From positions 1 through 35,336 of the forward strand of contig JAJQDY010000014.1 in the NCBI GenBank assembly GCA_021201965.1: 35,336 bases of DNA, given 5' to 3'. The position numbers and the translations under genes are program-made. The DNA is from Phascolarctobacterium sp. GTDB lineage: Bacteria > Bacillota > Negativicutes > Acidaminococcales > Acidaminococcaceae. Position 1 is the first letter of the stretch; each line of letters opens with the position of its first letter. Below, piece after piece: positions 1 through 35,336 of the stretch. Under the pieces are notes generated by a model, which saw only the letters and a list, made by a program, of their open reading frames with translations, was not told the origin of the DNA and did not search any database.

Positions 1-26
1 GATTCAATCGCTATGGATTTTTTAAC

Positions 27-47
27 TGTTCAACTTCATTTTACAAT
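27..47. repeat. Terminal inverted repeat of an IS30-family element (IS lies to the left)
   Basis: Read inward (reverse complement), this 21-mer matches the terminal repeat at 35058-35078 at 16 of 21 positions without gaps, including an identical 10-base end AAGTTGAACA. The insertion sequence itself would extend left out of the window, so bases 1-26 are interior IS sequence and chromosomal DNA begins near 50. Imperfect left and right repeats are normal for IS30-family elements. The AT-rich stretch 53-149 holds no gene. Confidence 0.65.
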
Positions 48-149
48 CGGCCAAAATTTTTTTATAATTTAAAATAGAAAATAATATTTTATGGTTTATC
101 CGCAGTACCTTACAATATAAAAAAGCAATTTATCCTGGAGGTAAGGACA

Positions 150-1567
150 GTGTCTGGAAACGGGAAAATAACATAGGGCATGTGGCGGGGACCGGCAGCT
201 TTTGCTGCGGCAGTGTCCGTTCCGGGAAGCTATTTCGGTTTTAAGGCGGCTGCAGCGTTCGGCACGGTGGTCTGGATGGGAATCTGGTGGATTGCCCGCC
301 CTGTACACAGTGCGGTAACGGCCCTTCTTCCAATAGTAATAAACGCCCTGCTTGACCTGGTTCCCATGGTCCCATAGTAGGCCAGTATTTTTCAGAAATC
401 ATAGTGCTGCTCCTCGGCGCAGACATTGTCTGCACGAGCTGGACGGTAACGGGTCTTGACAAGAGCCTGTCGCTGATGGTTTTATGTTTTCTCGGCAATT
501 CCCTTAAACAGCAGATTGCCGTGTGGTTGATTGCGTTGGCACTGCTTTCCGTTTTCATGCCCAATGCCGTGGTATGCACGCTTCTTGTGCCCGTGGCCAT
601 TTCCATGCTGCGCTTTATTGGGGAGGAATCCGTGGAAAAAAGCAGAATAGCCGTACCTATCCTCCTTGCTATTGCCTTGGGCGCGGGTATTGGCGGGGTA
701 GGGTCTCCTTTAGGCGGTGCGGCAAACCTTGTTGCGATTAATTACCTGGAAAAGCTGAGCGGAAGGGAGTTTATGTACGTGGACTGGTTCACCCGCTTCC
801 TGTCATTCATCTTTGCCCTGTGCCTCGTAAACCTTTTCTTTCTTTTAGGCCCGCCGCTGCCGGTAAAAAAACTGCCGGGCTCCAAAGAGTATTTCGGCGG
901 CCTTTACATGGATCTCGACAGCATGGGTCATGCCGAAAAAGTCAGCCTGGGGCTTTTTCTTGCTGTAATGCTGCTTTCATTTGCAAGGCCGCTTTTTGCG
1001 GATCTGCTCCCCGGGTTTAAGCCAGCCTATATCTTTATGACTTTCGGCCTTGTCGGCTTTTTCCTGAAAAACGATGACGGGAAACCGATCCTGACGTTGG
1101 ATACGGCGGCAAAACATATTATGTGGGGGCTGCTCATTCTTTTCGGCGGCGTCCTTGCGCTCGGGGTGCTTGTCACAAATACCGGCGCAGCGCTGAAACT
1201 TGCGGAAGCCATAACCCTGCTGCCGCTTGCAGGCGGCAGCAGGACGGTCCTCATCTTTACGGTATTTTCCGTGCTCCTCACGGAAATTTCAAGCAATACG
1301 GCAGCGGCTGCCATTGCCATTCCCGTAATAGAGAGCATTGTGAGGACTCTTGGACTCAACCCACTGCCATACATGCTCATAGTGACGGCAGCGGTAAACA
1401 GCGCTTACATGCTTCCCGTATCCATCCGTGCCATTCCTGTAAGCCACGGCTTCGACGCATCAATCCTCTTTAAGAAGGGATTTGCGGTATCTTTGGCCAG
1501 CGTTTTTGCAATAGCTGCCCTAGGCTATGCTTTCATGAGGTTCTGGCCGGGTTACAGCGTGCTTTAA
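150..1567 (+). pseudogene. DASS/SLC13-type divalent anion:Na+ symporter, broken by a frameshift and a nonsense codon
   Basis: This is an integral membrane carrier of the divalent anion:sodium symporter family (dicarboxylates, sulfate or similar; substrate not predictable). Homologous sequence runs in two frames. From 180 it reads WWIARP...TALLPI and stops at TAG 375. The next frame carries GPIVGQYFSEI into LLLGAD and continues to 1567. Restoring one G in ATGGTCCC (366-373) fuses the two segments exactly as the family requires. The best ribosome site (GGAGGT, 136-141) lies 8 nt before a GTG at 150, but that frame meets TAG at 174-176 after eight codons. Family motifs survive: GGVGSPLGG near the first sodium site and SSNTAAAA in the second half. 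The usual second TPPN segment reads SIRAIPVSHG. Either a decaying gene or sequence errors. A weak 5-bp hairpin (1590-1607) sits between it and the convergent cbiK. Confidence 0.75.
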
Positions 1568-1642
1568 ATAATAAGGGAAATACAAAAGAACGCCTTATTC
1601 AGGGCGTCCTTAAATTTTTATGCGGAAAATAAGATTTTCTGA

Positions 1643-2455
1643 TTATTCGGAGGAATTTTCCGTCAGCGCTTCCAGGGAATGGGTTACATAAAGGGCCTGG
1701 ACGGCTTTGTTGCGGCCGATCCCGCAAAGATATCCCTCGGTTTTTATGCCGAGCGCTTCAATCTGGGATTTCCAGCTGTCCCCGTCATCACCGTACATGT
1801 CGTTTGTGGCATGGTTACCCGCAACGACCATGAGCGGGAAGAGATGGACTTTTTCCCAGCCGCGTTCTTTAAGCTTCTCGAGTACGTCGGCAAATGCCGG
1901 GCTGTCTCCCTCTTCAACGGTCCCGACAAGGGCGGGGATGCCGCGCTGGTCAAAGATTTCCTGCAGCCTATTATAGGTGCGGCCGAAGGAACGGTTATTG
2001 TCACGGGGGCTTCCGTGTCCCATAAAGACCACGCCTTCGTTTCCGCCAAGTGCCGGCAGCTGGGACTGGAGTGCCGTTATCACAATGGGGTAGTCCTCGT
2101 TGCGGTCAATAAGCGGCCTGCTGATGGTAATTTTTTTGAAGAAAGGCCGGAACCTGTCCTTCAAGGTAAGGATTTTCTGCTCGAACTCCTCCCCGTGCAA
2201 AAGATGCGTTGGCTGCAGTATTACCGTGTCATAGCCTTCCTGCCGGAGTTTTTCCATGGCAGCCTGGGGGCTTTCCACAATAATATGCTCCCCGGCAAGA
2301 TTGCGCCGGATAATATTTGAAGTAAAGGCCCGGTACTGGTCGTAATCGGGAAATGCCCCGGCCAGGGCCTGCTCAATGCCGCCTATATCCTTACTGCGCG
2401 TCCCGGCATAGGTGGAACCGAAACTTATGACTAACATGGCTTTTTTCCGTGTCAT
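1643..2455 (-). CDS. cbiK: Sirohydrochlorin cobaltochelatase, CbiK type (anaerobic cobalamin pathway)
   Basis: Inserts Co2+ into sirohydrochlorin in the oxygen-independent route to vitamin B12. The protein has 270 residues, the usual CbiK length, without a signal peptide, so it is cytoplasmic. The N-terminus carries the family signature VISFGSTYAGTR (residues 9-20). The two metal-binding/catalytic histidines of the chelatase fold are visible: H147 in GHGS and H215 in VVAGNHATNDMYGDD. Start ATG 2455 has a strong site (GGGAGGA) just upstream. No other cobalamin gene lies beside it, so B12 synthesis genes must be elsewhere if the pathway is complete. Its promoter (2514-2541) gives a leader of only about 50 nt, too short for a cobalamin riboswitch. 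A CbiK-like chelatase could also serve sirohaem synthesis. Confidence 0.93.
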   Translation of the reverse strand: MTRKKAMLVISFGSTYAGTRSKDIGGIEQALAGAFPDYDQYRAFTSNIIRRNLAGEHIIVESPQAAMEKLRQEGYDTVILQPTHLLHGEEFEQKILTLKDRFRPFFKKITISRPLIDRNEDYPIVITALQSQLPALGGNEGVVFMGHGSPRDNNRSFGRTYNRLQEIFDQRGIPALVGTVEEGDSPAFADVLEKLKERGWEKVHLFPLMVVAGNHATNDMYGDDGDSWKSQIEALGIKTEGYLCGIGRNKAVQALYVTHSLEALTENSSE

Positions 2456-2513
2456 ATAAATCCTCCCGTGATAAAAATCAGCTACTATTTGATATGGAAG
2501 TTTACTTCTTAAA

Positions 2514-2541
2514 ATTATAATATTTACCGTTAATAAGTCAA
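2514..2541 (-). promoter_or_regulatory. Promoter of cbiK
   Basis: On the minus strand TTGACT (2541-2536), a 16-nt spacer and TATAAT (2519-2514) form a near-consensus sigma-A promoter about 60 nt before the cbiK start. Confidence 0.65.
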
Positions 2542-2577
2542 TAGATGGATATGATACATAGTTGCAATAAAAGGCCG

Positions 2578-2605
2578 TAAAAAACCTGCCGCGGGATGCG
2601 GCAGG
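2578..2605 (-). terminator. Rho-independent terminator after the DtxR/MntR-type gene
   Basis: Perfect 8-bp stem CCTGCCGC/GCGGCAGG with a 5-nt loop, followed on the minus strand by six T residues. It separates the regulator from cbiK, which has its own promoter. Confidence 0.85.
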
Positions 2606-2614
2606 AAAAACGGG

Positions 2615-2989
2615 TTATTTTTTTGTTTCGATGAGTTTCAGCTTGATGCCGGCGTAGGTTTCGGGACTTATGATATGCTCGATCCTGCAGGCGTCCTTTT
2701 CGGCAATTTCGGGCGGGGCCCCCAGGACCTCCTCGATGAAGCGTTCTAGCGTGACATGGCGGTCAAGGACGGCGGAAGCCTTTTTGAGGCCTTCCTTGGT
2801 AAGGAGGATATTGCCGTCTGCTTCCATGATGATATAATTATTACGTTTCAGGATGCTCATGGCGCGGCTGACGCTGGCCTTGCTGAAATTCATTTCCGCG
2901 GCCACATCAATGGAACGTACGGCACCTTTGCGGTTGGTAAGTATAAGGATGGTTTCCAGGTAATTTTCTCCCGATTCAAGTAGTGACAT
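2615..2989 (-). CDS. DtxR/MntR-family metal-dependent transcriptional regulator
   Basis: Small DNA-binding repressor (124 residues) that would sense Mn2+ or Fe2+ and control metal uptake. A winged helix occupies about residues 8-66 (recognition part MNFSKASVSRAMSIL) and a short dimerisation/metal domain follows. Candidate ligands are E12, H78, C101, E104 and H105. The CRIEH order matches the DtxR/IdeR iron regulators, which use a cysteine, rather than B. subtilis MntR, which uses glutamate there. The position equivalent to MntR Asp8 is N9. The start at 2989 is chosen because AGGGAGG lies 7 nt upstream; an ATG at 3028 lacks such a site. There is no SH3-like third domain, as in MntR. Terminated by the hairpin at 2578-2605, so monocistronic. 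Which metal it senses is unresolved. Confidence 0.85.
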   Translation of the reverse strand: MSLLESGENYLETILILTNRKGAVRSIDVAAEMNFSKASVSRAMSILKRNNYIIMEADGNILLTKEGLKKASAVLDRHVTLERFIEEVLGAPPEIAEKDACRIEHIISPETYAGIKLKLIETKK

Positions 2990-3123
2990 GACAGAGCCTC
3001 CCTTTGTTATCAATATGATGTGCTGCAAAAATCGTGACTTTCGGTCCGATAAATTTTTATTAGCACTATTTTACCATAAACATCTTAATAATAAAAGAAG
3101 TATTATTGCCGCCCCCAATATTG

Positions 3124-3129
3124 TATAAT
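3124..3129 (+). promoter_or_regulatory. -10 box of the FkbM methyltransferase gene
   Basis: TATAAT at 3124-3129; no convincing -35. Transcription would begin near 3136, after the in-frame ATG at 3132. This supports translation from 3159, which has CGGAGG 7 nt upstream. Confidence 0.5.
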
Positions 3130-3158
3130 TAATGGCAGAAGACAACGGAGGCACGGGC

Positions 3159-4229
3159 ATGCTTGATTTTTTGACGGAAAAGGAAGAATGGCTTACAAGG
3201 CTGGGAAAGGAACGGCGTCCCATAGTCCTTTACGGCACGGGCAACGGTGCGGATAAACTGCTTGACCTGTGCTGGGAGCGGGGGATTCCCATAGCGGGCA
3301 TTTTTGCCAGCGACGATTTCGTGTGCGGGCAGGAGTTCAGGGGCTTTGCCGTGCAAAATTATGGCCAGGTAATAAAAATCCTGGGCGGGGATATTGTAAT
3401 CCTCCTGGCCTTCTCCACGGAGCGGCAGGACATGCTGTCGCGTTTTGCCTGCCTTGCGGAGCGGCATATGGTCCTCGCGCCGAACCTGCCCATTTTTGGC
3501 GGCCGGGAAACCGTTTCCATTCCCTGGGTTGAAAAATATGAAGCAAAACTTAAAAAAGTATACGATAAACTTGCGGATGGCGCATCGAGAAAAGTTTTTG
3601 CCGCCGTCCTCAACTATAAACTGAGCGGGAAGCTTGACTACCTTTCAGGATGCGAAAGCCGTAGGGCGGATGACCTGAAGGAGATTTTCACTTTCACGGG
3701 GGATGAGGCATACCTTGACCTCGGCGCCTATGACGGGGACACTGTTGCGGAATTCCTGGCCCTCACTGGTGGCCGCTACGGGAAGATAATTGCCGTGGAG
3801 CCGGACAGGCACAGCTGCGCGAAGCTGAAAAGGAGGTTCAGGTCCCTCCTGCGGCTTGAGATCCATGAAATGGGAATCTGGGACGGGAAGGCAGAAATGG
3901 GATTTTCGGGGACGGGCGGCCGCGCGGCCAGTTTTTTCGGGAAAAGGAAATACGGCGCGGCTGTCGATTCCATTGACGGGCTGCTGGAAGGCGGGGATGC
4001 GACCTACATAAAGATGGACGTGGAAGGCGCAGAAGGAAAGGCCATATCAGGAGGGACGGAGACTATAAGGCGCTGCCGGCCTAAGATTCTTGCCGCGGCC
4101 TACCATTACGATACGGATATTTTCGAGCTGCCGCTGCTTTTGTGGGACCTTGTGCCTGAATACAGGATTTACCTGCGCAAGCACCCTTACGTGCCCGCCT
4201 GGGAAGTAAACATTTTTGCCTGCATATAG
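3159..4229 (+). CDS. FkbM-family SAM-dependent methyltransferase with an extra N-terminal domain
   Basis: 356 residues. The C-terminal half is an FkbM-type class I methyltransferase: SAM-binding motif DLGAYDGD (187-194), acidic strand-2 end VEPD (213-216) and the family hallmark KMDVEGAE (285-292), followed by AYHYDTDIFELP. Members methylate sugars or other small molecules, often in surface glycan synthesis. The N-terminal ~120 residues contain LYGTGNGADK (24-33), a nucleotide-binding-like glycine loop seen in multi-domain FkbM proteins of glycan clusters. No signal peptide or membrane segment. It stands alone between a divergent regulator and an ABC operon, so neighbours do not reveal the substrate. 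Start 3159 has a good ribosome site. Confidence 0.85.
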   Translation: MLDFLTEKEEWLTRLGKERRPIVLYGTGNGADKLLDLCWERGIPIAGIFASDDFVCGQEFRGFAVQNYGQVIKILGGDIVILLAFSTERQDMLSRFACLAERHMVLAPNLPIFGGRETVSIPWVEKYEAKLKKVYDKLADGASRKVFAAVLNYKLSGKLDYLSGCESRRADDLKEIFTFTGDEAYLDLGAYDGDTVAEFLALTGGRYGKIIAVEPDRHSCAKLKRRFRSLLRLEIHEMGIWDGKAEMGFSGTGGRAASFFGKRKYGAAVDSIDGLLEGGDATYIKMDVEGAEGKAISGGTETIRRCRPKILAAAYHYDTDIFELPLLLWDLVPEYRIYLRKHPYVPAWEVNIFACI

Positions 4230-4405
4230 GGAGGGACACATCCCGGCCATGCAGGACAAAAACGATAAATGTAAATTCGTGGTGGAATGTATTCTATAAA
4301 AAAGTATAGGTGACAAAAAAAATAGAGAGACGGTGAAAAAAACTGTAAACTGTAAGCAGGAAAAATTCACGAAGATGTAGAAATTCCCTGCGGGGTGATG
4401 TTAGT

Positions 4406-4550
4406 AAGAATACAGTTTCCTGTATTCCCCGCAATGTTAATTAAGTGAGTATAAAAAGGAGTGTTGGTAAAAGGAAAGTCTGGATTGTAAAAACGTAGAT
4501 TCTGTATATCCCCACAATATTAATGTAAGAAAGTACGAGAAGGAGTGTTG
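4406..4550 (+). repeat. Duplicated ~60-bp leader, each copy ending in AGGAGTGTTG
   Basis: Two diverged direct copies, 4406-4466 and 4489-4550, precede the ABC operon. Both run TGTAT-TCCCC-CAAT-TTAAT...AGGAGTGTTG, so each ends with a ribosome-binding site. Only the second site is followed by the start codon (4555); the first leads to no usable frame. The rest of the 325-bp gap 4230-4554 contains no gene and no clear terminator for the FkbM gene. Confidence 0.7.
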
Positions 4551-4554
4551 TTGA

Positions 4555-5595
4555 ATGAAAAAATCTAAATGGATTCTTGGCGCTGCAGCCCTTCTGGCTG
4601 CTTCCATTATTATGGCAGGATGCGGTGGCGGCGGCGACAAAAAACCTGCTGCTGATGCAAAAAAGGGACCGAGTGGAGACCTTATGATTTATACCTCCAT
4701 TTATCCTGACATCATTGACAGCATGTGTAAACCCAGTTTGGCAAAAGCAATGCCTGACCTGAAGATTACCTGGTTCCAGGGCGGCACCGAGAAGGTTATG
4801 ACCAAGATTGCCGGCGAAATCAATGCCAAAAAGATTGGTGCCGACGTGCTCATGGTTGCCGATCCTTCCTATTACCTGAAACTGGAAGAACAGAAACTGC
4901 TGCTTCCATACAAGGCTAAGGACGACGCCGCAGTTATCCTTGATAAGGCTCCGGACGGCGCATGGTATTCCGTACGCGTATGCAATATGATTATTGCCTA
5001 CAACTCCGAGAAATTGAAACCCGAAGAAGCACCCCAGACCTGGCAGGACCTCTGCGATCCGAAATGGAAGGGCAAACTCGGCATGCCGAACCCGATGCTC
5101 TCCGGCACCGCTTATGTTGCAGTAGGCGCACTGGCAGATAAATACGGCTGGGAATATTTTGACAAGCTGAAGGAAAACGGCATGCACGTTGAGGAAGGTA
5201 ACTCCGCCATCCAAGACAAACTGCTCCGCAGCGAATACATGGCTGCCATGATTCTCGAAGAGAACATCCTGAAACTGGCTGCTACCAAGAACGAGCCGCT
5301 GAAGGTTTCCTATCCTAAAGATGGCGTCATTATGATTCCATCCCCGATCGCCATTTTCAATACCGGCAAGAACCCCGACGGGTCCAAAGCCTTAGTTGAC
5401 TGGTGGCTGTCCAATGAAGGCCAGGAGGCCGTTGTCAAAGGCTGGATGCACTCCGTGCGCGGCGACGTTCCTGCTCCTAAAGGTGCCATTCCCACCAAGG
5501 ATATTGTTGCCAACGCTTTCAAGATCGACTGGAAGAAACTTGCTGACAATAACGCAGAAATTAAAGAACAGTTCCGTAAGAGGGTTATGGAATAA
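4555..5595 (+). CDS. ABC transporter substrate-binding lipoprotein, family 1 (AfuA/PotD-like)
   Basis: Captures the substrate outside the inner membrane and delivers it to the permease encoded next. The 346-residue precursor has a lipoprotein signal peptide with lipobox MAGC (cysteine 23), then a Gly/Lys/Ala linker and a mature domain starting near LMIYTSIYPD (residue 43). Fold features such as TEKVMTKIAGE (57-75 region), GADVLMVADPSYY and the hinge segment WYSVRVCNMIIAYN fit the periplasmic-binding class that includes ferric-iron, polyamine and 2-aminoethylphosphonate receptors. The tyrosine pair that ferric binding proteins carry near the C-terminal third is not evident, so iron is not assured. 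Start 4555 has AAGGAG 10-14 nt upstream. First gene of a three-gene operon; the hairpin at 5612-5646 probably allows excess of this protein. Confidence 0.85.
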   Translation: MKKSKWILGAAALLAASIIMAGCGGGGDKKPAADAKKGPSGDLMIYTSIYPDIIDSMCKPSLAKAMPDLKITWFQGGTEKVMTKIAGEINAKKIGADVLMVADPSYYLKLEEQKLLLPYKAKDDAAVILDKAPDGAWYSVRVCNMIIAYNSEKLKPEEAPQTWQDLCDPKWKGKLGMPNPMLSGTAYVAVGALADKYGWEYFDKLKENGMHVEEGNSAIQDKLLRSEYMAAMILEENILKLAATKNEPLKVSYPKDGVIMIPSPIAIFNTGKNPDGSKALVDWWLSNEGQEAVVKGWMHSVRGDVPAPKGAIPTKDIVANAFKIDWKKLADNNAEIKEQFRKRVME

Positions 5596-5611
5596 TCCCG
5601 CTGATGCGGGC

Positions 5612-5646
5612 AGGGAAACAAGGGCCGGTCCGGCGCCCTGTTTCCC
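5612..5646 (+). terminator. Intercistronic hairpin between binding protein and permease
   Basis: Arms AGGGAAACAAGGGC and GCCCTGTTTCCCT pair along 13 bp with one bulged base around a small loop. No U-tract follows, so it is more likely an mRNA-stabilising or partial-attenuation structure, common after highly expressed binding-protein genes, than a full terminator. Confidence 0.6.
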
Positions 5647-5709
5647 TCTATATTCTATATAATATTAAGGGAAATTTATGGCTGTTAATAAAAGGAGAAG
5701 ATACTTCTC

Positions 5710-7380
5710 ATGCTATCAAGGATAAACAGTAAAGTCATAGTGATTTTCATCTCCGTACTGCTGCTGTTGTATTTCGTAATCTTTCCCATGCTGGTACTTC
5801 TTTATGACAGCGTCATACATGATGGTTCCATAAATTTCGACAATTACCGCAGCGTTTACAGCCAGGACGTCAACTGGCGCGCCCTCATGACGACGGTTAA
5901 GCTTTCGTTCCTGGCAATGGTGGCAAGCGTCATAATTACATTCCCCATGGCCTGGCTGGTAGGACGTACCGATCTGCCATGGAAAAAGAGTTTCCGCACT
6001 CTGCTCGTTTCGAGTTACATGATTCCGCCCTACGTGGGCGCCATTGCCTGGGTGCAGCTTTTGAATCCCAGTGCGGGATACATTAATAACATCATAAAAT
6101 GGATTTTCAACCTCTCTCAGGCACCGTTTGACATTTATACCGTCGGCGGTGTGGCGTGGGTACTTACCCTTTTCTATTCACCCTTTGCATTCATAACCAT
6201 TTCCCGCGCCATGGAGAAAATGGATCCGGCCCTTGAGGAAGCGGCCCGCATTGCAGGCGCATCGCCGCTGAGGACGCTGTGGGACGTGACCTTGCCACTT
6301 ATGGCACCCAGCATCGCTGCCGGCGCCCTTCTCGTATTCATTGCCGCAGGCAGCTGCTTCGGTATACCTGCCATCGTCGGCATGCCGGGAAACGTCGAGG
6401 TTATGACGACGCGCATAGTGACATACGTATATATGGGTGACGCGGGCGGCATAAGGGATGCGACGGCCCTTGCGGCATCGCTAATGGTACTGGCCAACGG
6501 CCTCCTCATTTTCATGACATGGATGATAGGCCGCAAGGATTACACGACCATCAGCGGCAAGAGCACCCGTCCCAATATAGTGGAACTAGGCAAATGGAAA
6601 TGGTTGGCCTTGTGCATAGTTGGCGGTTACGGGATTATTTCCGTGGTCATCCCCATAGGTTCCATTGTGATAACTTCGCTCATAAAGACCATGTCAAGGC
6701 CGGTTACTTTCAGCAACATCGGCTTTACCGCCTGGGAGCCCGTCATAACCAGTGCCCAGTACATGGAATCCATCTGGAACTCCGTAATCTACGCCGTTAT
6801 TGCTGCGTGCACCGGTACGGCGCTGTCACTTTTCGTGGCATACCTTGCCGTAAAGACCAGTGTGCGGGGACGCAGCATTCCGGATCTCCTGACGCTTGTC
6901 GGCGGCAGCACGCCGAGCATAGTTATAGCCCTGGCACTGATTATCAGCTTCTCCGGCAATTTCGGGCTGAACCTTTATTCGACCCTTTGGGTTCTGGTAA
7001 TCAGTTACCTCATAAAATACATGACAATGGCCGTGCGCACCATTGCCGCTTCCCTAAGCCAGGTACACATTTCCCTGGAAGAAGCGGCCTTAAATTCCGG
7101 TGCCAACTGGCTTAGATGCTGCAAAGACATTATCATGCCGCTTATTGCTCCGTCCATTATTGCAGGCTGGTTCCTGATCTTTATGCCATCGTTTTACGAG
7201 CTGACCATGTCGCTGCTGCTTTATGGCGCTGAGACTAAAACAATAGGCGTATTGCTCTACGAACTGCAGACCTATGCCGATACGCAGAACGCCTCCGTGC
7301 TTTCAGTAATAATTCTGGTAATAGTTCTTGCAGGCAACCTGATACTTAATAAAGTGACTAATGGTAATGTGGGTATTTAA
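5710..7380 (+). CDS. ABC transporter permease, double-length (two fused permease units)
   Basis: 556-residue inner-membrane protein with about twelve membrane segments. It contains two binding-protein-dependent permease domains, each with its own EAA loop that docks the ATPase: EEAARIAGAS (176-185) and EEAALNSGAN (457-466). One polypeptide therefore replaces the usual heterodimer, as in FbpB-type ferric and related phosphonate transporters. A hydrophilic linker at about 270-297 (RKDYTTISGKSTRP) separates the halves. Ribosome site AAGGAG (5691-5696) is a somewhat long 13 nt from the ATG. Co-transcribed with the upstream lipoprotein and the downstream ATPase, which begins 16 nt after its stop. 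Confidence 0.9.
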   Translation: MLSRINSKVIVIFISVLLLLYFVIFPMLVLLYDSVIHDGSINFDNYRSVYSQDVNWRALMTTVKLSFLAMVASVIITFPMAWLVGRTDLPWKKSFRTLLVSSYMIPPYVGAIAWVQLLNPSAGYINNIIKWIFNLSQAPFDIYTVGGVAWVLTLFYSPFAFITISRAMEKMDPALEEAARIAGASPLRTLWDVTLPLMAPSIAAGALLVFIAAGSCFGIPAIVGMPGNVEVMTTRIVTYVYMGDAGGIRDATALAASLMVLANGLLIFMTWMIGRKDYTTISGKSTRPNIVELGKWKWLALCIVGGYGIISVVIPIGSIVITSLIKTMSRPVTFSNIGFTAWEPVITSAQYMESIWNSVIYAVIAACTGTALSLFVAYLAVKTSVRGRSIPDLLTLVGGSTPSIVIALALIISFSGNFGLNLYSTLWVLVISYLIKYMTMAVRTIAASLSQVHISLEEAALNSGANWLRCCKDIIMPLIAPSIIAGWFLIFMPSFYELTMSLLLYGAETKTIGVLLYELQTYADTQNASVLSVIILVIVLAGNLILNKVTNGNVGI

Positions 7381-7396
7381 TGAAGGAGTGTAATAA

Positions 7397-8443
7397 ATGG
7401 CAGAAGTACGAATTGAACATGTTTACAAACGTTTCGGCAAGGTCACTGCAGTAGATGATTTCAACCTGGTTGTAAAGGAAGGGGAATTCGTTTCCATCCT
7501 GGGGCCGTCAGGCTGCGGCAAGACGACGACCCTGCGCATGGTGGCAGGCTTCGAGCAGGCTACTGAGGGTGAGATTTATATAGGCGACAAATGCGTAAGC
7601 TCATCCATTAAGCGGAGCTTCACGCCGCCGGAAAAAAGGAATATCGGCATGGTGTTCCAGTCCTATGCCGTATGGCCCCATATGACCGTTGCGGACAATG
7701 TGGGCTACCCCTTAAAGATACAGAAGTTGGGCAAGGAGGACCGGGCCAAAGGGGTAGGCTACATCCTTAAAATGGTGCATCTTGAAAACTACGCCGAGCG
7801 CTACCCCCACCAGCTTTCAGGCGGCCAGCAGCAGCGCATGGCGCTGGCCCGTGCGCTTGTGGCACAGCCGGGGCTGCTTCTCCTCGACGAGCCCTTATCT
7901 AACCTTGATGCCAAGCTGCGCGAGAGCATGCGCTTTGAAATTTCATCCATCCAGAAGAATCTCGGCATTACGGTAATTTACGTAACCCATGACCAGAGCG
8001 AGGCCATGGCCATGAGCGACAGGGTTGTAGTCATGATCGACGGCGTGGTGCAGCAGATCGGCGCACCGCACGACATATACACGAAACCCGCCAATAAGAT
8101 GGTTGCCGATTTCATAGGCCTTGTCAATTTCATGGACGCCGAAGTAAAAGGCGACCGGGTATTCATTGCCGGCACGGACCACTCTTTCCCCAACACGGCA
8201 GGCGTGGAAGGCGAGGCGACCCTTGCCGTGCGTCCCGAAAACATTACCATGTCCGCAACGGGCGGCATGATAACGGGCACCCTGGCCCACCGCTTCTACA
8301 TGGGGGATTCCGTTGACTACAGGATCCAGGTCAGGGACCACACAGTGCGCGTCCTGGTCAAAGGCGCAGACCTTGACGAGTTTAAGGACGGCGAGCCCGT
8401 ATACCTTGATTTTGACAAGGTAATGATTTTTGACCGTAACTAG
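7397..8443 (+). CDS. ABC transporter ATP-binding protein, FbpC/PotA type with C-terminal TOBE domain
   Basis: Energises the importer encoded by the two preceding genes. All nucleotide-binding motifs are intact: Walker A GPSGCGKT (36-43), Q-loop [10 protein letters not shown] (86-95), signature LSGGQQQ (140-146), Walker B LLLDEP (161-166) with D-loop SNLDAKL, and H-loop histidine 198 in [13 protein letters not shown]. Residues after about 240 form the TOBE-like regulatory tail ([10 protein letters not shown]) typical of iron, polyamine and sugar importers. 348 residues is the normal length. AAGGAG sits 8 nt before the ATG. Terminated by the hairpin at 8459-8506. The substrate remains undetermined. 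Confidence 0.92.
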
Positions 8444-8458
8444 GCATACCGTATAAAT

Positions 8459-8506
8459 ACGGCCGCGAACGGATTATTATTCTTCTTCCGCGGCCGTGTA
8501 TTTTTT
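8459..8506 (+). terminator. Terminator of the ABC operon
   Basis: 9-bp stem ACGGCCGCG/CGCGGCCGT with a 21-nt loop, then GTATTTTTT. The T-tract overlaps the probable -35 region of the next gene. Confidence 0.8.
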
Positions 8507-8524
8507 ACCGGGCGCAAGATGTGG

Positions 8525-8530
8525 TATAAT
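8525..8530 (+). promoter_or_regulatory. -10 box for the secreted protein gene
   Basis: TATAAT at 8525-8530 with a weak -35 (TTTACC, 8504-8509, 15-nt spacer) and a 22-nt leader carrying GAGGTGGAG before the ATG at 8560. Confidence 0.5.
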
Positions 8531-8559
8531 AAACTATCTGAAGAACACGAGGTGGAGCC

Positions 8560-9264
8560 ATGAAAAAATCACTGCTTATTTTTATAATGACCTGTCTTAT
8601 TGCATGCATTTCATCCGCCGTATCCGCGGCTTTCAGTCCCGGTCAGAGGACCTACAGGCTCCTCGGGGACATTTTGAACAGCGACCGGCACCCGGTGCAC
8701 CTGGTGGTGGTCCAGAAACTTGACATGCAGGAAATAATGACGGAAGAAGCCTACTCCAAGCTCACCGACGCCCAGAAGGTACGCATTAACCGCACGGAAT
8801 ATAACGAAAAGAACGGGATTAACGCCGAGCGCGTCACGACCACGGATGCCGTGGGCAAGGTGCTGCGCGACCAGAGTTCCTTCGTCAAGGGCGGCTACTG
8901 GTATACGATAGACTACGTCAACAGGACCTATGACCGCCTGCCGGAACTTCAGGGAATGAGCCCGGCGTTTGCGGAAACCCTGATCAGCTGGTTCGTCAAT
9001 CGGCCCGTCATGGGGAACGATCCCGCCACGGGCTATGACTATGATATGGTAACAAAAGGCGAGGGCACGCTCTATTTCTATTTTGAGAAAGACACTGACA
9101 TCTGGAAGGGCTATAAGGAAAGGACGCTTCCCATGTTCACCGTCGTGGAATGCAGCAACGAAGTCGATGCCGACAATGCCTTTGCCCTGCCGCCCGCCGA
9201 TTTCAAACAGGTAGCCAACCAGAACATGCGCGATTTTGCCAACGCCGTATTCAAGAAACACTGA
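8560..9264 (+). CDS. Secreted protein of unknown function
   Basis: I do not recognise a family. The 234-residue product has a standard signal peptide (MKKSLLIFIM..., hydrophobic to ~20, cleavage near VSA-AFS at residue 23), so the mature ~210-residue protein acts in the periplasm or at the envelope. It is rich in polar and aromatic residues (GGYWYTIDYVNRTYDRL) and has no cysteine pair, repeats or transmembrane segments after the signal. The central part TTTDAVGKVLRDQSSF...YWYTIDY suggests a beta-rich domain that may bind a ligand, but this is inference. It has its own promoter after the ABC terminator and ends 13 nt before ychF, so the two may be co-transcribed. The ribosome site GAGGTGGAG and ATG 8560 are clear. 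Confidence 0.8.
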   Translation: MKKSLLIFIMTCLIACISSAVSAAFSPGQRTYRLLGDILNSDRHPVHLVVVQKLDMQEIMTEEAYSKLTDAQKVRINRTEYNEKNGINAERVTTTDAVGKVLRDQSSFVKGGYWYTIDYVNRTYDRLPELQGMSPAFAETLISWFVNRPVMGNDPATGYDYDMVTKGEGTLYFYFEKDTDIWKGYKERTLPMFTVVECSNEVDADNAFALPPADFKQVANQNMRDFANAVFKKH

Positions 9265-9277
9265 GGAGATAAGGAAA

Positions 9278-10384
9278 GTGGGAACAAATCTGGAGATGGG
9301 CATTGTCGGCCTGCCCAATGTAGGAAAAAGCACGCTTTTTAATGCAATAACAAAAGCCGGCGCGGAAGCGGCGAACTATCCATTCTGCACCATTGAGCCC
9401 AACGTGGGCATGGTTGAGGTGCCTGATGCGCGACTCAAGGTCCTAAGCGACATGTTCCGCTCAAAAAAAATAACGCCCTCGGTGATGCGCTTCGTCGATA
9501 TTGCGGGCCTCGTCAGGGGTGCGTCAAAAGGCGAGGGGCTCGGGAACAAGTTCCTTGCCCACATAAGGGAAGTCGATGCGGTGGCCCAGGTGGTAAGATG
9601 CTTTGAAGACGGCAATGTTACCCACGTGGAAGGCGGCATTGACCCCATAAGGGACATTGAGATTATTAACACTGAGCTCTACCTTGCGGACATGGAAACC
9701 GTGGAAAAGCGCCTGGAGCGCCTGGTAAAGCTCATGAAGACGGGGGATAAGAAGGTCCCCCTTGAAAAGGCAGCCCTGGAAAAGGTACTGAAGGGGCTGG
9801 GGGAAGCCGTCCCCGCAAGGCAGCAGGATTTAACGGACGGGGAAAGGGATTTCCTGCATGACCTGCAGCTCCTCACCATGAAGCCCGTGCTCTATGTGGC
9901 AAACGTGGCGGAAGATGACGTGGCGGATCCCGCATCCTGTGCGCCCGTTGCTGCGATAACGGAATATGCCGCGGCGGAAGGCGCAGAAGTCATAGCCGTA
10001 TCCGCAAAGATGGAAGAGGAAGTTGCGGAACTGCCGGATGCCGAGGCGCTGGAATTCCTGGAAATGGCGGGCCTCAAGGAACCCGGCCTTGACAGGCTCA
10101 TAAAGGCGGGGTTTAAGCTCCTCGGCCTTATGACATATCTTACGGCCGGGGAAATAGAAGCCCGTGCCTGGACCATAATGAAAGGGACAAGGGCGCTCCA
10201 GGCCGCCGGGAAAATCCACACGGATTTCGAAAAGGGCTTCATAAGGGCGGAAATAGTTTCATACAAAGACCTCGTGGAATGCGGCAGCAAGGCGGCAGCC
10301 CGCGAGAAAGGCCTCGTGCGTCTTGAAGGCAAGGATTATGTAATGCAGGATGGCGATGTGGTGGAATTCCGCTTTAATGTGTAA
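9278..10384 (+). CDS. ychF: Redox-regulated ATPase/GTPase YchF (OLA1/Obg-related)
   Basis: Universally conserved P-loop NTPase that binds ribosomes and preferentially hydrolyses ATP. Seen here: G1 loop GLPNVGKS (11-18), G3 VDIAGLV, the altered G4 reading NVAEDD in place of NKxD that marks YchF, and the C-terminal TGS domain ending VQDGD-like (MQDGDVVEFRFNV). 368 residues matches the family (~365). GTG 9278 is chosen because GAGGAG/AAGGA precede it and the frame upstream lies inside the previous gene; ATG 9296 is a possible alternative. Followed almost directly by a PHP phosphatase gene, so a small operon is likely. The gene is intact and ordinary. Confidence 0.95.
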   Translation: MGTNLEMGIVGLPNVGKSTLFNAITKAGAEAANYPFCTIEPNVGMVEVPDARLKVLSDMFRSKKITPSVMRFVDIAGLVRGASKGEGLGNKFLAHIREVDAVAQVVRCFEDGNVTHVEGGIDPIRDIEIINTELYLADMETVEKRLERLVKLMKTGDKKVPLEKAALEKVLKGLGEAVPARQQDLTDGERDFLHDLQLLTMKPVLYVANVAEDDVADPASCAPVAAITEYAAAEGAEVIAVSAKMEEEVAELPDAEALEFLEMAGLKEPGLDRLIKAGFKLLGLMTYLTAGEIEARAWTIMKGTRALQAAGKIHTDFEKGFIRAEIVSYKDLVECGSKAAAREKGLVRLEGKDYVMQDGDVVEFRFNV

Positions 10385-10402
10385 TTGAAAGAAGCAGTAA
10401 GA

Positions 10403-11191
10403 ATGATATTTGATACTCACGTACACTGTGAATATTCCTGCGACAGCGAAATGCGGCTTCCGGAAGCGCTTGCTGCGGCGGCAAAAAAAGGGATGGGGAT
10501 TGTGGTTACGGAGCACTGGGACTACGATTACCCAACCAACCCGACAGCCTTTACCTTCGACCTTGACGAATATTTCAGGAAATACGCATTCTTGTGCGGG
10601 GAAAACTTCATGTTCGGGATAGAGATAGGCATGCAGAAGCATATCGCAGCAGATGATGACATGGTGGCGGCAGGCTGGCCTTTTGATTTTGTATTAGGTT
10701 CCATCCACTGCGTGAACGGGCGTGACCTTTACGAACAAAGCTGCTACAGGAGACAGGAGAGGAAGGACGTGGTGCGGGAATTCCTCGAGGAAGCCATTGC
10801 TTGCACCGGGAACCATGACGGCTTTGACTCCTTTGCCCACGTAGATTACATGTGCCGCTACTGGCCTTTTGATGAGCCGGAGCTTCCCGATGCGCCGGAA
10901 CTTTTTGATGATTTTTTCAGGCTGCTCATAAAAAAGGAAAAGCCCATGGAGATAAATACCAGGAGGCTTGAAGATGCCGCCGCCGTACGTTCGCTCCTTA
11001 AAATATACGGAAGATACAGGGAGCTTGGCGGACGTTTCTGCACCATAGGAAGCGACGCGCACCTGACGGACCATATAGGCAGGGGATTTAAGACGGCCCT
11101 TGCCATGGCGGAAGAAGCGGGGCTTAAGCCCGTATATTTTAAAAAAAGGAAAATGTTGCCGCTGGACTTGTGGGCATGGCATATATTGTAA
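10403..11191 (+). CDS. PHP-domain phosphoesterase, HisJ/HisK histidinol-phosphatase family
   Basis: Metal-dependent phosphoesterase, about 262 residues. PHP motifs appear in order: HxH in DTHVHCEYS near the N-terminus, TEHWD, GIEIG, GSIHCV, FAHVDYM and the closing GSDAH. These supply the trinuclear metal site. Family members dephosphorylate L-histidinol phosphate in histidine synthesis, but relatives have other substrates and no his genes are nearby. The start is uncertain: ATG 10403 has a modest AAAGAAG upstream, while a TTG at 10385 has no site. The gene lies 18 nt after ychF. The following 148 bp (11192-11339) show no gene or convincing terminator. Confidence 0.8.
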   Translation: MIFDTHVHCEYSCDSEMRLPEALAAAAKKGMGIVVTEHWDYDYPTNPTAFTFDLDEYFRKYAFLCGENFMFGIEIGMQKHIAADDDMVAAGWPFDFVLGSIHCVNGRDLYEQSCYRRQERKDVVREFLEEAIACTGNHDGFDSFAHVDYMCRYWPFDEPELPDAPELFDDFFRLLIKKEKPMEINTRRLEDAAAVRSLLKIYGRYRELGGRFCTIGSDAHLTDHIGRGFKTALAMAEEAGLKPVYFKKRKMLPLDLWAWHIL

Positions 11192-11339
11192 TGGGAGAAA
11201 GATATTAAACGAAATGTGGGGCGTGTGCGGACGGTATCGGCAGATACCCCTTATTTTCGCATGTGACCGTTTTTTAACTTATATGCCATAATAATGACTG
11301 GTTATTTAAAAACATTCCCGGCACGAGGAGGCTTAAAGA

Positions 11340-12686
11340 ATGCTGATTAACATGACGGAAGGCAGGCCATTAAAACTGATGCTGCCATTCATGATGCCAC
11401 TTTTGTTAGGCAACGTATTCCAGCAGCTTTATAACATTGCGGACATAATCATCGTCGGGCGGACCATAGGCGTTGCGGCCCTTGCCTCGGTGGGGGCGGT
11501 GGCCCCTGTCTTCATGCTGCAGATAGGCATGACCATAGGCTTCAGCAACGGCTTTGCCGTGGTGACGGGGCAGCGCTACGGCGCAAAGGACATGGATGGC
11601 GTGCGGCGCAGCATCGCAACCTGCCTTGTCCTTGGCGTTTTCATGGTGCTTGGGATAATGCTTATAATGCATCTTATAATAGGCGGGATGCTTGCCCTTA
11701 TGAACGTGCCTGCGGGGCTTTTTGAAAATTCAAGGAGCTATGTCATGATCATAAGCGACGGGATGGCCGCTATGATGAGCTACAACCTTCTCGCCGCCAT
11801 TATGAGGTCTCTCGGCGACAGCAGGACGCCGCTTTATTTCCTGATAGTATCTTCCGTGGTAAACATCCTGCTCGCCCTGCTTTTCATAATCAAGTTCGGC
11901 TGGGGCGTGCCGGGGAGCGCGGTGGCCCTCGTCATGGCCCAGGCCCTATCCGCAATACTGTGCGCCATTTATAGTTATGTGAAATTCCCCGAATTGCATA
12001 TAGGAAGGGGCGATTTCCGCCTCACCCGGCATGAGATGTGGCAGCATCTCAGAATGGGGCTGCCCATGGCTATACAGTTTTCGGTCCTCGGAATCGGGAT
12101 ACTTTTCGTGCAGGCGGTCTGCAACCGCTTCGGCCCGGATACCATTGCGGGTTTTACCACATCCATGCGTATTGAGCAGCTGGCCACGCAGCCGATGATT
12201 ACCTTCGGCATTTCTATGGCGGTATTCACGGCGCAGAATTTCGGCGCCAGGTGTTTTGACAGGATTCGCTGGGCGGTGAGATCGTGCTCCATGCTGTCGG
12301 CGATATTCGCAGTCTGCGCGGCGGTACTCATGTTCAACTTCGGGCCTGAGATAATAGGAATTTTCCTTGACCATCCGAACGAAGATGTCGTCGCGGCGGC
12401 CCAGATGTATATTTCTCATACGGTGCCCTTCTACTTCGTCTTGAGCCAGACATTCGTTTACCGCAGTGCCGTGCAGGGGATGGGGATTTCGCTGATACCC
12501 ATGTTTTCAGGCATGGGCGAGCTGCTCATGAGGAGCATTGCGGCGGCATTCCTCGCGGACATCTACGGCTTCCTCGGCGTATGCCTGGCCCAGCCCTTCG
12601 CCTGGATATTCGGCGCCATATTCCTTTTCGGCAGTTACCACTATTTCATAAGGGTGCTGGAAAAAAGAAGCCAGCTTTTGCGATAA
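11340..12686 (+). CDS. MATE-family multidrug/toxin efflux transporter
   Basis: 448-residue integral membrane protein with about twelve helices in two homologous halves, the MATE (MOP superfamily) arrangement. The N-terminus shows the family start LPFMMPLLLGNVFQQLYNIAD leading into IIVGRTIGVAALASVGA, and the second half repeats the pattern (MRIEQLATQPMITFGISMAV). Such proteins export cationic drugs, flavins or other compounds using Na+ or H+ gradients; the substrate cannot be read from sequence. GAGGAGG precedes the ATG at 11340. It is convergent with copZ across a shared terminator. Length and composition are normal. Confidence 0.9.
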   Translation: MLINMTEGRPLKLMLPFMMPLLLGNVFQQLYNIADIIIVGRTIGVAALASVGAVAPVFMLQIGMTIGFSNGFAVVTGQRYGAKDMDGVRRSIATCLVLGVFMVLGIMLIMHLIIGGMLALMNVPAGLFENSRSYVMIISDGMAAMMSYNLLAAIMRSLGDSRTPLYFLIVSSVVNILLALLFIIKFGWGVPGSAVALVMAQALSAILCAIYSYVKFPELHIGRGDFRLTRHEMWQHLRMGLPMAIQFSVLGIGILFVQAVCNRFGPDTIAGFTTSMRIEQLATQPMITFGISMAVFTAQNFGARCFDRIRWAVRSCSMLSAIFAVCAAVLMFNFGPEIIGIFLDHPNEDVVAAAQMYISHTVPFYFVLSQTFVYRSAVQGMGISLIPMFSGMGELLMRSIAAAFLADIYGFLGVCLAQPFAWIFGAIFLFGSYHYFIRVLEKRSQLLR

Positions 12687-12720
12687 AAAAAACTACACCG
12701 AAAAACCGGGGCAGTTTTTT
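12686..12720. terminator. Bidirectional terminator between MATE and copZ
   Basis: A-rich left side, an imperfect stem (AACTACACCG against CCGGGGCAGTT, two mismatches) around AAAAA, and T6 on the right. It serves the converging MATE (+) and copZ (-) transcripts. Confidence 0.5.
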
Positions 12721-12723
12721 GCC

Positions 12724-12927
12724 TTATTTTATGCCCGTCACGTCAAAACCCGTATCTTCCACGGCTTCCCTTAAAATATTATCCGGGACGCCGCCTTCAA
12801 CCACCGCCTTATTTTTTTCAAGGCTGACGCTGACGGAAGTGATGCCGGGCACCGTCTTTAGGGCTGCCGTTACGGCATTTATGCAGTGCTCGCAGTGCAT
12901 GCCGCTTATGGAAATAGTTTTTTTCAT
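12724..12927 (-). CDS. copZ: Copper chaperone, HMA domain (CopZ-like)
   Basis: 67-residue heavy-metal-associated domain: beta-strand, GMHCEHC metal loop (CxxC binds Cu+), then helix INAVTAALKTVPG. It carries Cu(I) in the cytoplasm to the CopA ATPase encoded immediately upstream on the same strand (54-nt gap), so the two form a copA-copZ operon. The start at 12927 is supported by AAAGGAG 8 nt upstream; the longer frame starting at 12945 overlaps that site. Nothing unusual in the domain. Confidence 0.92.
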   Translation of the reverse strand: MKKTISISGMHCEHCINAVTAALKTVPGITSVSVSLEKNKAVVEGGVPDNILREAVEDTGFDVTGIK

Positions 12928-12980
12928 TTTAAAACTCCTTTGCAATTTTATTTTATTTATTTTTACAGGGATTCCTGCAT

Positions 12981-15224
12981 TTAACCCGGCGTGAAAAAGC
13001 GCAGCCTCAAGGCATTGGTCACGACGGAGACGGAGCTGAAGCTCATGGCCGCCGCGGCAATCATGGGGCTTAAGAGGATGCCGAAATGGGGGTAGAGCAC
13101 CCCTGCGGCAATGGGGATGCCGATGGAATTATAGAAAAAGGCCCAGAAGAGGTTCTGGCGGATATTTTTCATGACCGTGCGGCTGAGGCTTATTGCCTTC
13201 GGCACGTCGAGGAGGTCGCTTTTCATGAGCACTATGTCGGCAGATTCGATTGCAATATCGGTCCCCGCGCCTATGGCAATGCCGGTATCGGCCCTTGCAA
13301 GTGCCGGGGCATCGTTTATCCCATCCCCCACCATGGCGACCTTATGGCCTTTATCCTGGTATTTGCGGACAATTTTTTCCTTATCTTCAGGCAGTACTTC
13401 CGCTATCGCCTCATTTATCCCCGCTATTCCCCTTATGGCTTCTGCGGCGTGTTTATTATCCCCCGTCAGCATGATGACATTGATGCCCATACCGTGCAGC
13501 TTCCTTACCGCTTCCGTGCTGGTGGGCTTTACGGTGTCCGCGACGGCGATGATGCCGAGGAGTTTCCCTTCTGATGAAAAAAAGAGGGGCGTCTTCCCGT
13601 TTGCGGAAAGTTCTTCCGCCCTTGCGGCAAGTGGTGCCGCCTCATCCCCTAAGAACCTTGCATTGCCGGCCCTGCAGGTTTTCCCGTCCACGGCTGCCGT
13701 AAAACCGAGCCCCGGGAACATTTGATAGTCAGAGGCTTCAGGAAGGGGGAGGTCCCCCGCGGCGGCGATTACGGGCAGCGAAAGAGGATGCTCCGAAAGT
13801 TTTTCCATGGCGGCGGCAAGGGCGAGGAGCCCCTTTTCATCGGTGCCTATGGGAATGATATCCGTAACCACGGGCTTTCCTACAGTCACGGTGCCGGTCT
13901 TATCGAGGATTACCGTATCGGTGCTGCCCGCCGTTTCGAGGGCTGCGGCGGATTTAATTAAAATGCCGCCCGCGGCGCCCCTTTCGGTCCCCACCAGGAT
14001 GGCCGTCGGCGTTGCAAGGCCCAGAGCGCAGGGGCAGGAAATGACGAGTACCGATATGGCGACGGAAAGGGCGAATTCCGCACTTTTGCCCGTGGCAAGC
14101 CAGAAGACGGAGGCCGCAGCCGCAATGGTTATGACGACGGGAACGAAGATCCTGCTTATTTTATCCGCAAGCCGGGCAATGGGTGTCTTTGATGATGTTG
14201 CCTCATCGACCAGCCTTATTATTTGCGCGAGGGCCGTATTTTCGCCCACGGCACTTACCTGCATTTTGAAGTAGCCACTCTTATTTATGGTGCCGCCGGC
14301 CACCTTGTCCCCGGCGTGCTTTTCGGCGGGGATGCTCTCCCCGGTAATCGCCGCTTCGTCGATGGCGGCGGATCCTTCTGTTATGATCCCGTCCGCGGGC
14401 ACGGAAGCGCTCGCCTTGACGATGAGGACGTCCCCCGTCACCACCTCATCAAGGGGTATTTCGCCCTGCAGCCCGTGCCGCTCCACGATGGCGGTTTTCG
14501 GGGCAAGGTCCATGAGTTTCGTTATGGCGGAAGAGGTCCGTGCCTTGGCCCTAGCCTCGAGGAATTTCCCGAGGGTGATGAGGGTAAGTATCATGGCGGC
14601 GGACTCAAAGTAGAGGGTTGATGAAAAATAGCCCACGCTTTCCATGTTGCCCCGCCCCATGGCGGATGCAATCTTAAAGGAAGCGTAGATGCTGTAGGTA
14701 AAGGCGGCGCCTGAACCTATGGCTATGAGTGAATCCATGTTGGGCGCCTTTTCAAAAAGGTTCCTGAAGCCGTTTATGAAATACCTGCCGCCCGCTATGA
14801 GTACGGGTACCGTAAGGAGCAGCTGGGCGAGGACATGGACCATGGCATTCCCGGTGCCGGAAACTGACGCGGGCAGGGGGAACCCTGCCATTTTTCCCGT
14901 GGTCAGGTAAAAGAGTGGCAGCATGAAAAGGAGGGAAAAGACGAGCCTTTTTTTCAGGGCGCACATTTCGGCATCCGCGGGGTCTTCCCGCTTTTCCTTC
15001 ACGCCCGGGGCGCCGCGCAGCGATGCGCCGAAACCCATCCTTTCCACGGCGGCGGCAATGCCCCCTGCATCTATGGCTGTTTCATCGTATGTGACATACA
15101 TGCTGTTTTTAAGGAGATTGACGCTTACTTTAAGGACGCCGTCCTTCCTCTCCAGCACTTTTTCTATGCGGGCCGAGCAGGCTGAGCAGCTCATGCCCGT
15201 CACATCAAAAAGGTCCTTTTGCAT
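12981..15224 (-). CDS. copA: Copper-translocating P1B-type ATPase
   Basis: Exports Cu+ from the cytoplasm using ATP. 747 residues. One N-terminal HMA domain with GMSCSACS (CxxC at 13-16), membrane segments from about 92, the TGES actuator motif (294-297), the transmembrane copper ligand CPC (397-399), phosphorylated aspartate 441 in DKTGT, SEHP (477-480) in the nucleotide domain, and GDGINDAPAL near the C-terminus. The start at 15224 has AAAGGAGG directly upstream; that site overlaps an earlier in-frame ATG at 15239, which is therefore unlikely to be used. Promoter at 15267-15295, with an operator-like palindrome just beyond it shared with the divergent HxlR-type regulator. The set of exporter, chaperone and regulator is a copper detoxification unit. 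Confidence 0.95.
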   Translation of the reverse strand: MQKDLFDVTGMSCSACSARIEKVLERKDGVLKVSVNLLKNSMYVTYDETAIDAGGIAAAVERMGFGASLRGAPGVKEKREDPADAEMCALKKRLVFSLLFMLPLFYLTTGKMAGFPLPASVSGTGNAMVHVLAQLLLTVPVLIAGGRYFINGFRNLFEKAPNMDSLIAIGSGAAFTYSIYASFKIASAMGRGNMESVGYFSSTLYFESAAMILTLITLGKFLEARAKARTSSAITKLMDLAPKTAIVERHGLQGEIPLDEVVTGDVLIVKASASVPADGIITEGSAAIDEAAITGESIPAEKHAGDKVAGGTINKSGYFKMQVSAVGENTALAQIIRLVDEATSSKTPIARLADKISRIFVPVVITIAAAASVFWLATGKSAEFALSVAISVLVISCPCALGLATPTAILVGTERGAAGGILIKSAAALETAGSTDTVILDKTGTVTVGKPVVTDIIPIGTDEKGLLALAAAMEKLSEHPLSLPVIAAAGDLPLPEASDYQMFPGLGFTAAVDGKTCRAGNARFLGDEAAPLAARAEELSANGKTPLFFSSEGKLLGIIAVADTVKPTSTEAVRKLHGMGINVIMLTGDNKHAAEAIRGIAGINEAIAEVLPEDKEKIVRKYQDKGHKVAMVGDGINDAPALARADTGIAIGAGTDIAIESADIVLMKSDLLDVPKAISLSRTVMKNIRQNLFWAFFYNSIGIPIAAGVLYPHFGILLSPMIAAAAMSFSSVSVVTNALRLRFFTPG

Positions 15225-15243
15225 AGGCCCTCCTTTCATTTGA

Positions 15244-15258
15244 CCGGACCGGGTCCGG
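15244..15258. repeat. Short perfect palindrome in the copA leader
   Basis: CCGGACC-G-GGTCCGG, 7-bp arms with one central base, within the untranslated leader about 20 nt before the copA start. It could be an mRNA structure or a protein site. Confidence 0.55.
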
Positions 15259-15266
15259 CTGTTATT

Positions 15267-15295
15267 ATTATATTAAGCGGATATCCTTTAATCAA
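15267..15295 (-). promoter_or_regulatory. Promoter of copA-copZ
   Basis: Minus strand: TTGATT (15295-15290), a 17-nt spacer, TATAAT (15272-15267). Confidence 0.75.
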
Positions 15296-15299
15296 GAAC

Positions 15300-15321
15300 G
15301 TACTATTTTGTAAGATAGTAC
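15300..15321. promoter_or_regulatory. Operator-like inverted repeat between copA and the HxlR-type gene
   Basis: GTACTAT-N8-ATAGTAC: perfect 7-bp arms, 22 bp in total. It lies just upstream of the copA -35 and contains the probable -35 of the divergent regulator gene. Dyads of this spacing, with GTAC/ACTA-type half-sites, are what dimeric HxlR winged-helix proteins bind. Confidence 0.65.
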
Positions 15322-15336
15322 CTGAAAAGATATCTT
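15308..15336 (+). promoter_or_regulatory. Candidate promoter of the HxlR-type gene
   Basis: TTGTAA (15308-15313), 17-nt spacer, TATCTT (15331-15336). Initiation near 15343 would leave almost no room for the ribosome site of ATG 15352, so either another promoter is used or translation starts at ATG 15421. Confidence 0.4.
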
Positions 15337-15351
15337 AAAGGGGATGGGACT

Positions 15352-15786
15352 ATGGCAAAGGATAACGATAAGGATAAAAAGGCGAAGAAGGACAGGGCGA
15401 AAAAAGAGAAGGTAAAGGCCATGGAAAGGGTATCGAACGCAAATTGCCCGGTGGCCGCCGCCTTAAAGCTCATAGGGGGAAAATATAAGGCGCTTATTTT
15501 ATGGCACCTTTTAGATAGCGTGCTGCGCTTCAGCGAACTTAAAAAACTGGTGCCGGAGGCCACGTCCAAAATGCTGACCCAGCAGCTCAGGGAACTGGAG
15601 GATGACGGGCTTATAGGCAGGAAGGTATATCCCGTGGTGCCGCCCAAGGTGGAATATTCTCTGACGGGGCTCGGGAAAAGCCTTTTCCCGATTTTAAAGG
15701 CCATGTATGAATGGGGCAGCGACCTTATGCGCAGCGAAGGGAAAGTCCCAGGATGTTCCATGGGAAGTCCCACGGTGCGTGAATGA
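15352..15786 (+). CDS. HxlR-family winged-helix transcriptional regulator
   Basis: 144 residues. The conserved HxlR domain runs from about residue 30 to 125: [20 protein letters not shown], then RFSELKK, the recognition region [15 protein letters not shown] and the wing PPKVEYSLT. HxlR proteins are dimeric regulators that usually sense electrophiles, thiol stress or aldehydes through the conserved cysteine (C32 here). The only other cysteine is C135 near the C-terminus. An unusual Lys/Asp-rich N-terminal tail of about 24 residues precedes the domain; ATG 15421 (residue 24) would remove it. The start at 15352 has AAGGGGAT upstream. Its divergence from copA with a shared palindrome suggests it controls copper export, a job normally done by CsoR, CopY or CueR. 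Confidence 0.88.
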
Positions 15787-15859
15787 TTTTTAAAATCATA
15801 AGGGTGCGGCGGGGAGCCCTAAAGGCAGGAAAACAGCCGTAAAACCAAGGCAGAATGCG

Positions 15860-15895
15860 GAAATACGCCGCTTTATTTGACGTATTTCTTTTTTT
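15860..15895 (+). terminator. Terminator of the HxlR-type gene
   Basis: 8-bp stem GAAATACG/CGTATTTC with a 13-nt loop, followed by seven or eight T residues. It overlaps the promoter of the next operon. Confidence 0.8.
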
Positions 15896-15905
15896 GTGAT
15901 AAAAT
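15877..15905 (+). promoter_or_regulatory. Promoter of the 3D-protein/rnmV/ksgA operon
   Basis: TTGACG (15877-15882), 17-nt spacer, TAAAAT (15900-15905). The -35 lies in the descending arm of the preceding terminator. The ~65-nt leader has a small hairpin ACCCGC/GCGGGT (from ~15929); an upstream GACCCG could pair with the same right arm instead. Confidence 0.65.
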
Positions 15906-15978
15906 AAGCCGACCCGGAAAAAATGACACCCGCGGAAGGCGGGTCACGGGACTGCTGTAGGAAACGACAGGAGGCACG

Positions 15979-16956
15979 ATGGGAAGCAGCAATATACAGA
16001 TAAGGAAACTCATTGCGGTAATAGTCCTATTGCTACTGGTCATTCCATTTCTTCTTGGATTTGACAGCATAAGGAACATTACCGTAAAATATGACGGCCT
16101 GGTCAGGGAAATAAAGACCAGCAGCATTAAGCCGCAGGAAATTTTCCAGGCGGCGGGCGTAAAGCTCGAACCTGGTGACAGCTGGAAGATTGAGGACGGC
16201 ATGTTCATTCATGACGGCAGCGTCATAACCGTCCTGCGGGGCAAGCCCATTGCCATTGTAAGGGATGGCGTGGAAACGGCGCAGAAAAGCACTGCGTCAA
16301 CCGTGGGCGACGCCCTTGACGGTTTCGGCATATCCTACAGGAAAAAGAAGGTTTACCCGGCAGTTACGGCGGAGATTAAGCCTGATATGAGGATATACGT
16401 GCTCAGCAGCGGCGAAAGGCTGAAATTTACCGAGGAAAAGATTCCGCCGCCCGTGGAATACAGGGATGACGGGACCATGGACGAAGGCGTTGAAAAGCTT
16501 GAGAAGGAAGGCACGCCCGGGAAAATGAAGGTCATTTCCAAGGTGGTGCGGACTAGTTTTTTCAAGACCACCACGGAGAAGCTTGACGAAGAGGTGCTGG
16601 AAAAACCGATAGCCAAAATTGTAAGGTGCGGCACGGCCAGCACAGTGCTTACGCCGGCAGGTTACAAGCGCTACTCGAGGAAGATGAACGTGGAGGCCAC
16701 TGCCTATACCATAGCCGAAGGCAGCGGCACGGGACTCACCTCCATAGGGATCGTGCCCTATGAAGGGATTGTTGCGGTTGACCCGGACGTCATCCCATAT
16801 TACACGAAGATGTACATCCCGGGCTACGGCATAGCCATGGCTGGTGACTGCGGCGGTGCAATCGATGGGAACATTATTGACCTCTACATGGAAGACATAA
16901 ACCGCGCCATTCACTGGGGGCGCAGGTACATAACCATTTATATCCTGGAAGGCTGA
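15979..16956 (+). CDS. YabE-like envelope protein: DUF348, G5 and 3D domains
   Basis: 325 residues. A single N-terminal membrane anchor or uncleaved signal (residues 9-28, LIAVIVLLLLVIPFLLG) places the rest outside the cytoplasm. A ubiquitin-like DUF348 segment (about 33-150), a G5-type domain (about 145-230, ending in TPAGYKRYSRKM) and a C-terminal 3D domain (237-325) follow. The 3D domain has its three signature aspartates at D268 (AVDPDVIP), D290 (AGDCGG) and D301 (NIIDLYM). This is the architecture of B. subtilis YabE, a putative peptidoglycan lytic or cell-wall remodelling protein. As in many Firmicutes it stands directly before rnmV and ksgA. GACAGGAGG precedes the ATG. Confidence 0.88.
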   Translation: MGSSNIQIRKLIAVIVLLLLVIPFLLGFDSIRNITVKYDGLVREIKTSSIKPQEIFQAAGVKLEPGDSWKIEDGMFIHDGSVITVLRGKPIAIVRDGVETAQKSTASTVGDALDGFGISYRKKKVYPAVTAEIKPDMRIYVLSSGERLKFTEEKIPPPVEYRDDGTMDEGVEKLEKEGTPGKMKVISKVVRTSFFKTTTEKLDEEVLEKPIAKIVRCGTASTVLTPAGYKRYSRKMNVEATAYTIAEGSGTGLTSIGIVPYEGIVAVDPDVIPYYTKMYIPGYGIAMAGDCGGAIDGNIIDLYMEDINRAIHWGRRYITIYILEG

Positions 16957-16958
16957 AA

Positions 16959-17494
16959 ATGCTGAAGGAAGTAATCATAGTTGAAGGGAAGATGGATACC
17001 GCGGCCGTAAAAATGGCAGTTGACGCAGATACCATTGAAACGGGAGGGTTCACTTTATCCCCCGTACAATTAAACAGATAGAAGCCGCCTACAGAAGGCG
17101 GGGAATCATTATTTTAACGGATCCGGATGGCGCTGGCGAGCGGATCCGTAAATATTTAACGGAGAAATTCCAGGCAGCAGGCCAGGCATTCATCCCAAGG
17201 GCCGATGCCACGGCGGAAGGTGACGCGGGGGTCGAATGCGCGGCCTTGGCGGCTATAGCCGCCGCGCTGGCAAAAGTGAGGTACCACGAGACGGAGCTGG
17301 GAAGTGAATTTACCGAAAAGGATCTTTTCGCAAACGGCCTCAGCGGGTTGGAAGGCGCCGTCGTAAGGTGTGACGCCCTCGGGGCATCCCTCGGGATAGG
17401 CTTCGGCAACGCAAAGAGGTTACTTGAAAGACTGAATCGCTACGGCGGCGTCACGCAGGATGAATTTGACGCCGCCTTAAAGGAGATTAAATGA
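16959..17494 (+). pseudogene. rnmV: Ribonuclease M5 (5S rRNA maturase), frameshifted
   Basis: RNase M5 trims 5S rRNA precursors in Firmicutes. The first frame, from ATG 16959, gives the Toprim start EVIIVEGKMDTAAVK and TIETGGFTLSP, then stops at TAG near 17080. The second frame supplies RTIKQIEAAYRRRG followed by IIILTDPDGAGERIR with the Toprim DxD, and runs to TGA 17494. Adding one C to the five-C run at 17059-17063 joins the parts into a 178-residue protein of normal length and order. The stop overlaps the ksgA start (ATGA). RNase M5 is dispensable in B. subtilis, so loss is possible, but a one-base homopolymer slip may equally be a consensus error. Confidence 0.8.
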
Positions 17495-18330
17495 AGCCCA
17501 TTGCATCCCCTGAAGTCACGAAAAGCATAATGCACCGCTACGGGCTGCGCGCCGCAAAAAAGCTGGGACAGAATTTCCTTGCGGATGCGGGCATTGCGGA
17601 AAAGATTGCGGAAGCCGCAGAACTTACGGAGAAGGACACGGTGCTGGAGATAGGCCCGGGGCTCGGTTCCCTGACGGAGGCCCTTGCGGAGACGGGGGCG
17701 AAGGTCATTGCGGTGGAACTTGACGGAAGGATGATACCCATCCTCTCCGCAGGGCTCAAAGGATACGGGAACGTGCGCATCGTACAGGGCGATATCCTTA
17801 AAATGGATATCCTTAAGGAAACAGGAGGGAGACCCTTCAAGGTATGCGCAAACCTCCCCTACTATATAACGACGCCCGTCATTTTTGCGCTGCTTGAAAA
17901 GAACCTTCCAATGGAACGGCTGGTAATAACGGTGCAGAAAGAGGTGGTGCGGCGCATGGCGGCGGCTCCTGGCGGGCGCAATTACGGGGTCCTCTCCGTT
18001 GCGGCCCGGTATTTCACGGAGCCTGAAATACTGCTCACGGTGCCAAAGGAAGCGTTCATTCCGGCGCCGAAGGTGGAATCGGCCGTCATCATGTGCAGGA
18101 AGAGGGAAAAGCCGCCCGTCAGCGTATGCGACGAAGGGTTATTCTTCCGCGTGGTGAAGGCGGCATTTTCCGTACGGCGCAAGATGCTGGTGAACGCCTT
18201 AAAAAACATGGGTATTACGGGGGACGAATGTGCGGCCTGGCTTTCCCGGGCGGGCATTGACGGGAAACGCAGGGGCGAGACCCTTTCCCTTGAGGACTTT
18301 GCAAGCCTTGCCAATACATTCGGCGGCTAG
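17491..18330 (+). CDS. rsmA: 16S rRNA (adenine1518-N6/adenine1519-N6)-dimethyltransferase
   Basis: Also called KsgA; dimethylates two adjacent adenines in the 3-prime hairpin of 16S rRNA during small-subunit assembly. 279 residues. The KsgA start KKLGQNFLAD, SAM motif I VLEIGPGLGSLTEAL, acidic AVELDGRM and the catalytic NLPYYITTPV (N6-adenine NPPY-type loop) are intact, with the C-terminal helical domain after about 200. The start overlaps the rnmV stop by four bases (ATGA), which implies translational coupling. Ordinary and intact. Confidence 0.96.
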   Translation: MKPIASPEVTKSIMHRYGLRAAKKLGQNFLADAGIAEKIAEAAELTEKDTVLEIGPGLGSLTEALAETGAKVIAVELDGRMIPILSAGLKGYGNVRIVQGDILKMDILKETGGRPFKVCANLPYYITTPVIFALLEKNLPMERLVITVQKEVVRRMAAAPGGRNYGVLSVAARYFTEPEILLTVPKEAFIPAPKVESAVIMCRKREKPPVSVCDEGLFFRVVKAAFSVRRKMLVNALKNMGITGDECAAWLSRAGIDGKRRGETLSLEDFASLANTFGG

Positions 18331-18387
18331 CGGCGTGGAATGCTTGCCGGCCGGACTTATAAAAAAACATCCCTTAAATTCACGGGG

Positions 18388-18424
18388 AAAAATGCACACC
18401 GGGATGCACACAGTGTGCATTTTT
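18388..18424. repeat. Palindromic element, copy 1 (nested ATGCACAC repeats)
   Basis: AAAAATGCACAC and GTGTGCATTTTT form perfect 12-bp arms around 13 nt. Within it, ATGCACAC-A-GTGTGCAT (18404-18420) is a second, mutually exclusive palindrome using the same right arm. The trailing T-run means copy 1 can terminate the ksgA transcript. Confidence 0.75.
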
Positions 18425-18621
18425 AAATTTCCGGAAAACGCAGGAAGCTCATGCCTGCGTGCCTTTCGGGGAAAAAGTAAAAAGCGCGGAAAAACGCACG
18501 CCGGGGAGGGGGTGTTCATTTTTTATGTCTCAGTCAGGAATTTTTGCGCGTGGCGGAAACGAAGTGCCCGTGCGGCTCTTATGAGACGGGCAGGCGTAAA
18601 AAAAGGGGTTTTTCAAAAGGG

Positions 18622-18672
18622 AAAATGCACACTATAAAAAAGGGTGCAAAAATGCGCACAGTGTGCATTTTT
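18622..18672. repeat. Palindromic element, copy 2
   Basis: AAAATGCACACT (18622-18633) and AGTGTGCATTTT (18660-18671) are perfect 12-bp arms around 26 nt. A nested palindrome around ATGCGCAC-A-GTGTGCAT (18649-18672) has one G-T wobble. Same layout as copy 1, 230 bp away. Apart from these two elements, 18331-18775 contains no gene I can support. Confidence 0.75.
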
Positions 18673-18775
18673 GTTCCAGGGATCAGGGAAGGGAAAAAAG
18701 TGCTGCTTTTAGATACTATTTCTTATTAAGAATAGATACCGCTAAAAATATTTTAGGAAATTTTTATCAAAAGTA

Positions 18776-18804
18776 TTGACAAACTTAATGATAATAATTA
18801 TGAT
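18776..18804 (+). promoter_or_regulatory. Promoter with embedded Fur box upstream of ompM copy 1
   Basis: TTGACA (18776-18781), 17-nt spacer, TATGAT (18799-18804). Inside the spacer and -10, TGATAATAATTATGA (18789-18803) matches the 7-1-7 Fur consensus TGATAATNATTATCA at 13 of the 14 specified positions. Bound Fur would block RNA polymerase, so expression should rise under iron limitation. Confidence 0.75.
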
Positions 18805-18825
18805 TAATATATTAGAAAGCGTTTA

Positions 18826-19048
18826 AACTAGGAAATTGTGCAAAGGCTGCCGGAAATCTTCCGGGCGGTCCCGCTGCTGCCTTATGGCGTGCCTTCACAT
18901 ATACTGACCTGCTGGTGACAGGGAAGTGTTTTGTACTGGCATTGCACTACCGCTTTCCGTTAGGGCAGCGGTCTTTTCATTTTCCTGATCATAATGCGCT
19001 ACGGGAAAGCGGGAAGCAGGCTGAAGGAAACGAGGATACTTCAGGCGG
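18826..19048 (+). ncRNA. Cobalamin-riboswitch-like leader before ompM copy 1
   Basis: The transcript from about 18811 has a ~298-nt leader. It contains elements resembling the cobalamin riboswitch in order: GCCGG-AAATC-TTCCGG (18849-18864), GCGGTCCCGC (18865-18874) followed by TGCTG where the class has CACTG, CTGCTGGTGACA then GGGAAG (18921-18926), a variable hairpin ACCGCT/AGCGGT (18949-18972), a second GGGAAG (19011-19016) and a degenerate B12 box CGAGGATACTTCAGGC (19031-19046; class consensus has GTCAGGATACCTGCC). The hairpin at 18949-18972 is followed by CTTTTCATTTT, so a ~170-nt terminated RNA is an alternative reading. The match is by eye and some positions deviate. Confidence 0.5.
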
Positions 19049-19108
19049 AGAACGTTTTTTCCCGGGATGTTTTATAATAAAAAATTTTCTCTAAAGGGAG
19101 GAAAAGAC

Positions 19109-20317
19109 ATGAAAAAAAGTTTAGTACTCGCAATGGCAATGGCTTTGGGCATTACCGCCTCCGCTTATGCAGCCAACCCGTTCAGAGATGTTCCCGCAGG
19201 CCACTGGGCTTACGACAGCATTGCCAAACTGGCGGCGGCAGGCGTGGTTGACGGCTATCCTGACGGCACATTCGGCGGCAGCCGGCTCATGACGCGCTAC
19301 GAAATGGCCCAGATCGTTGCAAGGGCAATGTCAAAAGGCGCAAACGTTGACCGTCTGGCAGAGGAATTTGCTGATGAGCTTGACGCCTTAGGAGTACGCG
19401 TTGCCCGTCTTGAGAAAAACGCTGACAACGTGAAGATCACTGCACAGATCCGTTACAACTATTCCAATGTGCACACACGTTACAGCTATTCCAGAAGCAA
19501 CCTGCGTACCCGTATGTATGTAAGGGGCCAGGCCAATGACGACTGGGGTTACGTTGGCATGTTCCAGAACATCCAGCAGTTTGCCCACAACAACATGGAA
19601 GAAAACACCACTGACTTCCAGCGCGCATTCGCTAACGGCCGTATCGGCGGTGTGAAGATTACCGCCGGCCGTTACAACCTGACCGACTATACCGCCAACG
19701 AAGGTATGATTTATGATACCCGTTTCGACGGAATCGAGGCTATTTACGGCAAGGAGCTGCAGCTGATTGTCGGCGGCGGCAAGGCATCAGACAGCAAGAG
19801 CGAAGGCGGCAGTGCTGCTGACGATACCTACTATGCCAATTTGAAATGTGATTTCGGCAAGAGGTCTGCCATTAACGTCGGCTACTACAAATGGCATGAC
19901 GTTACGAAATTCCTGGGTGGTTCCTATGATTCCTGCGACGGACTATGGAACGTTGGCCTGAAACTCGGCGTGGCCAAAGACGTGAAAATACTCTTTGACT
20001 ACCTGCGCAGTGACGTTGATACCCCGTCCGGCAAAAACGGCTATGTAATAGGCGCGAACCTCTTTGGCGCAAAGGCTACCAAACCCGGTACCTTCGGCAT
20101 TACCGTGAAACACTTTGACCAGCCGGCAGGCACCGTAATGACCCATACCATGAACGGCGATTACGATACTATGGGCTTTAAGGGCTGGATGGTTGCAGGT
20201 TACTACACATTCGCCAAGAACCTGGTCGGCGGCATTGAATGGTACGACTTAAAGAGCAAGGTTGATTCCTCAGGAAACAATGAGACCCTGTGGAGCCAGC
20301 TGATCCTCACATTCTAA
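19109..20317 (+). CDS. ompM: OmpM-type outer-membrane porin with SLH domain, copy 1
   Basis: 402 residues. Signal peptide MKKSLVLAMAMALG...AYA (cleavage near 21), one SLH domain at about 24-76 (FRDVPAGHWAYDSIAKL, DGYPDGTFGG, TRYEMAQ), a helical spacer at 80-103 (DRLAEEFADELDALGVRVA) and a C-terminal beta-barrel ending in ILTF with terminal Phe for BAM recognition. In Negativicutes the SLH domain binds polyamine-modified peptidoglycan, so the protein is both a general porin and the tether between wall and outer membrane. Start 19109 has AGGGAGG 7 nt before it; the frame is open further upstream but lies in the leader. First of three tandem copies, with its own promoter, leader and terminator. 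Confidence 0.92.
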   Translation: MKKSLVLAMAMALGITASAYAANPFRDVPAGHWAYDSIAKLAAAGVVDGYPDGTFGGSRLMTRYEMAQIVARAMSKGANVDRLAEEFADELDALGVRVARLEKNADNVKITAQIRYNYSNVHTRYSYSRSNLRTRMYVRGQANDDWGYVGMFQNIQQFAHNNMEENTTDFQRAFANGRIGGVKITAGRYNLTDYTANEGMIYDTRFDGIEAIYGKELQLIVGGGKASDSKSEGGSAADDTYYANLKCDFGKRSAINVGYYKWHDVTKFLGGSYDSCDGLWNVGLKLGVAKDVKILFDYLRSDVDTPSGKNGYVIGANLFGAKATKPGTFGITVKHFDQPAGTVMTHTMNGDYDTMGFKGWMVAGYYTFAKNLVGGIEWYDLKSKVDSSGNNETLWSQLILTF

Positions 20318-20341
20318 CCTGATAAAGGCAGAAGACTCAGC

Positions 20342-20369
20342 GAGGGGCGGATAATCCGCCCCTCCTTTT
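20342..20369 (+). terminator. Terminator of ompM copy 1
   Basis: Stem GAGGGGCGGA/TCCGCCCCTC with a 3-nt loop, then CTTTTC. Confidence 0.85.
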
Positions 20370-20485
20370 CATTTGGTGAAATCTTTGTGAATTTTTTAAA
20401 GGGCAGAATATGGCGGAAACCGCATGGTTAAGCCATTTTAATGGAAACGGGAATTTCCCGGGAATTTGATCTGTCGCATAAATCC

Positions 20486-20514
20486 TTGACAACGGGCCGC
20501 CGGAGTGCTACACT
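20486..20514 (+). promoter_or_regulatory. Promoter of ompM copy 2
   Basis: TTGACA (20486-20491), 17-nt spacer, TACACT (20509-20514). No Fur-like sequence here. Confidence 0.75.
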
Positions 20515-20524
20515 TAAATTGATT

Positions 20525-20665
20525 TAGGATGCGCCGGAGCGGTTTTTGAAGGAAAGCCGGCTTCAGGGTTTGCCTATGTTGCGAAACCACGGCGATTATA
20601 ATGCGTCATGGAAAAGCGGGAAGTAGGCTGAAGGAAACGAGGATACTTTAGACGAAAGCCGTTTT
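20525..20665 (+). ncRNA. Structured leader of ompM copy 2, related to that of copy 1
   Basis: From about 20598 to the start codon the leader is closely similar to that of copy 1: AAGCGGGAAG, hairpin CTGAAG (20628-20633), the identical loop GAAACGAGGATA, and CTTTAG (20646-20651) in place of CTTCAG, which keeps the stem as a G-U wobble. The upstream part (20525-20597) differs and shows only AAGGAAAGCCGG as a possible riboswitch-core remnant; no GGTCCCGC segment is present. It is either a decayed cobalamin-type leader or a shared module with another function. Confidence 0.45.
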
Positions 20666-20717
20666 CTCCCGGATGTTTTATAATAAAAAAATTTTTTCCA
20701 AAGGGAGGAAAAGAAAC

Positions 20718-21956
20718 ATGAAAAAAAGTTTAGTACTCGCAATGGCTATGGCTTTGGGTGTCACCGCCTCAGCTTATGCAGCCAATCCGTTTAGCGATGT
20801 TCCTGCAGGCCACTGGGCTTACGACAGCATTGCTAAATTGGCAGCAGCAGGCGTAGTTGACGGTTATCCTGACGGTACATTCGGCGGCGACCGCCTGTTG
20901 ACCCGTTACGAGATGGCTCAGGTTGTTGCAAGGGCAATGGCAAAAGGCGCAAACGTTGACCGTCTGGCAGCTGAATTTGCTGATGAGCTGGACGCTCTTG
21001 GTGTTCGCGTTGCTCGTCTTGAGAAAAACGCTGATAACGTAAAGATCACCGGCCAGATCCGTTACAGCTATGATGCCTCTCACAGCGATGCATACGGCTC
21101 CGCAAGCAACCTGCGTACCCGTATCTGGTTCAGGGGTCAGGCTAATGACAATTGGGCATACACTGGAATGGTTCAGAACATCCAGAACTTTGCTCACAAC
21201 AACGTGGAAGAAAACCGCACCGATTGGCAGCGTGCCTGGGTTGACGGACGTGTCGGCGGCGTTAAAGTAATGGCCGGCCGTTACAATTTCACCGACTTCC
21301 TGCAGAACCGCGGTTACATGCATGATGCTCGTTTTGATGGCGGCGAACTCTCCTATGGTAAAAACATTAAACTTACAGTTGGCGGCGGCAAAGTTTCTGA
21401 TAGCGTAACTGAAGGTTCCAGTATTGGTGACGATGCAATATACGCAGACCTGCGCTACCAGACAAAGGGCATCGGCGCTAACGTTTCTTACTACGGAGTA
21501 AAAGATTTAGGAAAAGGTGGAAGCAATGATGCGACGAAAGGTAGCCGCTTTGGTAAATTCGTTGACCATGACGTTGATCTCTTCACTGCTGGCGTAAGCT
21601 TTGGTATTGCTAAGGACGACGTTAAACTTGCCGTTGACTACCTGCACTCCAGCCTTGGCTCTCAGACGACTAAAGATGGCGTGCTCATCGGCCTGAATGT
21701 TCTCGGAGCAAAGGCTTCCAAACCCGGTACTTTCGGCGTATGGGCTAAATACCTGAACCAGCCTGCAGGAACCATCTGGAACAGCACAATGCCTTTCTCC
21801 AGCTACTCCAGGACAGGCTATGAAGGCGGAGCTGTTGGTGCAGACTATACATTCGCTAAGAACCTGGTTGGCGCTGTACACTACTACAACCTGGATGCCA
21901 AGAATGGCGGCGTTGACACAGAGACCCTGTGGACCCAGCTCATTCTCACATTCTAA
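20718..21956 (+). CDS. ompM: OmpM-type outer-membrane porin with SLH domain, copy 2
   Basis: 412 residues, same architecture as the gene before it: near-identical signal peptide, SLH domain (FSDVPAGHWAYDSIAKLAAAG, GDRLLTRYEMAQVV), helical spacer and a diverged barrel ending QLILTF. Barrel loops differ clearly between copies (for example VKDLGKGGSNDATKGSRFGK here), suggesting altered pore or antigenic surface. Its more A/T-ending codon choice (gct, gtt, aaa) compared with copy 1 fits a highly expressed gene, so this may be the main porin. Start 20718 has AGGGAGG upstream. Monocistronic: own promoter at 20486 and terminator at 21978. Confidence 0.92.
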   Translation: MKKSLVLAMAMALGVTASAYAANPFSDVPAGHWAYDSIAKLAAAGVVDGYPDGTFGGDRLLTRYEMAQVVARAMAKGANVDRLAAEFADELDALGVRVARLEKNADNVKITGQIRYSYDASHSDAYGSASNLRTRIWFRGQANDNWAYTGMVQNIQNFAHNNVEENRTDWQRAWVDGRVGGVKVMAGRYNFTDFLQNRGYMHDARFDGGELSYGKNIKLTVGGGKVSDSVTEGSSIGDDAIYADLRYQTKGIGANVSYYGVKDLGKGGSNDATKGSRFGKFVDHDVDLFTAGVSFGIAKDDVKLAVDYLHSSLGSQTTKDGVLIGLNVLGAKASKPGTFGVWAKYLNQPAGTIWNSTMPFSSYSRTGYEGGAVGADYTFAKNLVGAVHYYNLDAKNGGVDTETLWTQLILTF

Positions 21957-21977
21957 TCCGAGCAGTACACAACAGAA

Positions 21978-22007
21978 ACAGGGCAGTTTATCTGCCCTGT
22001 TTTTTTA
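21978..22007 (+). terminator. Terminator of ompM copy 2
   Basis: Stem AACAGGGCAG/CTGCCCTGTT around TTTAT, followed by a run of T. Confidence 0.9.
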
Positions 22008-22056
22008 TTTGTTTTAAATAGCCACAAAAAAACAGTGATTACTTCGGTTAGAGGGG

Positions 22057-22085
22057 TTGAACTCGGAAGGGGAATATGCTACGAT
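22057..22085 (+). promoter_or_regulatory. Promoter of ompM copy 3
   Basis: TTGAAC (22057-22062), 17-nt spacer, TACGAT (22080-22085); leader about 135 nt. An 8-bp inverted pair GTTAGAGG (22047-22054) and CCTCTAAC (22122-22129) brackets the promoter. The leader lacks the hairpin module of copies 1 and 2. Confidence 0.55.
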
Positions 22086-22226
22086 TAACTTTGCGGAGAA
22101 GTTGAATGGACCTTTATGGCGCCTCTAACGATAAAACGCAAAGGGGAAAATGGCATTTTTGTCGTTACGGGCAGCTGCTGAAACTATTTTCTGCTTTTCC
22201 GAAAATACTTTCAGGAGGAATGTAAC

Positions 22227-23432
22227 ATGAAAAAAAGTTTGGTACTTGCAATGGCAATGGCCCTTGGTGTAACCGCATCCGCATATGCAGCCAACTCGTT
22301 CAGCGATGTTCCGGCAGGCCACTGGGCTTACGACAGCATTGCAAAGCTGGCGGCTGAAGGCGTGGTTGACGGCTATCCTGACGGCACATTCGGTGGCAGC
22401 CGGCTCATTACGCGCTACGAAATGGCCCAGATCGTTGCAAGGGCTATGGCTAAAGGCGCAAGCGATGCGCGCCTTGAGGCGGAGTTCGCTGACGAACTTG
22501 ATGCCCTTGGGGTGCGTGTGGCACGGCTGGAGAAAAAATCCGATAACGTCAAGATTACCGGTGAAATCCGCTACAAGTACATGAGCACGGACCATGGGTT
22601 TGAAAACGACCTGCGTACGCGTATCTGGTCGGAAGGCCAGGTTAACGATATCTGGACCTATACCGCAATGGTTGAAAACACCCAGGATTTCAGCAATAAC
22701 GTCGAAGAAAACGAAACCAGGTTCCGCAATGTTTTCGTCAAAGGCAAACTTGGCGGCATAAAAGTTACCGCCGGTCGCTACGAGACCCTCTTTGCCGATG
22801 GTAATATTTACGACGAGATGGTTGACGGCGCCGCCATTTCCTACGGCGAGAAATTTAAGGTAACCGGCTTTGCGGGGAAATCTTCCGGCGACATTACAAC
22901 CAGCATTGACGGCGATGACAGCAGCGGCGGCACCTATGCAGGCGCTGAAATTGCCGCAGAGTTCACTGAGGATTCCCATCTTTCCATAGGCTACTTTAAC
23001 TTCAGGGACGTTGCCGATGTCACGGACCTTAACACCCAGATCTTCTGTGTGGGCGCCGATTACAAGATTGGCGAAGTGACCATTAAGGGCATGTATTTAA
23101 GGGGCAATCCCGACAGCAGACCTGAATTCGATTTCGGCGACTCCAAGAGCGGCTTTACCGTAGGCCTTGAATTTATGGGCGCTGAACCTGAAGAGGTTGG
23201 CAGCTGGGGCATTTTTGCCAATTACTACAACCAGCCGGGCAGCACATATATTGCCCATACCACTGATGCCAATGTTTATGACGGACACGGCTTCAGGGGC
23301 TACGGCGTGGGTGCCAACTATACATTTGCCAAAAATCTTGTAGGCACGGTAGTATACTACGATACCAAAAACAGGATGGATACCAGCGAAAGGGATAAAC
23401 GCATCTGGACCGACCTCACCTTTACTTTCTAA
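22227..23432 (+). CDS. ompM: OmpM-type outer-membrane porin with SLH domain, copy 3
   Basis: 401 residues. Signal peptide and SLH domain are almost the same as in copies 1 and 2 (SFSDVPAGHWAYDSIAKLAAEG, TRYEMAQIV), but the spacer (ASDARLEAEFADELDALG) and barrel are the most diverged and more acidic (SSGDITTSIDGDDSSGGT). The C-terminus LTFTF ends in Phe, as expected for a BAM substrate. AGGAGG lies 8 nt upstream of the ATG. It has its own promoter and terminator, so the three porins can be expressed independently. Confidence 0.92.
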   Translation: MKKSLVLAMAMALGVTASAYAANSFSDVPAGHWAYDSIAKLAAEGVVDGYPDGTFGGSRLITRYEMAQIVARAMAKGASDARLEAEFADELDALGVRVARLEKKSDNVKITGEIRYKYMSTDHGFENDLRTRIWSEGQVNDIWTYTAMVENTQDFSNNVEENETRFRNVFVKGKLGGIKVTAGRYETLFADGNIYDEMVDGAAISYGEKFKVTGFAGKSSGDITTSIDGDDSSGGTYAGAEIAAEFTEDSHLSIGYFNFRDVADVTDLNTQIFCVGADYKIGEVTIKGMYLRGNPDSRPEFDFGDSKSGFTVGLEFMGAEPEEVGSWGIFANYYNQPGSTYIAHTTDANVYDGHGFRGYGVGANYTFAKNLVGTVVYYDTKNRMDTSERDKRIWTDLTFTF

Positions 23433-23455
23433 TTTAAAGGATGGCTTGGATATTT

Positions 23456-23487
23456 AAAACCAGGGAACATACTTTCCCTGGTTTTTC
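23456..23487 (+). terminator. Terminator of ompM copy 3
   Basis: Stem AAAACCAGGGAA/TTCCCTGGTTTT with a small loop and T-run. Confidence 0.9.
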
Positions 23488-23588
23488 TTTAGGAAAAAAT
23501 AACCGCTTTTCGGCAAAAGGCTGTTTTTTTTCGCTGAAATGTGGTAAAATATAAAAGTGCCTATTAGTAATTTCAAGGAGGAGTTTAC

Positions 23589-24167
23589 ATGAAAAAAGCA
23601 TTGCGCTATTTGCTGCTGGTTACCCTGGCATTATGTTTTTCCGTTCCCTGCTTCAGCCGTGCTGAAGCGGCAAGCGTTGCCCTTTTGCCTTTTATAAATA
23701 ACGTGGAGGATAAGGAAAAGCATGACGCGCAGGATCTGGGAAAGGTTTACTATGAGAATGCCTTTGCCGTTTTAAATTCCAAACCGGGATTTCTTGTAGT
23801 TGAGGATGATACCCTTTTAAATGCCCTGGAAAAAAATATGGTTGCCGGCCAGATGCCTACTGAAGCACAGATGAGGAGAATTGCCATTGACGGCAATGTG
23901 GACATAGTTATTGCCATGGAGATTGATTATTTTGATGTCACAATACGCCGCGGCGGTGAGGACGACATGCTGCAGATGAACTGCGAGGGCTGGGTCACTG
24001 CCTATAACAAGCTTACCCAGAAGTACTACAGGCGCAGGGTATATGATGACAATACAATCTCTGAAGCACTGACCAGCCGCTGGAATTGGCCCCAGGAGGA
24101 ATTCGGCCGCCAGATGAGGCGCGAAATTGAAAAAATCCTGAGCGTGAAAAACAAGAAATTCATGTAA
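23589..24167 (+). CDS. Secreted protein with CsgG/LpoB-like beginning, function unknown
   Basis: 192 residues with a cleaved signal peptide (MKKALRYLLLVTLALCF..., cleavage near AEA-ASV at about 28). The mature start ASVALLPFINNVEDKEKH and the following FLVVEDDTLLNALE resemble the first strand-helix unit of CsgG/LpoB/TolB-N-like envelope proteins, in which a VAVLPF strand is followed by a helix and an FxVVE strand. This is a fold-level guess; no catalytic motif is visible. The C-terminus is basic (RRRVYDD...MRREIEKILSVKNKK). It lacks a lipobox cysteine, so it would be periplasmic and soluble. It follows ompM copy 3 with its own AAGGAGGAG site and a likely promoter (TAAAAT near 23545), and has its own terminator. 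Confidence 0.75.
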   Translation: MKKALRYLLLVTLALCFSVPCFSRAEAASVALLPFINNVEDKEKHDAQDLGKVYYENAFAVLNSKPGFLVVEDDTLLNALEKNMVAGQMPTEAQMRRIAIDGNVDIVIAMEIDYFDVTIRRGGEDDMLQMNCEGWVTAYNKLTQKYYRRRVYDDNTISEALTSRWNWPQEEFGRQMRREIEKILSVKNKKFM

Positions 24168-24176
24168 CACCATATG

Positions 24177-24203
24177 GCCCAGCTTTAAAAGCGGGGCTTT
24201 TTT
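24177..24203 (+). terminator. Terminator after the CsgG/LpoB-like gene
   Basis: GCCCAGCTT/AAGCGGGGC hairpin (one A-G mismatch) followed by six or seven T residues. Confidence 0.8.
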
Positions 24204-24260
24204 ATATCCCTGATTGCACAGGGGCAGCGTGGTGATTTTTCATACATTTCACCTGACGCG

Positions 24261-24290
24261 TTGTATTTTTAGATAGCGATGTGATATATA
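24261..24290 (+). promoter_or_regulatory. Candidate promoter of the VirK/YbjX-type gene
   Basis: TTGTAT (24261-24266), 18-nt spacer, TATATA (24285-24290). Confidence 0.45.
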
Positions 24291-24338
24291 TAACGGTATA
24301 CGGAAATACGCTGTAAAGCTTTTAAAACGGGGTAACTC

Positions 24339-25241
24339 ATGGATAAGGGCATTTTAAATTATGTGGGGCACAGCATCTATAAACGCACATCCCGGGGATA
24401 TAAACGCTATGTCGTGTTCCGGATTCGCTGCAACCTGCATAAGGACTATATAGATGACATACTGGATTTTTTTAATGCCACGGAACTCCGGCGCAAAATG
24501 CTCCGCGGCACGCCTTTCTTCGTGGAACAGGTGACCCGCTCGTTCTTTTACCTTGATTCCACTTTGGCGGAGCGCGTGGATCTCATAAAGACCCATGTGC
24601 TTATCCTGGAGGAAATTTTCACGCCGGAGCTCCTTGAAAAAATATATGCCTGCGGCAATTCATATATTAATATCTGGCAGGACAGCTACTATGATAAACC
24701 CCTGACATTGGATCTTCATTTTGATGGAGGCCAGCGCAAGGAAGGCTGCCTTTCCATGATGCTGCGCTACGAGGACGCAAAGCTCTACCAGATAATATTC
24801 TGGCTGGCGCGGGATGCGGACGGGAGCACGTCCATATATATCGGTGCCATGCAGGGACTGAAGAACGGCAGAGAAATCATAAAGGGGCTAACCAAAGCTT
24901 TTTTCGGTTACCGCACGAAGAACCTCATTTTTTACGGGCTGCGCTGCCTGGCAGGTTGCATGGGCGCAAAGCGCATCTGCGCAGTAACCAATAAAGGCTA
25001 TTACGCCATGAACCATATACGCAGCGACCGGAAACTGAAGACGGACTTTGCGGAGTTCTGGGAAGAGTGCGGGGGCCTGCATGATGCCGATAAGCGTTTT
25101 TATGTCATACCGGTCGCCGAGCGCAGGAAATCCATGGAAGAGCTGAAGCCTTCAAAAAGGGCACAGCACCGCCGCCGTTTTGAGAAGATGGATGAAATTG
25201 CGGCATCCATAGAGAAAACGCTTGCGGAATATAAAAAATGA
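24339..25241 (+). CDS. VirK/YbjX family protein (DUF535)
   Basis: 300 residues, no signal peptide. The family pattern is readable: LDLHFDGGQRKEGCLSMMLR (keG-lsL segment), YIGAMQGL (iGglQG), GLTKAFFGYRTKNLIFYGLR, ICAVTNKGYYAM and FAEFWEECGG, then FYVIPV. DUF535 members such as VirK and YbjX are tied to virulence, peptide resistance and envelope/LPS properties in Proteobacteria, but their biochemical activity is not established. Its position between porin genes and an LPS assembly/core cluster fits an envelope role. The C-terminal ~40 residues (KRAQHRRRFEKMDEIAASIE) are basic and helical. A hairpin overlapping the next promoter follows. Confidence 0.8.
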   Translation: MDKGILNYVGHSIYKRTSRGYKRYVVFRIRCNLHKDYIDDILDFFNATELRRKMLRGTPFFVEQVTRSFFYLDSTLAERVDLIKTHVLILEEIFTPELLEKIYACGNSYINIWQDSYYDKPLTLDLHFDGGQRKEGCLSMMLRYEDAKLYQIIFWLARDADGSTSIYIGAMQGLKNGREIIKGLTKAFFGYRTKNLIFYGLRCLAGCMGAKRICAVTNKGYYAMNHIRSDRKLKTDFAEFWEECGGLHDADKRFYVIPVAERRKSMEELKPSKRAQHRRRFEKMDEIAASIEKTLAEYKK

Positions 25242-25267
25242 CCTGCCCTGTAAAAGTTTAATCATTT

Positions 25268-25310
25268 ATTTAGTGGCAGGCTGTTTTTTTACCACTAAAT
25301 AGGGTATAAT
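25268..25310 (+). promoter_or_regulatory. Promoter of the repeat-containing secreted protein, with flanking inverted repeat
   Basis: -10 TATAAT at 25305-25310; -35 poorly conserved near 25282. ATTTAGTGG (25268-25276) and CCACTAAAT (25292-25300) form a perfect 9-bp inverted repeat bracketing the -35. The first arm shares bases with GGCAGG (25275-25280), which can instead pair with CCTGCC (25242-25247) to give a terminator for the VirK gene before T8. Confidence 0.5.
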
Positions 25311-25343
25311 ATATGGAGAAATTTTAGCGATGGAGGGACTTTT

Positions 25344-26276
25344 ATGAAGAAACGGCTCCTGACTTTAATGCTGACCTTCGTTTTCTGCGTTACGATCTGC
25401 CTGCCTGTCCTGGCGGCAGATCCCAGCAGCCTTTCCGCAGCCGATAAAGTCGGCAGCATGGAAAGAATGCTCTATGGCACGGAGCAGGGAGGTTCGTTGA
25501 ATGACCGCCTGGACGGTCTTGAAGATGATATCTATGGCGTGGTGACCACGGATCCCATTTTAGAGCGCATTGATAATCTTTACGATTACCTGGAAGGCAC
25601 CACGTCAGACGGCAGCGGCACCTTTACCACTAAGCTGAATGTGGTAGAGTGGCGCCTGAAAAGCACCATGGCGGCCGGTGCGGTTAAAAGCCGCATCGAA
25701 TCTGTTGAAAAAATGTTAAATGGCGAGGTCGGGACAGGCCCCCTTTCCTCGCGGCTGGAAGAGCTGCTTGACCTTGCTTCCTATGAGGACGGCGTGGTAC
25801 CGGTGAAAAACGTGACCCTGCCGGCGGATTCCTTAATCAAGGTTGAGTTTACCGAGGAACTGAGTACCAGGGAGAACAAGGCGGGAGATATCCTGCGCCT
25901 TCGGGCAGCGGATAATTTTTCCGTAAATGATGTCCTGGTAATCCCCAAAGGCGCCATCGGCCGCGGTAAAATTAAAAAGGTTTCCCAGCCCGGCATGTTC
26001 GGCAAGGACGGCCGCATAGATATGGAGTTTACCTTTGTCAGCGCCATTGACGGAACGCATATCAGGATTTACATTGGCGAGCTTGCCAAACAGGAAATGA
26101 AGTCCATTGCAGGAGCGGCAGGGGCAAGCATAGGCGGTATAATTATCCTTGGCCCGGTGGGTATTGTGGGTGGCGCCTTTGTTAAAGGCAAGGCCATGGT
26201 AATCCCCAAGGGCAGTTTCACCATCGTACAGACTTCAGGGGATACTTCCGTCCAGGGAGTAGTCCTCAAGGAATAG
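25344..26276 (+). CDS. Secreted protein with N-terminal repeats and a beta-rich C-terminal domain, unknown function
   Basis: 310 residues, signal peptide with cleavage near VLA-ADP (~residue 25). Residues 30-145 hold about four degenerate ~30-residue repeats of the type KVGSMERMLYG...GSLNDRLDGLE, ...SRIESVEKMLNGEVGTGPLSSRLEEL, probably helical and possibly coiled-coil. Residues ~150-310 form a separate domain (KVEFTEELSTRENKAGDILR, DVLVIPKGAIGRGKI, later MVIPKGSFTIV) with a glycine-rich hydrophobic stretch (GAAGASIGGIIILGPVGIVG) that could insert in a membrane. The repeated VIPKG phrase suggests a duplicated beta unit. I do not recognise the family. It lies between VirK and LptD-like genes; it has its own promoter and a strong terminator. 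Confidence 0.8.
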   Translation: MKKRLLTLMLTFVFCVTICLPVLAADPSSLSAADKVGSMERMLYGTEQGGSLNDRLDGLEDDIYGVVTTDPILERIDNLYDYLEGTTSDGSGTFTTKLNVVEWRLKSTMAAGAVKSRIESVEKMLNGEVGTGPLSSRLEELLDLASYEDGVVPVKNVTLPADSLIKVEFTEELSTRENKAGDILRLRAADNFSVNDVLVIPKGAIGRGKIKKVSQPGMFGKDGRIDMEFTFVSAIDGTHIRIYIGELAKQEMKSIAGAAGASIGGIIILGPVGIVGGAFVKGKAMVIPKGSFTIVQTSGDTSVQGVVLKE

Positions 26277-26299
26277 AAACTGCAGATTTAACTTACATG

Positions 26300-26337
26300 G
26301 CTCACCTGCGCAGTTAATCCGCGCAGGTGAGCTTTTC
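26300..26337 (+). terminator. Terminator before the LptD-like gene
   Basis: Perfect 12-bp stem GCTCACCTGCGC/GCGCAGGTGAGC with a 9-nt loop, then TTTTCTTTG. Confidence 0.88.
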
Positions 26338-26346
26338 TTTGTTTTA

Positions 26347-26355
26347 TGATATAAT
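26347..26355 (+). promoter_or_regulatory. Extended -10 promoter of the LPS gene cluster
   Basis: TGATATAAT: TATAAT (26350-26355) with the extended TG (26347-26348). No good -35, which is typical of extended -10 promoters. Confidence 0.6.
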
Positions 26356-26408
26356 ATTTAATGGTTATTTATATACTTTTATGAATTAAGACCTAAGGAG
26401 AAGGCCAT

Positions 26409-27920
26409 ATGATAAGATTTTTCCTGGCTGCTGTCCTGGCGCTGGGGCTATGTTTTCAAAGCTGCATAGATGTTTACGCGGACGAGCAGTTCACGAATAC
26501 CGGCGGCGACCGCTATGAAAGCCCTGATGCTGACAGTGATACAGAGGAAACCGGAAGTTTCCGCACCAGTTTCAGGAGAAAGAAAAAGGACGAAAATGGA
26601 AAACCCCTGCCAATCATTTTACGGGGCGACCACAGCGAATATGATAACGACAATGGTGATTTCCGCGTCTATGGAAATGTCGTTATTACCCAGGGGAACC
26701 AGAAGCTTGTCACCGATCATGCCGCGGGCAATATAAAGACCGGCGATATCTTTATTGACGATGGCGCCAACTTAATGCAGCCCGGCTCAAAGATGAACGG
26801 CAAATGGATCCACTACAATTTTAACAATGAAATCGGCGAAATAAAGGATATGCGCGGCAGGGGCGGCAAGGATTGGTTTGAGGCGCCTCATGCCATAATA
26901 AGCGATAAAATGCTTTTTATGGATGAGGGCGGGATTTCGACCAGGTGTCCTGCCGTGGAGCATAAGCCATGCGTACTGATAAAGGCCAAAACCTTTGAGG
27001 TATACCCCAATGACAAACTCATAGCAAACGATGTCCAGGTATACGTCAAGGGAGTGCACGTTTATTCCCGTGATAAATGGATAAATGATTTAAACAAAAA
27101 CCAGGACAAGATAATGCCGCGTATTGGCTGGGACGGACATACCAACGGCTTTTACGGCGAGCTGACCATAGAAAAGTATTTCGGCAACAAGACGGAATTC
27201 CGCGGCGACCTTTTCCAGTATTCCAGGAAAGGCTACAAGCCCATGTATGAGCTGCGCCATGATGAAAATGATTTTAGGATTGCCTATAAGACCGGCTGGG
27301 AGGAAGACGATGACGTATGGTATTCCAAACATTCGGACTGGCGCTTCGACTGGAAAAAACACCGCATAGCAAAGGGCCTGCCCCTCTCCTACAGCGCATA
27401 CGCCGAATACGGACTCTGGAAGCGTGAGCAAAGGAGTTACAACAGCTGGCACTTTGAAAGTGCATTTTATATAAACCACGATCCCATCTATCTCTTTAAT
27501 ACGAAAAATACTTCCCTCAGGCTTACCGTGGGCAGAAAATGGACCCATGAAGGTTATACGGGGGAACTGCGTACCACTAATATGTACTTCAGCACTTTCA
27601 GGCAGAGGTTCGGGACTGAAGGCAAATGGAGCACCTGGTTGGGCTACTATCAGCAGGATTACACCAGCAGCCTCTTTGGCCTGTACGAGCCGGATATGGC
27701 AAAAGAAGTGCGCAACGGTATCGAGTATAAATCTGATGAAAGGAATACCTTCAGTATCATAAACCGTTTTGATTCCGCCAAAGGCGCAGAATATGAAACG
27801 GTCTACAAATGGCAGCACCGCTTCTGTTGCTGGATTCTGGAAGTCTTATTCGAAAAGGAAATACACAAGAAGGATCATGACGGTACCCTTAAGGTACACT
27901 ATTATTTCCTGAACTGGTAA
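26409..27920 (+). CDS. OstA/LptD-like LPS export protein
   Basis: 503 residues with a signal peptide (to about 24, DVYA-DEQ). After an acidic linker and an RRKKK segment comes an OstA/LptA-like beta-jellyroll (about 67-180: LRGDHSEYDNDNGDFRVYGN, VVITQGNQKLVTDHAAGNI) and then a tyrosine- and tryptophan-rich barrel-like region (about 240-503) ending in aromatic LNW. This is the plan of LptD, the outer-membrane LPS translocon, though much shorter than the ~780-residue proteobacterial form. An assigned paralogue or partial homologue cannot be excluded. The internal cysteines (CPAVEHKPC) might form a disulfide. First of a run of LPS-core genes, gmhA starting 12 nt after it, which supports the role. 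AAGGAGAAGG precedes ATG 26409. Confidence 0.75.
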   Translation: MIRFFLAAVLALGLCFQSCIDVYADEQFTNTGGDRYESPDADSDTEETGSFRTSFRRKKKDENGKPLPIILRGDHSEYDNDNGDFRVYGNVVITQGNQKLVTDHAAGNIKTGDIFIDDGANLMQPGSKMNGKWIHYNFNNEIGEIKDMRGRGGKDWFEAPHAIISDKMLFMDEGGISTRCPAVEHKPCVLIKAKTFEVYPNDKLIANDVQVYVKGVHVYSRDKWINDLNKNQDKIMPRIGWDGHTNGFYGELTIEKYFGNKTEFRGDLFQYSRKGYKPMYELRHDENDFRIAYKTGWEEDDDVWYSKHSDWRFDWKKHRIAKGLPLSYSAYAEYGLWKREQRSYNSWHFESAFYINHDPIYLFNTKNTSLRLTVGRKWTHEGYTGELRTTNMYFSTFRQRFGTEGKWSTWLGYYQQDYTSSLFGLYEPDMAKEVRNGIEYKSDERNTFSIINRFDSAKGAEYETVYKWQHRFCCWILEVLFEKEIHKKDHDGTLKVHYYFLNW

Positions 27921-27932
27921 TGGAGGGAAGCA

Positions 27933-28496
27933 ATGGAAAAAATCATTAAAAAACGTTTTGAGGAACATCTCGCCGTGGCTGAAGCCGTGCTGGAAAGCGA
28001 TGCCATAAAACAGATTGGGGCAATCGCTGAAGCCGTGAAGAAATCTCTTAAAAGCGGGAATAAGGCCCTCTTCTGCGGCAACGGCGGCAGTGCTGCTGAC
28101 AGCCAGCACCTGGCGGCTGAATTTGTCGGCCGCTTCCAGAAAGAAAGGAAGGGGCTTCCTGCCATTGCCCTTACGGTTGATACGTCAATCCTGACTTCCG
28201 TCGGCAATGATTACAGCTTTAATGACGTTTTCTCCCGGCAGGTGGAGGCATTAGGGAAAAAGGGGGATGTCCTCATAGCCATTTCCACCAGCGGCAACAG
28301 CGGCAACGTTGTTGAGGCGGTAAAACTTGCAGGGAAGAAAGGGATCTACTGTGCGGGACTTACCGCGGAAGGCGGCGGCAAACTTCTGGAACTCTGTGAC
28401 GAGTGTATTGCCGTTCCGGTAAAAAACACGGCAAGGGCCCAGGAAATACATATTCTTATCGGACATATTTTGTGTGAACTGGTGGATGATGGATAA
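27933..28496 (+). CDS. gmhA: Sedoheptulose-7-phosphate isomerase
   Basis: First step of ADP-heptose synthesis: D-sedoheptulose 7-phosphate to D-glycero-D-manno-heptose 7-phosphate. 187 residues, SIS fold. FCGNGGSAADSQHLAAEFVG contains the phosphate loop and catalytic glutamate; ISTSGNSGNV is the second sugar-phosphate loop; AQEIHILIGHILCELV has the conserved histidine. GGAGGG precedes ATG 27933. It overlaps hldE by several bases, so translation is coupled. Confidence 0.95.
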   Translation: MEKIIKKRFEEHLAVAEAVLESDAIKQIGAIAEAVKKSLKSGNKALFCGNGGSAADSQHLAAEFVGRFQKERKGLPAIALTVDTSILTSVGNDYSFNDVFSRQVEALGKKGDVLIAISTSGNSGNVVEAVKLAGKKGIYCAGLTAEGGGKLLELCDECIAVPVKNTARAQEIHILIGHILCELVDDG

Positions 28497-29970
28497 AATG
28501 ACACTTAATGCAGCAGCCTTTCTTGCAGGGAAAATACGGAAACTTAAAATCGCAGTCATAGGCGATGTCATGCTGGACCGCTATTTTTACGGCGAAGTAA
28601 AGCGCATTTCGCCTGAAGCGCCCGTGCCGGTGGCGAAAATAAATAAGATTACGTCCGTCCTCGGCGGTGCGGCAAACGTTGCCGCAAACCTTGCCTGCCT
28701 TGAATGCAGGGTATTCATAGGCGGCGTTACGGGTGATGACGAAAATGATGCGCTTCTTGAAAAAATGCTTGATGAGGCAGGGATAGACCACAAAGGCCTT
28801 GTGCGCAGCGCAGGGAGAAAAACCATTACGAAGCTGCGCATCCTTGGCGGCAGCCAGCAGATGCTGCGCCTTGATTTTGAAGAAGCCGGCGATCTTACGG
28901 AAAAGGAAACGGCTACCCTCACTAAATGGCTGGACAGGCTTCTGAAAAAAGGACTCGGCGGCATCATCGTTTCCGATTACGCCAAAGGAGTATGCTCGGA
29001 TAATTTCTGCCGCGATGTAATAAAAAAAGCAGGGGAATTTAAAATTCCCGTCCTCATAGATCCAAAAGGAAGCGACTGGTCAAAATATTCAGGCTGCACC
29101 TTCATCACGCCCAACCTCAAGGAAATGTGTGAGGCGGCAGGCTACAGGTGCGCGAATGTTGATGATGAAATCGTGAAAATGGCAAGGGCTGCTAGGAAAA
29201 AACATGCTATTAAAAATGTAGTGGTAACCCGCAGCGAAAAAGGCATGACAGTGGTAAACGCTAAAGAAGTGCTGCACAGTCCTGCAGCTGCCATAGAAGT
29301 TTTCGATGTTTCGGGCGCCGGCGATACGGTGGCCGCGGTCCTGCTTGCAGCCGCTGCAGGCGGGGTGGGTCTTGACGATGCGGTTTACCTAGCTAACCGT
29401 GCCGCAGGGATAGTAGTGTCAAAGGTCGGCACATGTCCGGTGCACAGGGATGAGCTTCTTGCGGACATCCTGCAGAAAGAAAGGAAACAGGGGAAATATC
29501 GTCTCTTGAGCCGGGAGGAAGTGGCATCCTTTGCCGCAACGTGGAAGGCATGCGGCGAAAAGGTGGTTTTCACCAACGGCTGCTTTGATATACTGCACGT
29601 GGGGCATGTAAGCTATCTTGAAAAAGCGGCGGAACTTGGGAAACATCTTATCGTCGGGGTTAACACTGACGCTTCCGTGCGCCGCATAAAGGGAAAGGGC
29701 AGGCCGCTGAACAGTGAACTTGACAGGGCCAGGGTACTTGCGGCCCTTGCCTGTGTCGATGCGGTGGTGCTCTTTGGTGAGGACACTCCGGCAAACCTTA
29801 TTGAAAAGATACGTCCCGATATTTTGGTCAAAGGCGGCGACTACAGGGAAACCGAAGTCGTAGGACGTGAATACGCGGACGAAGTAAGAATAATCGATTT
29901 TGAAGACGGCTATTCCACGACTGGCATTGTGGAAAAAATTGTCAAAAATGTCAGGGAGGGCGAAATATGA
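28489..29970 (+). CDS. hldE: Bifunctional heptose-7-phosphate kinase / heptose-1-phosphate adenylyltransferase
   Basis: Catalyses steps two and four of the ADP-heptose pathway. The N-terminal PfkB-type kinase (to about 315) has VIGDVMLDRYFYG, GGAANVAANLA and the catalytic FDVSGAGDTVAAV. The C-terminal nucleotidyltransferase (about 345-493) has FTNGCFDILHVGHVSYL with the HxGH motif and later VKGGDY. As in E. coli the two activities are fused. The start is ambiguous (ATG 28486, 28489 or 28498, GTG 28474), all overlapping the gmhA stop; 28489 is chosen arbitrarily. Its TGA overlaps hldD by four bases. Confidence 0.94.
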   Translation: MDKMTLNAAAFLAGKIRKLKIAVIGDVMLDRYFYGEVKRISPEAPVPVAKINKITSVLGGAANVAANLACLECRVFIGGVTGDDENDALLEKMLDEAGIDHKGLVRSAGRKTITKLRILGGSQQMLRLDFEEAGDLTEKETATLTKWLDRLLKKGLGGIIVSDYAKGVCSDNFCRDVIKKAGEFKIPVLIDPKGSDWSKYSGCTFITPNLKEMCEAAGYRCANVDDEIVKMARAARKKHAIKNVVVTRSEKGMTVVNAKEVLHSPAAAIEVFDVSGAGDTVAAVLLAAAAGGVGLDDAVYLANRAAGIVVSKVGTCPVHRDELLADILQKERKQGKYRLLSREEVASFAATWKACGEKVVFTNGCFDILHVGHVSYLEKAAELGKHLIVGVNTDASVRRIKGKGRPLNSELDRARVLAALACVDAVVLFGEDTPANLIEKIRPDILVKGGDYRETEVVGREYADEVRIIDFEDGYSTTGIVEKIVKNVREGEI

Positions 29971-30941
29971 TTATTGTGACGGGCGGAGCCGGCTTTATCG
30001 GCAGCAATATCGTGAAGGGCCTTAACGAAAGGGGCAGAAGCGATATCCTGGTAGTGGATAATCTGACTAATATGGTGAAATTTAAAAACATCCAGGCCTT
30101 GAAGATTGCGGACTATATGAATAAGTATGCCTTTGCCGCTGCCCTTAAGGAAGGAAAGTTCGACCAGGAAAAAATTGACGTTATTTTCCATGAGGGCGCG
30201 TGCTCTGATACCATGGAATATAACGGCAAATATATGATGGAAAATAATTTCGAATACACTAAAAACCTTCTGCATTTCTCCCTGGCAAGGGAGATACAGT
30301 TCATCTACGCATCCAGCGCTTCCACATACGGCAGCGGTGTACATGGCTTCCGAGAAGAACCTAAATGCGAGGAAGCGCTTAACGTTTATGCATTTTCAAA
30401 ACTCTTTTTTGATAATTACCTGAGACGTTTCCTCCCGGATATTAAAAGCCAGGTTGTGGGGCTGCGCTATTTTAACGTTTACGGCCCCCAGGAAAACCAT
30501 AAGGGCAAAATGGCTTCCATGGTTTTCCAGATGTATAACCAGTGGAAGGCGGAAAAGAAGGTCAAGCTCTTTGACGCATATGGCGGTTACGGTGCAGGGG
30601 AGCAGACCCGCGATTTCATCTATGTGAAGGATGTCGTGAAAGTCAATTTCTATTTCTGGGAGCATCCTGAAATAAAGGGCATCTATAACTGCGGCACTGG
30701 GCATGCTCACCAGTTCAACGCCCTTGCGAAAGGCGTTTTGAAACATTTCGGCTCGGGTGATTTGGAATACATTCCTTTCCCCGAAGTATTGAAGGGCAAA
30801 TACCAGAGCTTTACGGAAGCGGACTCGAAGAATCTTCTGGCCGCAGGCTATGACGGCGGCTTTACGGATATTGAGGAGGCAGTTGAGGAATACTGCAAGG
30901 TCCTGGATAAGACGGGCGGGTACTATATCTATGAAGGTTAA
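29967..30941 (+). CDS. hldD: ADP-L-glycero-D-manno-heptose 6-epimerase
   Basis: Converts ADP-D-glycero- to ADP-L-glycero-D-manno-heptose, the form used for the LPS inner core. 324 residues, short-chain dehydrogenase fold: NADP-binding GGAGFIGSNI (6-15), ASSASTYG, and the catalytic tyrosine/lysine in VYAFSKLFFDNY. The signature NLTNMVKFKNIQ near the N-terminus is specific to HldD. Starts at the ATGA overlap with hldE and ends inside the start of gmhB (11-nt overlap), so the operon is tightly coupled. Confidence 0.95.
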   Translation: MIIVTGGAGFIGSNIVKGLNERGRSDILVVDNLTNMVKFKNIQALKIADYMNKYAFAAALKEGKFDQEKIDVIFHEGACSDTMEYNGKYMMENNFEYTKNLLHFSLAREIQFIYASSASTYGSGVHGFREEPKCEEALNVYAFSKLFFDNYLRRFLPDIKSQVVGLRYFNVYGPQENHKGKMASMVFQMYNQWKAEKKVKLFDAYGGYGAGEQTRDFIYVKDVVKVNFYFWEHPEIKGIYNCGTGHAHQFNALAKGVLKHFGSGDLEYIPFPEVLKGKYQSFTEADSKNLLAAGYDGGFTDIEEAVEEYCKVLDKTGGYYIYEG

Positions 30942-31434
30942 GGCGGTATTTTTTGACAGGGATGGGGTACTGGACGTTGATGTGGGCTACCTTTCAGATC
31001 CGGCTGAGTTTGAGTGGATTGAAGGAGCACCTGAAGCCCTCGCGTTCATGCACAGTCTTGGCTATAAGCTTTTTGTCGTTACCAACCAGAGCGGTATTGC
31101 CCGCGGCTACTACACGGTGGAAGACATGGAAAAAGTGCATGTTTACATGCAGCAGGAGCTGGAAAAATGCGGAGGCTGCATCGACAGGTTCTACTACTGC
31201 CCCCATTACCGTGAAGGCGAGGCAAAAGAATACGTCTGCGAGTGTGACTGCAGGAAACCGAAACCCGGCATGATACTGCAGGCCATGAAAGAATACGATA
31301 TAGATAAGGATGCATCTTTCCTCATAGGAGACCGGGATAAGGACCTTGAGGCTGCGGCAAACGCCGGCATCCGCGGCTATAAGTTTACTGGCGGGAATCT
31401 TCTTGATTTCGTGAAAAATATACTTAAAGGATGA
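30931..31434 (+). CDS. gmhB: D-glycero-beta-D-manno-heptose 1,7-bisphosphate 7-phosphatase
   Basis: Third step of the pathway: removes the 7-phosphate. 167 residues of HAD superfamily: FFDRDGVLDVDVGYL (motif I, nucleophile D), VVTNQSGIARG (motif II), a zinc loop CPHYREGEAKEYVCECDCRK (CxH...CxC) diagnostic for GmhB, and GDRDKDLEAA (motif IV). The start at 30931 overlaps the end of hldD; the longer frame upstream is inside hldD. Confidence 0.94.
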   Translation: MKVKAVFFDRDGVLDVDVGYLSDPAEFEWIEGAPEALAFMHSLGYKLFVVTNQSGIARGYYTVEDMEKVHVYMQQELEKCGGCIDRFYYCPHYREGEAKEYVCECDCRKPKPGMILQAMKEYDIDKDASFLIGDRDKDLEAAANAGIRGYKFTGGNLLDFVKNILKG

Positions 31435-31438
31435 TTTA

Positions 31439-32638
31439 ATGGAATACCGGAACATATTAATCATTAAAATGAGCTCTTTAGGGGACATACTGCACACGCT
31501 GCCCTTTGCGGCGGCGCTCAGGGGACGTTTCCCGAAGGCGAAAATAACCTGGCTGGTGCATCCGCAGTTTGCGGGCTTTGTGCCGGATCCTCCCGTTATT
31601 GATGAAGTCCTCTATTTTGACAAGGCGGCTTTTATGAAAATGGGACCGGCGGAAAAGCTGAAATATTTCCGTGAAATCCGCGGTCTCTTCCGGAGCAAAA
31701 AATTTGATCTTGTCATTGATATGCAGGGGCTGTTCAAAAGCGCAGTACTTGCGGCCATAAGCGGCTGCAGCTGCCGGATCGGCTACTGCGAAATGCGGGA
31801 GGGCAGTGCATTTGTCAGCCGTCCCATAAAAGGGGAACACAGCAGAGATCATGTAATAGAGCGTTACCTTGATGTCGCACGCTACTTGGGCGCAGAAAAA
31901 AGTGATATAGAGTTTCCCCTGCCGGACTTTGGCAAAGAGAGTGAAAATGTTAAGGCTAAGCTTGCGGCTGCAGGCATTAGCGGACAATATGCGGTCTTCG
32001 TGCCGGGATCCAGGTGGGTTACCAAGGCATGGCCTGAAGAACACTATGCGCGTCTTGCGGAACTGATGGCGGCAGACGGCCTTTCCGTTGTACTTGCGGG
32101 AGGACCTGATGACAGGGAAAAGGGAGCGGCCATAAAAAAACTTGTTGCTTCAGAAAAAGTGGACGACTTCACGGGGCAGACGACTTTAAGGGAACTTGCG
32201 GCACTTATTAAGGACTGCGCCTTTTATGTAAGCGCGGATACGGGCCCGCTGCATTTTGCCGCAGCGCTCAAAAAACCGCTGGTTGCCATGTACGGGCCTA
32301 CCAAGCCTGAACGCACGGGGCCTTACGGGAGTAATAATGCGACGGTAATTATTTCCCCTGCGCAGTGCGCGGGGTGCCTTAAAAAACATTGTGAAGACTG
32401 CCACTGCATGCATGATATTAGCCCCGAAATGGTATATGAAATATATAAGGAGAAAATGAGTGGGAAAAATTGGCCTGAACGGCAAGAAAATACTGGTGAC
32501 ATTTCTCATGCATTTGGGAGATCTTACGCTGACTACGCCTTTTATCCATGCTTTGCGCAAGGCGGCGCCGGACAGCCACATAGCGTTCCTCGCCGACGAA
32601 AAGCTGAAGGACGTGGTACTGCACAGTCCCTATCTTGA
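31439..32638 (+). CDS. waaC: LPS heptosyltransferase I-like (WaaC), C-terminus overrunning into the next gene
   Basis: Adds the first L-glycero-D-manno-heptose to Kdo-lipid A. GT-B glycosyltransferase of family GT9: IIKMSSLGDILHTLPFA at the N-terminus, VFVPGSRWVTKAWPEEHYA, and the donor-binding SADTGPLHFAAAL with acidic D plus MYGPTKPERTGPYG. The domain finishes at about EMVYEIYKEK (32455). The frame then continues 61 codons through the start of the next gene, where it merely reads that gene out of frame. If the A4 run at 32453-32456 had three A residues, the frame would stop at once (GAG AAA TGA). The true end is therefore probably near 32458. Starts 4 nt after gmhB. Confidence 0.85.
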   Translation: MEYRNILIIKMSSLGDILHTLPFAAALRGRFPKAKITWLVHPQFAGFVPDPPVIDEVLYFDKAAFMKMGPAEKLKYFREIRGLFRSKKFDLVIDMQGLFKSAVLAAISGCSCRIGYCEMREGSAFVSRPIKGEHSRDHVIERYLDVARYLGAEKSDIEFPLPDFGKESENVKAKLAAAGISGQYAVFVPGSRWVTKAWPEEHYARLAELMAADGLSVVLAGGPDDREKGAAIKKLVASEKVDDFTGQTTLRELAALIKDCAFYVSADTGPLHFAAALKKPLVAMYGPTKPERTGPYGSNNATVIISPAQCAGCLKKHCEDCHCMHDISPEMVYEIYKEKMSGKNWPERQENTGDISHAFGRSYADYAFYPCFAQGGAGQPHSVPRRRKAEGRGTAQSLS

Positions 32639-33515
32639 CGAAATAATAACCATTGACAAGAAGGGGCGGGACAACAGCATCCTCGCGCTTATGGCCTGTG
32701 AAAGGCATTTAAGCAGGATGGATTCTGACGTCCTCATAAACCTGCATCCCAATGAACGCTGCTCCTTTATCTGTGCCATGACCAAAACGAAACTGCGCGC
32801 AGGAGTTTCACACAGGATCTTCAAGCCTTTCTGGGATGTCTTTACGCCGCTTGACAGGAAACTTCATGCCGCAGATATGTATCTTAATGTCTTGGAGCAG
32901 CTGGGAGTGGAAAAAATAGAACATAACGGCCTTGAAATTTTCCCGGGCGATGATGATTTTGCCCATGCGGAAGATTTCTGGCGTTACCACGGGGTATTCA
33001 GGAGCGACAAGCTAATCGGCTTTAACATCGGCAGTGCGGTTCTTACCAAACGCTGGCCGGGCGAGAGGTTCGCGGAAGTTGCGGATTATTTTGCGGGCAG
33101 GGGCTATAAGCCGGTATTTTTCGGCGGTTCCATGGATGAGGAAATAGTCCACGATGCGGTAAGCAAGATGAAAACCACTCCGGTTGTGGCGACCGGTGCC
33201 TTTAACATTGGAAGCCTTGCTGCGACCATGCGGCGCTGCAGCCTTATCATTACCAATGACAGCGGCCCAATGCATGTGGCCATAAGCCAGAAAACGCCCA
33301 TTGTTGCCATGTATGGACCGTCACATCCTGAGATTTACGGGCCTTATACCAAAGACGCCGTCATAGTCACGGCGGTGCCGCCATGTGAGGGCTGTGCTGC
33401 GGGCATGAAGCATAAGTGTCCTGACATGCAGTGCATGACGCGCCTTACCGTAAAGCAGGTAATTGATGCGGCGGAAGGCATGCTCGAAAAGTACGAAAAA
33501 AATCCCTTGAAGTGA
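32460..33515 (+). CDS. LPS heptosyltransferase, WaaF/GT9 family
   Basis: 351 residues, GT9 family, likely adding the second heptose of the inner core, though other GT9 acceptors are possible. FLMHLGDLTLTTPFIHAL is the N-terminal acceptor motif; NIGSAVLTKRWPGERFAE and NDSGPMHVAISQKTPIVAMYG form the ADP-heptose site. Three cysteines near the C-terminus (PPCEGCAAGMKHKCPDMQC) parallel a similar cluster in the preceding protein (CAGCLKKHCEDCHC), a feature of this pair. GTG start at 32460 with AAGGAG (32447-32452) 7 nt upstream. Last gene of the LPS run. Confidence 0.88.
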   Translation: MGKIGLNGKKILVTFLMHLGDLTLTTPFIHALRKAAPDSHIAFLADEKLKDVVLHSPYLDEIITIDKKGRDNSILALMACERHLSRMDSDVLINLHPNERCSFICAMTKTKLRAGVSHRIFKPFWDVFTPLDRKLHAADMYLNVLEQLGVEKIEHNGLEIFPGDDDFAHAEDFWRYHGVFRSDKLIGFNIGSAVLTKRWPGERFAEVADYFAGRGYKPVFFGGSMDEEIVHDAVSKMKTTPVVATGAFNIGSLAATMRRCSLIITNDSGPMHVAISQKTPIVAMYGPSHPEIYGPYTKDAVIVTAVPPCEGCAAGMKHKCPDMQCMTRLTVKQVIDAAEGMLEKYEKNPLK

Positions 33516-33557
33516 TTCCCGTTTTGGGTAACCGGTCTTCAGGGGATTTCTGTTTTT
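33500..33557. terminator. Bidirectional terminator overlapping the end of the WaaF-like gene
   Basis: AAATCCCTTGAAG (33500-33512) pairs with CTTCAGGGGATTT (33537-33549) in a 13-bp stem with one G-U. T5 follows on the plus strand and A7 precedes it, which serves as a T-run for the converging rubrerythrin gene. The left arm includes the last codons of the plus-strand gene. Confidence 0.7.
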
Positions 33558-33566
33558 AATTAAGGT

Positions 33567-34109
33567 CTATTTAAAGTAGCGGTCCAAAAGTCCTTTGAAA
33601 GCCTTGCCGTGACGGGCTTCATCCCTGCCCATTTCATGAACGGTGTCATGGATTGCATCAAGGTTCAGTTTCTTGGCACGGGTGGCCAGGTCAACTTTGC
33701 CTGCGGTAGCGCCGTTTTCTGCTTCCACACGCATTTCAAGGTTTTTCTTGGTGGACGGGGTTACTACTTCGCTCAGCAGTTCTGCAAATTTTGCGGCATG
33801 TTCAGCTTCTTCATAAGCTGCTTTTTCCCAGTACAGGCCGATTTCAGGATAGCCTTCGCGGAAAGCTACGCGGGCCATTGCCAGATACATGCCTACTTCA
33901 GTGCATTCGCCGTTGAAGTTGGCGCGCAGGTCTTCTTTAATATCTTCCGGAGCATCAGAAGCAATGCCTACAACATGCTCTGCAGCCCAGGACATTTCGC
34001 CTTTCATTTCAGTGAATTTGGATGCGGGAGCTTTACACTGGGGGCAGAACTCTGGAGCTGCCTCGCCTTCATATACATAGCCGCATACCTGACATACAAA
34101 TTTTTTCAT
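33567..34109 (-). CDS. Reverse rubrerythrin (rubredoxin-ferritin-like peroxidase)
   Basis: Reduces hydrogen peroxide to water in anaerobes. 180 residues in reversed domain order: an N-terminal rubredoxin domain ([12 protein letters not shown] and FCPQCKAP, four iron-binding cysteines) followed by a diiron four-helix bundle with ExxH-type pairs ([40 protein letters not shown]). This arrangement is known from clostridia as an oxygen/peroxide-induced enzyme with NADH-dependent partners. GGAGGG precedes ATG 34109. A Fur/PerR-type box sits beside its promoter, consistent with peroxide or iron control. Confidence 0.94.
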
Positions 34110-34175
34110 GGTTTTCCCTCCATATTTTTTGGATTTTGCTCATTTTGCACCTTTAGGTGCTCCGTGATTTCATTC

Positions 34176-34219
34176 ATAATATCACAACTGGATAATGGCC
34201 TCAACGATAATTATTATTT
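34176..34219 (-). promoter_or_regulatory. Rubrerythrin promoter with a PerR/Fur-like box
   Basis: Minus strand: TTGAGG (34204-34199), 17-nt spacer, TATTAT (34181-34176). Directly upstream, AAATAATAATTATCG (34219-34205) fits the 7-1-7 Fur/PerR pattern at 11 of 14 positions. The leader also has a small palindrome GCACCT-TT-AGGTGC (34148-34161). Confidence 0.55.
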
Positions 34220-34299
34220 ATTAACAAAAATTACACAAATTAAAAGCATATACATTGGGGTCAAGGGAGTGACCGAAACGTACGCGCTTTTCTGCAGGA

Positions 34300-34932
34300 T
34301 CAGATCTTAACGGTAAGGCCTACTTTAATGCCTCTTCCCTTGAATGTATCATCGCCGCGCAGGGCGTCATCATATTTCTGGTGATAGTAGGAAACATCAA
34401 AGTCAATGTTCGGGATAATGGGCTTGCTTAGACCGATTTCGTAATAGTTATGTTTGCTGCCGTAAGCAAAATTTGCCCACACGTCAAAAAGTTCCGGGAC
34501 ATTGACGTCGGCCTGCAGGCCGACGTGTGCGGAATTTCTCCTGTATCCGTTTCCCCGCCAGCTAGTTGATTTTGCATCGGCATTGAGATAGCCGGCATAG
34601 AAAGAAACACAGGGAATAAACCTGTACATAAGGTTTACCTCCTGGGCACGCATTCTTGCCAGGCGGCCTTTAAGCTCATCCCACTTGTAGTTAAGGCCTA
34701 CATTGCTGCCAAGACCAACGGTACCACCGAAATAGGCACTGTTCTTTTTCCGCATTTTGTGGTTGCCGGTTTCCGTGCTGTTCGGAATATTTCCGCCAGC
34801 ATGAATCTCAAATCTGCCGGCATCATAATTAGACAAAGGGGCTGCCTGGGCAACGCTTCCGAAGCATGCTGCAAGGATAATGCCTGCCGTTAAAGCTGCA
34901 CCAAATTTTTTCGTTATTGTAATCACTCCCAT
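34300..34932 (-). CDS. Outer-membrane beta-barrel protein, start codon uncertain
   Basis: A small barrel protein of about 205 residues after the signal peptide (GAALTAGIILAACFGSVAQA, cleavage near AQA-APL). Alternating hydrophobic/aromatic strands such as VNLMYRFIPCVSFYAGYLNA, ADVNVPELFDVWANFAYG and IDFDVSYYHQKYDD fit an 8-stranded barrel; the C-terminus is VGLTVKI. Function unknown; no family recognised with certainty. The ATG at 34932 has no ribosome site and only ~10 nt of leader from the predicted start of transcription. GGGAG (34930-34926) is ideally placed 8 nt before an in-frame ATA at 34917, which would give MTKKF, a typical signal-peptide start. See findings. Confidence 0.75.
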   Translation of the reverse strand: MGVITITKKFGAALTAGIILAACFGSVAQAAPLSNYDAGRFEIHAGGNIPNSTETGNHKMRKKNSAYFGGTVGLGSNVGLNYKWDELKGRLARMRAQEVNLMYRFIPCVSFYAGYLNADAKSTSWRGNGYRRNSAHVGLQADVNVPELFDVWANFAYGSKHNYYEIGLSKPIIPNIDFDVSYYHQKYDDALRGDDTFKGRGIKVGLTVKI

Positions 34933-34948
34933 TACAAGTTGTTACCTA

Positions 34949-34976
34949 ATTATATCATATTTCAGAAAATATGCAA
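34949..34976 (-). promoter_or_regulatory. Promoter of the beta-barrel gene
   Basis: Minus strand: TTGCAT (34976-34971), 16-nt spacer, TATAAT (34954-34949). Confidence 0.6.
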
Positions 34977-35057
34977 TATCTTGTGGTAGAAATAATTTGA
35001 AAAAAGGTAAAAAGCTTGTAAAAAAATAAAAAAAAGGTGATAATTATACTGTCGAAA

Positions 35058-35078
35058 ATTGCAAGTGCAAGTTGAACA
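35058..35078. repeat. Terminal inverted repeat of the IS30-family element (IS lies to the right)
   Basis: ATTGCAAGTGCAAGTTGAACA, inward reading, paired with the related repeat at 27-47. The IS boundary is close to 35050. It is the end next to the transposase C-terminus. Confidence 0.7.
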
Positions 35079-35131
35079 CATCCGTGTAAAAGTTTAATAG
35101 AGTCCAGCTTAGCTGGGCTTGATTACCCAAC

Positions 35132-35166
35132 AGCAGAGCCACTTGACCCTGCCAAATGGCTCTGCT
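35132..35166. terminator. Perfect hairpin at the 3-prime side of the transposase gene
   Basis: AGCAGAGCCA and TGGCTCTGCT form a 10-bp stem with a 15-nt loop directly after the transposase stop codon. It may terminate the transposase message or protect the IS from outside transcription. A second short palindrome lies at 35101-35119. Confidence 0.6.
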
Positions 35167-35168
35167 AC

Positions 35169-35336
35169 TCACGCAGTGTAGATTTCATCCAGGCAAGCGC
35201 CAAAGAGTTCTTCCGGTGTACGGTAGCTCAGTTCCTTACGAGACAGTCCACAGATCAAGTCAGCAGCGTGTTCCACGTCCGCATCGGATAAGTTATCCAT
35301 TGATTGACCTTTCGGTGCGTATCGCCGATACAGACC
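35169..35336 (-). mobile_element. IS30-family transposase, C-terminal 55 residues only
   Basis: The frame enters from the right edge of the window and ends with TGA at 35169. The residues RRYAPKGQSMDNLSDADVE, then YRTPEELFGACL, are the typical end of IS30-type DDE transposases (RYxPKGxxxxxxSxxxxxxxxxxxN-R-KxLxYxTPxExF). The catalytic part lies outside the window. Together with the repeats at 27-47 and 35058-35078 it shows that both edges of the window are IS copies in the same orientation. Confidence 0.9.

Follow-up and report, generated by a model that had tools for sequence, protein, structure and literature searches.

How is the copper exporter of this Phascolarctobacterium controlled, and by what kind of protein? 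In the window, by which we mean the whole 35,336-nucleotide stretch of DNA analysed here, the copper genes copA and copZ are divergent from a gene encoding a regulator of the HxlR family. According to the available text of a 2022 review (PMC9470648), the one-component sensors of cytosolic Cu(I) are CueR, CsoR and CopY; the HxlR protein would resemble these three in its proposed job and in its neighbours copA and copZ, while belonging to an unrelated protein family. An initial annotation of the locus had put it forward as a candidate copper regulator, a candidacy which the conserved gene pair and a C-terminal tail motif now support. From the comparisons set out below we consider it likely that the HxlR protein is a Cu(I)-responsive regulator of copA acting through an operator between hxlR and copA. 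Family and job are each known already; that the family performs this job would be the new element. A literature search of titles and the beginnings of abstracts, with most subscription journals outside its coverage, found no HxlR copper regulator, and the accessible portions of PMC6719527, PMC10581047, PMC8617998, PMC11665356 and PMC3616900 mention HxlR without such a link. The features on which the argument turns are as follows.

12724-12945, minus strand: copZ, HMA copper chaperone, downstream of copA (domain matches).
12981-15239, minus strand: copA, copper-exporting P1B ATPase with one HMA domain (domain matches).
15267-15295, minus strand: copA promoter-like site, with -35 TTGATT (15295-15290), 17 bp and -10 TATAAT (15272-15267) (promoter scan).
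15293-15335, no strand: composite operator-like stretch, comprising a CAAG element, the dyad, then CTGAAAAGATATCT.
15300-15321, no strand: dyad GTACTAT-N8-ATAGTAC, likely operator core (exact match and relatives' sites).
15352-15786, plus strand: hxlR, HxlR/DUF24 winged-helix regulator with a Lys-rich N-terminal extension, C32 and a C-terminal C135-x-M137.

The coordinates and Pfam matches confirm that hxlR diverges from copA-copZ, as originally described, and that the dyad (GTACTATTTTGTAAGATAGTAC at 15300-15321) is perfect, with zero mismatches; it lies inside the 112 bp gap between the two genes and is the sole perfect copy found in a genome-wide search of the 1.375 Mb assembly. The genome has one close CopA, the next-best match having 33% identity. 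The dyad had also been said to abut both promoters. On the copA side this holds, the -35 starting 4 bp after the dyad; on the hxlR side the promoter scan lists no promoter, and a -10 within the right arm of the dyad, seen by reading, is only probable. The hxlR start codon lies 30 bp from the dyad, so that the right arm is the most likely place for this -10, and since the dyad then seems to overlap it, hxlR is probably autoregulated. In 5000 dinucleotide shuffles of the gap a perfect palindrome with 7-bp arms arose 335 times with spacers of 4-12 and 43 times with a spacer of 8; judged from the window alone the dyad is only mildly unusual. Because this single-sequence case is weak, conservation among relatives has to carry the argument. 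A perfect GC-rich palindrome in the copA leader, CCGGACCGGGTCCGG (15244-15258), just past the expected transcription start, was considered as a second operator and discarded, being by eye absent from the leaders of relatives. With two mismatches allowed the dyad occurs at seven places in the assembly, of which five were inspected. Four fall within open frames (L128/C14 in an mltG-like gene and L129/C78 in a leucyl-tRNA-synthetase-like gene, names read by eye; L004; L130) and the fifth (L002/C11) within the body of a membrane-protein gene that a stop and a frameshift interrupt; with all five inside genes, a genome-wide dyad regulon is rejected for now.

That broken membrane-protein gene (L002, G000 contig C11, about 901-2063, minus strand) reads by eye as divalent-metal-transporter-like, with the in-frame stop and frameshift present in the draft. 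Within the window, a ribonuclease M5-like (Toprim) gene at 16959-17494 (plus strand), between a 3D-domain-like protein and ksgA (read by eye), likewise appears frameshifted, with 40 codons leading to a stop at 17079-17081 and the remainder in another frame, which could be an assembly error in the draft genome. Two tandem and similar genes for SLH-domain outer-membrane porin-like proteins (read by eye), of a kind expected in Negativicutes, follow at 19067-20317 and 20673-21956 (plus strand).

The hxlR product matches PF01638 (E 3.6e-33; 113.7 bits against a curated cut-off of 20.8). This is its sole Pfam match up to E 0.001, with none to PF02583, PF03965 or MerR, and it is the only HxlR match in its own genome. 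Both cysteines reported earlier, C32 and C135, are present in the translation. Close relatives lack the Lys/Asp-rich N-terminal extension of about 23 residues (window 15352-15420), and Met24 is an alternative start; Met1 is favoured by the usual distance of about 25-34 bp between dyad and start. An AlphaFold2 monomer model built on alignment A1 has a mean pLDDT of 87.2, the tail block 131-140 averaging 73. C32 is invariant in A1, and helix 1 of the model (33-41) starts there. The top Foldseek matches of the model were 7kd3, 7bze, 7bzg and 4a5n, so that the nearest solved folds are 7kd3, then Bacillus subtilis HxlR and HypR, with YodB further down (5hs7, rank 15). The closest solved structure, CdTR_3200 from Clostridioides difficile (PDB 7kd3; rank 1 with Foldseek, and E 2.4e-44 in a separate search), aligns over query residues 27-128, its 114-residue chain ending before the position of the Cys-x-Met tail.

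Comparison with the two better-known B. subtilis members brings out what is particular to the window protein. With HxlR (PDB 7bzd, 7bzg) it has in common the fold, the family, the N-terminal cysteine and the dimer. In HxlR, according to the portion of the report available, formaldehyde bridges Cys11 to Lys13 and the Cys-x-Lys motif is required (PMC7835342), whereas helix 1 of the window protein lacks Cys-x-Lys and reads Cys32-Pro-Val34, with Val34 invariant in A1; it has in addition the Cys-x-Met tail and the copA-copZ neighbour. In YodB (PDB 5hs7-5hs9), a sensor of quinone and diamide, the accessible text describes a pairing of the N-terminal Cys6 with Cys101' of the partner and a preference for TACT-N7-AGTA (PMC8063818). 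Both proteins have a second cysteine near the C-terminus and a TACT/AGTA palindrome, the Cys pairing itself being that of YodB, as far as this source goes; the spacing here is TACT-N12-AGTA, the last modelled helix ends before the tail that carries Cys135, and Met137 is conserved.

Gene adjacency by itself is no proof of regulation. The initial annotation had suggested asking whether the pair is conserved in relatives, and it is, strongly. Among the best 80 of 529 loci gathered from genome contigs by similarity to the HxlR protein, 47 show a CopA match that diverges from hxlR at a distance of up to 1.5 kb, and 2 more have CopA elsewhere in the locus (L066, where hxlR has beside it an HMA protein carrying a DsbD_2-like membrane part, and L072); at another, L068, an HMA-HMA copA-like N-terminus is cut by the contig end. 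In these best 80 loci the pair recurs in Negativicutes, Clostridia, Betaproteobacteria, Gilliamella, Desulfovibrionaceae and one archaeon, its hosts including Phascolarctobacterium, Lachnospiraceae, Oscillospiraceae, Christensenellaceae, Parasutterella, Sutterella, Oxalobacter, Saezia, Gilliamella, Desulfovibrionaceae and a Methanomethylophilaceae archaeon, together with a less sure Coriobacteriales bacterium (L072). Many of the hosts are gut anaerobes.

Whole genomes give a second view of the pairing. In 61 related genomes, 55 copA genes were listed in 53 genomes (E up to 1e-110); 24 have a CsoR gene within 1.5 kb, 10 a close HxlR relative (at least 65% identity, drawn from the ten strongest HxlR places in the 61 genomes), 21 neither and none both. 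At the 30 of these copA loci that were examined, the same ten alone have an HxlR relative, whatever its kind, and four of the ten HxlR-copA genomes are without any CsoR-family gene. At copA, HxlR thus appears to stand in place of CsoR, the two being mutually exclusive there in this set of genomes. The three genomes with the CopA closest to that of the window (G016, G026, G032) have no HxlR and no dyad at copA and no CsoR-family gene; one of them (G026) has a single HxlR relative, unlinked to copA. In a spread of 159 genomes across the phylum CopA was found in 136 (E up to 1e-130), and 23 HxlR places in 19 genomes passed E 1e-29, namely that of the window and 22 others in 18 genomes, none of which is within 1.5 kb of copA among the matches listed. 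With the window alone paired among the matches listed, the pair is uncommon phylum-wide and concentrated in certain lineages. On plasmids, HxlR relatives were found in 1405 records, 3 of which reach 60% identity.

The relatives define a composite operator-like stretch of which the dyad forms the core. The consensus of 50 distinct copA- or metallothionein-linked sites is CAAGtAt-GCACTaTtTtGt.a.ATAgTAc-CcaaaaNGATACtat, about 45 bp and followed in part by the window; it would be long enough for two dimers, and its CAAG element shares bases with the complement of TTG in the copA -35. A site with at most two departures from the degenerate motif is present at 48 of the 58 copA-linked loci, and a TTG starts 4 bp past it on the copA side in 46 of these 48, compared with 6 of 48 on the hxlR side. 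The best -10 follows after 15-18 bp, the spacing being 16 bp in 31 of the 46 copA-side promoters. At 30 copA promoters the best dyad match has 0-4 mismatches where HxlR is present (10 promoters) and 4-7 where it is absent (20), two of the HxlR-linked promoters (G007, G020) having a 4-mismatch dyad only, which is not significant singly (p about 0.13-0.15). The operator was rejected as a mark of copper control, because 35 distinct sites of unlinked HxlR relatives, compared with the linked set, give a nearly identical consensus; the TTG at +4 is also found in 26 of the 35. Two relatives without Cys-x-Met (L061, L064), divergent from nitroreductase-like genes (read by eye), have the same operator layout, which indicates that one operator type serves different signals.

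Unlike the operator, the Cys-x-Met tail appears to mark copper linkage among HxlR relatives. Of 108 distinct HxlR proteins, 61 are linked, either to copA (58) or to a metallothionein-like ORF (3), and 47 are unlinked. Cys-x-Met follows the winged helix in 60 of the former and in 2 of the latter (Fisher 8.6e-27, not corrected for kinship). For this count 108 of 110 proteins were kept, the alignment-identical rows L039 and L040 being dropped; L001 and L005 were dropped as copies of the window, L068 was placed by hand in the copA group and L057, L063 and L078 in the metallothionein-like group, an over-long reading of L046 was swapped for one from a later Met, and L072 was put with the linked proteins despite a CopA match that is split in two and lies more than 2 kb away. 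Within the otherwise variable tail of the copA group, all 58 proteins have C135 and 57 of them M137; the tail cysteine lies 14 residues after a Trp in 54 of the 58 and 15 residues after it in 3, leaving 1 without a measured distance. The residue between the Cys and the Met is variable (Ser, Phe, Gly, Thr and others). In A1, C135 and M137 alone are invariant beyond W121-G122; the 56 proteins of this alignment were chosen for the motif, so that this invariance is partly by choice and the 108-protein count is fairer. The N-terminal Cys32 is shared by 56 of 58 copA-linked proteins (the other 2 being gaps) and 43 of 47 unlinked ones. Being common to both groups, it is a family cysteine, and the tail is the special feature. 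Cysteine and methionine are standard Cu(I) ligands, and C32, C135 and M137 are probable ligands for Cu(I) in the window protein.

The exceptions to the tail association are few. The sole linked protein without Cys-x-Met is archaeal (L108), and the two unlinked proteins with it (L060, L067) have no copper gene in view, their neighbours looking like a methyltransferase and a SufC-like ATPase. Three Cys-Phe-Met proteins without copA (L057, L063, L078) are divergent from small Cys-rich ORFs that sit under an HxlR-type operator and share a core of the type CKCPxCKC...PCPCGC with 11 cysteines, the longest readings having 12-14. These ORFs are apparently metallothionein-like, to judge from their cysteine pattern; a scan of two of them against Pfam and NCBIfam gave no match. 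L060 falls in the same small clade of the tree as these three proteins, and no Cys-rich metallothionein-like ORF was seen at its locus. On a tree of the winged-helix core, in which many forks are poorly resolved, the linked and unlinked labels change 5 times, compared with a mean of 35.6 when shuffled. The linked proteins are a few clades and not 60 independent events, for which reason the Fisher value overstates independence; the association between tail and copper is strong but rests on few events.

Could the pair owe its distribution to descent, one ancestral hxlR-copA pair having spread horizontally with no functional coupling? The linked proteins do cluster on the tree, and the hosts come from several phyla, many of them being gut bacteria. 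Against this, the position of the operator relative to the copA -35 is kept while the remaining sequence diverges, Cys-x-Met is retained in a variable tail, a sister group retains the motif with a different, Cys-rich target, and the genomes with the closest CopA that have no HxlR at copA (G016, G026, G032) also lack the dyad there; we give mere inheritance hardly any credence. A regulator encoded elsewhere is another matter that the initial annotation had raised, naming a CsoR or CopY controlling copA as one case against HxlR. In the 96%-complete assembly the CopY-type model PF03965 has zero matches, as has PF13411, which of the two MerR models (PF13411 and PF00376) is the one that the search covered. 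The CsoR half of that case stands differently, as two CsoR-family (PF02583) genes exist (C12:7808-8044 and C89:5283-5519) and action in trans is possible; one of their products might control copA, with HxlR regulating only itself. Both proteins carry Cys-His-Cys residues (read by eye), and their best NCBIfam scores are to RicR, well below its cut-off. Neither gene is near copA. The C89 gene (L127) has as neighbours two UspA-like genes and one resembling pyruvate-ferredoxin oxidoreductase (read by eye), and the C12 gene (L126) adjoins a MATE-type transporter gene (read by eye), upstream of which lies TATCCCCATATAGGGGTTA (L126, 6411-6429), which resembles a CsoR-type operator. The L126 protein is therefore a candidate regulator of the MATE transporter, and TATCCCCATATAGGGGTTA has no other copy in the genome within 3 mismatches. 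Four of the ten HxlR-copA genomes manage without a CsoR-family gene. Control of copA by CsoR in trans seems very improbable.

The nature of the signal is a separate matter. HxlR might control copA and yet sense the thiol stress that accompanies copper excess (electrophiles, quinones or disulfide), through a Cys32-Cys135' disulfide or alkylation as in YodB, copper acting indirectly. The cysteine at the start of helix 1 is indeed the sensing residue of the family, as Cys6/Cys101' of YodB (PMC8063818) and Cys11 of HxlR (PMC7835342) illustrate in the parts of these papers available, and Cys32 is present in linked and unlinked proteins alike. However, Met137, which a disulfide does not need, is kept as well as Cys135 (57/58), and the Lys at Cys+2 needed for formaldehyde in HxlR, according to the same portion of PMC7835342, is here Val34. 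Many of the hosts are gut anaerobes, and the genes to which these regulators are linked encode CopA, HMA proteins and Cys-rich proteins, the neighbours of L060 and L067 being different. We regard thiol sensing as rather unlikely. Of the two signals suggested originally, Cu(I) or copper-generated electrophiles, the Cys-x-Met tail favours direct binding of Cu(I) over the electrophiles.

For direct Cu(I) sensing we infer the following mode of DNA binding, Cu(I) ligation and subunit arrangement. The HxlR protein would sit as a homodimer, possibly as tandem dimers, on the composite operator between hxlR and copA and would make copA-copZ expression dependent on cytosolic Cu(I). Its sensing site would comprise Cys32, where helix 1 begins within the dimer interface, and the Cys135/Met137 tail, probably that of the partner subunit, as is proposed by analogy with the Cys6-Cys101' pair of YodB. 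Bound Cu(I) would tie the tail to helix 1, shift the spacing of the recognition helices and change the occupancy of the operator, the outcome being expression of copA-copZ when copper is in excess. As to the sign of control, we lean only slightly towards derepression, in which the apo-protein would lie over the flank of the copA -35 and be released by copper, the alternative being copper-dependent activation from a site centred near -50. In favour of repression are the near-consensus core promoter of copA and an operator element that overlaps the -35 of this promoter; in favour of activation are the constant 4-bp offset, the centring of the dyad near -50 and the activator role of HxlR, the founder of the family.

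On balance we favour a wider reading, with somewhat less assurance than we attach to the regulation of copA itself. The HxlR clade with an N-terminal Cys and a Cys-x-Met tail may constitute a fourth family of one-component sensors for cytosolic Cu(I), descended from sensors of thiol stress that gained the Met-containing tail, so that an inter-subunit Cys-Cys redox switch became an inter-subunit Cu(I) site, taking the place of CsoR at copA and being re-used in some lineages for a metallothionein-like gene. If this is true, an HxlR-type copper switch would be added to the three that are usually listed, CueR, CsoR and CopY, and would account for the control of copA in relatives of Phascolarctobacterium and in other bacteria without CsoR beside copA. 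It would offer a rule for annotation, an N-terminal Cys followed by Cys-x-Met 14 residues after the Trp, and it would describe a simple route by which a two-cysteine redox switch may turn into a metal site by gaining one methionine.
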